Shown here in pieces: positions 1 through 40,955 of a stretch of DNA of 40,955 bases. Under the pieces are notes generated by a model. It did not search any database, was not told where the DNA came from, and worked only from the letters and a program-made list of their open reading frames with translations. A program made the translations under genes and the position numbers. Positions within the stretch are counted from its first letter, which is position 1. Every line of letters begins with the position of its first letter. Origin of the DNA: Acidobacteriota bacterium. GTDB taxonomy: Bacteria; Acidobacteriota; Blastocatellia; HR10. Location: the NCBI GenBank assembly GCA_030550025.1, contig JAUQQC010000018.1:1-40955 (forward strand), written 5' to 3'.

Positions 1-64
1 CCAAAAAGTCAATGGGGAATTTTCCCAAAAAGGAGACTGTGGCCAGACGGATGCACTGCCAAGC
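1..64 (-). terminator. Possible weak terminator downstream of the AraC gene
   Basis: Just past the AraC stop codon, the minus strand reads TTTTTGGGAAAATTCCCC followed by a second T5 tract. The GGGAA/TTCCC arms are nearly loopless and are flanked by T tracts on both sides. The segment CCAAAAAG occurs twice on the plus strand (positions 1-8 and about 25-32). This may end the 2982-to-65 operon, but the stem is short and AT-poor hairpins of this size are common by chance. Confidence 0.25.
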
Positions 65-979
65 CTATAGGCCCTCAGCGGTGGACGGGCCGAATTTATC
101 CGGCAATGGGCTGGTCTCTCGGCTCGCTTGCCGATATTCACGCGGCGTCAGTCCGGTCCAGGCTTTGAAGGCCTTGGCGAAATGGCTTTGGCTGGTGTAG
201 CCGACGCGCTGGCCGATCTCTAGTATGGAGAGGTCAGTTGTCGCCAAAAGGCGCGCGGCTTGCTCTAACCGCACGCTCATCAAGTACGCATGTGGGGTCA
301 TTCCCATCAGGCGCTTGAAGAGGCGAGCGAAATGGAAGGCGCTCAGAAAGGCAGCGCGCGCCATGTCCGCGAGGCGCACCTCGGCGTCGAAGTGCGTGTG
401 GATGAATTCGATGGCTCGCCGCAGCCGCCGATCCACGAATCCGAAACGCGAGAACTCTACGTCGAGATTGCGTCGGACCAGGAGATGGTGTCGGAACAGA
501 TGCACGAGGATTTGATCCATGAGGGCATCGAGGATCACGTCCTGTCCGACCCGTTGTCGTTCGATCTCCTGCTGTATAGCGCGCAGGAGGGCAGCTAGTT
601 GGGGATCGGAGACGATGGGTTCGCGAAAGGTGAACTCCTGACCGATACGTGTCAATTGCAGTCGCGCCGCCATATCGGCGATGAGGCCCGGCGACAGGCG
701 CAGCAGGATCAGTTCCAACGTCCCGGGGTGGGAGCGAAGGTGGTAGCGCCTTGTGGGATCGAGCAAAGCGGTCATCCCGTCTTGCAGCTCAAAAGTCTCT
801 CCTCCGACGGAGAGGTGCGCGCGCCCGTGCAACACACTGTGCACGGTATATCCGGTAGGGGCGGTGGCCGTCAGAGCGAAGGTTTTTTTCCGAAGCCAGT
901 ACACTTCATACCGAGGCGTCGTGTGAATGCGTGCGCGCTCGGGCGGGCTCTCCTGGCCTTGGCCGAGGCGGCGGCTCAT
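65..979 (-). CDS. AraC-family transcriptional regulator
   Basis: This 304-residue protein has the classic AraC layout. An N-terminal cupin-like sensor half (about residues 25-150, with [17 protein letters not shown]) is followed by a C-terminal double helix-turn-helix domain (about 195-295). Family signatures are visible in the second half: the first helix pair [20 protein letters not shown] and the second [20 protein letters not shown], ending with GLTPREYR. It is the last gene of a minus-strand operon, and its ATG overlaps the TGA of the phosphodiesterase gene (ATGA, 976-979), so translation is probably coupled. The ligand and targets cannot be read from the sequence. Coupling to a GDPD gene may only reflect shared transcription. 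Confidence 0.93.
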
Positions 980-1731
980 AGAAAGGCCTCGCGGATTCGA
1001 TCGGGGACATCGGTGATGAGTGCGGCCAGACCGCGCTTGGCGAGTCCTCGGGCGAGTTTCGGACGATTCACCGTCCAGGCGGCGAGGGCGAAACCAGCCT
1101 CCTCAAATGGCGTCACGTCCCAGCTTCGAGCGAGCCAGGCATGAAGCGCGATCCAGTGGACCTCGGTCTGGCGGGCCAAGGTCAGCGCGCGGGCGAGCGA
1201 CCAACTCTGCCAGGTCCAAGGCGCTCCCCAGAGAAGGGCTGTCTGGATCATCGGCGCGCGCTCTCTGACCAGTCGTAATAAGAAGGGATCGAACGCCGCC
1301 AGGAGGACGCGCGACTGGAGTTCGAATCGGGCGACGGCCGCAAGCGTCGCCTGCACCAGCTCGATCGCTCGCGGCGAAGGCTTCAGCTCGATGCAGAGGA
1401 TCTTCGGCGTCGGCGCCAGAAGGGCGAGCACTTCCTCTAGGGTTGGGATCGAGACCTTCGCCCCGCGCATCTTTCGCCAGTGGGGGCACCGAGCGCCTGC
1501 GTCCAATCGCCGTAATTCCTCCAGCGTTTGGTCGGCCACGCGACCATGTCCGTCGGTCGTGCGTTCCAGAGTCTCGTCATGGATGACGACGAGGTGGCCA
1601 TCGCGGCTGAGCTGCACGTCGCATTCGACCCCATCCGCTCCCATCTCCAGGGCCAGTGCGAAAGCTGGGAGCGTGTTCTCCGGAGCGATCTTCGAAGCTC
1701 CACGATGCGCGATGAGTAGAGGGCGTGGCAT
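976..1731 (-). CDS. ugpQ: Glycerophosphodiester phosphodiesterase
   Basis: This 251-residue GDPD-family enzyme hydrolyses glycerophosphodiesters to glycerol-3-phosphate and an alcohol. The family's catalytic and metal-binding residues are all present: H9-R10 in [14 protein letters not shown]36 and D38 in [13 protein letters not shown]51 in [14 protein letters not shown], then ELKPSP and, near the C-terminus, LAAWTVNR. There is no signal peptide, so it should act in the cytoplasm like UgpQ rather than periplasmic GlpQ. It lies 19 bp after the receiver-like gene and overlaps the AraC gene by 4 bp. No clear Shine-Dalgarno sequence precedes the ATG, which fits re-initiation from the upstream gene. 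Confidence 0.92.
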
Positions 1732-1750
1732 ATCGGGCGTGTGCTTCGCT

Positions 1751-2140
1751 TCATTGGGGAGAAGGCGCGCGCATCCGATCGGCGGCGATCTCGTCCAGCA
1801 ATTCTGCCAGCCGTGCGAGGAAGGCCGAGCGCGGGAGTACGAGATCGCATCCGGCGCGCAGCGCTTGCTCTTTCACGTCATTTCGAACGTGGGAGAAGTA
1901 GCCGATCGTTCGAATTTCGCGCAGGGCGGCATCGGCTTTCACTTCGGCGATGGTGCGAAGTGGGGCCAAGCGCTCCTCGTGCAAATCGAAGACGATGGCG
2001 GCCGGCCGAGCCGCGTGGGCCCGTTCGAGCACTTCTTCGGGCGTCCTGGCGCGTTCCAGGGTGAGGCCGCGAGCTTCGGCCATGGTTCGAATGCGCGCGA
2101 AAAAGAGCAGATCGGTGAGTGCCAGAAGCAGATCGGCCAT
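1751..2140 (-). CDS. Degenerate response-regulator receiver-like protein
   Basis: This is a 129-residue single-domain protein. The frame stays open further upstream, but the ATG at 2140 is chosen because AGAGGTGAG lies just before it and the receiver fold begins there ([22 protein letters not shown]). The alternating strand/helix pattern, the central IVFDL strand end (the phospho-acceptor Asp position) and the later TIGYFSHV strand match CheY-like domains. The acidic pair expected after the first strand is missing, and the conserved Lys position in VLPRSAF looks like Arg. It is probably a pseudo-receiver that does not undergo normal phosphotransfer. It starts 8 bp after the exonuclease stop. 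Its partner is unknown. Confidence 0.72.
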
Positions 2141-2148
2141 TGTCAGGC

Positions 2149-2982
2149 TCACCTCTGGGATCGCACGGCACTTCGGTGGGAGGCTTGAAAGCGCAGGGCA
2201 TCCGAGAGCGTGCGTACACCGCGCTCTTGAAGCGGATCGAGCAGGCGGAGGAAGAGACGCGCCGTCGTCCAGGCATCCGAACGCGCGCGATGCCAAACGT
2301 CCATTGGGATGCCCATGTACTGAGCGACCGTTGGCAGCCGATGGTTCGGCAGCTCGGGGAAGAGCCGACGGCTCAACGCGAGGGTGCAAAGGTGTGGGTG
2401 CGCTAAGCGCGCCTCGCACGCCCGCTGAAGCTCCGCGTCGAGAAACGCCAGATCGAAACGGGCGTTGTGCGCGACCAGCACGCGCGACCCCAAAAACGCC
2501 ATCAGCTCATCAGCGATCTCCCGAAAGCGTGGGGCGCGCGCCACCATCTCCGGGGTGATCCCGGTCAGGTGTATGATCGTCGAAGGAAGCGCCCGCTCCG
2601 GATTCACCAAGGTCACGAACTCTTCCAGAATGCGTGCTCGGCCACCGTTGCCGGCGACGCGAAAGGCCGCCACTTCGATCACGCGATCGGCCATCGGTCG
2701 CAATCCCGTCGTCTCGACGTCCACAACGACGTATTCGTTTTCCTGCAGCGCTCGGCTCTCGCGCTCATCCGGCCGCAGCTCCATCCAATCGTCGTCCCGA
2801 AGGACCAGGCGAGGATCGTCCGCGAAGAGACGGCGCAGCATCTCGCGCAAGAACACCATCGGTGGATTCCGAAAGCGAAAGACTTCGCGCCCGAGCGCCT
2901 CCAGCGAGGCCAAACGCCCCTGCATCTCCAAAAAGGTGACGATCCGCTCGCGAATCGCCACATCGCTCAACGCGATCGCCAT
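2149..2982 (-). CDS. DEDDh 3'-5' exonuclease (DnaQ/Pol III epsilon-like)
   Basis: The protein has 277 residues from the ATG at 2982; the open frame runs further upstream but would cross the divergent gene's promoter. An N-terminal segment of about 80 residues is followed by an RNase T/DnaQ exonuclease domain. Exo I is VVVDVETTGL (D88, E90), Exo II is VLVAHNARFDLAFLD (D177) and Exo III is HRARSDAWTTA (H231, D236), so the DEDDh set is complete. It should remove nucleotides from DNA 3' ends. The N-terminal extension looks like a small helical or winged-helix region, and I cannot name it. It is not adjacent to polymerase genes, so it may be a repair nuclease rather than the replicase proofreading subunit. 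It is the first gene of the operon. Confidence 0.88.
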   Translation of the reverse strand: MAIALSDVAIRERIVTFLEMQGRLASLEALGREVFRFRNPPMVFLREMLRRLFADDPRLVLRDDDWMELRPDERESRALQENEYVVVDVETTGLRPMADRVIEVAAFRVAGNGGRARILEEFVTLVNPERALPSTIIHLTGITPEMVARAPRFREIADELMAFLGSRVLVAHNARFDLAFLDAELQRACEARLAHPHLCTLALSRRLFPELPNHRLPTVAQYMGIPMDVWHRARSDAWTTARLFLRLLDPLQERGVRTLSDALRFQASHRSAVRSQR

Positions 2983-3038
2983 AGCGAGAGGCAGTGTAGC
3001 ACAGCTCCTTCTCCTCTGAACAGTGTCCGAGCGCGCGC

Positions 3039-3068
3039 TTGAACCGATCGCCATCCCGATGCTATGCT
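3039..3068 (+). promoter_or_regulatory. Candidate sigma-70 promoter for the propeller gene
   Basis: TTGAAC (3039-3044) and TATGCT (3063-3068) are separated by 18 bp. A start near 3075 would give a leader of about 29 nt carrying GAGGGAGGGG before the ATG at 3104. Confidence 0.45.
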
Positions 3069-3103
3069 TACGACACACGCGCTGACATCGCACGAGGGAG
3101 GGG

Positions 3104-4033
3104 ATGATGAGAACGCTCACTCTCGCGGTAGGAGCGGCGCTTCTCTGGTCGGTGCTTGTGCGATCAACTCCGGCCCAGTCGTGGGAGCTTCGGCGGTTGG
3201 GCTTTACGCAAAACTTCAATGCCATCCACTTCCCAACGAAAGAGCACGGGTGGATCGTTGGCGACGAAGGCTTGATTCTACACACGGCGGATCGCGGCGT
3301 GAGCTGGCAGGTCCAAACCTCCAGCGTGCGCACGAACCTGAACGACGTCTTCTTCCTCAACAAGCGGCGCGGGTGGATCGTCGGCGACGGGGGGGTGATC
3401 CTCATGACGACCGATGGCGGGCAGCGCTGGGCTTCGGTCGCTAGCGTCGTCGAGGAGGACCTCTACAGCGTCTGGTTCCACGATGAGAAGCGGGGATGGA
3501 TTGTGGGCGCCGAGGGCATCATCCTCTTCACCGAGGACGGCGGCCGAAGTTGGATTCGCCAGATCAGCGGCACGGACGAATACCTCTATCACCTCCACTT
3601 CAAGAGCGAGAAACTCGGCTGGGTGGTGGGCTCTCGCGGGACGATCCTCTACACGGAGAACGGGGGGCGAAATTGGACGAAGCAATCCAGTGGGACGCAG
3701 AACGATCTCTTTCGCGTCTACTTTCGCGATAAGAAGCGGGGTTGGATCACGGGCTCGCAAGGGTTGATCTTGCAGACGACCGATGGGGGGAAGACGTGGG
3801 TGCCCGTGCCAAGTGGTACCGAACACATCTTGCTCGGGCTCACTTTCCGCAAGAAAGAAGGCTGGATCGTCGGATGGGGGGGGACGATCCTCCATTCCAC
3901 CGATGAGGGAAAGACGTGGACGCGGGTTCCCGTTCCGACCCAAGAACGCATCTATGCCGTCGCCATGCGCGATGATCAAGAGGGATTCGCCATCGGACGA
4001 CGGGGAGTGATGCTCGTCTACCGCCGTCGGTGA
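3104..4033 (+). CDS. Secreted Ycf48/BNR-type beta-propeller protein
   Basis: The protein has 309 residues with an N-terminal signal peptide (hydrophobic core ALLWSVLV, cleavage expected near PAQS). The mature part consists of seven repeats of about 42 residues. Each begins with a GW[IV]VG..G.IL..T motif and carries an Asp-box-like TxDGGxxW turn (for example TTDGGQRW, TEDGGRSW, TTDGGKTW). This matches the Ycf48/Hcf136 and BNR-repeat propeller family. Ycf48 assists photosystem II assembly in cyanobacteria, but homologues are widespread in non-phototrophs, where the role is unknown. A strong GAGGGAGGGG lies just before tandem ATGs at 3104 and 3107. It is transcribed divergently from the exonuclease operon and ends 4 bp from the convergent archease gene. 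Confidence 0.85.
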   Translation: MMRTLTLAVGAALLWSVLVRSTPAQSWELRRLGFTQNFNAIHFPTKEHGWIVGDEGLILHTADRGVSWQVQTSSVRTNLNDVFFLNKRRGWIVGDGGVILMTTDGGQRWASVASVVEEDLYSVWFHDEKRGWIVGAEGIILFTEDGGRSWIRQISGTDEYLYHLHFKSEKLGWVVGSRGTILYTENGGRNWTKQSSGTQNDLFRVYFRDKKRGWITGSQGLILQTTDGGKTWVPVPSGTEHILLGLTFRKKEGWIVGWGGTILHSTDEGKTWTRVPVPTQERIYAVAMRDDQEGFAIGRRGVMLVYRRR

Positions 4034-4037
4034 GCGC

Positions 4038-4457
4038 TCAGATGTCCAGGTACACTTCGGCTGTCCACACCCCGTCTCGAGGTTCGACCTTCAATCGGTG
4101 GAGCGTCGCCGCCTTGACATATATTCGCCCTTCGTGCCGGGCGGGATCGAACGGCTCTCCCCAAAGGCGAACGCGGACCTGCTCGGGCGAAAGCGCCTCG
4201 ACGGCGACATCGGCGAAGGCCAGTTTCTCGGCGTCGAAGAGATAGAGGATTTCGTTGAAGAGGTCCACAAGGAGATATTCATAGCCTTCGGCGCGAACTT
4301 CCACATCGCGGGAGAGACGACGCTCGATCGTCCGGGGATCGTACATCAGGTGGAAGAGAGCGCGCACGGCCTGTGCGAACATCTCCTCCGGAGTTCGGCC
4401 CCAAGCGCGCACCCCGATGTCTGCCGTGTGATCGAGGAGCTCGAATCCAGCGCTCAC
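4038..4457 (-). CDS. Archease
   Basis: The protein has 139 residues from a GTG start at 4457. That start is preferred because AGGAGGA (4464-4470) sits about 6 nt upstream and translation begins directly with the family's N-terminal motif FELLDHTADIGVRAWG. The C-terminus (IYVKAATLHRL, WTAEVYLDI) is also typical, including the acidic final residues used to bind calcium. Archease activates the RNA ligase RtcB, promoting its guanylylation. No rtcB gene is in this window. It is downstream of the NrnA-like gene (43 bp gap), so the pair may be an RNA-metabolism operon. Confidence 0.9.
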   Translation of the reverse strand: MSAGFELLDHTADIGVRAWGRTPEEMFAQAVRALFHLMYDPRTIERRLSRDVEVRAEGYEYLLVDLFNEILYLFDAEKLAFADVAVEALSPEQVRVRLWGEPFDPARHEGRIYVKAATLHRLKVEPRDGVWTAEVYLDI

Positions 4458-4500
4458 GCGATGTCCTCCTGGCGAAGGCGGCCGAGGTGCCGGGCGGCGA

Positions 4501-5466
4501 TCACCCGAGGATCGGCAGAATCCCCAGCGCTTCCTGCAGCTTCCGAATGACGCGGCGCTCGACTTCCGGCAGTGGCCCTTCGATCGCGCATCCGGAGGCG
4601 TTGCGATGGCCTCCGCCGCCGAATGCGCTCGCGATCTTGGAGACGTTGATCGTTCCCTTCGAGCGCAAAGACGTGCGATAGATGCCCGCAGCGATCTCCT
4701 TGAAGAAGGCGACGACCTCGACGCCTTCGATCGAGAGGGGATAATTCGCGATCCCCTCGCTGTCCTCCTCACACGCGCCCGCTTGCCGCAGCATCTCTTG
4801 CGTCATCACCATCCAGGCGATCCGCCCGCTCTCATCCCGCTGAAGGGTCGAGAGCACCAACCCCGTGAGCTTCACCTTACCGAAGGGCTGATTGTAGAAG
4901 AGCATGCGGGCGATCTCCGCCGGATTCGCCCCATGCGCAACCAGCTCGCGCGCGACCTTGAACGTGCGCTCGGTCGTATTGGGGAATTGGAACGAGCCGG
5001 TATCAGCCAAGATGGCCGCGTAGACGCAGGAGGCGATCGCTGGCGTCACGCGCACGCCGAGCGCCTTGCAGAGATTGTAGATCATTTCACCGACGGCCGA
5101 AGCCGTCGAATCGATCCAGTTGATGTCTCCAAATAGCTCCGTCGTCGCGTGATGATCAATGTTCACCAGGAATTGCTCATCCAGATCGAGCAAGCCCGGC
5201 CGATCAATATCGCTGCACTCGATGACGAAGACGGCATCGTAGCGCTTATCGAAGTGCGTGATCTGAAGGATGCGGTCAGCCCCCGGCAGCTCCCGATAGG
5301 CGCGCGGGATTGGATCGCGCATGCCGATGGTGACCTCTTTGCCCAAGCTCTCTAAAATATGCAGCAAAGCGAGCGAGGACCCCAATCCATCCCCATCCGG
5401 CCGCGCATGCGAAGTGATGGCGAAACACTGCCCCGATTCGATTAACTCAACGACCTGGCTGAGCAT
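4501..5466 (-). CDS. nrnA: DHH-family oligoribonuclease / pAp phosphatase (NrnA-like)
   Basis: The protein has 321 residues. The DHH domain shows SHARPDGDGLGSS (H20, D24, D26), VIECSDIDRPG, NIDHHAT (D104-H105-H106) and ILADTGSF, all Mn-binding motifs. The DHHA1 domain ends with FGGGGHRNASG, which binds substrate. NrnA-type enzymes degrade short oligoribonucleotides and dephosphorylate 3'-phosphoadenosine 5'-phosphate. A TTG codon 15 nt upstream (5481) could also open the frame. It overlaps the -10 box of a near-consensus promoter and would not be transcribed, so the ATG at 5466 is the better start. The predicted mRNA leader is under 10 nt and no Shine-Dalgarno sequence is visible. The gene heads a two-gene unit with archease. 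Confidence 0.88.
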   Translation of the reverse strand: MLSQVVELIESGQCFAITSHARPDGDGLGSSLALLHILESLGKEVTIGMRDPIPRAYRELPGADRILQITHFDKRYDAVFVIECSDIDRPGLLDLDEQFLVNIDHHATTELFGDINWIDSTASAVGEMIYNLCKALGVRVTPAIASCVYAAILADTGSFQFPNTTERTFKVARELVAHGANPAEIARMLFYNQPFGKVKLTGLVLSTLQRDESGRIAWMVMTQEMLRQAGACEEDSEGIANYPLSIEGVEVVAFFKEIAAGIYRTSLRSKGTINVSKIASAFGGGGHRNASGCAIEGPLPEVERRVIRKLQEALGILPILG

Positions 5467-5480
5467 ATGCGAGACATGCA

Positions 5481-5508
5481 ATTATAGCGCCCTCTGCCTA
5501 CCCGTCAA
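5481..5508 (-). promoter_or_regulatory. Strong sigma-70 promoter for the nrnA-archease unit
   Basis: On the minus strand, TTGACG (5508-5503), a 16-bp spacer and a perfect TATAAT (5486-5481) are visible. Transcription should begin near 5474, only about 8 nt before the ATG at 5466, so the transcript is nearly leaderless. Confidence 0.75.
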
Positions 5509-5690
5509 GCGGTGCCGCGAAACACACCTGAGACAGACGGCAGATCCAATGAAAGTCCGAAGCTCGCTTTTGGAGAACCCACCGCGCAGCGGAAGGCGCC
5601 ACTTCGTGAGAAAAGGGGGACGCGAGCACTCTCGCTTCAAGGCGATCCTGGGAGCTGAGATGCGCATCCGTTCCCCCTCAAAGGATATTC

Positions 5691-5718
5691 TTGACGAAGA
5701 TCGAGCAATCAGTATAAT
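5691..5718 (+). promoter_or_regulatory. Strong sigma-70 promoter for the secreted-protein pair
   Basis: TTGACG (5691-5696), a 16-bp spacer and TATAAT (5713-5718) are present on the plus strand. The hexamers and spacing are the same as in the divergent promoter at 5481-5508. The expected start near 5725 gives a leader of about 30 nt containing AGGGAGGTGG before the ATG at 5756. Confidence 0.75.
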
Positions 5719-5755
5719 CCAAGTACACTCAAAGTGCGGCAGGGAGGTGGTGAGT

Positions 5756-6907
5756 ATGGTGAAGCGGATCTCACTGCTTATGCTCCCACTGCTGATCGGA
5801 AGCTCTTGGGCGTCCAGGAGCTGGAGTTCCTCTGTGATCGCACGCGCGGATACGAACGTTCTCCTCAACTCGGTGATTTGTGGGCTGGCGGCAGCGGCTC
5901 CTCAGCAACAGCGAGTGACGTTGGACCCGAATTCCAGTCTGGAGGTGACGTGTTCGACCTCTTTGACGGTGCGAACGTCCAGGGATCGAAAGCAGGCGAC
6001 TCTCACTTGCGCGCCGGAGCAGGGCTCTTCGAGGCCGAGTCCAGGGCAGCCCTGTCCGACCAATGTGCATGATCCGGACCGATGGCACCCTCCCGTAGGC
6101 CCTGGCGGGTGTTACTACGGGCATGAACATGGGGATCCACCTCCTGGATGGGTCGTATCCTCGCGATGGCCCCCCATGTTCACGCATGCGGGGAATACTC
6201 CCGGGGAGAATATCTATAAGCACACGGGTTTCAAAGGATTCCTGCTTCAGAAAGGAGGCATTGAGGTTTATCTCATCATCCACCTGGATACGAACCCTAA
6301 CGGCCACGCTTCCCGCTTCCATTCTTACCAAGTGTGGGCACGCGATCTGGCGGGGAACGTGAGTTATTGGAACCAGTGGGCGGACTTCGGCGAGGGGAAC
6401 AATACGGGTCCCAATGTGATTCCTGTTGCCGCATGCGGAGGGGACGATTCCCTTCGCCCCGTCATGATGGTGAACTTCCCCCAGTGCTCGCTGAACTTCG
6501 AAACCTGGTACAGCCGGGCTGGAGCGGCGGAATGGGCATGGGACCTCGGATTCAACGTCAAGCCGCAGTATTATCACGGTCCTCGCGTGGGCGAAAGCAG
6601 CAATCCCGATTTGCAGGCGATGAACACCTGGCTCCCCACAGGGCTTCTGAACGACGAACGCCGCGCCGAGATCGCCTGGTACGACTTCCGTCCACATCCC
6701 ACGGGCACGTTCTACGCCACGCAATTTGGGGAGATCGTCTCTGGGCCGAGAGATCGCCGATGTGGGACGACGCGCGTGATCGGCAGTCGAAGCTACCCGG
6801 TCCTGTGTCTGCAGCAGTATATCGCTCCAACGATGAGGACCTTCGCTTTTCCCGGTAACAGCGTGCAACGGACTTATGATGTGACGGGCGTGGTCCTGCC
6901 CAATTGA
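5756..6907 (+). CDS. Secreted protein of unknown function
   Basis: The protein has 383 residues and I do not recognise its family. The ATG at 5756 is chosen because AGGGAGGTGG precedes it at good distance, a promoter lies just upstream, and the protein then starts with a signal peptide (MVKRISLLMLPLLIGSSWAS). The mature region has a disordered, Pro/Ser-rich stretch around residues 80-105. It is followed by CYYGHEHGDPPPGWV, rich in His and Asp, and then an aromatic-rich segment with many Trp, Tyr and Asn residues (QVWARDLAGNVSYWNQWADF). Scattered cysteines suggest disulfides and an extracytoplasmic location. The HxHGD cluster could bind metal, but nothing proves an enzyme. It is co-transcribed with the beta-helix gene 25 bp downstream. 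Confidence 0.75.
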   Translation: MVKRISLLMLPLLIGSSWASRSWSSSVIARADTNVLLNSVICGLAAAAPQQQRVTLDPNSSLEVTCSTSLTVRTSRDRKQATLTCAPEQGSSRPSPGQPCPTNVHDPDRWHPPVGPGGCYYGHEHGDPPPGWVVSSRWPPMFTHAGNTPGENIYKHTGFKGFLLQKGGIEVYLIIHLDTNPNGHASRFHSYQVWARDLAGNVSYWNQWADFGEGNNTGPNVIPVAACGGDDSLRPVMMVNFPQCSLNFETWYSRAGAAEWAWDLGFNVKPQYYHGPRVGESSNPDLQAMNTWLPTGLLNDERRAEIAWYDFRPHPTGTFYATQFGEIVSGPRDRRCGTTRVIGSRSYPVLCLQQYIAPTMRTFAFPGNSVQRTYDVTGVVLPN

Positions 6908-6932
6908 ATCCTTCATCACTGGGAGGTGAACT

Positions 6933-8222
6933 ATGAGATGGAGGACACTGTTGACATCTCTTCTTCTCGTCGTGGGAACCTTTTGTCTTCTCATCCCACA
7001 GGTTGTATGGACGCAGGGAGGTGGAGTTTTAAACCCTCGACTGCATAGGAGCTATCCGAACCTCACGCAAGCCTTCGCCGATTCGGACTTGCAGCCGGGA
7101 GATTTCCTGTTGGTCGTTGGTCCGGTCACTGAGCCTGGACCGGTGATTATCCCCAATGGTTGGTACGGCACGATCGTTGGCTCTCCCGCCAAGCCTGGGA
7201 CGATTCGGCAATCAGCTCCTGGGACCTGCGATCCCCTCTGGGGAGGGGGCGTGAATTGTATGATTGATGCCAGACAGCGCGGGGGGCTTGTGCGGATCAT
7301 CGGATTACGATTCCTCGTCCCCAACGCCACGACGGGCATCCAAGCCATCGGGTGGCCTGGCCTTAACCCTCAGCCTTTGACCATCGAGAAGTGTCGCTTT
7401 CAAGGGGCGACGAGCACAGCCGTCTTCAGCGGCATCGTCATCGGAGTCACAGGGGGGCCTAGCGTTACGTTCCGCATTGAGCGAAACATCATCAGCGGGC
7501 GGATTGGCGATGCCGCGATCGCCGTGGTCGGGAACAACACCAACGCTAACGTGCAAATTCGATGGAATCAGATCACCATCCTGGACGCGTCTTCTCCTGG
7601 GTTAGGAGTGGGTGTCGGCCTGACCGGCCTGACGACTGGAGGGAACGTCCTTGTGGAACGGAACCGAATCAATGGAGGAGGCTCGACGGCAGACGCCCTG
7701 GCGGGGATCGTCCTCGCTCCATTTTTCACGATCCCGACTACGACGGGGGCACCTGGGGCGATCGTACGGCGAAATACGATCCTTAACTTTTCGGACCAGA
7801 ATGTCACAACTACCCCCTTCCCCCCGCCCCCGTTTCGTGGAACGGGCATAGCCTTTGATACATCTGCAGGCGCTCGGATTCTGGCGAACGAGATCCGGGA
7901 TAACGCGGATGGCGTCGCGGTCGATCCACTTACTGCTGGTAGCAGCGCGGGTCCACCGCTGCCGCTTGTCAATGACAACAACATCACCTGCACGAACGTC
8001 GCCAACTGTATTGCCGCTGGCTTTCGAGGTTTGGTCCTTAACCCCGGCGGATACAATTTGAATGCGGAGAACAACTGGTGGGGGGCCTCATCGGGTCCTA
8101 GTGGTGGTGGTGGTACCTGTCCGGGATCGGGGTTGCCGGTTCTACCAGCGTGTGGAACTGGGGCTGGGCAAGTTGATGTGAGCCCATTCCGCAGCAGCCC
8201 GAACCCCAATGCCGGGGCGTGA
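6933..8222 (+). CDS. Secreted right-handed parallel beta-helix protein
   Basis: The protein has 429 residues with a signal peptide (LLTSLLLVVGTFCLLIPQVVWTQ). The mature part opens with NLTQAFADSDLQPGDFLLVV, as in many pectate-lyase-like folds. It continues with irregular repeats of about 22-28 residues containing short strand-turn patterns such as IERNIISG, IRWNQITIL, VERNRINGG, VRRNTILNF and ILANEIRDN, typical of parallel beta-helix (PbH1) proteins. The tail NNWWGASSGPSGGG is a common end motif of this class. No catalytic lyase residues can be assigned. GGGAGGTGAA precedes the ATG. It follows the unknown secreted protein in the same unit and may act on or bind extracellular glycans. Confidence 0.82.
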   Translation: MRWRTLLTSLLLVVGTFCLLIPQVVWTQGGGVLNPRLHRSYPNLTQAFADSDLQPGDFLLVVGPVTEPGPVIIPNGWYGTIVGSPAKPGTIRQSAPGTCDPLWGGGVNCMIDARQRGGLVRIIGLRFLVPNATTGIQAIGWPGLNPQPLTIEKCRFQGATSTAVFSGIVIGVTGGPSVTFRIERNIISGRIGDAAIAVVGNNTNANVQIRWNQITILDASSPGLGVGVGLTGLTTGGNVLVERNRINGGGSTADALAGIVLAPFFTIPTTTGAPGAIVRRNTILNFSDQNVTTTPFPPPPFRGTGIAFDTSAGARILANEIRDNADGVAVDPLTAGSSAGPPLPLVNDNNITCTNVANCIAAGFRGLVLNPGGYNLNAENNWWGASSGPSGGGGTCPGSGLPVLPACGTGAGQVDVSPFRSSPNPNAGA

Positions 8223-8229
8223 GCGATAA

Positions 8230-8285
8230 GGCGGGGCCTGCTCCTCACGATGGGGGTAGGCCCGCGCCTCCTTCTGTTTGCTCAG
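8230..8285 (+). terminator. Possible terminator after the beta-helix gene
   Basis: The arms GGCGGGGCCT (8230-8239) and AGGCCCGCGCC (8258-8268) can pair with one bulge across an 18-nt loop. They are followed by a pyrimidine-rich stretch, TCCTTCTGTTTGCTC. The stem is GC-rich but the T tract is interrupted. Confidence 0.4.
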
Positions 8286-8548
8286 AGCATGACGACGGGA
8301 GGCGCTTTCCGCTCACACCTTCTGGTGGGGGGATCAAGGGATTGTTTTTCGCTCGACGTTTCAGCGCGGATAAGATAGACGCGCGATGTCGCTCTTGTGG
8401 CCGTGCTTTTGATCGCGACCGCGTGGAAGGCCTGCAGGATATAGTGTGATTATGGTCTGGCGCTTGGGCGTGGCGATATCTAGCGAACCGCTTATTGTCC
8501 ACCGCTCCTGAAGTCCTCAAGACCCTTCTTGGCCGAATGTCCCTGAGA

Positions 8549-8578
8549 TTGCTCATGACGGCACAAGCGGGATAAACT
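8549..8578 (+). promoter_or_regulatory. Possible promoter for the CoA ligase-polX unit
   Basis: TTGCTC (8549-8554) and TAAACT (8573-8578) are separated by 18 bp, just upstream of AAAGGAGTGGGGGG and the ATG at 8603. Confidence 0.35.
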
Positions 8579-8602
8579 TTCGCTGAAAGGAGTGGGGGGC
8601 GT

Positions 8603-10159
8603 ATGATCGTGCGGGGTCCATATCCGGAGATCGCGATTCCCGAAGTGCCGCTCACGCCGTTTGTGCTTGAGCAGGCGGAGCGGCGAGGGGAGAAAGCGGC
8701 GCTCATTGATGGGCCGACGGGACGCGCGGTGAGCTATCGCGAACTGGCGGAATCGGTGCGGCGCGTGGCCGCTGGCCTGTGGGCGCGCGGATTTCGAAAA
8801 GGCGACGTCTTGGCCATCTACAGTCCGAATCTCCCGGAATATGCCATTGCGTTTCACGCTGTCTCCTTGATTGGAGGGATCAGCACGACGGTGAATCCGC
8901 TGTACACGGTTGAGGAGCTTGTGACGCAGCTTCGGGATGCCGAAGCGAAGTATTTGCTCACTGTCCCTGCGCTTGCGGAGAAGGCGCGCGTTGCCGCTCA
9001 TCAAGTGGGCGTTCGAGACGTCTTCGTCATCGGCGAAGCTTCGTGGACCGATCTCTTCGGCGATGCCGATCGCGTGCCGGACGTCCCGATCTCTCCGCGC
9101 GAGGACGTCGTGGCCTTGCCCTATTCGAGCGGGACAACGGGCTTGCCCAAGGGCGTCATGCTCACGCACTACAATCTGGTCGCCAATATCTGCCAAGTGG
9201 ACGCCGCCTTTCGCGAAGTGCGGGAGGAGGACGTCGTCATCGGCGTTCTCCCCTTCTTCCACAGCTATGGTCTGCTGGTCGTCATGAACGTCATGCTTTA
9301 CAAGGGGACAACCGTCGTGACGATGCCGCGCTTTGAGCTGGAACCGTTTCTGCGGCTCTTGCAAGACCATGGGGTGACGCGCGCCTACCTGGTGCCGCCG
9401 ATCATTCTGGCGCTGGCCAAGCATCCGCTTGTGGAGCGGTATGATCTCTCCAAGCTCCGGGTCATTATGTCGGGGGCAGCTCCCTTAAGTGAATCCATCG
9501 CGCGAGCGTGTGCGGAGCGCTTGGGCTGCCTCGTGCTGCAGGGTTATGGATTGACGGAGACGAGTCCGGTGACGCATGCCAATCCCGAAGATCCGGCGCG
9601 GATCAAGTTGGCTTCGATCGGTCCGCCGCTCCCCAACACGGAATGTCAGATCGTAGATCCGGAGACGGGCGCGCCGCTGGGCGTTGGCCAGCTTGGCGAG
9701 GTGTGGATTCGCGGTCCGCAAGTGATGAAGGGGTACTGGAAGCGGCCCGAAGAGACGGCGCGCACGATCACTTCGGACGGATGGTTGCGCACGGGGGACA
9801 TCGGCCGCGTGGATGCGGACGGCTATTTCTACATCGTGGATCGGATCAAGGAGCTGATCAAATACAAAGGGTTGCAGATCGCGCCGGCCGAATTGGAAGC
9901 CGTTTTGCTCTCACATCCGGCGGTCGCCGATACAGCCGTCATTCCTAGTCCCGATGAGGAAGCTGGGGAAGTTCCGAAGGCCTTTGTCGTGTTGAAGGCT
10001 GAGGCTTCGGCGGAAGAGCTGATGGCCTATGTGGCCGAGCGCGTCGCCCCGTACAAGAAGATTCGCCGCCTGGAATTCGTGGAGCAGATCCCGCGTTCGG
10101 CTTCGGGGAAGATCTTGCGCCGTGTGCTCATCGAGCGAGAGCGGGGAGGGTCGGCATGA
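8603..10159 (+). CDS. Acyl-CoA synthetase / 4-coumarate-CoA ligase-like enzyme
   Basis: This 518-residue, full-length ANL-superfamily adenylate-forming enzyme activates a carboxylic acid to its acyl-AMP and then the CoA thioester. The P-loop-like motif YSSGTTGLPKGVMLTH is at about residues 174-189. The A5 motif GYGLTETSPV is near 314. The hinge region TGDIGRVDADGYFYIVDR is followed by KYKGLQIAPAELE, and the catalytic lysine lies in RSASGKILRR near the C-terminus. The substrate cannot be read from the sequence. The arrangement resembles 4-coumarate/medium- or long-chain fatty acid ligases. AAAGGAGTGG lies upstream of the ATG. Its TGA overlaps the polX start codon (ATGA, 10156-10159), an unusual pairing of lipid and DNA metabolism. 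Confidence 0.9.
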   Translation: MIVRGPYPEIAIPEVPLTPFVLEQAERRGEKAALIDGPTGRAVSYRELAESVRRVAAGLWARGFRKGDVLAIYSPNLPEYAIAFHAVSLIGGISTTVNPLYTVEELVTQLRDAEAKYLLTVPALAEKARVAAHQVGVRDVFVIGEASWTDLFGDADRVPDVPISPREDVVALPYSSGTTGLPKGVMLTHYNLVANICQVDAAFREVREEDVVIGVLPFFHSYGLLVVMNVMLYKGTTVVTMPRFELEPFLRLLQDHGVTRAYLVPPIILALAKHPLVERYDLSKLRVIMSGAAPLSESIARACAERLGCLVLQGYGLTETSPVTHANPEDPARIKLASIGPPLPNTECQIVDPETGAPLGVGQLGEVWIRGPQVMKGYWKRPEETARTITSDGWLRTGDIGRVDADGYFYIVDRIKELIKYKGLQIAPAELEAVLLSHPAVADTAVIPSPDEEAGEVPKAFVVLKAEASAEELMAYVAERVAPYKKIRRLEFVEQIPRSASGKILRRVLIERERGGSA

Positions 10160-11895
10160 CCAATCGCGACGTCGCGGAGATCCTGCGGCAGATCGCTTTC
10201 CTCCTCGATATGGAGGGGGTGGAGTTCAAGCCGCGCGCTTACGAGAAGGCGGCCTACGCCGTGGAGGCGCTGGAGGAACCGATCGCGGAGGTGTATGCGC
10301 GCGGGGGGGTGAAAGCTCTGGAGGCGATTCCCGGTGTTGGCAAAAGCATTGCGCAGAAGATCGAAGAGCTGCTCCTGACGGGACGGATGGCCTATTACGA
10401 GGAGCTGCGGCGGAAGTACCCGATTGACCTCGCTTCGCTCATGGGGATCGAAGGCGTGGGGCCGAAGACGATCCGCGCCCTCTACGAAGCCTTGGGGATC
10501 ACCACGCTCGATGAGTTGGAGCAAGCGGCGCGACAGGGGCGCATCCGGCAGCTCCCGCGCTTTGGGGAGAAGACGGAGGCGGCCATCTTGCGCGGCATCG
10601 AATTCTTGCGCCGGCATGGGGGACGATTCCTCCTCGGCGAGGTCTTGCCGCTTATGGAGGACGTCCGCGCGCGGCTGGCCGCACTGCCTGAGGTCGAGCG
10701 CGTGGAGATCGCGGGCTCCTTGCGGCGTCGCAAAGAGACTGTCGGCGATGCCGATCTGCTCGTCATCTCGCGGCGGCCCGAACGGGTGATGGAAGTCTTC
10801 GTCTCCTTGCCCGAGGTGGAGCATGTCTACGAGAGGGGGGAGACGCGCAGCCGGGTGAAGTTCCGAAATGGCCTGGATGTGGACCTGCGTGTCGTTCCCC
10901 GGGAGAGTTTCGGCGCGGCGCTTCAATACTTCACCGGGAGCAAGGAGCACAACATCGCGCTGCGGCGGATCGCCGAGCGGATGGGGTTGAAGCTGAACGA
11001 ATACGGGCTGTTTCGCGGGGAGCGACGCATCGCCGGACGGACGGAGGAGGAGATTTACGAGGCGCTGGGCCTCAGTTACATTCCGCCGGAGTTGCGCGAA
11101 GATCGAGGGGAGATCGAAGCGGCGCGTCAGGGGCGACTGCCGCGCTTGATCGAATACGGGGACCTGCGCGGCGATCTGCAGGTGCAAACGAACTGGACCG
11201 ATGGCGCGAACTCGATCGAGGAGATGGCGCTCGAAGCCCGACGGCTCGGCCTGCAGTACATCGCCATCACCGATCACACGCGCAGCCTGGCCATGACGCG
11301 AGGCTCGGACGAAGCCAAGCTCCTTGAGCAGGTCGCGGAGATTCGCCGCCTGAATCGCCGGCTCACGGGGATCCGGCTCCTCACCGGCGCCGAGGTCAAC
11401 ATTCGCAAGGATGGGACGCTTGACATCCGCGACGATGTGCTCGCGCAATTGGACGTCGTCGGCATCGCCGTGCACTCGCACTTCAACCTGTCGCGCCGGG
11501 AGATGACCGAACGCATCGTGCGCGCCATGCGAAATCCCCATGCCGATATCCTCTTCCATCCGACCGGGCGCGTCCTGCTCAAGCGCGAACCCTATGAGGT
11601 GGACATAGACGAGATCATCCGCGTGGCCCGGGAGACGGGGACGATTCTGGAGATCGATGCCTATCCCGAACGCCTCGATTTGAAAGACGAACACATTCGT
11701 AAGGCCGTCGAGGCTGGAGTGAAGCTCGTCATTGATTCCGATGCGCACCATGTCGGCCATTTTCGAGTCTTGTCTTATGGCATCGCGCAAGCGCGGCGTG
11801 GCTGGGCGCGACGCGAGGACATTTTGAACACGCTCTCGTGCGAGGAGTTTCTCGCGCATCTGAAAGACGGACGGAAACGACGATGTCGGGCCTGA
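10156..11895 (+). CDS. polX: Family X DNA polymerase with PHP domain
   Basis: This 579-residue protein is a normal-length bacterial/archaeal PolX. The N-terminal lyase-like domain carries the helix-hairpin-helix IPGVGKSIAQKIEE, and a second HhH is IEGVGPKTIRALYE. The polymerase palm has AGSLRRRKETVGDADLLV (metal Asp D198 and D200) and LDVDLRV (D243), plus FTGSKEHN. The PHP domain (about 336-570) has ITDHT (D373, H374), GAEVNI, AVHSHFNL, LFHPTGR and IDSDAHHVGH, normally responsible for Mn-dependent 3'-5' exonuclease or phosphoesterase activity. The first PHP motif reads GDLQVQTNWTDG, with Q342 and Q344 where related enzymes usually have at least the second His. The role is gap-filling in base excision repair. 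Translation is coupled to the CoA ligase gene. Confidence 0.95.
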   Translation: MTNRDVAEILRQIAFLLDMEGVEFKPRAYEKAAYAVEALEEPIAEVYARGGVKALEAIPGVGKSIAQKIEELLLTGRMAYYEELRRKYPIDLASLMGIEGVGPKTIRALYEALGITTLDELEQAARQGRIRQLPRFGEKTEAAILRGIEFLRRHGGRFLLGEVLPLMEDVRARLAALPEVERVEIAGSLRRRKETVGDADLLVISRRPERVMEVFVSLPEVEHVYERGETRSRVKFRNGLDVDLRVVPRESFGAALQYFTGSKEHNIALRRIAERMGLKLNEYGLFRGERRIAGRTEEEIYEALGLSYIPPELREDRGEIEAARQGRLPRLIEYGDLRGDLQVQTNWTDGANSIEEMALEARRLGLQYIAITDHTRSLAMTRGSDEAKLLEQVAEIRRLNRRLTGIRLLTGAEVNIRKDGTLDIRDDVLAQLDVVGIAVHSHFNLSRREMTERIVRAMRNPHADILFHPTGRVLLKREPYEVDIDEIIRVARETGTILEIDAYPERLDLKDEHIRKAVEAGVKLVIDSDAHHVGHFRVLSYGIAQARRGWARREDILNTLSCEEFLAHLKDGRKRRCRA

Positions 11896-12096
11896 GCATC
11901 CCCGACAAGTGGATCTCCATCGCTCCCGGAGCTTGTCCGGCGGCTCACCCCAGGCGACGTTCAGATCGCTTGCGGCGGCGTGCGTGAGGGAGGGGGCGAC
12001 CGCTCCAGGCGCTCTTGTCCTCAGAGGAGCTGGGTCACTCGCGTTCCCACGCGTCACTAGCTTCGGATCGGAGCCTTTCGCGGCGCACGAGAAGAG

Positions 12097-13062
12097 ATGG
12101 CTCAAAGAGCGAATCGGATTCGAGCGAAGATGGTGCTGCTGCTCCTTCTTTGGGGAGGGGCGACGATCCCTTTGTCTCCCTCACGGATCTGGCCGAGCGC
12201 AGAGATCGCTCCGAGAGGGAGACAAGAGCTGGCCTCGCCTTCCTTCGCGCTCGAGGAGCATGGGCAGTTCAGTCGCTGGTCGGGCGAAGTGCCCGCGGCG
12301 ATTCGGATCGTGAGCTACAACGTCCAGCTGGGTCGGAAGCTGGAGCAGATTCTGGCGCTCTTTCGCACGCATCCGGAGCTTTCGCGCGCCGATGTGCTCG
12401 CGCTTCAGGAAGTCGTGCGCGATCCGCGCGCGAGTGGCGCGCGCATTCTCGCCGAGCGCCTCGGATTCGACTACGTCTATCTCCCCGGCAAGAGGAAGGG
12501 GGATCGGGAGATCGGGCTCGCGCTCCTCAGCCGGTATCCCCTCCGGGACATCGAACGCATCGTCCTTCCGCAAGAGCGACGACGCAATGACCTGCCGCGC
12601 GTGGCGTTGGGGGCGACGCTCGCCATCGGCGCGACGCAGATTCGCATCTACACCGTGCATGTTCAAGCCCTCGTGTCCCGGGACATGAAGGTTCGACAGA
12701 TCGGAGCCGTCCTTCAAAGCGCGCTGCGACAAGCGACGCCTTATCGGCTCATCGTCGGCGACTTCAACACGCTCACGCGCGGGGATTGGCGCGCGGTGGA
12801 TCGCCTGTTGCGAGAAGCCGGATTCTTCTCGGCATTGCCCGGGTCCACGTGGACGTATCGGCGACTGCTGATCCGCATGACGCTCGATTGGATCTACGTG
12901 CAAAATATGCGCGTGCTTGGATACGGCGTCGCTCAAGAAGTCACAGCCTCCGATCACCGACCGATTTGGGCGGAGGTGGCGCTTTCCTCTCCCGATGAGC
13001 GGGGAGCACCGAACGGATGCGCCCTCGCGCTTGCTTCCCCCGCTTCTTTTGCGGTGAAATAG
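12097..13062 (+). CDS. Endonuclease/exonuclease/phosphatase-family protein, probably exported
   Basis: The protein has 321 residues. After a basic N-terminus and a hydrophobic segment (MVLLLLLWGGATIPL), an EEP-fold domain follows from about residue 68. The motif set is complete: IVSYNVQLG (Asn), LALQEVV (Glu metal ligand), VGDFNTLT (Asp/Asn), LDWIYV and the catalytic SDHRPI. Such proteins hydrolyse phosphodiesters (nucleic acids, phospholipids or inositol phosphates). The exported form here, next to envelope genes, favours a lipid or extracellular substrate, but this is inference. An in-frame ATG at 12130 is an alternative start. It opens a five-gene operon and precedes the ENPP-like gene by 24 bp. 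Confidence 0.88.
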   Translation: MAQRANRIRAKMVLLLLLWGGATIPLSPSRIWPSAEIAPRGRQELASPSFALEEHGQFSRWSGEVPAAIRIVSYNVQLGRKLEQILALFRTHPELSRADVLALQEVVRDPRASGARILAERLGFDYVYLPGKRKGDREIGLALLSRYPLRDIERIVLPQERRRNDLPRVALGATLAIGATQIRIYTVHVQALVSRDMKVRQIGAVLQSALRQATPYRLIVGDFNTLTRGDWRAVDRLLREAGFFSALPGSTWTYRRLLIRMTLDWIYVQNMRVLGYGVAQEVTASDHRPIWAEVALSSPDERGAPNGCALALASPASFAVK

Positions 13063-13086
13063 GACCGGGCAGAAAGAGGAGGGCAA

Positions 13087-14691
13087 ATGCTCAGCAAGGA
13101 GAAAGGTGCGATGAGGCGACACGACCAACACATAGGCCGTTGGGCGCACGCCGCGATTGAGAAGTGGGTGCTGTGGCTTTTCATTCGAGCTTGGAGAAGG
13201 CGCGAGTTCAGACGACGACTTCTGGTCGGGTTCGCACTTCTCCTGGTTTCTGGATTCCCTCTTCATACGCCGCGACTCGCCGCTTCTGGGCAAGAGGAGA
13301 CCCATGTCGTCGTGATCTCCATTGATGGCCTCGTGCCCGATTACTATCGGAATCCGGATCGCTACGGGTTGAAGATTCCCACGTTGCGTCGGCTGCGCAA
13401 CGAAGGGGCGTTCGCCGATGCCGTGATTGGCGTGTATCCGTCGGTGACGTATCCGTCGCACACGGCGATTGTCACGGGTGCGCGCCCGCGCGATCACGGC
13501 ATCTACTTCAATCGCATCTTCGAGGAGCCGACGGCGCCGCAGACGGGGCGTTGGTACTGGTGGGCTTCGGCCATTCGGAGCGACACACTCTGGGCGGCGG
13601 CGCGTCGCGCTGGGCGTCGCACGGCGGCCATCAGTTGGCCCGTCACCGTGGAGGCCGAGATCGAGCACAACATTCCGGAGATCTTCGATCCCAGGGCAGC
13701 TCAAGGTGGGCCGCCCGTTTGGGCGCTCGTCGCACAGCATGCGCGACCGGCGGGCCTTGTGGAAGAAATCTTGCAGGCGGTGGGAAAGCCTGAGGCTTTG
13801 GAAGATGATGATCTGCGTGTGGAAGCCGCCGTGTATTTGCTCACGCGCTTCCGGCCGCATTTGTTGCTCCTGCATCTCATTCAACTGGACGGCGTGCAAC
13901 ATCGCACGGGTCCGCACTCGAAGGAAGCGTATGCCGAGCTGGAGAAGCAGGATGCGCGCATCGGGCGTGTTCTGGAGGCGATTCGGCGCGCCGGACTTGA
14001 AGCGCGCACGACCGTGGCGATCGTCTCCGATCACGGCTTTATGCCTGTGGAGCGAGAGTTTCATCCGGGCGTGGTGCTCGCGCAGGCGGGCTTGGTGAAA
14101 TTCGATTCGAGCGGGCGCATCGTCGAGTGGCACGCCGCGGTGTGGTCCAATGGGGGGTCGGCGGCCATCTTTCTGCGCGATCCTTCGGATACGGCTGCAC
14201 GCGAAACCGTGCGGCGGCTCTTTGAGGAATGGGCGCGAAGGCCGGGCTCGCCGCTATTGCGCGTGATCGAGGCTTCGGAGCTGGAGCAGCTGGGCGCGGC
14301 GCCGACGGCCGCGTTCTTTCTGGAAGCCGCAGATTTCTGCGCCTTCGGGGGAGACTATCGCGGCGAAGCACTTCGTCCCGCCCGTCCGAATTATCGCGGC
14401 TCGCACGGCTATTTGCCCGATCGCCCGCAGATGTTCGCTTCGCTCATCCTCTGGGGACGCGGCGTGCGCCGCGGCGCTCGCGCTCCGGTGGTCAACATGA
14501 CGGACATTGCACCGACGCTCGCCGCGCTTCTGGGCGTAGACCTGAAGGCGCCGGCCTACAGTCGCCCGATCGCGCTGTTCCTGGACCTGCCCTCTCGCGG
14601 GCCGAGTGATCGCCGCAGCCTGTCGCGCGCCGATCATGGGGTCGCCCCGCTGTTGAATATGGGCCGCAGAAGGATGCACCGTTCGACATGA
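13087..14691 (+). CDS. ENPP-like alkaline-phosphatase-superfamily phosphodiesterase
   Basis: The protein has 534 residues with an N-terminal membrane or signal segment at about residues 40-62. The type I phosphodiesterase/nucleotide pyrophosphatase motif set is recognisable. D80 lies in VVVISIDGL, and the nucleophile threonine T121 in SVTYPSHTAIVTGARP is followed by DHGIYFN. LDGVQHRTGP gives Asp and His, IVSDHGFMP gives Asp-His, and RGSHGYLPD supplies the last His. All metal and nucleophile positions therefore look intact. The enzyme should act outside the cytoplasm on phosphodiester or pyrophosphate bonds, perhaps nucleotides or polyprenyl-linked sugars. AGGAGGGCAA precedes the ATG. Its stop overlaps the glycosyltransferase start (ATGA, 14688-14691), so the two are translationally coupled. 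Confidence 0.9.
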   Translation: MLSKEKGAMRRHDQHIGRWAHAAIEKWVLWLFIRAWRRREFRRRLLVGFALLLVSGFPLHTPRLAASGQEETHVVVISIDGLVPDYYRNPDRYGLKIPTLRRLRNEGAFADAVIGVYPSVTYPSHTAIVTGARPRDHGIYFNRIFEEPTAPQTGRWYWWASAIRSDTLWAAARRAGRRTAAISWPVTVEAEIEHNIPEIFDPRAAQGGPPVWALVAQHARPAGLVEEILQAVGKPEALEDDDLRVEAAVYLLTRFRPHLLLLHLIQLDGVQHRTGPHSKEAYAELEKQDARIGRVLEAIRRAGLEARTTVAIVSDHGFMPVEREFHPGVVLAQAGLVKFDSSGRIVEWHAAVWSNGGSAAIFLRDPSDTAARETVRRLFEEWARRPGSPLLRVIEASELEQLGAAPTAAFFLEAADFCAFGGDYRGEALRPARPNYRGSHGYLPDRPQMFASLILWGRGVRRGARAPVVNMTDIAPTLAALLGVDLKAPAYSRPIALFLDLPSRGPSDRRSLSRADHGVAPLLNMGRRRMHRST

Positions 14692-15887
14692 GCCGGGAGC
14701 AACTTCTGGCTTACGGATATATTGTGGGAGCGAGCTTCGTCCTCTCGAACGGATTGGTCTTGGCGGCGCGCCAGGTGGCGCTCGCCTTTGGCGTTTTGGA
14801 CTACCCGGGCGAGCACAAGCGGCATCGGGAACCGAAGCCCCTTTTGGGCGGCGTAGCCATATTCCTTGCGCTCCTTTTGGTCATCGGGGGGCATTTGGCG
14901 GCCTTACCCCTCTTGCGCCAACAGGAGCCGGTGCGGCAGCTCTTCCCCGCCGTGCTCGCCAAGTTCGAGACGGTCGGGCTCATACTGCCCACGCTCGGGG
15001 CGATCTTGGCCGGTTCGGTCATCGTCCTTCTCACGGGATTGGCCGATGATCTCTCCGGCCCACACTTTCCCGCGTGGGCGAAGCTGCTGGGACAAACGGT
15101 AGCGGCGACGCTGGTCATCGCAGCCGGCGTGCGCATCTCGCTCTTTGAAGTGCATCCATGGTTGGCGGCGCTGGTGACGCTCGTCTGGATCGTTGGCATC
15201 AGTAACGCGTTCAATCTGCTCGATAACATGGATGGGTTGGCGACGGGCGTCGCCATCATCTGCAGTCTCTTGCTTTGGTTCATCACAACTGCGCTCGGAG
15301 AGTTTTACATCGGACTGTTCCTTTCGGCGCTCATCGGGACGCTGGCCGGCTTCCTCGTGCATAATTTCCCTCCCGCACGCCTCTTCCTCGGCGATGCTGG
15401 GAGCTTGTTGATCGGCTATCTCCTCGGCGTCCTCACGGTCTTGGCGTCCTACGTCGCCCCTGAGGAGAAGATTCGCAACGAATGGTTCGCTCCCTTCATG
15501 CCCGTGATCGTGCTCGGACTCCCCCTTTACGATATGGCCTCGGTGATCTGGATTCGATGGCGAGAAGGACGGCCAATCCATCGGGGCGATCGTTCGCATC
15601 TATCGCATCGGCTTGTGGAGCTGGGGATGAGCGAGCGCGAGGCCGTAGGAACGATCTATCTCCTGACGTTCTGTTTGGGGGCGAGTGCGCTCTTGCTCCG
15701 AGATGCGACGCCGATGTTGACGCTTCTGGCGCTTGGGCAAGTCGGGGCGACCATCGCCCTGACGACGATCCTCATGATCGTGCCCCGACGCACGAGCTTC
15801 GTCGAACTTCGCCTCTTCTCAGATCCGGATGACCGAGCGTCGCGCTCGAACGCTTCTGAACGGGAACGCAGCCCGCTTTCGGAGTGA
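14688..15887 (+). CDS. Polyprenyl-phosphate sugar-1-phosphate transferase (WecA/MraY family)
   Basis: This 399-residue polytopic membrane protein has about eleven hydrophobic segments. It transfers a sugar-1-phosphate (in WecA/TagO, GlcNAc-1-P) from a UDP-sugar to undecaprenyl phosphate, the first step of an envelope polysaccharide. Family motifs are clear: HKRHREPKPLLGGVAIF, GLADDLSG, NAFNLLDNMDGLATG, ARLFLGDAGSLLIGY and the cytoplasmic RGDRSHLSHRLVELG loop. The lack of MraY-specific motifs and the polysaccharide-export context point to the WecA/TagO branch, not peptidoglycan synthesis. It lies between the ENPP-like gene (4-bp overlap) and the outer-membrane barrel gene (3-bp gap). Confidence 0.92.
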   Translation: MSREQLLAYGYIVGASFVLSNGLVLAARQVALAFGVLDYPGEHKRHREPKPLLGGVAIFLALLLVIGGHLAALPLLRQQEPVRQLFPAVLAKFETVGLILPTLGAILAGSVIVLLTGLADDLSGPHFPAWAKLLGQTVAATLVIAAGVRISLFEVHPWLAALVTLVWIVGISNAFNLLDNMDGLATGVAIICSLLLWFITTALGEFYIGLFLSALIGTLAGFLVHNFPPARLFLGDAGSLLIGYLLGVLTVLASYVAPEEKIRNEWFAPFMPVIVLGLPLYDMASVIWIRWREGRPIHRGDRSHLSHRLVELGMSEREAVGTIYLLTFCLGASALLLRDATPMLTLLALGQVGATIALTTILMIVPRRTSFVELRLFSDPDDRASRSNASERERSPLSE

Positions 15888-15890
15888 TGG

Positions 15891-17297
15891 ATGCGAAGGA
15901 CGGCCCTCGCATGCGCGTTCGTCCTTCTTTGGTGGATGGGCCTTTCGCTGGCTCAAACGTCGCCGCCGACTCCACCGCAACCGGCGGCCCGACCGCCTTC
16001 AGAACCGTCGCCTCTCCCAATCGTGGCGCCGGGGAGCGATGTGACGGTCTTCGCGCCCGGCCGCTCCATTGCGCGCGACTATCTGCGCGGCGGGATCGTG
16101 CTGGGCCGAGCGCTTCTGCGTCCCACGCTGGAACTAGGGCTGGAAGGTGACAGCAATTTCCTCGCGCTGGCAGAGACGCGCGGCGCCCGAAACGGCATCT
16201 TCGCCGTCGCCCCCGGATTGGATCTGGAAGTCCCTGCGCTGCGGAGCGGATTTCGCCTGATGTATTCCCCCCTCATCCGCATGCTCCGTATCGCGGGACT
16301 CCCACCGTCGAATGTAGCGCATCGGCTTGAGTTCGATTTCACGACCCATTTGGGACCGGCGGTGACCCTTGCCGTTCGCGAACACTGGACGAAGGCGACC
16401 TTCGACACGCTCGAGTTCGATCCGGCGCGCGAGCTCTTCTTCAACCCCAAGCCCTTTTGGCGAAACGATCTCGCCTTGCGTGCGGAATACGCGCTGACCG
16501 AGCGCGATCGCGTGAGTGCGTACATTGGCCTCAATCGCGTGGAGCTTTCCGGTCCCCCTCAGCCCGAAGACCTTTTCTTCGACTACACGACGGGAACGCT
16601 CGCTCTCGCCTACGCGCGCCGATGGCGTCCGCGCCATACGATTCAATTCGATCTGGAGATCGGGCGCACCTATTCCCGTCGGGCCGAGAACGCGCGCGAT
16701 CCGCGATTGAATGACGCACGGCTTCTGCAGTTGGGAGCGACGATCCGCAGCCAAGTGATGCCCACGTTGCGCGCCGAAGTACAAGTGGCCGCGCGCCGTC
16801 ATCGCTTTCCGCGTGCGATCCGGAGTTTCTTCGGCCCGTATCTGGCCTTCTCCGTGGAGCGCGAATTCGGCCACCGGCTGACGCTCTCCGTAAGCGGTAT
16901 ACGCACGACCGCGCTCTCGGCCTTCAATCCCGAAGAGGGGAATGCTTTCGCCGTGACCTCCGGTCTCTCGGCCGCCCTCGCACAGCGCATCGGGCCGCGA
17001 CTCACGTGGACGATCGGAGCCGATCTGCAACGCCTGACATTTCCCGTCCCTCTGGGCCTCGATTCGAGCTTTGGTGGAGTACCCCTTTGGGAATTCGCCG
17101 GCGTACAGCGCACGGATCACCTGGTGGGCGCGCGTGCCGAGATCACGTTTCGTTTGCACGAGCTTCTGGCCGCGCAAGTCGGCTATATCTTCCACGAGCG
17201 CGGTTCGACAGTCACGCCCTTCTCCTTCGAGCGGAGTCGGTTTAAAATGGGGCTGGTCCTGGGCCGCTGGATCCCCAGGACGGCGACGAGCCGATGA
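15891..17297 (+). CDS. Outer-membrane beta-barrel protein of the polysaccharide operon
   Basis: The protein has 468 residues. A signal peptide (LACAFVLLWWMGLSLAQ) is followed by a proline-rich linker of about 35 residues (TSPPTPPQPAARPP). From about residue 75 to the end it is built of alternating hydrophobic/polar strands and aromatic girdle residues, as in outer-membrane barrels (LRPTLELGLEGDSNF, HTIQFDLEIGRTY, RFKMGLVLGRW). It resembles barrel proteins found with exopolysaccharide export genes in Gram-negative bacteria, where they may form or assist the outer-membrane exit pore. That role is inference. It starts 3 bp after the transferase gene with GGAG upstream, and it overlaps the export-protein gene by 4 bp. 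Confidence 0.8.
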   Translation: MRRTALACAFVLLWWMGLSLAQTSPPTPPQPAARPPSEPSPLPIVAPGSDVTVFAPGRSIARDYLRGGIVLGRALLRPTLELGLEGDSNFLALAETRGARNGIFAVAPGLDLEVPALRSGFRLMYSPLIRMLRIAGLPPSNVAHRLEFDFTTHLGPAVTLAVREHWTKATFDTLEFDPARELFFNPKPFWRNDLALRAEYALTERDRVSAYIGLNRVELSGPPQPEDLFFDYTTGTLALAYARRWRPRHTIQFDLEIGRTYSRRAENARDPRLNDARLLQLGATIRSQVMPTLRAEVQVAARRHRFPRAIRSFFGPYLAFSVEREFGHRLTLSVSGIRTTALSAFNPEEGNAFAVTSGLSAALAQRIGPRLTWTIGADLQRLTFPVPLGLDSSFGGVPLWEFAGVQRTDHLVGARAEITFRLHELLAAQVGYIFHERGSTVTPFSFERSRFKMGLVLGRWIPRTATSR

Positions 17298-18205
17298 TGA
17301 ACACGTTCGCGCGACGATCCGAGAGACGACGTTGTGGAAGAGCGCTTGCCTTCCTTGGCGCTCTTCTCCTTCTCGCCGCTCAACCGCACGCCTTCAGCGC
17401 GCCACTTCCTCAAGAGGCCGCGCGGCGAAAACTGACCGCTGCGTCGGCGGACGTGCCCGAGTCGCGGCTTGCGGAAATTTATCGCGTGGGCCCGGAAGAT
17501 GTGCTGGAGATCACGCTCGCGAATGATCCCGAGCTGCCGCGCGAGTATCGCGTCTCCTCCGGTGGGCATATTTTCTTCCCCTACGTGGGGAGCGTCCCGG
17601 TCGCTGGGAAGACGACGGCGCAAATCGAAGAGGAACTGCGACAGCTTTTGCGAAACGGATACTTCGAGGACCCCGAACTTACGGTGGCCGTCAAGGAGTA
17701 CCGCAGCCACACCGTCTATTTGCTCGGGGATGTGGGGACAGTGGGGCCGATCGTCCTCACGCGCGAGCGCGTCCCGCTGATCGAAATCCTCGCGCGCGCG
17801 GGCGTGCGTTCGACGGCGCGCCGCGTCACGCTCACTCGGTGGAGCGAGGGACATCTGGTGACGCTCCTCATAGACCTCAGCGCGCCGGAAAAGTACACGA
17901 CGCTTGTCGCCCCCGGCGACATCCTCGAAGTCCACTCGCCCAAGGAATATGTCTTCATCACGGGTGAAGTCCGAACGCCGCAGGCCATTGAATATACCCC
18001 CGGCCTCACCCTCTCGCAGGCGATCATTCATGCGGGAGGCCCCAGCGAATTCGCCAAGCGCAGCAAAATCCAAATCAAGCGCCGGCGCGCCGATGGCGGC
18101 ATTGAGATTCTGCGCGCCGATTTCGATGAGATCATCCGCGGCCAACGTCCCGATGTGGAACTCAAGCCCAATGATACCGTCTTCGTCCCCAGGCGCTTTT
18201 GGTGA
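17294..18205 (+). CDS. Polysaccharide export protein (Wza/SLBB type)
   Basis: The protein has 303 residues with a signal peptide (AFLGALLLLAAQPHAFSA). The Poly_export domain begins at YRVGPEDVLEITLANDPELP and ends near VAVKEYRSHTVYLLGDV. Two SLBB-like segments follow (VYLLGDVGTVGPIVL and VFITGEVRTPQAIEYTPG), ending with ELKPNDTVFVPRRFW. This is the layout of outer-membrane auxiliary proteins that form the periplasmic/outer-membrane channel for capsule or exopolysaccharide. No lipobox cysteine is present, unlike E. coli Wza. It is the last gene of the operon and ends 20 bp from a convergent gene. The inner-membrane copolymerase, flippase and polymerase are not in the window. Confidence 0.92.
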   Translation: MMNTFARRSERRRCGRALAFLGALLLLAAQPHAFSAPLPQEAARRKLTAASADVPESRLAEIYRVGPEDVLEITLANDPELPREYRVSSGGHIFFPYVGSVPVAGKTTAQIEEELRQLLRNGYFEDPELTVAVKEYRSHTVYLLGDVGTVGPIVLTRERVPLIEILARAGVRSTARRVTLTRWSEGHLVTLLIDLSAPEKYTTLVAPGDILEVHSPKEYVFITGEVRTPQAIEYTPGLTLSQAIIHAGGPSEFAKRSKIQIKRRRADGGIEILRADFDEIIRGQRPDVELKPNDTVFVPRRFW

Positions 18206-18225
18206 GCGAGGGCGGTCAACGGCTT

Positions 18226-18780
18226 CTACGGTCCAAAGGGAGGTAGGCACGCGCATCTTGGGCGTGGTAGATCCGGATCAATCTGGCAGATCCATCCGGG
18301 GGTATCACAGCAGCGATTTGGGAACCGCCCACATTGCCCTGGGGGACGCCGAGAGCAGTCTATGGCAGTAACGCACGTCGCCACCTGAGCGGCCGTCGGG
18401 GCGAGGATGGCTTTGACCGTAGGGAGTAAGAGGGCGAGACTCGCCGAGAGTCCCCATCGTCCGAGCTGACGCATCGCCTCCCGCCGAGATGGGGAGTGCG
18501 GATCGTTCAAAAAAAGCGGCCAGTTCTCCAAAAGGCGCGCCCGGGCCAAGCGGTTCACAGCCAAGCGCACGAGCGTTTCACCTTCCGGCACCCGGAAGAC
18601 GCGCTCGACGGCGCGGCTCAAGGCCGCGATCGTGCGCCGCCCATTGGCCCGCCGCCAGACCAGCGCCGCCATCGGATTCAGACAAAAGGCGCGATGCCGC
18701 CGTTGATCGTAGATCAGTAGCTCCTCCCCCACCTCCTGCACGATCAGATCCTCCCGCCGCGCCTTGGGCCGTTCCCTCAT
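18226..18780 (-). CDS. PqqD-like protein with internal Tat-like signal and cysteine-rich tail
   Basis: This 184-residue protein has three parts. Residues 10-86 resemble a PqqD/RRE winged-helix domain (LLIYDQRRHRAFCLNPMAALVW, then a helical region). Residues 97-125 look like an internal twin-arginine signal, PSRREAMR followed by a hydrophobic stretch (WGLSASLALLLPTVKAIL) and APTAAQVA. The tail (136-184) holds eight cysteines at 136, 142, 150, 157, 158, 165, 176 and 178, with an adjacent Cys-Cys pair as in small disulfide-knot proteins. From memory, PqqD-like proteins with this kind of tail occur in other acidobacterial genomes, but I know of no function. It overlaps the kinase gene by 4 bp. 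Confidence 0.75.
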   Translation of the reverse strand: MRERPKARREDLIVQEVGEELLIYDQRRHRAFCLNPMAALVWRRANGRRTIAALSRAVERVFRVPEGETLVRLAVNRLARARLLENWPLFLNDPHSPSRREAMRQLGRWGLSASLALLLPTVKAILAPTAAQVATCVTAIDCSRRPPGQCGRFPNRCCDTPGWICQIDPDLPRPRCACLPPFGP

Positions 18781-19607
18781 TGCTCTTCCTCCAAAATGGC
18801 CAACAGCGTTTGTGCCAGCTCTTCAGCTTCCCCCCGCGCGCTCTTCAGAGCGCGAACATGTTCGACGAGCGCGCCGAGCGTCTCGAGCACGGACTTCGGC
18901 GCCCACGCTGTCGAGAACACATGTCGCAACAGCTCCACACCTGCCTCCCCAGCCGAGAGCTTGCGCGGTCGCCATCGCCTCCCGGCGCGATAGCCCGTGA
19001 AGACGATAAGCCCGACCGGGAGCGGACGACGTGCCGTCCTCCCCCCCAGAGCTTCCGCCGAATGTCTCTCTACTTTTCCGGACTCCGAGCACATCAGCTC
19101 GAGCGGAACCGGATAAGGATGCACGCGCCCATACCGGTCGAGAACGGCGAAGCGATCAGACAAGTAGCTCGCTCCCGCGCGCACGAGCGCCGCGACCAAG
19201 CGACTCTTGCCACTGCCTCGCGGACCCGGCAAGAGGAGCGCCCGCCCTCGCCACCCGACCGCGCCCGCGTGCACGAACACATGCCGCGGTGCGGCCTCGG
19301 CGATGTAAAAGTGCAGGTCCAGCTCAAACAGACGCAGCGCCTCCTCAAGATCGAACGTTCGTGCTAAACGCGCCGCTCCCGAATAGACGAGATGATACCG
19401 GCGCACGCGCTCTCCCGGTTGCCCGTCCCCGAGAATGAGCGAGTACAAATAGTCCACCATCGGCGTGCGCGCTGGCTTCCACCCCGGGGGCAAAAGCGGC
19501 CAGACGTACTGCAGAGCGCGCGCATGGTTTGCGCGAACGCCCACGCGCACGCCAAATGCCTCAATCGCCAGTCCGGCCGCCCACCCGAGGCGGTCGAGCT
19601 TCTCCAT
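18777..19607 (-). CDS. HprK-related kinase-like protein
   Basis: The protein has 276 residues. The C-terminal half has a HPr-kinase-like P-loop, LLLPGPRGSGKSRL (Walker A at residues 128-135), followed by YLSDRFAVLD (148-157) at the position of the HprK acidic strand. It lacks the HPr kinase/phosphorylase signature loop and the N-terminal sensor domain of true HprK. It therefore probably belongs to the HprK-related kinases that are paired with PqqD-like proteins (the group called the HPr-rel-A system in protein family models). The phosphorylated target is unknown. The gene overlaps the PqqD-like gene (18777-18780). Its ATG directly abuts the stop of a 17-codon upstream reading frame. Confidence 0.75.
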   Translation of the reverse strand: MEKLDRLGWAAGLAIEAFGVRVGVRANHARALQYVWPLLPPGWKPARTPMVDYLYSLILGDGQPGERVRRYHLVYSGAARLARTFDLEEALRLFELDLHFYIAEAAPRHVFVHAGAVGWRGRALLLPGPRGSGKSRLVAALVRAGASYLSDRFAVLDRYGRVHPYPVPLELMCSESGKVERHSAEALGGRTARRPLPVGLIVFTGYRAGRRWRPRKLSAGEAGVELLRHVFSTAWAPKSVLETLGALVEHVRALKSARGEAEELAQTLLAILEEEQ

Positions 19608-19661
19608 TCAGGGTGAGCCCCACCGCAATCGCGGCAGTAGCCCCAACGATGCGCTCTCCAT
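19608..19661 (-). other. Possible 17-codon leader peptide before the kinase gene
   Basis: An ATG at 19661 is preceded by GGAGGAGAG (19674-19666), a better ribosome binding site than the kinase gene itself has. It opens the frame MESASLGLLPRLRWGSP. Its TGA (19610-19608) touches the kinase ATG at 19607, in the same frame. It may serve to couple translation. Alternatively it is chance, or a single in-frame stop in a longer N-terminus. Confidence 0.4.
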
Positions 19662-19694
19662 TCTGCTCTCCTCCATGGTGAAGAACGCGCGGCT

Positions 19695-19724
19695 ATTTTA
19701 CTCGAGCTCTTGATCCCCCGCCAA
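19695..19724 (-). promoter_or_regulatory. Possible promoter for the kinase-PqqD unit
   Basis: On the minus strand TTGGCG (19724-19719) and TAAAAT (19700-19695) are separated by 18 bp. The -10 box lies 33 bp before the leader-peptide ATG at 19661. Confidence 0.4.
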
Positions 19725-19839
19725 CTTTCCTCCCCTGCCATGCGGCACAAGAGGTCGCAGCGTCTCACACGGAGTCAGAGGGAGACCGCGGATTCCTTGC
19801 CGAAGCCCTCAAGGCCTGTTGGCGCACAGGCGGGCGTGG

Positions 19840-19868
19840 TTGACACCCCATCGGAATTCGGGTATTCT
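19840..19868 (+). promoter_or_regulatory. Sigma-70 promoter for rpmH-rnpA-yidD-yidC
   Basis: A perfect TTGACA (19840-19845) is followed by a 17-bp spacer and TATTCT (19863-19868). Transcription would start near 19875, giving a leader of about 45 nt before the L34 start codon. Confidence 0.75.
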
Positions 19869-19920
19869 CATGGACTTTGGAGACTTGGCGATGTGACGAT
19901 CCGGTGAGGGGAAACGAGCG

Positions 19921-20064
19921 ATGAAGCGCACATATCAACCGAACAATCGGCGCCGCGCCAAGACGCACGGGTTCCGAGCGCGGATGAGCACGAAAGCCGG
20001 GCGAGAGGTCCTGCGGCGGCGGCGGCGAAAAGGGCGGTATCGGCTCACGCCGGAGCATTATTGA
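19921..20064 (+). CDS. rpmH: 50S ribosomal protein L34
   Basis: This 47-residue, highly basic protein is a component of the large ribosomal subunit. It begins [20 protein letters not shown] and continues [19 protein letters not shown], matching the L34 consensus nearly throughout. It has a short C-terminal extension, YRLTPEHY, where many L34 proteins end in RLS or similar. GAGGGG lies upstream of the ATG. It heads the conserved rpmH-rnpA-yidD-yidC cluster. In many bacteria dnaA lies on the other side of rpmH, but here it is replaced by the divergent kinase/PqqD unit. Confidence 0.97.
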
Positions 20065-20104
20065 AGCCGCGCCTGTTGACGTCACGCGTGAGGACAGTGA
20101 GCGC

Positions 20105-20599
20105 ATGCCGGATGAGCGATTCCGAAAATCGGAGCGTTTGCACAAGCGCCGGGATTTCCTCCGGGTCTATGCCGAGGGCAAGCGGTACAACTCGCCGCTG
20201 TTTACGATCTTCGCGCGCGCGAGCGAACGACCCGTATCGCGGTTGGGCATCACCGTCTCGCGAAGGATCGGCAGGGCCGTGCGCCGGAATCGAGCCAAGC
20301 GGCTGATTCGCGAGGTCTTTCGTAAGAACAAGGGGCGGCTTCCCTGTCCGCTCGATCTTGTGGTGAATGTGAAGGAGGCCATTCGAGAGGCCGATTACTG
20401 GGCCGTCGAGGCTGAGTTTCTCCGATTCCTTGAGCGCGTGACCCGGGATATGCGCGAGCGCGGGATCAAACCTTCGCACGAGATGACCCTCCAGCCACAA
20501 GAGGCGCCGCCGGTCGTCCAATGCGCGGCGCTGAGGCACGAGGTCGTCCCTCCTTGGCGCACATGGGTCATGTCTGCCCCTTCGCCGAGCGCGCTATGA
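20105..20599 (+). CDS. rnpA: Ribonuclease P protein component
   Basis: The protein has 164 residues and binds the RNase P RNA to process the 5' ends of tRNA precursors. The core (about 1-118) has the family features: [20 protein letters not shown], the RNR motif region [20 protein letters not shown], then LIREVFR and the later DLVVNVK. After residue 118 there is an extension of about 45 residues without recognisable motifs, longer than the usual total of about 110-130. Part of the extension may have arisen from the frame running into yidD, since the rnpA TGA overlaps the yidD ATG (ATGA, 20596-20599). It starts 40 bp after rpmH. Confidence 0.95.
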
Positions 20600-20847
20600 A
20601 GTGGATCGCTGTCTTCGTGCTCAAAGCCTATAAGTTCGGGATCTCGCCGATGTTGCCTCCGGCCTGTCGCTTCATCCCCACCTGTTCGGAATACATGGCG
20701 GAGGCCATCGCGCGCTTCGGCTTCTGGCGCGGGGCGTGGATGGGGCTGCAGCGACTACTTCGCTGTCATCCCTTTCATCCAGGGGGGTATGATCCGGTCC
20801 CGCTGATGGCGCCGGGGGATCTCTCGCTTCAGCCTCCATCGAGGTGA
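20596..20847 (+). CDS. yidD: Membrane protein insertion efficiency factor YidD
   Basis: The protein has 83 residues from the ATG at 20596, the start that overlaps the rnpA stop and gives the family N-terminus [20 protein letters not shown]. The signature follows: [19 protein letters not shown] and then [23 protein letters not shown]-type sequence (here [20 protein letters not shown]), with the conserved cysteines. YidD is a small amphipathic membrane-associated protein that assists YidC-dependent insertion. It lies between rnpA and yidC, with overlap or near overlap on both sides. Confidence 0.96.
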
Positions 20848-20849
20848 GT

Positions 20850-22589
20850 ATGGAAAAGCGCGTGCTCTTAGCCTTTGTCCTCTCGACGGCGATCCTGGCC
20901 ATCTGGTACTACTTCTTCGCGCCACCGCCGCCGCAGCCGACAGCGCCCGAGAAGAAGCCGCAACCGACGGCGCGCGGGGAAGAAAAACGCGCGGTGCTGA
21001 TCGAAACCCCGGCAGCCGCGCCGATCGAACGCGTCCCGGAACGAGAGATTCGTATCGAGACGCCACTGTGGACGGCCATCTTCACCAATCGCGGGGCTGT
21101 CGCGCGAAGCTGGAACATTCACCATCGGCCGAACGGCCAGCTTCTGCTCGGCGCCGATCGCCGACCGCTTGAGCTGATCCCACAGGAGCGCGACGTCATC
21201 GAGAAACTGGGCCGCCCATTCGCTCTGCGAAGCCGCGAGGCGGCGCTTGATCGCGAACTGCAAGAGGCCACCTACGCCCTCTCGTCCGAAGAGGCTATAC
21301 TGCGAATCGGAAGGAATGAGACGCGCTCGCTCGCCTTCACCTACGAGGACCCGGCGCGCGGACTTCGGGTTCGCAAGGCCTTCACCTTCTTCGGGGATCG
21401 TTATGACTTTCAGCTCGCGATCTCGGCCACGCGAGATGGACGTCCTCTGGAGGTCGCCCTCCTCCTCGGACCGAATTTCGGCGATCAGAGCATCAAGCGG
21501 AGCGATACCTACACGAAGACGCCGCCCATCGCCATCGTGCGCGCGCGAGAGGAGACCGTGCGCGTTCAGGCCGAGAAGGCCCACAAGGAATCGCCGCAGG
21601 GCCCGATCGCTTGGGCGGGCGTCGAGGACAATTATTTCGCCTTAGTCGCCATTCCGAAGACGCCCGCTGCAGGCGTCAGCTTCGCAACCCACGAGCGAAA
21701 GGAGACGATCGAGGAGGAAGAGATCACGCGCCGCTTCATCGCTCTGTCGCTTCCTGCCTCCGAGCCGCAGGAGTATACGGTGTTCGCCGGCCCGAAAGAC
21801 CCGCAGGTGCTGGAGGCGCTCGATGCGCGGCTTGGCGGCGTGAACCTCGAGGACGTCATCAACTACGGCTACTTCTCCTCGGTCGTGAAGCCACTTATCA
21901 CTTGGGTTTTGCTCCCGGCGCTGCATGGCGTGCATCGGCTCACGGGCAATTACGGCGTCGGGATCATCGTCGTGACGATCGTGCTCAATCTCTTCTTCTA
22001 TCCCCTGCGCCGATCCTCCACCATTCGCATGCGAAAGGCGAGCGCGCTGCAACCGAAGATGCGCGAGCTGCAAGAGAAGATGAAAGGCTTGAAGAAGAAC
22101 GATCCCCGACTTCAGGAGCTGCAAATGGAACAGCTCCGACTCATGAAAGAAGCGAATCCGCTCGCCGGATGCTTGCCACTGCTCCTGCAATTGCCAATCT
22201 TTTGGGCGATGTTCGTCCTGCTGACGGTCAGCTTGGACGTGCGCCAAGCCCCCTTCGTCGGATGGATTGACGATCTCTCCTCGCCCGATCGGTGGCACGT
22301 CCTGCCGATCCTCATGTGCGTCTCGATGATCGCCTCGACGCTTTTGACACCAGCGCCGAGCAACGATCCCTCCCAACGCGTCCAACGCTTCATGATGGCC
22401 TATCTGATGCCCATTCTGCTCACCTACCTCTTCTTCTGGCGAGCGCCGAGCGGATTGGTCCTGTATTGGATGTTCAGCAACCTGGTGGGGATCGGCCAGC
22501 AGCTTCTGATCAACCGGGCGCTCGGTGCATTGCCGCTTCCGGCCGAGAAAGAGCCACGAAAGCAACCGCAGGTCTCAACGAGAAGCTGA
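20850..22589 (+). CDS. yidC: Membrane protein insertase YidC
   Basis: The protein has 579 residues of the Gram-negative YidC type, which inserts inner-membrane proteins alone or with SecYEG. The start chosen is ATG 20850 (MEKRVLLAFVLSTAILAIWYYFF, as in the family). A GTG at 20844 would overlap the yidD stop and add two residues. After the first transmembrane segment comes a proline-rich linker, then the large periplasmic beta domain (about 60-340, with GPIAWAGVEDNYFALVAIP). The insertase core follows: NYGVGIIVVTIVLNLFFYPL with the hydrophilic-groove region, the cytoplasmic coiled loop KMRELQEKMKGLKKNDPRLQ, and NPLAGCLPLLLQLPIFWAMF. The jag and mnmE genes that often follow are absent here. Confidence 0.97.
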   Translation: MEKRVLLAFVLSTAILAIWYYFFAPPPPQPTAPEKKPQPTARGEEKRAVLIETPAAAPIERVPEREIRIETPLWTAIFTNRGAVARSWNIHHRPNGQLLLGADRRPLELIPQERDVIEKLGRPFALRSREAALDRELQEATYALSSEEAILRIGRNETRSLAFTYEDPARGLRVRKAFTFFGDRYDFQLAISATRDGRPLEVALLLGPNFGDQSIKRSDTYTKTPPIAIVRAREETVRVQAEKAHKESPQGPIAWAGVEDNYFALVAIPKTPAAGVSFATHERKETIEEEEITRRFIALSLPASEPQEYTVFAGPKDPQVLEALDARLGGVNLEDVINYGYFSSVVKPLITWVLLPALHGVHRLTGNYGVGIIVVTIVLNLFFYPLRRSSTIRMRKASALQPKMRELQEKMKGLKKNDPRLQELQMEQLRLMKEANPLAGCLPLLLQLPIFWAMFVLLTVSLDVRQAPFVGWIDDLSSPDRWHVLPILMCVSMIASTLLTPAPSNDPSQRVQRFMMAYLMPILLTYLFFWRAPSGLVLYWMFSNLVGIGQQLLINRALGALPLPAEKEPRKQPQVSTRS

Positions 22590-22814
22590 TGCTCGCTCGG
22601 TGAATCTCCTCTCCAAGCAGCAAGCCCACGACGGGTGCGTCCGAAATTGAGCCGAGAGTGAGCGTGAACGAACCCTAGGGCTAGGAAGGGAACCGCCATT
22701 TCGTCGGCTGCGCGACTCATGGCTTGAACGCGTGGGCGCAGGATCGGCCTAGTGGTGATTGCGGAGATGGGTTGTCGGGCCAATGGAGGTCTCTCGGTCG
22801 GCGATCCCAGCGCC

Positions 22815-24182
22815 TCATCGCTCTGGTCGAGAGTGCTCGCGATGCGTGGTGCCATCGGATGGGAGGCCGAGCGCCGACCAGAGGTCGGCAGCGCGAATCA
22901 CCTCAGGCAACTCCCTCACGGTCGTGAGCACGAAGCCTTCGGTTTGCGCCCGACGCAAGTTCCCGTGGGTCGCCCGCAAGATGGCGAAGAGATCAAGGAC
23001 GTCGCTGCCATCGTAATAGCCGTCTTCGAGACTCACGAGCACGCTAGCCGGATGACGGACGGCGTTGGTGAGCCCTGCCCAGAGGCGACGGAGGGCATCC
23101 GGATAGCTGTGCGCGTGCGTGGCCGCGAAGAGATCGGCATCGGCGACGAACCCCTCGTCATCCACTCGCCCTTCGGCGCGCAGTCGGTCAAGAATTGGCA
23201 GCAGAAGCAGTGGGTCGCCCGTGAACGCGAGATAGCGATAACGATCGCCACGCCGTTCGATGCGCGCTCGCCCGCGTGGCCCGACGACGTAGATTCTGCC
23301 ATTTCGGCGGTAGGCGACGATGTCCACGCCGGGGACGAGCGCCAGCACCTCCGCCACGCGCGGCTCCTGCGCCTCGGCGACGTAGAACACGGCACAGCCG
23401 ACGAGTCCATATCGCGGCTGCACGATGCTGCGATCGCCTTCCAGCCGATTCCCGAGCCGAAAGCCATCGGCGCGCAGCGCCTCTTGTAGCTCAGCTCGGC
23501 GATAGCGCGCGAAGAGATTCCCATGATCGGAGAAGAGCGTGATGTGAACCCGTCCCTCGGACTCGATGAAGAGCCGTTCCAGCTTTCGATCCAAGGCCAC
23601 GAGGAAACGCCGCAGAAGACCCTCGCCGCCCAAATGCGCCAGCGGATCGGTCGCGCTCACGTAGGCGATGAAGAGCTCATCGGAGGAACGCTTGAAGCGT
23701 CCTAACGCTTTTTGAAGAGAGAGCTGGGCATCGAGCCATGCGCTCAGTGGAGGCGCGGCATATTCGAGCGTCATGGTCACGCCCGAAGGGTGGTAGTCGA
23801 ACAATTCCCGAAATGTCCCCTCGATGAAGGTGCGCCGGCGGAAGCGATGCCAGAATCCCCCTCGCATGGCGTTCGCCGTCGGATCGTAGTAGTAGTCCTC
23901 GTATCCGGGCGAGGGGGGAGCGCCCAGTGGTCTCAGGATCTCGATGAAGGCCGGATTGGTGAGCGTAGGGAACGGCGCGATCAGCCGCGCAGGGCGGTGG
24001 AAGAAGGCGAAATGCCCTTCCCGCATCAATCCCTCGACGAGCGCATATCCGACGCCGTCGAGCGAGAGGATGAAGTGGCGGACCGGGTCGCGCAATGGGT
24101 GCGCCGTCCGATGAGCCTGGCGTTCAGGGTCGAACATCGCGATTCCCAATAGAAGAGCGCCAAGGAGAAGCCGACGGGCCAT
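22815..24182 (-). CDS. Alkaline-phosphatase-superfamily phosphodiesterase-like protein
   Basis: The protein has 455 residues. A short hydrophobic N-terminus (RRLLLGALLLGIAMF) may be a signal anchor. The superfamily metal and nucleophile pattern can be traced: D in FILSLDGVGYALVEGL, Thr nucleophile in PFPTLTNPAFIEIL, Asp/His in YVSATDPLAHLGG, Asp-His in TLFSDHGN, and a late His in THAHSYPDALRRLW. The substrate is unknown. It is only distantly like the ENPP-like protein at 13087-14691. It lies 21 bp downstream of alaS and is probably co-transcribed with it. The last 35 residues are hydrophilic without motifs. Confidence 0.78.
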   Translation of the reverse strand: MARRLLLGALLLGIAMFDPERQAHRTAHPLRDPVRHFILSLDGVGYALVEGLMREGHFAFFHRPARLIAPFPTLTNPAFIEILRPLGAPPSPGYEDYYYDPTANAMRGGFWHRFRRRTFIEGTFRELFDYHPSGVTMTLEYAAPPLSAWLDAQLSLQKALGRFKRSSDELFIAYVSATDPLAHLGGEGLLRRFLVALDRKLERLFIESEGRVHITLFSDHGNLFARYRRAELQEALRADGFRLGNRLEGDRSIVQPRYGLVGCAVFYVAEAQEPRVAEVLALVPGVDIVAYRRNGRIYVVGPRGRARIERRGDRYRYLAFTGDPLLLLPILDRLRAEGRVDDEGFVADADLFAATHAHSYPDALRRLWAGLTNAVRHPASVLVSLEDGYYDGSDVLDLFAILRATHGNLRRAQTEGFVLTTVRELPEVIRAADLWSALGLPSDGTTHREHSRPER

Positions 24183-24203
24183 GCGCTCGTCATCGAACTC
24201 CCC

Positions 24204-26864
24204 TCAAAGAGGCGTGCGATCAACGATGGCGACGACCATTTCGAGCGCTTCGGATAAACGATCTGGATGGCGTCCTCCGGCCTCGGCCAACTCGGGGCGT
24301 CCGCCGCCGCGTCCACCAATGATCGGTGCCAACTCACGCACGATCTTGTTGGCGTCGAGCGCAGGCACCAGATCGCGAGAGACGCGGACCACAAGCATCG
24401 CCTTTCCATCGCGCTCCTGACCGAGGACGACGACGCCGGAAGCGAGCTTCTGAAGCAACCGATCGGCGAGTTCGCGCAACCCGGATGGGTCGAGCCCCTC
24501 GACGCGTTTGGTCAGGACCTTCACCCCATTCACGTCGCGCACGTCGTCCAAGGCATCGGTGACGGCCTGAGCGGCCAATCGGAGGCGCAGGGCTTCGACC
24601 TCTCGCTCCAGGCGCTTGAGTTCGGCTTGTAAGCGTTCGACATGTGCCGGCAATTCGGCCGGCGTCGTACGCAGCATCTCGGCCAGTTCCGCGAGCCGCG
24701 CTTCATCCTCCTGGAAGCGTTCGAGCGCGGCGCGCCCGCAGACGGCTTCGATCCGCCGAACTCCCGCTCCAATGGATTCCTCCTTCACGATCTTGAAGAG
24801 CCCGATGTCGCCCGTTCGCGCGACGTGCGTCCCTCCGCAGAGTTCTTTGGAGAAGCCGGGGATTTCGACGACGCGCACTCGGCTGCCGTACTTCTCGCCG
24901 AAGAAGGCGAGCGCTCCCGTCTGCAGAGCGCGTTCCAGCTCCATCTCGACCTTCGCGACCTCGACGTTGCGGAGGACCTGTTCGTTGACCAGGTCCTCGA
25001 TGGCTTTGATCTCTTCCGGCGTCAGCGGCGCGAAGTGCGTGAAATCGAAGCGCAAGCGGTCCGGGGCCACCAGGCTTCCTGCTTGCTTGACGTGCGGGCC
25101 GAGGACTTCGCGGAGGGCGGCGTGCAGCAGATGCGTCGCCGTATGATGGGGACGGATGCGTTCGCGCCGTTCGACATCAATGCGCACCCAGACGCGATCG
25201 CCGACGCGCAACTGGCCCGTCTCGATTCGCGCGACGTGTGCGTGCTTGACGATGGTCGCCGTCCCATCGGTGACGAACGTCTTGGAGACCGTATCCAAGA
25301 CTAGCGCGCGCGCGCCTTCGCTCTCCAGAACGCCCGTATCTCCGACTTGGCCGCCGGATTCGGCGTAAAAGGGCGTTTGATCGAGAACGACGTCCACGAT
25401 CTGGCCGGCTTCCGCTCGATCCATTGGCTGTCCGTCCCGGAAGAGGGCGAGCACGCGCGCTTCGCACTCAGTTTGCTCATAGCCGAGGAAGCGCGTCTCC
25501 ACCTCTTGCGTGGTGACGACGGCTTCCATCCCGGCGAGCTTCTCGTGCACGCTCCTTTTCCAAGCAGTGAGCGCACGCTGCCGCTGCTCTTGAAGCGCCG
25601 CTTGGAAGCCCTCCCAATCCACCGTGTACCCACGTTGGGCGGCGATGTATTCGATCAGGTCCTCGCGCAGCCCGTAGGTGTCGTAGAGCACAAAGGCGTC
25701 CTCTCCCGCGATCCGGCGGCCCGACGTGCGCTCCAGGATCTCATCGAATTTTCGCAGACCGGCCGAGAGCGTGGACAGGAAGAGTTGCTCTTCGCGTCGC
25801 ACGACGCGCTCGATCGTCGCGCGCGCATCGAGCAGTTCGGGATAGGCGGGAGCCATCACCTCGACCACCGCCTCAGTCACGCGGTGGAAGAAAGGCGACG
25901 CGAGTCCGAGCTTCCGTCCATGCCAGAGCGCGCGTCGCATGATCTTGCGCAAAACGTAAGCCCGCTGTTCATTGCCCGGAAAGACGCCGTCGGCCACCAG
26001 AAACGCTGTCGCTCGAGCATGATCGGCGATGACGCGCATGGACATCCCCTCGTCGCTCTCGCTCACATACGGATGACCGGCCAGCTCGGCGATGCGTTCC
26101 AGCAGTGGACGGATCAAATCCGTCTCGTAGTTCGACTTCACGCCCTGCAGGACGGCCGCCATGCGCTCCAGGCCCATGCCGGTGTCCACGGAAGGTTTCG
26201 GTAAAGGCGTGAGCGTCCCGTTCTCATCCCGATTGAATTGCATGAAGACGAGGTTCCAAATCTCGATGATGTGATCTCCCGGGCCGTTCACATATTCGGC
26301 GCGATTGAATGCCGGATCATCCCCGATGAAGACGTGGACCTCGCTACACGGTCCGCAGGGGCCGGTTTCGCCCATCGCCCAAAAATTCTCCTCGGCGCCG
26401 AAGCGCAAGATGCGATCGGGTGCCGCGCCCATCTTGCGCCAGAGCGTCGCCGCCTCTTCGTCCTCCTCGTAGACGGTGAACCACAGACGTTCCAGGGGGA
26501 GCTGCCACTCATTCACCAGCAGGTCCCACGCGAACCAGATCGCTTCCTCCTTGAAGTAGTCGCCGAAGCTGAAGTTCCCCAGCATCTCGAAGAACGTGTG
26601 ATGGCGAGCCGTCTTCCCCACTTGTTCGAGATCGTTGTGCTTGCCGCCAGCGCGAACGCATTTTTGCGCCGATGCCGCTCGTGTGTACTCGCGCTCTTCC
26701 AGGCCGAGGAAGACGTTCTTGAATTGGTTCATCCCGGCGTTGGCGAACAACAGGGTCGGGTCCTGCGGCAAGACGAGCGGGGAGCTTTTCACGATCCGGT
26801 GCCCGTGCCGCTCGAAGTATTCGAGAAAGGCACGACGAATCTCATGCCCGCTGGCTTTCCACAT
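24204..26864 (-). CDS. alaS: Alanyl-tRNA synthetase
   Basis: The protein has 886 residues, full length for the class II enzyme that charges tRNA-Ala. The N-terminus EIRRAFLEYFERHGH and the motif LPQDPTLLFANAGMNQFKN are typical. Motif 2 is KCVRAGGKHNDLEQVG. The editing domain carries HHTATHLLHAALREV (HxxxH) and later ELCGGTHVARTGDIG (the zinc-binding Cys and His), so both editing zinc sites look intact. A coiled-coil (about 705-765) joins to the C-Ala domain, which ends in GGRGGGRPELAEAGG. It is preceded by a promoter and a leader hairpin (listed separately) and followed at 21 bp by the phosphatase-like gene. Confidence 0.98.
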   Translation of the reverse strand: MWKASGHEIRRAFLEYFERHGHRIVKSSPLVLPQDPTLLFANAGMNQFKNVFLGLEEREYTRAASAQKCVRAGGKHNDLEQVGKTARHHTFFEMLGNFSFGDYFKEEAIWFAWDLLVNEWQLPLERLWFTVYEEDEEAATLWRKMGAAPDRILRFGAEENFWAMGETGPCGPCSEVHVFIGDDPAFNRAEYVNGPGDHIIEIWNLVFMQFNRDENGTLTPLPKPSVDTGMGLERMAAVLQGVKSNYETDLIRPLLERIAELAGHPYVSESDEGMSMRVIADHARATAFLVADGVFPGNEQRAYVLRKIMRRALWHGRKLGLASPFFHRVTEAVVEVMAPAYPELLDARATIERVVRREEQLFLSTLSAGLRKFDEILERTSGRRIAGEDAFVLYDTYGLREDLIEYIAAQRGYTVDWEGFQAALQEQRQRALTAWKRSVHEKLAGMEAVVTTQEVETRFLGYEQTECEARVLALFRDGQPMDRAEAGQIVDVVLDQTPFYAESGGQVGDTGVLESEGARALVLDTVSKTFVTDGTATIVKHAHVARIETGQLRVGDRVWVRIDVERRERIRPHHTATHLLHAALREVLGPHVKQAGSLVAPDRLRFDFTHFAPLTPEEIKAIEDLVNEQVLRNVEVAKVEMELERALQTGALAFFGEKYGSRVRVVEIPGFSKELCGGTHVARTGDIGLFKIVKEESIGAGVRRIEAVCGRAALERFQEDEARLAELAEMLRTTPAELPAHVERLQAELKRLEREVEALRLRLAAQAVTDALDDVRDVNGVKVLTKRVEGLDPSGLRELADRLLQKLASGVVVLGQERDGKAMLVVRVSRDLVPALDANKIVRELAPIIGGRGGGRPELAEAGGRHPDRLSEALEMVVAIVDRTPL

Positions 26865-26882
26865 CGTCCTTCTCCCTCGCGC

Positions 26883-26914
26883 GGGGACTCTCCGTGGGCC
26901 TTCGGCAAGTCCCC
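26883..26914 (-). other. Hairpin in the alaS mRNA leader
   Basis: GGGGACT and AGTCCCC (plus-strand arms 26883-26889 and 26908-26914) form a perfect 7-bp stem with an 18-nt loop. It lies within the first nucleotides of the predicted alaS transcript and ends about 18 nt before the start codon. It could protect the mRNA or have a regulatory role; no T-box motifs were seen. Confidence 0.45.
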
Positions 26915-26924
26915 GAACCTACAA

Positions 26925-26953
26925 AGAATAGCCCAAAATCCATCCGCCGACAA
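26925..26953 (-). promoter_or_regulatory. Candidate sigma-70 promoter for alaS
   Basis: On the minus strand TTGTCG (26953-26948) and TATTCT (26930-26925) are separated by 17 bp. The expected start near 26918 gives a leader of about 54 nt. Confidence 0.6.
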
Positions 26954-27098
26954 CCGGCGTGGGTTGGCGCCATGAGATGGGCGTCCAAACGTCTTCGGGA
27001 GCACTTCTTCTGCGCCGAAGGCTCTTGTGCCGGAAGGTGTAACCGACCAAATGGAGCGGGCGTCTTTTGAGAGCGAGCATACGCGGAGAGGAGGCGCT

Positions 27099-28739
27099 AT
27101 GGAGATTTCGCGGCGGAAGTTTTTGCGCTACTGCGGCGTGACGACGGTCACGCTGACTACGGTGAGGGATTGGCCGCTCAGCGCGGTGGCCGAGGTCTCG
27201 GCGCGAACGCTCCTTGTGACGGATTGGAAGGAGTTGGCCGACGTCGCCTTGGGGACGGCGCGACAGTTGGGCGCCGACTATGCCGATATTCGCATTATTC
27301 GCTCACGTCGGGAGACAGTCGCCGTCGGTCCGGGAGGCGGCGGTGGGTTCGGCGCGTTCTTCGCCGAAGAAGAAACGGGGCGCGATCGGCGCCCAACGCG
27401 CGTCACCCGCTCGGAGAGCCTTGGCTTCGGCGTGCGCGTCCTCTACAACGGGACGTGGGGATTTTCGGCCAGCCCCATGATCACCCCCGATGAGATCCGG
27501 CGCATCGCGGCTGAGGCGGTCGCTATCGCACGCGCCAATGCGGCGATCAACACGGCGCGCGTGCGCTTGGCTCCGGTGAAGGCGTACCGCGAGACCTGGC
27601 GGACGCCAATCGTGAAGAATCCCTTCGATGTGAGCTTGGATGAGAAGATCGGTCTGCTGGTCAGGGTGGACGAAATCGGGCGAAAGGTCAAAGGCGTCGC
27701 GCGCGTCGCCGCCTCGCTCGCCTTCGTGCACGAGCACAAACGCTTCGCTTCGACCGAGGGCTCCTACATCGAGCAGCACATCTACCACACGCTCCCCAAT
27801 CTCACGGTCACGGCCTTGCGACGTGATGCGGGCGCGCGTCCGGACGTCGCCACGCGTAATGCCTTCATCCCCCCGCAGAGCATCGGGTATGAATACGTCG
27901 AGCAGTTGAAGTGGGAGGAGATCGTCGAACAGATCGCCCATGAAGCCGTCGAGATGCTCTCGGCCAAGGAGGTGCAGCCCGGACGCTACACGTTGCTCAT
28001 CGCGCCCTCGAATCTCTATCTCACGATCCATGAGACGATCGGACATTCGACGGAATTGGATCGCGTCCTCGGCTATGAGGCGAATTTCGCCGGGACGAGC
28101 TTCCTCACGCTGGACAAGCTCGGGAAGTATCGCGTTGGATCGAAGATCGTCAATTTCGTCGCCGATCGCACGACGCCCGGCGGATTGGCGACCGTCGGCT
28201 ATGACGATGATGGCGTGCCGGCGCAGCGGTGGCACTTGATCCGAGAGGGCATCCTCGTCGGCTATCAGACGACGCGCGAGCTGGCGCACGTCGTTCGGGA
28301 GAACTTCTCGCGCGGCTGCAGCTATGCCGATAGTTGGAGCTCCATGCCGATCCCGCGCATGCCCAACGTCTGGCTTGAGCCCGGAAAAGATCGGCTCAGT
28401 CCTGACGATCTCATCGCCGATACTAAAGCGGGCATCCTCATCGAGGGACGCGGCAGCTACTCGATTGATCAGCAACGGCTCAACTTCCAATTCGGCGGCA
28501 ACGCCTTCTGGGAGATTAAAAACGGCAAGAAGGTCGGCATGCTCCGCAACGTCGTCTATCAATCCTATACGCCCGAATTCTGGAATTCCTGTGACGCCAT
28601 CTGCAGTCAGGAGTATTGGGTCAATCAAGGCACGCCCGGAGATGGCAAGGGCGAGCCGCAACAGACCAATAGCGTCAGCCATGGCTGCGCCATGGCGCGC
28701 TTCCGTAACATCACCGTCTTCAATTCAGGAGGGGTGTGA
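27099..28739 (+). CDS. TldD-like metalloprotease with Tat signal
   Basis: The protein has 546 residues from the ATG at 27099, chosen for GGAGAGGAGG just upstream and because the protein then begins with a twin-arginine signal (MEISRRKFLRYCGVTTVTL). The TldD/PmbA fold follows: N-terminal domain with GADYADIRII, then HETIGHSTELDRVLGYEANFAGTSF containing the HExxxH zinc motif (H311, H315). Near the C-terminus, NSCDAICSQEYW is followed by GDGKGEPQQ. In E. coli TldD the third zinc ligand is a Cys at the CGKEGQ position; here that position appears to be Asp (D515). TldD/TldE heterodimers cleave modified or unfolded peptides. An exported location would be unusual. The TldE-like gene follows 3 bp later. 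Confidence 0.9.
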   Translation: MEISRRKFLRYCGVTTVTLTTVRDWPLSAVAEVSARTLLVTDWKELADVALGTARQLGADYADIRIIRSRRETVAVGPGGGGGFGAFFAEEETGRDRRPTRVTRSESLGFGVRVLYNGTWGFSASPMITPDEIRRIAAEAVAIARANAAINTARVRLAPVKAYRETWRTPIVKNPFDVSLDEKIGLLVRVDEIGRKVKGVARVAASLAFVHEHKRFASTEGSYIEQHIYHTLPNLTVTALRRDAGARPDVATRNAFIPPQSIGYEYVEQLKWEEIVEQIAHEAVEMLSAKEVQPGRYTLLIAPSNLYLTIHETIGHSTELDRVLGYEANFAGTSFLTLDKLGKYRVGSKIVNFVADRTTPGGLATVGYDDDGVPAQRWHLIREGILVGYQTTRELAHVVRENFSRGCSYADSWSSMPIPRMPNVWLEPGKDRLSPDDLIADTKAGILIEGRGSYSIDQQRLNFQFGGNAFWEIKNGKKVGMLRNVVYQSYTPEFWNSCDAICSQEYWVNQGTPGDGKGEPQQTNSVSHGCAMARFRNITVFNSGGV

Positions 28740-28742
28740 CCG

Positions 28743-30260
28743 ATGCGAGGAAGAGCACGAACGCGACGCGCTGTCATCGGCCTCGAGGGATTTCTGTGGC
28801 AGGAGCATACACGGCCCTCCGGAGCGAGGCCTGCGCGAGGGATTTCGGATTTTCTGCTCGATCGCGAGCAGGTCCGACGTTTGACGGAGATGGTCCTCTC
28901 GCTCTCGCCGTCGAAGGAGACGGTCGTCCTCGTTCGTCGGACTTATGCCACGCATTTGCGGGCGGCCTTCAATGCCATCACGACGAGCGGGTCCACCTAT
29001 ACGACGACGGTGACCGTCGGGCTCGTGCTGGGGAATCGGCTCGGTGTGGCGACGAGCGAGGACGTGAGCGAGGCGGCCTTGCGCACGGTGGTGAAGGAGG
29101 CGGAAGAGAACGCGCGCTCGGAGTGGTTTGGGATACCGCTTTCTGAGGAGCGCGATCCCTTGCCCGGGCCGCAGGAGTATCTCCCGATCTCGGCTTTCTT
29201 CGAGAGCACGGCACAGGCGACGCCCGAAGCGCGAGCGGAGCGCATGCGGCGCGTGCTGGCGGTCGCTCAAGCGAGGAATCTCGTCGCCGCGGCCTTTATG
29301 ACGACGAGCGCAGGAGTGGTGGCCGTCGCCAATAGTGCGGGCCTGTTCGCCTATCATGCTTCGACCGACGCGCAGATCTCCATGACTTTTCGGACCAAAG
29401 ATGGAAGCGGCTCCGGTTGGGCAGCCACCAGCGCGCGCAACTTCGAGGAGCTAGACGTCGAGGAGGCCGCCCGGATCGCTGCCGAGAAGGCGATCCGTTC
29501 GGTGAATCCCCGCGAGTTACCCCCCGGCGATTACACGGTCATCTTGGAGCCGGACGCATTTGCTGACATGGGGCCGAACGTGACTGCCCTCTTGACGGGG
29601 CGACGCGGCGGCGGAGGTGGAGTCTTCGGGCCGGATCTCTCGCTGCTGCCGGCCGAGCGCGTCGAGGTGGGAAAGCCCATCACCAACCCCCTCTATACGC
29701 TGCGGAGCGATCCCACGCATCCGAAACTGCTCGGCATGCCGTTCTCTCTCGTGGGCGGAGGATTCGGTGGCGGCTTCGGCGGCGGTGGACTCGGCGCGGG
29801 AGCAGCACTGCTTCAGGCCGGTCGTCCCACGCGAAAGATCACGTGGATCGAGAAGGGCGTCGTTCGGAACCTCATCCTCTCTCCGGCACAAGCACGACGC
29901 GAGAATCGGGAACCGACTCCAGCGCCGACGAGTCTCATCATCGAGGGCGGAGAGGGGACCTTGGAAGACCTCATCCGGAAGACCGATCGCGCGCTCTTGG
30001 TCACGCGCTTTTGGTACATCCGCGCGCTCAATCCCGTCCTGGGGACGAGCACGGGCCTGACGCGCGATGGTCTGTTTCTGGTCGAAAACGGCGAGATCAA
30101 ATATCCGGTCAAGAACTTCCGTTTCAACGAGAGCTGGCGCACGGTCGTCGAGAACACGGAGGCGATGACGGCCCCCTATAAGCGCGTTCGCGATGCCTTG
30201 TATCCGGCCGTGCGCACGCGCGCCTTCACCTTCAGCAGCGGCTCTGATGCCATCGAGTAG
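28743..30260 (+). CDS. TldE/PmbA-like protease partner
   Basis: The protein has 505 residues. The TldE/PmbA family is recognised from the domain layout and the C-terminal segment ALNPVLGTSTGLTRDGLFLV followed by GEIKYPVKNFRFNES. As expected for the non-catalytic partner, there is no HExxxH motif. Two glycine-rich stretches are inserted in the middle: GRRGGGGGVFG near residue 285 and GGGFGGGFGGGGLGAG near residue 340. Unlike its TldD-like neighbour it shows no clear Tat or Sec signal, although the N-terminus is Arg-rich (MRGRARTRRAVIG). It could therefore stay cytoplasmic or be carried out with its partner. AGGAGGGG precedes the start. Confidence 0.85.
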   Translation: MRGRARTRRAVIGLEGFLWQEHTRPSGARPARGISDFLLDREQVRRLTEMVLSLSPSKETVVLVRRTYATHLRAAFNAITTSGSTYTTTVTVGLVLGNRLGVATSEDVSEAALRTVVKEAEENARSEWFGIPLSEERDPLPGPQEYLPISAFFESTAQATPEARAERMRRVLAVAQARNLVAAAFMTTSAGVVAVANSAGLFAYHASTDAQISMTFRTKDGSGSGWAATSARNFEELDVEEAARIAAEKAIRSVNPRELPPGDYTVILEPDAFADMGPNVTALLTGRRGGGGGVFGPDLSLLPAERVEVGKPITNPLYTLRSDPTHPKLLGMPFSLVGGGFGGGFGGGGLGAGAALLQAGRPTRKITWIEKGVVRNLILSPAQARRENREPTPAPTSLIIEGGEGTLEDLIRKTDRALLVTRFWYIRALNPVLGTSTGLTRDGLFLVENGEIKYPVKNFRFNESWRTVVENTEAMTAPYKRVRDALYPAVRTRAFTFSSGSDAIE

Positions 30261-30317
30261 TGCGTGAAACTCGGACCGAAAAGAGGCGTGAATCAAATCG
30301 CGTGGGGAGGAAGGATT

Positions 30318-33278
30318 ATGCGGGATGCGCGGAGTAAATCGAATCCGAAGCCCGTCCGCAGGGCATGGTGCCGGTGGATAGGCGCGCTCCTCTTGATCGG
30401 CTCGGTGAGCTTTCTAGGGCTCGCTCAAGGGGTGCGCTCCGCTCCCTTGGAACTGCGGGGGATCGTCGTGGATCCAAGTGGGGCGATCATCCTCGGCGCT
30501 GAAGTCGTACTCCGAGACGCTCAAGGGCAGGAGCAGCGGTATGTCACGGATGCCAGCGGAGAATTCCGCTTCGGCCCCTTGATGCCGGGGACCTACAGCC
30601 TGCGGGTCACCGCCGAAGGGTTCGCGCCGTACGAAGAACCGGCTCTCATTTTGGAGCCTGGTCCTGCCGCAACGACGCGCGTCAGGCGCGAGGAGACGAT
30701 CCTGCCCCATCCACTCACGATCACCTTGGAGATTTTGATCACCGAGCGCATGGAGGTGACCGAGGAGACGCGCGTCTCGATCGAGCCGGATGCGAACCTC
30801 TCGGCGGTCGTAATCCGTGGGGAGGACCTGGAGGCTTTACCGGACGATCCGGAGGAACTGCTGAGCACGTTGCGTCAGATGGCCGGGCCCTCGGTTGGGG
30901 CGGGCGATGTACAGGTCTTCGTGGATGGGTTTCGGGAAAGGGGACGCATCCCGCCGCGCAGCGCGATCCGCGAGATTCGCATCAACAATAATCCTTTCTC
31001 CGCCGAATTCCGCGAGCCCGGGCGCGGGCGCATCGAGATCCTCACGCGGCCGGGCACGGAGCTGTTCCGCGTGAACGGGTTCTTCGATTTCAATGACGAA
31101 GCCTTGAATGCGCGCAATGCCTTCGCGCCCGTGCGTGCTCCCTTGCAGGTTCGGCGCTACGGCGGCTTCCTGAGCGGCCCCATCCTCCGCAACCGCTCAT
31201 CCTTCTTCGCCGAGTTGCAGCGGCGCGAGATGGATGAGAACGAGACGGTGCGGGCGACGATCCTGGATCCGGCGACGCTTCTCCCTGTGCCTTTCGCCGC
31301 CGTCGTGGAGACGCCGCAGCGCGGCACGGATTTCTCGCTCCGCAGCGAGTGGCAGCTTTGGAAAAATCACACGTTCAGCGCTGGGTATCGCTTCTTCGAC
31401 AGCACGAGCCAAAATCAGGGCGTCGGCGGCTTCAACCTCCCGGAACGGGCCTCGACGAGCGAGAGCCAGCAGCAGACGCTGCGCTTCTCGCTCACCTCGC
31501 TCATTCAGCGGCGCATGACCAACGAGTTGCGGTTGCAACTGAACCGCCGCGAGTCCGGGAGCCAGGCGCTCTCGGAGAAGCCAGCTCTCGTCGTCCTGGA
31601 TGCCTTCAGTGGGGGAGGGAATCAAGGGGCCCTCTTCAGCCGTCGGACCAGCGACGAGCTGGAGTTCTCGAATACGTTCTCTCTACCTTGGCGGCGCCAT
31701 CTCGTGAAGATGGGCGTGCGCGTCGAAGGCGATCGCTTGTACGATGTGAACCGCTCGAATTTCGGCGGTACGTTTACCTTCTCCAGCTTGGAGCAGTATC
31801 GCGACGTATTACTCGGAGTTCCGGGCGCGCGACCGACGCAGTTCACCATCAATCGAGGCGATCCCTCGGCAGCGCTCACGCTCTGGGAGTTCGCTTGGTT
31901 CGTCCAAGATGACTGGCGCGTGCGTCCGAATTTGACGCTCTCGGTTGGGCTTCGGCATGAGTTTCAGACGCACCTGCGCGATCGGCTTAACTTCGCGCCG
32001 CGATTCGGCTTCGCCTGGTCGCCGCGCAACGATCAGCGGATGGTCATTCGCGGAGGTGCCGGGATCTTCTATGATGCGCTCGAGGCTAATCTCGTGCTCA
32101 ACACGATTCGGTTCGACGGTCGGCGCCAGCAGCAGATCATCATCCGCTTCCCGGGCTTCCCCGATCCGTTCTCCGAGGGGGAGGTGACCATCCGCCCGAC
32201 GAGCTTGCGCGTGTTGGCGCCGGATTTGGCGGCCCCCTACACGCTCCAGAGCACGATCGAAGTGGAGCGGCAGCTTCCCCGGGGGATCTTCTTGAACGTC
32301 GGATATTCGCGCGTTCGCGGGGTGCATCTGTTTCGCTCGCGCAACATCAATGCGCCCCTGCCCGGCATGACGCTGCCACCGGATCCGACGCGCGGCCCGA
32401 TCTTCCAGATCGAATCCACGGCTTATTCGCTGCGCCATGAGCTGCGGGTGGGATTCCGTCGGCAGTTCAGCCGGACGTTCACGCTCTTCGGTAACTACGT
32501 GCTCTCGTCCACGAAGAACGATTCCGATGGCGCACTCTCCACACCGGTCAATCAATACGATGCCCGCAGCGAGTGGGGGCGCGCCAGCTTCGATTCCCGG
32601 CATTGGTTCTTCGCCGGGGGGATGATTCTGCTGCCTTGGGGGATCCGCGTGGCGCCGCTAGTGAGCATCCGGTCGAGCCGACCTTTCAACATCACGACCG
32701 GGCAGGACAATAATCTCGATACGATCATCAACGATCGCCCCTCGTTCGCCGATCCTGCGATGCCAGGCGCCATCCGAACGCCCTTCGGAACGTTCAATCC
32801 GAATCCGCGTCCCGGGGAGCCGATCATCCCGCGCAATTTCGGCACCGGTCCGAGCTACCGGAACGTGGATGTGACCTTCAGCCGCACGTTCGGATTCGGC
32901 CAGCCGCGCACGCGCAGTGAGTGGCCACAGCTTGGTCGGCAAGAGGGAGGCCTCCAGCAAGGTCCACGTGGAGGTGGTGGCGGAATGGGCCGTCCGGGTG
33001 GAGGGATGGGTGGACTCAGAGGAGGAATGGGAGGACCGGGAGGAAGAGGAATCGGCGGACCTGGCGGAGAAATGGGCGGACCAGGCGGTGGTGGGTTCCC
33101 GGGATTTGGCCGGAGCGAATATCGGTACAACTTCACCCTCGTCGTCCGCGCGGCAAATCTGTTGAATAACGTGAACTTCACGAACTACAGCGGCGTGCTC
33201 ACATCGCCCTTCTTCGGGCGCGCGAATTCGGCCCTGCCCGCCCGTCGCATCGAACTTCAACTGCGATTCAATTTTTGA
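30318..33278 (+). CDS. TonB-dependent receptor, Oar-like, with carboxypeptidase-regulatory domain
   Basis: The protein has 986 residues from the ATG at 30318, preferred over the upstream GTG at 30264 because GGGGAGGAAGGA precedes it. A signal peptide (WIGALLLIGSVSFLGLAQG) leads to a carboxypeptidase-regulatory-like Ig domain (LELRGIVVDPSGAIILGAEV, then DASGEFRFGPLMPGTYSLRV). A plug-like region (about 140-280) and a large outer-membrane barrel follow. The final residues IELQLRFNF are the aromatic barrel terminus. A strongly glycine-rich insert lies at about residues 872-933, just before the last strands. Such receptors import or sense large ligands with TonB energy. The ligand is unknown. It follows the TldE-like gene at 57 bp. 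Confidence 0.93.
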   Translation: MRDARSKSNPKPVRRAWCRWIGALLLIGSVSFLGLAQGVRSAPLELRGIVVDPSGAIILGAEVVLRDAQGQEQRYVTDASGEFRFGPLMPGTYSLRVTAEGFAPYEEPALILEPGPAATTRVRREETILPHPLTITLEILITERMEVTEETRVSIEPDANLSAVVIRGEDLEALPDDPEELLSTLRQMAGPSVGAGDVQVFVDGFRERGRIPPRSAIREIRINNNPFSAEFREPGRGRIEILTRPGTELFRVNGFFDFNDEALNARNAFAPVRAPLQVRRYGGFLSGPILRNRSSFFAELQRREMDENETVRATILDPATLLPVPFAAVVETPQRGTDFSLRSEWQLWKNHTFSAGYRFFDSTSQNQGVGGFNLPERASTSESQQQTLRFSLTSLIQRRMTNELRLQLNRRESGSQALSEKPALVVLDAFSGGGNQGALFSRRTSDELEFSNTFSLPWRRHLVKMGVRVEGDRLYDVNRSNFGGTFTFSSLEQYRDVLLGVPGARPTQFTINRGDPSAALTLWEFAWFVQDDWRVRPNLTLSVGLRHEFQTHLRDRLNFAPRFGFAWSPRNDQRMVIRGGAGIFYDALEANLVLNTIRFDGRRQQQIIIRFPGFPDPFSEGEVTIRPTSLRVLAPDLAAPYTLQSTIEVERQLPRGIFLNVGYSRVRGVHLFRSRNINAPLPGMTLPPDPTRGPIFQIESTAYSLRHELRVGFRRQFSRTFTLFGNYVLSSTKNDSDGALSTPVNQYDARSEWGRASFDSRHWFFAGGMILLPWGIRVAPLVSIRSSRPFNITTGQDNNLDTIINDRPSFADPAMPGAIRTPFGTFNPNPRPGEPIIPRNFGTGPSYRNVDVTFSRTFGFGQPRTRSEWPQLGRQEGGLQQGPRGGGGGMGRPGGGMGGLRGGMGGPGGRGIGGPGGEMGGPGGGGFPGFGRSEYRYNFTLVVRAANLLNNVNFTNYSGVLTSPFFGRANSALPARRIELQLRFNF

Positions 33279-33327
33279 CCTCAGCGCGTGGCACCAAGAG
33301 CGCGACGCCGACGTTCGCCGTCTAGGT

Positions 33328-33348
33328 GAGCGGATCGCCCATCCGCTC
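33328..33348 (+). terminator. Perfect hairpin downstream of the TonB receptor gene
   Basis: GAGCGGAT (33328-33335) and ATCCGCTC (33341-33348) form an 8-bp stem with a 5-nt loop, 50 bp after the receptor stop. No T run follows, so it may stabilise the mRNA end or act as a weak terminator. Confidence 0.35.
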
Positions 33349-33560
33349 GGAGTCCCAACCACGCCGATCGTTCGGTGCGTTTTGGTAAACGGTCGCGTTG
33401 GCGTGGGATGTCGTTCCCCTCTGAGCGTAAAGAAGAACGCGCCACGGGTCGAAAACCCTCATGGACCTAGGTGCTTTCGCATTCCGAGAGTCGCAGGCGA
33501 GGAGACGCGATGCTTTCTCGCGCGAAGATGCATGAGCGGCTTTCGGACAACGCGAAGGAG

Positions 33561-33589
33561 TTGACGGAAGTCGTCGTCTTGGTTAAGCT
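33561..33589 (+). promoter_or_regulatory. Candidate promoter for the secreted protein gene at 33670
   Basis: TTGACG (33561-33566), a 17-bp spacer and TAAGCT (33584-33589) are visible. A start near 33596 gives a leader of about 74 nt with CGGAGGGGG before the ATG. Confidence 0.45.
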
Positions 33590-33669
33590 GACGCGTCGCG
33601 CGGGCGAGGGAACGAAAGCTCAGCGCGCGTGCCGTCTCAGGCGGCAGATTTGTTTCTCCGGAGGGGGAT

Positions 33670-35145
33670 ATGGGGAAGATCGTTTGCCTCCTCATCGCCA
33701 TCGCGTGGTCCTTTCCAAGCCCTCGCGCGAGAGTTCCCGAGTCAGGTCCGGGTGAATCAGAAGCCGAAGTATTCACCGCTCTTGAGGTCTACACTGTGCT
33801 GGACGCGGGCAACGACACGACGGGGAACATCACGCGCAATAACGCGACGACGGGGAATTTGGGGGGGACGACGGGTTTGGAACGCGGCATCGCCGTGCGG
33901 CCTGGTGATCCGCCCATCGTCTACATCGCGCGTGGAGCGACGACGACCGGGGATGGGCGTCCGGGCGGAGTGGTCGGTCTGGCGGCGATCAAGCTTCAGG
34001 AGAAGACCGATGGGGATTTCAATCCGAAAACCGATCCTGATCTCCCGCTCACATACGTGGACACGGGGCTGATCGTCTCCGGCGGGCAACCGGAGAATTT
34101 CTCCTTCATCCAGGGGATCACCTACGATCCCGTGCTCGACAAGGTGTGGGTTCTCGATGGGACAGCAGCGAGCCCGCGCGTGTGGGTGTTCGATGGGGGA
34201 TCGGTAGGGGGCGCGGAGAATGGCGGCGATGTCGCGCGGGCGGCTACTGCGCGGGGAATCCGGATGGTGTTTCAGGCCGATAATACCTCGAGGCTTGGCG
34301 GTCGCGGTCAAGCGCTCGCCGTGCGTGTGGACCCGCAGGATCGCGATCTCATTGTGGTGGCCTTGGCCATGGGAAACCACATCGAAGTGTGGGAGAGTCA
34401 AGGCGGTCTCTCCGGCCCATGGGAGCTGCGGTGGGAAAGCGCTTCAGATCCAGATGGGGAAGGCCCGATTCCGGCTTTCAGCACGGATTCGGTGCGCGAC
34501 GTGACCTTCGATGAGAGGGGCGATGTCTGGGCGACGCACGTTCACGAGGGAGCCGATAACTACCTCCACCGCTACAGCAGCGAGGGCAGGGGGCGCGGAC
34601 GCCTCGCCGATGAGACCGTCATGCTCTCGTTCCCCCCTTTCGTGCTTCACCCTGAGGTATTCGCACGCGGGTTCAACAGCGCGAAGTTTTATCGCCAGGG
34701 CGAGGCCGTCGTGCTCATCGCCGTGAATCGCAGTCGCGACGATGCTCGTATTGCGGTCATTCGGTATCTTCGAGAAGGAGAGCCCGGGCGTTACGACTTC
34801 ACGGCGCTGGATGGGTTCGGCAGTAACGTGAGCGAGAGGCTTCAGGATGAGACGCTGCGCACGCTGCGCCTGAAGGGGTCAGGGCGGGAGACGCAACCCG
34901 GAGGGGGAACGCTCAACGGGTTGATGTACCTGTCGCTCCCGTACTCTTCAGCAGGCGACCTCACGCTTCAAGAGGAGGCGCTGTATCTGAACGGGTTCGT
35001 GGTGGATCGGCGAAAGGGGCAGACGCTCCCGACCTCAGGCATCATCCGAGTGAAGCTCGTGCCATTCGAAACGCTGACTTCCAGAGGACTCCCTTCAATC
35101 CGCAAGGGTGCTCGATCTCACGGCTTTTTCACAAACGGCCGATAG
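33670..35145 (+). CDS. Secreted protein of unknown function, possibly propeller-like
   Basis: The protein has 491 residues with a signal peptide (KIVCLLIAIAWSFPSPRA). I cannot name its family. The body has repeating blade-like strand patterns with phrases typical of propeller proteins, such as GITYDPVLDKVWVLDG, VRDVTFDERGDVWATHVH and FNSAKFYRQGEAVVLIAVN. A low-complexity Thr/Gly/Asn segment lies near residues 50-70 (DTTGNITRNNATTGNLGG). A 5- or 6-bladed propeller is plausible but not proven. CGGAGGGGG precedes the ATG. Its 3' end overlaps the convergent VWFA-domain gene by 28 bp. Confidence 0.72.
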   Translation: MGKIVCLLIAIAWSFPSPRARVPESGPGESEAEVFTALEVYTVLDAGNDTTGNITRNNATTGNLGGTTGLERGIAVRPGDPPIVYIARGATTTGDGRPGGVVGLAAIKLQEKTDGDFNPKTDPDLPLTYVDTGLIVSGGQPENFSFIQGITYDPVLDKVWVLDGTAASPRVWVFDGGSVGGAENGGDVARAATARGIRMVFQADNTSRLGGRGQALAVRVDPQDRDLIVVALAMGNHIEVWESQGGLSGPWELRWESASDPDGEGPIPAFSTDSVRDVTFDERGDVWATHVHEGADNYLHRYSSEGRGRGRLADETVMLSFPPFVLHPEVFARGFNSAKFYRQGEAVVLIAVNRSRDDARIAVIRYLREGEPGRYDFTALDGFGSNVSERLQDETLRTLRLKGSGRETQPGGGTLNGLMYLSLPYSSAGDLTLQEEALYLNGFVVDRRKGQTLPTSGIIRVKLVPFETLTSRGLPSIRKGARSHGFFTNGR

Positions 35146-36005
35146 CTTCGTGTAGCGCGGACGGTGACGTCGGCTCGCGCAAGGCGCACTTCGATCGTGT
35201 GCGCGCGCTTTGGATCCGGGGGATTGGAGGAGGGATAGCCCAGGACGTAGTGGAAGCGAAGATGCTTGGCGAGTTCCGCCAGATTGCGTTCGAGGCTCGC
35301 ATCGGTGCGATAGAGCTCACCGCCGGTCGTCGCCGCCAACCATTCAAGATATTCGCTCTTGGAAGAGGCGCGCTTCGTGACGTAGATGGGGTAGATCGTG
35401 ACGAAGCTGCGTCGAGCCAGCCAGAGCGTCTCATCGCGTCGGGCTTCCGTGCTGCCGCGATCCTGACCATCGGTCACAAGCAGCAACGCCGTGCGCGCAT
35501 TCGGGAGCTCCTGCAAGCGCTCGAGCGCGATGGCGACGGCATCGTAGAGCTTGGTCCGGTCGGTGGGATCGCGCGCGGGCTCAAGCCGCTGCAGCACCTC
35601 GCGCAGCCGCTCCAGATTGAAGGTGAAATCGGCTTCGAGCGAAACGCGGCTGCCAAAAGCGATCACTGAGACTTCGTCATGCGCGCCGAGATTCAACAGG
35701 AACTCTAATACGGCGTCAATCGCCTTCGGGAACTCGAAGGCGACGCTCGGGCTTCGGTCCACGAGCACGATGATCCGAAGGGGGGCGCGAGGAGAGAGGA
35801 ACTGTTCGATGCGTTGCTCGCGTCCCAGCTCGAAGACGGTGAAATCCTCCCGGCGCAGGTCCAATATGGGCTGTCCCGTGCGGTCGAAGATGGCGACGTT
35901 CACGCGGACTATCGGCTCGCGGTCGGCGCGCTCTCCTTGGTGGAGAAGCGCGTGGTTGCGCATGAATCCGACAAGCAGGAGCGCACCCAGCAGTCGCCGT
36001 GGCAT
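35118..36005 (-). CDS. VWFA-domain secreted protein of the acidobacterial type
   Basis: The protein has 295 residues from the ATG at 36005, which gives a signal peptide (RRLLGALLLVGFMRNHALL); the open frame extends further but overlaps the pseudoprotease gene antecedent. A short N-terminal beta segment (VNVAIFDRTGQPILDL, DFTVFELGREQRI) precedes the von Willebrand A domain. The MIDAS motif is complete at IIVLVDRSPS (DxSxS), with later TKLYDAV and LLVTDGQDRGS. The C-terminus HYVLGYPSSNP is typical of the VWFA-related family that is expanded in Acidobacteriota. It likely binds protein partners through a metal ion outside the cytoplasm. It starts 5 bp after the pseudoprotease stop, as the last gene of the sigma-factor operon. 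Confidence 0.9.
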   Translation of the reverse strand: MPRRLLGALLLVGFMRNHALLHQGERADREPIVRVNVAIFDRTGQPILDLRREDFTVFELGREQRIEQFLSPRAPLRIIVLVDRSPSVAFEFPKAIDAVLEFLLNLGAHDEVSVIAFGSRVSLEADFTFNLERLREVLQRLEPARDPTDRTKLYDAVAIALERLQELPNARTALLLVTDGQDRGSTEARRDETLWLARRSFVTIYPIYVTKRASSKSEYLEWLAATTGGELYRTDASLERNLAELAKHLRFHYVLGYPSSNPPDPKRAHTIEVRLARADVTVRATRSYRPFVKKP

Positions 36006-36010
36006 GGCTT

Positions 36011-37744
36011 TCAGTTCAGGCGGAGGCTCAAAACGAGCAGCTCGCGTTTGCGGATGATGCGAAGCGGCACGACCTCGGAGGCGAGCGAACGCAACGCGCG
36101 CAGCAAATCCGATCGGGTGCGAACGGGTGTGGGGCCAACTCCGACGATCACGTCTCCCGCGCGAGCTCCTGCTACGGCTGCCGGCCCATTTGGCGTCACC
36201 TCCAAGATGAGGACGCCTCTTCCTTCGCGCACGCCGAAGAAATCCGCGAGCTGTTCCGTCAAATCCATCACGCGCAACCCCAATCGAGCCGGAGTCCATC
36301 GTGCGGCCGACTCTCCCTCAGCTCGGGACGCCGGTCGCGGAGGTGGAGAGGGCTCCGGCATCAGCCCGCTCGGACGCTCTTCGATGGGGAGCAGAAGCTG
36401 TCGCACGTCGCCCTTTCGCCAGATCGTCACCGGGACCGAGAGCCCAATGGGGGTTTGGGCAATCAACGTGGCCAGCGCTTCGACGGAGGTGATCGCCTGA
36501 CCGCGATACTGAAGCAGAACATCGCCCGGCTCGATTCCCGCGCGTTTGGCTGGCCCGCCGGCGAGCACCTCGAGGACGACGACAGCGGCCCCCGGCACCG
36601 AGGAGAAGGCCGCTCGCTCAGCCTCTTCCAGAGAGGCGATGTTCGCTGCCCGAACGCCGATCCATCCCCGTGCCGCAGTGTGCGCCGCGCGCTGAGCCTC
36701 GACCATCGCTTGTTGAGCATCCCTCGCTGCCTTCTTCGCTTCCACGGCGAGCCCGTGAGCGCTCGTCAGAAGCTGTGTGGTCAGCGCGTGCAGGCTCTCG
36801 GTCGGACGCACAATGTACGCCCCCGGAGCTTGCTCTTCCGCCACGCCCAGCACCTCGCCTCCCTCGGTGAGGATGATCCCCCCATCGGCCGACCATTCCA
36901 TCGCGGGAAGTTCCAGCCGCATCATCGGTCGAGCCGATCCAACTTCGGTTTGAACGTCGAAGCGGTTTTGCTGCTCGGCCAAGAGCGCCGCCTCCAGCTT
37001 CACGCGCGCCGCTTCCAGCTTGAACCGCATCGGTAGAAGAGACCGCCATGTGGAGAGAGTCCCTCTTCCCATTGGCGAGGGCTCCGCGCGTTCGGAAGGC
37101 GGCCGCGAGGTACCGGCGGCCTCGCGGGGGCGCGCTATCTCTGGGATTTGAGCAAGGACCTTCACCGGAGTCTCCGACGGCCACGCCCTCCCTTCGCGCA
37201 CGAAGGTCGGGGGGGCGATGCCCAAGCTCGGAACTTCCAGGACTGCGTATCCAGTCGTCTCATCGCACCTGACAAGCGTCGGGCGAAGCGTGCGTCCATC
37301 GCGCGTGAGGACCGTTAGGTCCGCCTCGCGCGGGTCGGAGATGGCATTCATCAAGCGCACGAGGATGCGACCGCGTTCGTCAAGGACGAGGCCCGTCGTG
37401 ATGTTCATGATCTGTTGCGCGTGGGCCAGACCATCGAGCGTGGAAACTTGCATCCCTCCCCGCCGCAAGCTCTCCAGCAGATCGCGCACGGGAATGCGAT
37501 GAATGACCGTCACGAGCCATGGGGGCGGCACCACTTCCGAAGCGTCGGAAACGCGCTCTTGTCGAGGAGTCACAGGCTTATTCGAGATCACGCGGACGGC
37601 TTGTGCGAGCGCACGCTCCCATCCGAGGCTCATCCCGGTGGCGACCAAGAGGCCGAGCCCAAGGGCTCTCAGCCTTCGGCTCTCCCCTCGGCAGGGGCCG
37701 ACGCCTACCCACCAACCCTTTCGCACTACACCGCGTTCGTTCAT
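36011..37744 (-). CDS. HtrA-like pseudoprotease with two PDZ domains
   Basis: The protein has 577 residues with one N-terminal hydrophobic segment (ALGLGLLVATGMSLGW). Residues of about 85-330 follow the strand order of a trypsin-like HtrA domain (GLVLDERGRILVRL, ADLTVLTRDGRTL, YAVLEVPSLG, GGIILTEGGEVLGV). The expected catalytic His, Asp and the GNSGG serine motif are all absent. An alanine-rich helical linker (VEAKKAARDAQQAMVEAQ) leads to PDZ1 (GWIGVRA, GPAKRAGIEPGDVLLQYRG) and PDZ2 (LGLRVMD, GPAAVAGARAGDVIVGVG). It is most likely a periplasmic binding or sensor protein rather than a protease. Its ATG overlaps the anti-sigma stop (ATGA, 37741-37744). Confidence 0.85.
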   Translation of the reverse strand: MNERGVVRKGWWVGVGPCRGESRRLRALGLGLLVATGMSLGWERALAQAVRVISNKPVTPRQERVSDASEVVPPPWLVTVIHRIPVRDLLESLRRGGMQVSTLDGLAHAQQIMNITTGLVLDERGRILVRLMNAISDPREADLTVLTRDGRTLRPTLVRCDETTGYAVLEVPSLGIAPPTFVREGRAWPSETPVKVLAQIPEIARPREAAGTSRPPSERAEPSPMGRGTLSTWRSLLPMRFKLEAARVKLEAALLAEQQNRFDVQTEVGSARPMMRLELPAMEWSADGGIILTEGGEVLGVAEEQAPGAYIVRPTESLHALTTQLLTSAHGLAVEAKKAARDAQQAMVEAQRAAHTAARGWIGVRAANIASLEEAERAAFSSVPGAAVVVLEVLAGGPAKRAGIEPGDVLLQYRGQAITSVEALATLIAQTPIGLSVPVTIWRKGDVRQLLLPIEERPSGLMPEPSPPPRPASRAEGESAARWTPARLGLRVMDLTEQLADFFGVREGRGVLILEVTPNGPAAVAGARAGDVIVGVGPTPVRTRSDLLRALRSLASEVVPLRIIRKRELLVLSLRLN

Positions 37745-38469
37745 AGAATCCTTCGTAACTCCTCCCGAGAGGCTGACGCGGGAATCGGTCGCGGAATGAG
37801 AGGCCGCGAGCCAAAGACGACCGGCGGAATGGCGAGAACGCTCTCCTCCTGCGTCTCCTCATTTCGCAGGAGGAGGATCACGCCGTCGTGAAGAAGGCGA
37901 TCGCCGAGCAAGTCCGTAGCGCTGGTCTCCAGTAGTGGCACCGCGAGTTCCAGCTCTTCCATTGGCCTCGTCGCGCGAGGGACTCGAGCCGGACCAGAAC
38001 GCGCGAGCATGGTCATCGAGGGACGGCCCTTCGGACCAACGGGCTTTGAAGCTTCGGGCGAGGGAGCGCTCGGAGCTGCCGAACGCCAAGCAGGAGGGTG
38101 AAGCGGGGTCACAGACTCGATCGGGGACGGATGTGGTGAGCGCGCTCGGTCAACCGGCTTCTGGGGTCCCCGTCCGATGGTGAAGAGAATGGCGAAAGCT
38201 AGGCCCATAAGCGCCGCAAGTGCGAACGCCCTCGGCCACAGCGCAAACGTTCGCGCCGAAGGGGTAGCCAAGGCGCGCACGCGCGCGTGGAGCCGATGCC
38301 GAAAATCTTCCGGTACCGGCACATCGGCGAGCGCGGCGAGCGCTCGCCGGAGTCGCCGCAGGTCTTCGAGATAGGCCTGACAGGCCGCGCACGCTGCCAG
38401 GTGAGCGTGCGCCCAACTCGGGATCGGCCGATCCGGCCCTACCGCCCGTCGAATGCGCCCGCACGTCAT
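37741..38469 (-). CDS. Zinc-finger anti-sigma factor
   Basis: The protein has 242 residues. The cytoplasmic N-terminus carries the ZAS zinc motif HLAACAACQAYLEDL (HxxxCxxC) used to bind and hold ECF sigma factors. A single transmembrane helix (FALAALMGLAFAILFTIG) lies at about residues 85-102. The periplasmic part is proline/serine-rich and then has a more ordered domain (DRLLHDGVILLLRNEE). The second ATG (38469) is preferred because AAGGAGGA lies 6-7 nt before it; the ATG at 38475 immediately abuts that site. It lies 13 bp after the sigma gene. Its target is therefore almost certainly the sigma factor encoded upstream. Confidence 0.9.
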   Translation of the reverse strand: MTCGRIRRAVGPDRPIPSWAHAHLAACAACQAYLEDLRRLRRALAALADVPVPEDFRHRLHARVRALATPSARTFALWPRAFALAALMGLAFAILFTIGRGPQKPVDRARSPHPSPIESVTPLHPPAWRSAAPSAPSPEASKPVGPKGRPSMTMLARSGPARVPRATRPMEELELAVPLLETSATDLLGDRLLHDGVILLLRNEETQEESVLAIPPVVFGSRPLIPRPIPASASREELRRIL

Positions 38470-38482
38470 CGCCATTCCTCCT

Positions 38483-39181
38483 TCACTCCGAGAGATACCC
38501 CCGCAGCTTCTCGCGCAGGAAATTCCGCGCGCGATTGATGCGGGATTTGACCGTGCCCAGCGGCAAGCGCAGGATCTCCGCGATCTGCTCATAGTCCAAG
38601 CCTTGAATATCGCGGAGGATGATCGCCGCGCGATATTTCTCCGGCAGCGAGGCAACGGCCCGCGCGACGATCTGTCGCTCCTCCTCGCGCAAGATCCATG
38701 CCTCTGGTAGCGGTCGCGGGTCGGGCAGATCGAACGCCCTCTCCTCATCATCTCCATCCTTGGCCACGAAGAAGGAGACGAGCGGGAGCATGTTCCACCG
38801 CTTGCGCCGTCGCAGCTCGCTGATGGCCAGATTCGTCGCGATCCGATAGAGATAGGTCGAGAAGTTATGGTTCGCGCGATAGCGATGGGCATTCTGGTAA
38901 AGGCGCACGAACGTCTCCTGCGCGAGGTCCAACGCCGTCTCGTAATCGTTCAGCATTCGGTAGAGGTAGCCGGTCATGGGCGATTGATACCGTCGGACCA
39001 GTTCATCGAACGCCCCTTCATCTCCCGCTCGCACGGCGGCCATGAGCTCATGGTCGCTCCATTGGGCATATTCGGGAGTTCCCCACGTCGGCTCAGCGGC
39101 CGAGGTGAGGGGCCGGTGGAGCTCCAAATCCCCATCGTTTGGGCTCGCGACCGCCTCGATCTGCCCTATCGTCGGCTTCAT
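38483..39181 (-). CDS. ECF-type RNA polymerase sigma factor
   Basis: The protein has 232 residues from the ATG at 39181. Longer starts at 39205 and beyond would lie upstream of the candidate promoter's transcription start. Region 2 spans about 55-125 (FDELVRRYQSPMTGYLYRML, ALDLAQETFVRLYQ, FSTYLYRIATNLAISELRR), and region 4 spans about 175-230 (LPEKYRAAIILRDIQGLDYE, QIAEILRLPLGTVKSRINRA). An acidic loop of about 35 residues (SFFVAKDGDDEERAFDLPDP) joins the two. It should direct transcription in response to an envelope signal relayed by the anti-sigma gene downstream. It is preceded by a possible self-recognised promoter. Confidence 0.95.
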   Translation of the reverse strand: MKPTIGQIEAVASPNDGDLELHRPLTSAAEPTWGTPEYAQWSDHELMAAVRAGDEGAFDELVRRYQSPMTGYLYRMLNDYETALDLAQETFVRLYQNAHRYRANHNFSTYLYRIATNLAISELRRRKRWNMLPLVSFFVAKDGDDEERAFDLPDPRPLPEAWILREEERQIVARAVASLPEKYRAAIILRDIQGLDYEQIAEILRLPLGTVKSRINRARNFLREKLRGYLSE

Positions 39182-39206
39182 GGTATCTCCATCGCTCGCC
39201 TTCATT

Positions 39207-39234
39207 GGCACGATCCGTGACCCCCGTGGGTTCC
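39207..39234 (-). promoter_or_regulatory. Candidate ECF-type autoregulated promoter
   Basis: On the minus strand GGAACC (39234-39229) and CGTGCC (39212-39207) are separated by 16 bp, matching the general ECF pattern of a GGAAC -35 element and a CGT-type -10 element. No sigma-70-like boxes were seen here. Confidence 0.4.
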
Positions 39235-39243
39235 AAAAAGTGA

Positions 39244-39696
39244 TCAGTGAACCCGATTCCCAACCGGCGGCCAAAGGGGAGATCGCCCTGCTCCCTCTTC
39301 GGAGAGGAGACCCACAGGCAGGGGATGCTCATGAACGAGTGCCGAATTCACGAGCGTCTGAACGAAGTACGTCCCCGTGACGGGGAACGTCACGTTGGCG
39401 AAGATCGTCACATTATCGGCATAGCCGCCGGGCGGGATGGAGAAGTTGGCCGGGTGTGAGGCCGCGATGGCGTGTTTCCGATCAGGGGAGAGAATCCGCA
39501 CTTCCGAGAGATATTCCCCTTCGCCTCGCCAGTGGTGCACGACGGCGAATTTCAAGATCGTGGCCGGAAGGTGGGGGACCAAGATCGCCGAGAAGACTCC
39601 GACGAACGTCAGCTTGTTCCCCACCTCCAGGCGCACGTCATCGCAGAGGATCGCATACACGAGTTCAATCGGTGGGGTGGGCGAAGCGGGTGTCAT
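39244..39696 (-). CDS. DUF6941-like conserved protein
   Basis: The protein has 150 residues from the ATG at 39696; a TTG at 39714 would add six residues. The opening strand pattern IELVYAILCDDVRLEVGNKLTFVGVF matches, from memory, the DUF6941 family signature (CDDVR followed by GK.T..GVF). The rest is mainly beta strands, ILKFAVVHHWRGEGEYLSEV and FPVTGTYFVQTLVN, suggesting a compact immunoglobulin- or jelly-roll-like fold. No signal peptide is seen, so it is probably cytoplasmic. Function is unknown. It lies between a small secreted protein gene (upstream, 34 bp gap) and the sigma-factor operon (downstream, 62 bp gap). Confidence 0.72.
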   Translation of the reverse strand: MTPASPTPPIELVYAILCDDVRLEVGNKLTFVGVFSAILVPHLPATILKFAVVHHWRGEGEYLSEVRILSPDRKHAIAASHPANFSIPPGGYADNVTIFANVTFPVTGTYFVQTLVNSALVHEHPLPVGLLSEEGAGRSPLWPPVGNRVH

Positions 39697-39730
39697 GTCC
39701 TCGAACTCCTCCAAGCACGAGGCGAGGACG

Positions 39731-40159
39731 TCAGCGCCAGAGCCGCCGGGCTTTGAACTCGCGCTCCTCGCGGGTGCCGTCCGGGCGCGTGATCGTCATC
39801 CTCCCGACCAGCTCTTGCTCCGTCATGCGTCCGGTGAAGCGCAGGGTCATCCCCTGAGCCCTCACGGTGAAGGAGATGCGTCCATCCTGCACCGTTCCCG
39901 TGAGGCGATAGGAGGTCCCTTGCTCGCTTCCATCAAAGAGCACATAAGTGCCACTGAGGCGATCCCCCTGGCGTGTGATGGTGATGTTCGCCCCAAGGAG
40001 CGTGTTTCGTTCCGCGCTCCACCTCACGTTAGAATAGCGTCGGGTGACCACTACTTCTTGATCCTCCCTAGGTGAGGTCGGCTCCTGAGCCAGGATCGCG
40101 AGGCTGTAGAGGATCAGCATTCCCCCTACCAGACCTGAGAGAAGATGTCGCACTCCCAT
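39731..40159 (-). CDS. Small secreted protein of unknown function
   Basis: The protein has 142 residues from the ATG at 40159, chosen for the strong GGAGGAGAAGGGGA just before it. It begins with a signal peptide (LLSGLVGGMLILYSLAILAQ). The mature part is rich in beta strands (TLLGANITITRQGDRLSGTY, YRLTGTVQDGRISFTVRAQG, LRFTGRMTEQELVGRMTI), suggesting a small lipocalin-like or beta-sandwich fold. I recognise no family. It is upstream of the DUF6941-like gene on the same strand and may be co-transcribed. Confidence 0.7.
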   Translation of the reverse strand: MGVRHLLSGLVGGMLILYSLAILAQEPTSPREDQEVVVTRRYSNVRWSAERNTLLGANITITRQGDRLSGTYVLFDGSEQGTSYRLTGTVQDGRISFTVRAQGMTLRFTGRMTEQELVGRMTITRPDGTREEREFKARRLWR

Positions 40160-40208
40160 TCCCCTTCTCCTCCTTTCGTTCGTTATCCCCGCATTGGCGA
40201 GCCTTTTC

Positions 40209-40237
40209 ATCATAGCATAGATCGTTTGGAAGTTCAC
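40209..40237 (-). promoter_or_regulatory. Possible promoter for the small secreted protein gene
   Basis: On the minus strand TATGAT (40214-40209) is preceded by GTGAAC at 17-bp spacing. The -10 box is good; the -35 box is weak. Confidence 0.35.
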
Positions 40238-40315
40238 GACGCGGTGAGGCGAGAAGCTCGCCTGCACCGGGCCACTCTTGGTTGGGAAAAATTTTCGTCG
40301 AGACCACGCGACGGC

Positions 40316-40343
40316 TTGCGCCCGCCGGAAATTTTGTTATCAT
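40316..40343 (+). promoter_or_regulatory. Candidate promoter for the tRNA-tuf operon
   Basis: TTGCGC (40316-40321), a 16-bp spacer and TATCAT (40338-40343) precede the first tRNA by about 65 bp. An AT-rich stretch lies around the -10 box. Confidence 0.5.
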
Positions 40344-40408
40344 TTAGGTTTTGTCCGAAGCCAGATGGGGGGCCTCTCGCATGCGGAGTCAGGTCGCTCC
40401 ATCGGGAA

Positions 40409-40484
40409 GCCGGTGTAGCTCAGGTGGTAGAGCGGCTGACTTGTAATCAGCAGGTCGTGGGTTCGAATCCCGCCACCGGCTCCA
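40409..40484 (+). tRNA. tRNA-Thr (anticodon TGT)
   Basis: The gene is 76 nt including an encoded CCA. Acceptor arms GCCGGTG and CACCGGC pair fully. The anticodon loop reads TTGTAAT with TGT (reads ACA and, by wobble, ACG). The T loop is TTCGAAT. It is the first of four tRNA genes before tuf. Confidence 0.97.
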
Positions 40485-40509
40485 GGGTGGATCTTTGAAA
40501 ACGGGTGGT

Positions 40510-40598
40510 GCAGGGGTGGCAGAGCGGCCAAATGCACCGGGCTGTAAACCCGGCGGGCGTCATGCCCTTCGGAGGTTCGAATCCTTCCCCCTGCACCA
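40510..40598 (+). tRNA. tRNA-Tyr (anticodon GTA)
   Basis: The gene is 89 nt including an encoded CCA. It is a class II tRNA with a long variable arm. The acceptor pairs GCAGGGG with CCCCTGC, the discriminator is A, the anticodon is GTA in loop CTGTAAA, and the T stem GGAGG/CCTTC closes a TTCGAAT loop. Confidence 0.96.
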
Positions 40599-40603
40599 GT
40601 CGA

Positions 40604-40679
<76 letters not shown>

Positions 40680-40724
40680 CATCCGGACTTTTTCTTTATG
40701 GCCAGACCGAGTATATTAGTCGGG

Positions 40725-40800
40725 GCCCACGTGGCGCAGTCGGTAGCGCACGTCCTTGGTAAGGACGGGGTCGCCGGTTCAAGTCCGGTCGTGGGCTCCA
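40725..40800 (+). tRNA. tRNA-Thr (anticodon GGT)
   Basis: The gene is 76 nt including an encoded CCA. The acceptor pairs GCCCACG with CGTGGGC, and the anticodon GGT lies in loop TTGGTAA (reads ACC and ACT). It is 45 nt after tRNA-Gly and 29 nt before tuf. Confidence 0.97.
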
Positions 40801-40829
40801 GTTAAGATCACTTCGAGAAGGAGACATCT

Positions 40830-40955
40830 ATGGCCAAGGAGCGGTTTGAGCGGACGAAGCCGCATGTGAATGTGGGGACGATTGGGCATATTGATCATGG
40901 GAAGACGACGTTGACGAGTGCGATCACGCGGGTTTTGCACAGTCGGAATCCGCGG
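40830..40955 (+). CDS. tuf: Elongation factor Tu, 5' end only
   Basis: Only the first 42 codons are in the window; the gene runs off the right edge. The start [20 protein letters not shown] is typical of EF-Tu, and the G1 GTP-binding loop [11 protein letters not shown] is complete. EF-Tu delivers aminoacyl-tRNA to the ribosome. GAAGGAG precedes the ATG. All six Thr codons visible are ACG and all three Gly codons are GGG, a marked bias. Placement after tRNA-Thr, -Tyr, -Gly and -Thr matches the thrU-tyrU-glyT-thrT-tufB order of E. coli. Confidence 0.97.

What the first reader, a model, noticed from the sequence alone, without database searches (positions are those of the whole stretch)
18226..19661. 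Kinase + PqqD-like protein that carries its own Tat-like signal and a cystine-knot-like tail
Seen: an HprK-like P-loop protein overlaps a gene for a three-part protein (PqqD/RRE-like domain, internal SRREAMR plus hydrophobic segment, then eight cysteines in 49 residues with a central Cys-Cys). Known: PqqD-type domains bind peptide substrates of modifying enzymes, and Tat exports folded proteins. Inference: the tail may be a folded disulfide mini-protein or a peptide product, guided by its own recognition domain and exported, with the kinase regulating or modifying it. No radical SAM or other maturase is adjacent. I know of no experimental description of such a system.
Basis: partly seen in the sequence, partly recalled or inferred. 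Interest (0 to 1): 0.75.

Follow-up and report, generated by a model that had tools for sequence, protein, structure and literature searches.

The report
Self-guided exported cysteine-knot peptides with kinase
Soil Acidobacteria carry a large, apparently unreported family of proteins, with up to 44 copies in one genome, that each join a peptide-recognition domain, an export signal and a fast-changing disulfide-type mini-protein, and that almost always occur with a shared kinase, which suggests a new way of making modified secreted peptides.

Summary
The 184-aa protein (18226-18780, minus) has a PqqD/RRE domain, an internal twin-arginine signal and an 8-cysteine tail. It overlaps by 4 bp an HprK-related kinase gene (18777-19607).

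The layout occurs in 95 of 162 genomes of its class (Blastocatellia), in other acidobacterial classes and in Gemmatirosa. Two genomes hold 38 and 44 copies. Both arginines are invariant in 95 of 95 members. Tails are hypervariable, yet their cysteine count is even in 78 of 79, and several match venom-knottin Pfam families. The kinase is present in 89 of the 95 family-positive genomes (genus-level Fisher p about 2e-11), mostly as one copy even where precursors are many. The recurrent full operon is kinase, precursor, PF14907 nucleotidyltransferase: the tailoring set of phosphorylated lasso peptides and LPPs.

Best reading: an RRE-in-cis, Tat-targeted precursor of an exported, disulfide-rich core. 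The kinase (and, where encoded, the nucleotidyltransferase) would modify it in trans, probably at a conserved Ser/Thr just before the first core cysteine. The chemistry is inferred. I found no description of this architecture in the library searched.

The parts
18226..18780 (-). Three-part precursor-like protein, 184 aa: PqqD/RRE domain, internal twin-arginine signal, 8-Cys tail
   Evidence: ORF and translation; PF05402 above its cutoff; family alignment
18526..18780 (-). PqqD/RRE-like domain (residues 1 to about 85)
   Evidence: PF05402 at residues 21-68; all 50 aligned members match PF05402; low-confidence model has strand-strand-strand-helix-helix-helix order
18379..18489 (-). Internal Tat-like signal, residues 98-134 (SRREAMRQLGRW...APTAAQVA): twin Arg 99-100, hydrophobic region, Pro 120 and Pro 128, small residues near the predicted cleavage site
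   Evidence: RR in 95/95 members while neighbouring basic positions are mixed K/R; single members match PF10518/TIGR01409; TatC in the same genome
18229..18378 (-). Cysteine-rich tail, residues 135-184, proposed exported core (8 Cys, C-x5-C-x7-C-x6-CC-x6-C-x10-C-x-C)
   Evidence: even Cys count 78/79 in the family; all 8 Cys kept in 3 orthologues, dN/dS below 0.25; other members' tails match knottin toxin families
18376..18378 (-). Thr135, the family's conserved Ser/Thr just before the first core Cys; candidate phosphorylation site (inference)
   Evidence: S/T in 82 of 94 members at this model position, against about 18% S/T in tails overall
18777..19607 (-). HprK-related kinase (276 aa), overlaps the precursor start by 4 bases
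   Evidence: TIGR04352 E=9e-20 but below cutoff; conserved in 20+ relatives next to precursors
19203..19226 (-). Kinase P-loop GPRGSGKS (residues 128-135)
   Evidence: invariant G133-K134 in 26 relatives
19152..19160 (-). Kinase Ser-Asp-Arg (150-152): Asp151 invariant; Arg152 replaces the Glu/Asp of nearly all relatives outside this genus
   Evidence: alignment A2; in BsfK the equivalent pair is D186-D187 (PMC10368454)

Best explanation
The protein is a precursor with its own recognition domain. The N-terminal PqqD/RRE domain stays in the cytoplasm and recruits the HprK-like kinase, which phosphorylates the conserved Ser/Thr at the start of the core; where a PF14907 nucleotidyltransferase is encoded it then adds a sugar or nucleotide to the phosphate. 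The internal twin-arginine signal sends the C-terminal part across the membrane by Tat, a signal peptidase cuts at the small-residue site, and the tail folds outside into a disulfide mini-protein (knottin-like in many members). One kinase (and usually one nucleotidyltransferase) serves all precursors of a genome in trans. Shown here: architecture, conservation, cysteine parity, co-occurrence, operon order, copy number. Inferred: RRE-kinase contact, phosphorylation and its site, the nucleotidyltransferase step, Tat use, cleavage, disulfides.
For: Family and layout: 95/162 class genomes, 38 and 44 copies in G030 and G057 with one kinase each. Kinase co-occurrence 89 both, 6 and 7 discordant, 60 neither, p=3e-29 by genome, 1.6e-11 by genus. 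Operons kinase-precursor-NTase (e.g. L046, L048, L051, L072, L090, L126, L129, L141); kinase-NTase pairs without precursor where precursors are scattered (L146, L148, L149, L155, L159, L163) and in the window's own genome at G000:C3 (L125). RR 95/95 with mixed K/R beside it, Pro at -6, small residues at -3/-1. Even Cys 78/79. Tail profile finds spider-venom knottins weakly (5fzw E=0.2) and single members match Omega-toxin, Toxin_12, UPF0506, Conotoxin. Proven parallels: PadeK/PsmK/BsfK kinases phosphorylate precursor Ser, BsfK is accelerated by its RRE protein B1, PsmN adds hexose to phospho-Ser; LPPs use RRE, HprK-like kinase, NTP transferase and a signal-peptidase-I-like enzyme, with phosphorylation at core Ser3. 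MauE-thioredoxin-like genes sit beside some members (L054, L079, L165).
Against: No mass spectrometry, export or cleavage data exist for any member. The window kinase has Arg at the second acidic position of the catalytic pair, so its activity is uncertain. The window protein has Val where 80 of 95 members have the -1 Ala. A twin-arginine signal behind a folded domain of about 95 residues is unusual. NTase is absent from the window locus and PF14907 is common even in genomes without the family. A few distant members have tails without cysteines or almost no tail (L128, L132, L134-L136).
Confidence: 0.55

Rival explanations
1. Membrane-anchored sensor: the hydrophobic segment is an uncleaved anchor, the PqqD domain stays inside, the variable Cys-rich domain outside senses or binds something, and the kinase is a signalling partner rather than a tailoring enzyme.
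For: Topology is compatible; kinase and family co-occur; window locus lies beside a polysaccharide export gene.
Against: Signal-like c-region with invariant Pro at -6 and small residues at -3/-1; 38-44 hypervariable copies with a single kinase; PF14907 partner fits peptide tailoring.
Confidence: 0.2
2. The kinase-RRE-NTase set belongs to cell-surface polysaccharide assembly, and the Cys-rich tails are matrix or surface-linker proteins, perhaps joined to glycan; phosphorylation serves as the attachment point.
For: Neighbours include Poly_export, Wzy-type ligase, glycosyltransferases and PorU-like C25 peptidases in part of the loci; LPP clusters also lie in capsule loci.
Against: Many members are scattered away from such genes; overlaps with the best explanation rather than excluding it.
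Confidence: 0.15
3. Lasso or other known RiPP cluster whose maturase lies elsewhere; the PqqD protein is an ordinary B1 chaperone with a meaningless tail.
For: PqqD domain resembles lasso B1 proteins weakly (5v1u TbiB1 E=0.59).
Against: No lasso B2 protease family PF13471 in the genome; no such maturase in the window neighbours scanned; tail under purifying selection with conserved Cys.
Confidence: 0.05

Closest known systems
Linear polyphosphorylated peptides, LPPs (Popov et al. 2026, PMC13381572)
   Same: RRE, HprK-like kinase, PF14907-type NTP transferase, processing by a signal-peptidase-I-type enzyme, conserved N-terminal part with highly variable C-terminal part, phosphorylated Ser near the start of the core, capsule-locus context
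   Different: LPP has a separate RRE and a short unfused leader with a YxxP motif, a dedicated SpI-like peptidase and an ABC transporter, and is described as restricted to Bacillota; here the RRE is fused to the substrate, export looks Tat-type and the core is cysteine-rich
Phosphorylated lasso peptides (paeninodin, pseudomycoidin, Bsf)
   Same: HprK-like kinase acting on a precursor Ser, RRE B1 accelerating it (Bsf), NTase (PsmN, BsfN)
   Different: No macrolactam cyclase or B2 protease with the family loci examined; PF13471 absent from the window genome; core carries 4-18 Cys instead of a lasso ring
HPr-rel-A system (TIGR04352 kinase, TIGR04353 PqqD)
   Same: HprK-related kinase next to a PqqD-family protein; weak model matches
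   Different: Both models score far below their cutoffs; no statement in these models of a Tat signal or Cys-rich tail that I could test
Inhibitor cystine knot (knottin) peptides
   Same: C-x6-C-x5-CC-x3-C-x4-C type spacing in many tails; single members match venom-knottin Pfam models
   Different: The window's own tail (8 Cys, different spacing) matches no knottin model; disulfide pattern unknown

Membership tests
LPP RiPPs | HprK-like kinase plus RRE plus NTP transferase | tested here: met
   Kinase-precursor-NTase operons in many relatives; in the window genome kinase and RRE are at the window, a second kinase and the NTase on another contig
LPP RiPPs | Discrete RRE separate from the precursor | tested here: not met
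   RRE and proposed core are one protein in all members
LPP RiPPs | YxxPxV leader motif and SpI-like peptidase gene in the cluster | tested here: inconclusive
   No separate leader is present; peptidase gene not searched for specifically
LPP RiPPs | Phosphorylation of a Ser near the core start | not testable with these tools
   Only a conserved Ser/Thr position is seen
Lasso peptides | B2 leader peptidase (PF13471) | tested here: not met
   No match in the window genome
Lasso peptides | Asparagine-synthetase-like cyclase in the locus | tested here: not met
   Not among the window neighbours scanned; not searched genome-wide
HPr-rel-A system | TIGR04352 kinase above its curated cutoff | tested here: not met
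   70.9 bits against 200
RRE/PqqD domain family | PF05402 above its curated cutoff | tested here: met
   Window protein 27.6 bits against 23.4; all 50 aligned members match at E<=0.01
Tat substrates | Twin arginines that cannot be replaced by lysine, hydrophobic region, TatC in the genome | tested here: met
   RR 95/95 with K/R mixed next to it; TatC. Actual Tat dependence not testable here
Inhibitor cystine knot | Six-Cys ICK spacing | tested here: inconclusive
   28 of 79 tails fit a loose ICK pattern against 3 in shuffles; the window tail has 8 Cys and no knottin match

The most novel reading that the evidence does not exclude
A separate class of ribosomal peptides in which every precursor carries its own RRE fused ahead of an internal Tat signal, so that one trans-acting kinase and nucleotidyltransferase can modify dozens of hypervariable disulfide mini-proteins per genome before Tat export: a bacterial, venom-like diversified knottin arsenal.
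Probability: 0.35. Interest if true: 0.9.

Novelty: new variant of a known kind. Interest (0 to 1): 0.76.

Why it matters
RREs are known as parts of modifying enzymes or as separate adaptors. A fusion to the substrate would explain how one enzyme set can serve many unlinked precursors, and would let genome miners find cores simply by reading the C-terminus of PqqD proteins. If the tails are exported knottin-type peptides, Acidobacteria hold a large untouched source of genetically encoded disulfide mini-proteins, and the system poses a testable question about Tat signals placed behind a folded domain. It also gives the kinase-RRE-NTase set a role outside lasso peptides and LPPs.

Tried and rejected
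Kinase profile against PDB sequences: no match. Lasso cluster with distant parts: no PF13471 in the genome. NTase as a genome-level marker: rejected, because PF14907 is in 149 of 162 genomes; only its adjacency is informative. Chance or out-of-frame tail: rejected by dN/dS and Cys conservation. Uncorrected genome-level Fisher test: kept but replaced for judgement by the genus-level one, since species are related. Literature: no paper found joining PqqD, twin-arginine and cysteine-rich tails or RRE domain with Tat signal; two RRE surveys show no twin-arginine or kinase passages.

Full report
OBSERVATION. The two genes are as described: kinase ORF 18777-19607 and three-part ORF 18226-18780, both on the minus strand, overlapping by ATGA. 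The three-part protein matches PqqD (PF05402) above the curated cutoff; the kinase is nearest to TIGR04352 HprK_rel_A but well below that model's cutoff. The genome is a 3.17 Mb assembly with one copy, and its relative in the named collection is an uncultured Blastocatellia bacterium.

THE TAIL IS REAL. Orthologues from two other genomes of the genus (L032, L002) keep the reading frame and all eight cysteines. dN/dS is about 0.12 for the PqqD part, 0.08-0.17 for the signal and 0.07-0.25 for the tail, with dN three to seven times higher in the tail than in the PqqD part (dS in the tail is near saturation, so these ratios are rough). The tail is therefore protein-coding, constrained at its cysteines and faster evolving elsewhere.

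THE FAMILY. A profile of 50 members (A1) finds it in 95 of 162 genomes of the class and in some genomes of other acidobacterial groups. Copy number is usually one to a few, but a full count gives 38 in G030 and 44 in G057. I extracted 79 non-redundant members. Tails are 23-100 residues, 16% Cys, poor in charged and aromatic residues, with 4 to 18 cysteines and an even count in 78 of 79. A loose inhibitor-cystine-knot pattern fits 28 of 79 against a mean of 3 in shuffled tails. Single members match Omega-toxin, Toxin_12, Conotoxin and UPF0506 models, and all 50 match PqqD; the profile's tail section weakly finds spider-venom knottins in the PDB, its front section PqqD and the lasso RRE TbiB1 (E from 0.06 to 0.6, leads only).

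THE SIGNAL. In 95 members both arginines are invariant, while the two basic positions four and five residues later are mixed Arg/Lys (49/38 and 28/43), which is what Tat rather than general positive charge would demand. A Pro is invariant six residues before the proposed cleavage point, with small residues at -3 and -1. TatC is in the genome. In the window protein the -1 residue is Val, an exception. The Ser/Thr two residues after the proposed site, directly before the first cysteine, is kept in 82 of 94 members. In the LPP system the phosphorylated residue is Ser3 of a core starting AQS; many members here read AQS or AAS/AAT at the same place. That likeness is suggestive and may partly reflect signal-peptidase preferences.

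THE PARTNERS. The kinase family occurs in 96 of 162 genomes and overlaps the precursor family in 89; seven genomes have only the kinase, six only the precursor (several of them incomplete assemblies), 60 neither: p=3e-29 by genome and 1.6e-11 by genus. Among 69 class loci with a member, 29 have the kinase and 30 the PF14907 nucleotidyltransferase within 1.5 kb, 17 both. Typical order is kinase, precursor, nucleotidyltransferase. Where precursors are scattered, kinase and nucleotidyltransferase often stand as a pair without a precursor (L146, L148, L149, L155, L159, L163). The window genome shows the same: a second kinase and the nucleotidyltransferase are adjacent on contig C3 (L125). G030 and G057 each show a single kinase for 38 and 44 precursors. 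These facts argue for enzymes that act in trans and find their substrates by the common PqqD domain.

OUTSIDE THE PHYLUM. A plasmid of Gemmatirosa kalamazoonensis KBS708 (Gemmatimonadota) has the kinase, then a PqqD-RR-six-Cys protein, then a MauE-like gene with a thioredoxin motif, and a nucleotidyltransferase-like gene on the other strand. It is a cultured host for experiments.

MECHANISM. From proven systems: HprK-like kinases phosphorylate a Ser of lasso precursors, an RRE protein accelerates this in Bsf, and a nucleotidyltransferase homologue adds hexose to phospho-Ser in pseudomycoidin (PMC9266682, PMC10368454). LPPs use the same enzymes without a cyclase, with a signal-peptidase-type protease (PMC13381572). 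I infer that the present family does the same with the RRE fused to the substrate and with export through Tat. Tat signals keep their N-terminus in the cytoplasm (own knowledge), so an N-terminal domain before the signal is topologically possible. The kinase keeps the His, P-loop and first Asp; the second acidic residue is Glu in most relatives but Arg in the window's genus, so activity of this particular kinase needs testing.

LIMITS. No chemistry, export, cleavage or disulfide was shown. Co-occurrence tests are corrected only to genus level. My neighbour scans are partial, and the copy counts rest on assemblies of varied quality. Absence from the paper library is not proof of novelty, since many journals are not held. 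Distant relatives with tails lacking cysteines (L134, L135, L136) show that the RRE-signal part can carry other cargo.

Noticed in passing
window 27027-28739 (+): TldD/PmbA-type metallopeptidase preceded by MEISRRKFLRYCGVTTVTLTT, a Tat-like signal; TldD-type proteins are known RiPP proteases, but a link to this system is not shown.
   Followed up: no
L134:8139-8804, L135:2608-3423, L136:8738-9172: PqqD plus twin-arginine proteins with tails free of cysteine (Gly/Thr repeats or Pro-rich) near a kinase homologue: same carrier, other cargo.
   Followed up: partly
L037, L039, L049, L067 and other loci: Peptidase C25 / PorU-like proteins lie near members in 13 of 62 loci.
   Followed up: partly
L054:5306-7072, L079:2-1099, L165:6548-7471: MauE-like genes with thioredoxin motifs beside members, possibly disulfide-related.
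   Followed up: partly
G000:C3 (L125:8616-10638): Second kinase plus PF14907 nucleotidyltransferase pair in the window's own genome with no precursor beside it.
   Followed up: yes
window 14688-18205 (+): Polysaccharide-type genes (Glycos_transf_4, BBP2_2-like, Poly_export/SLBB) converge on the precursor gene.
   Followed up: partly
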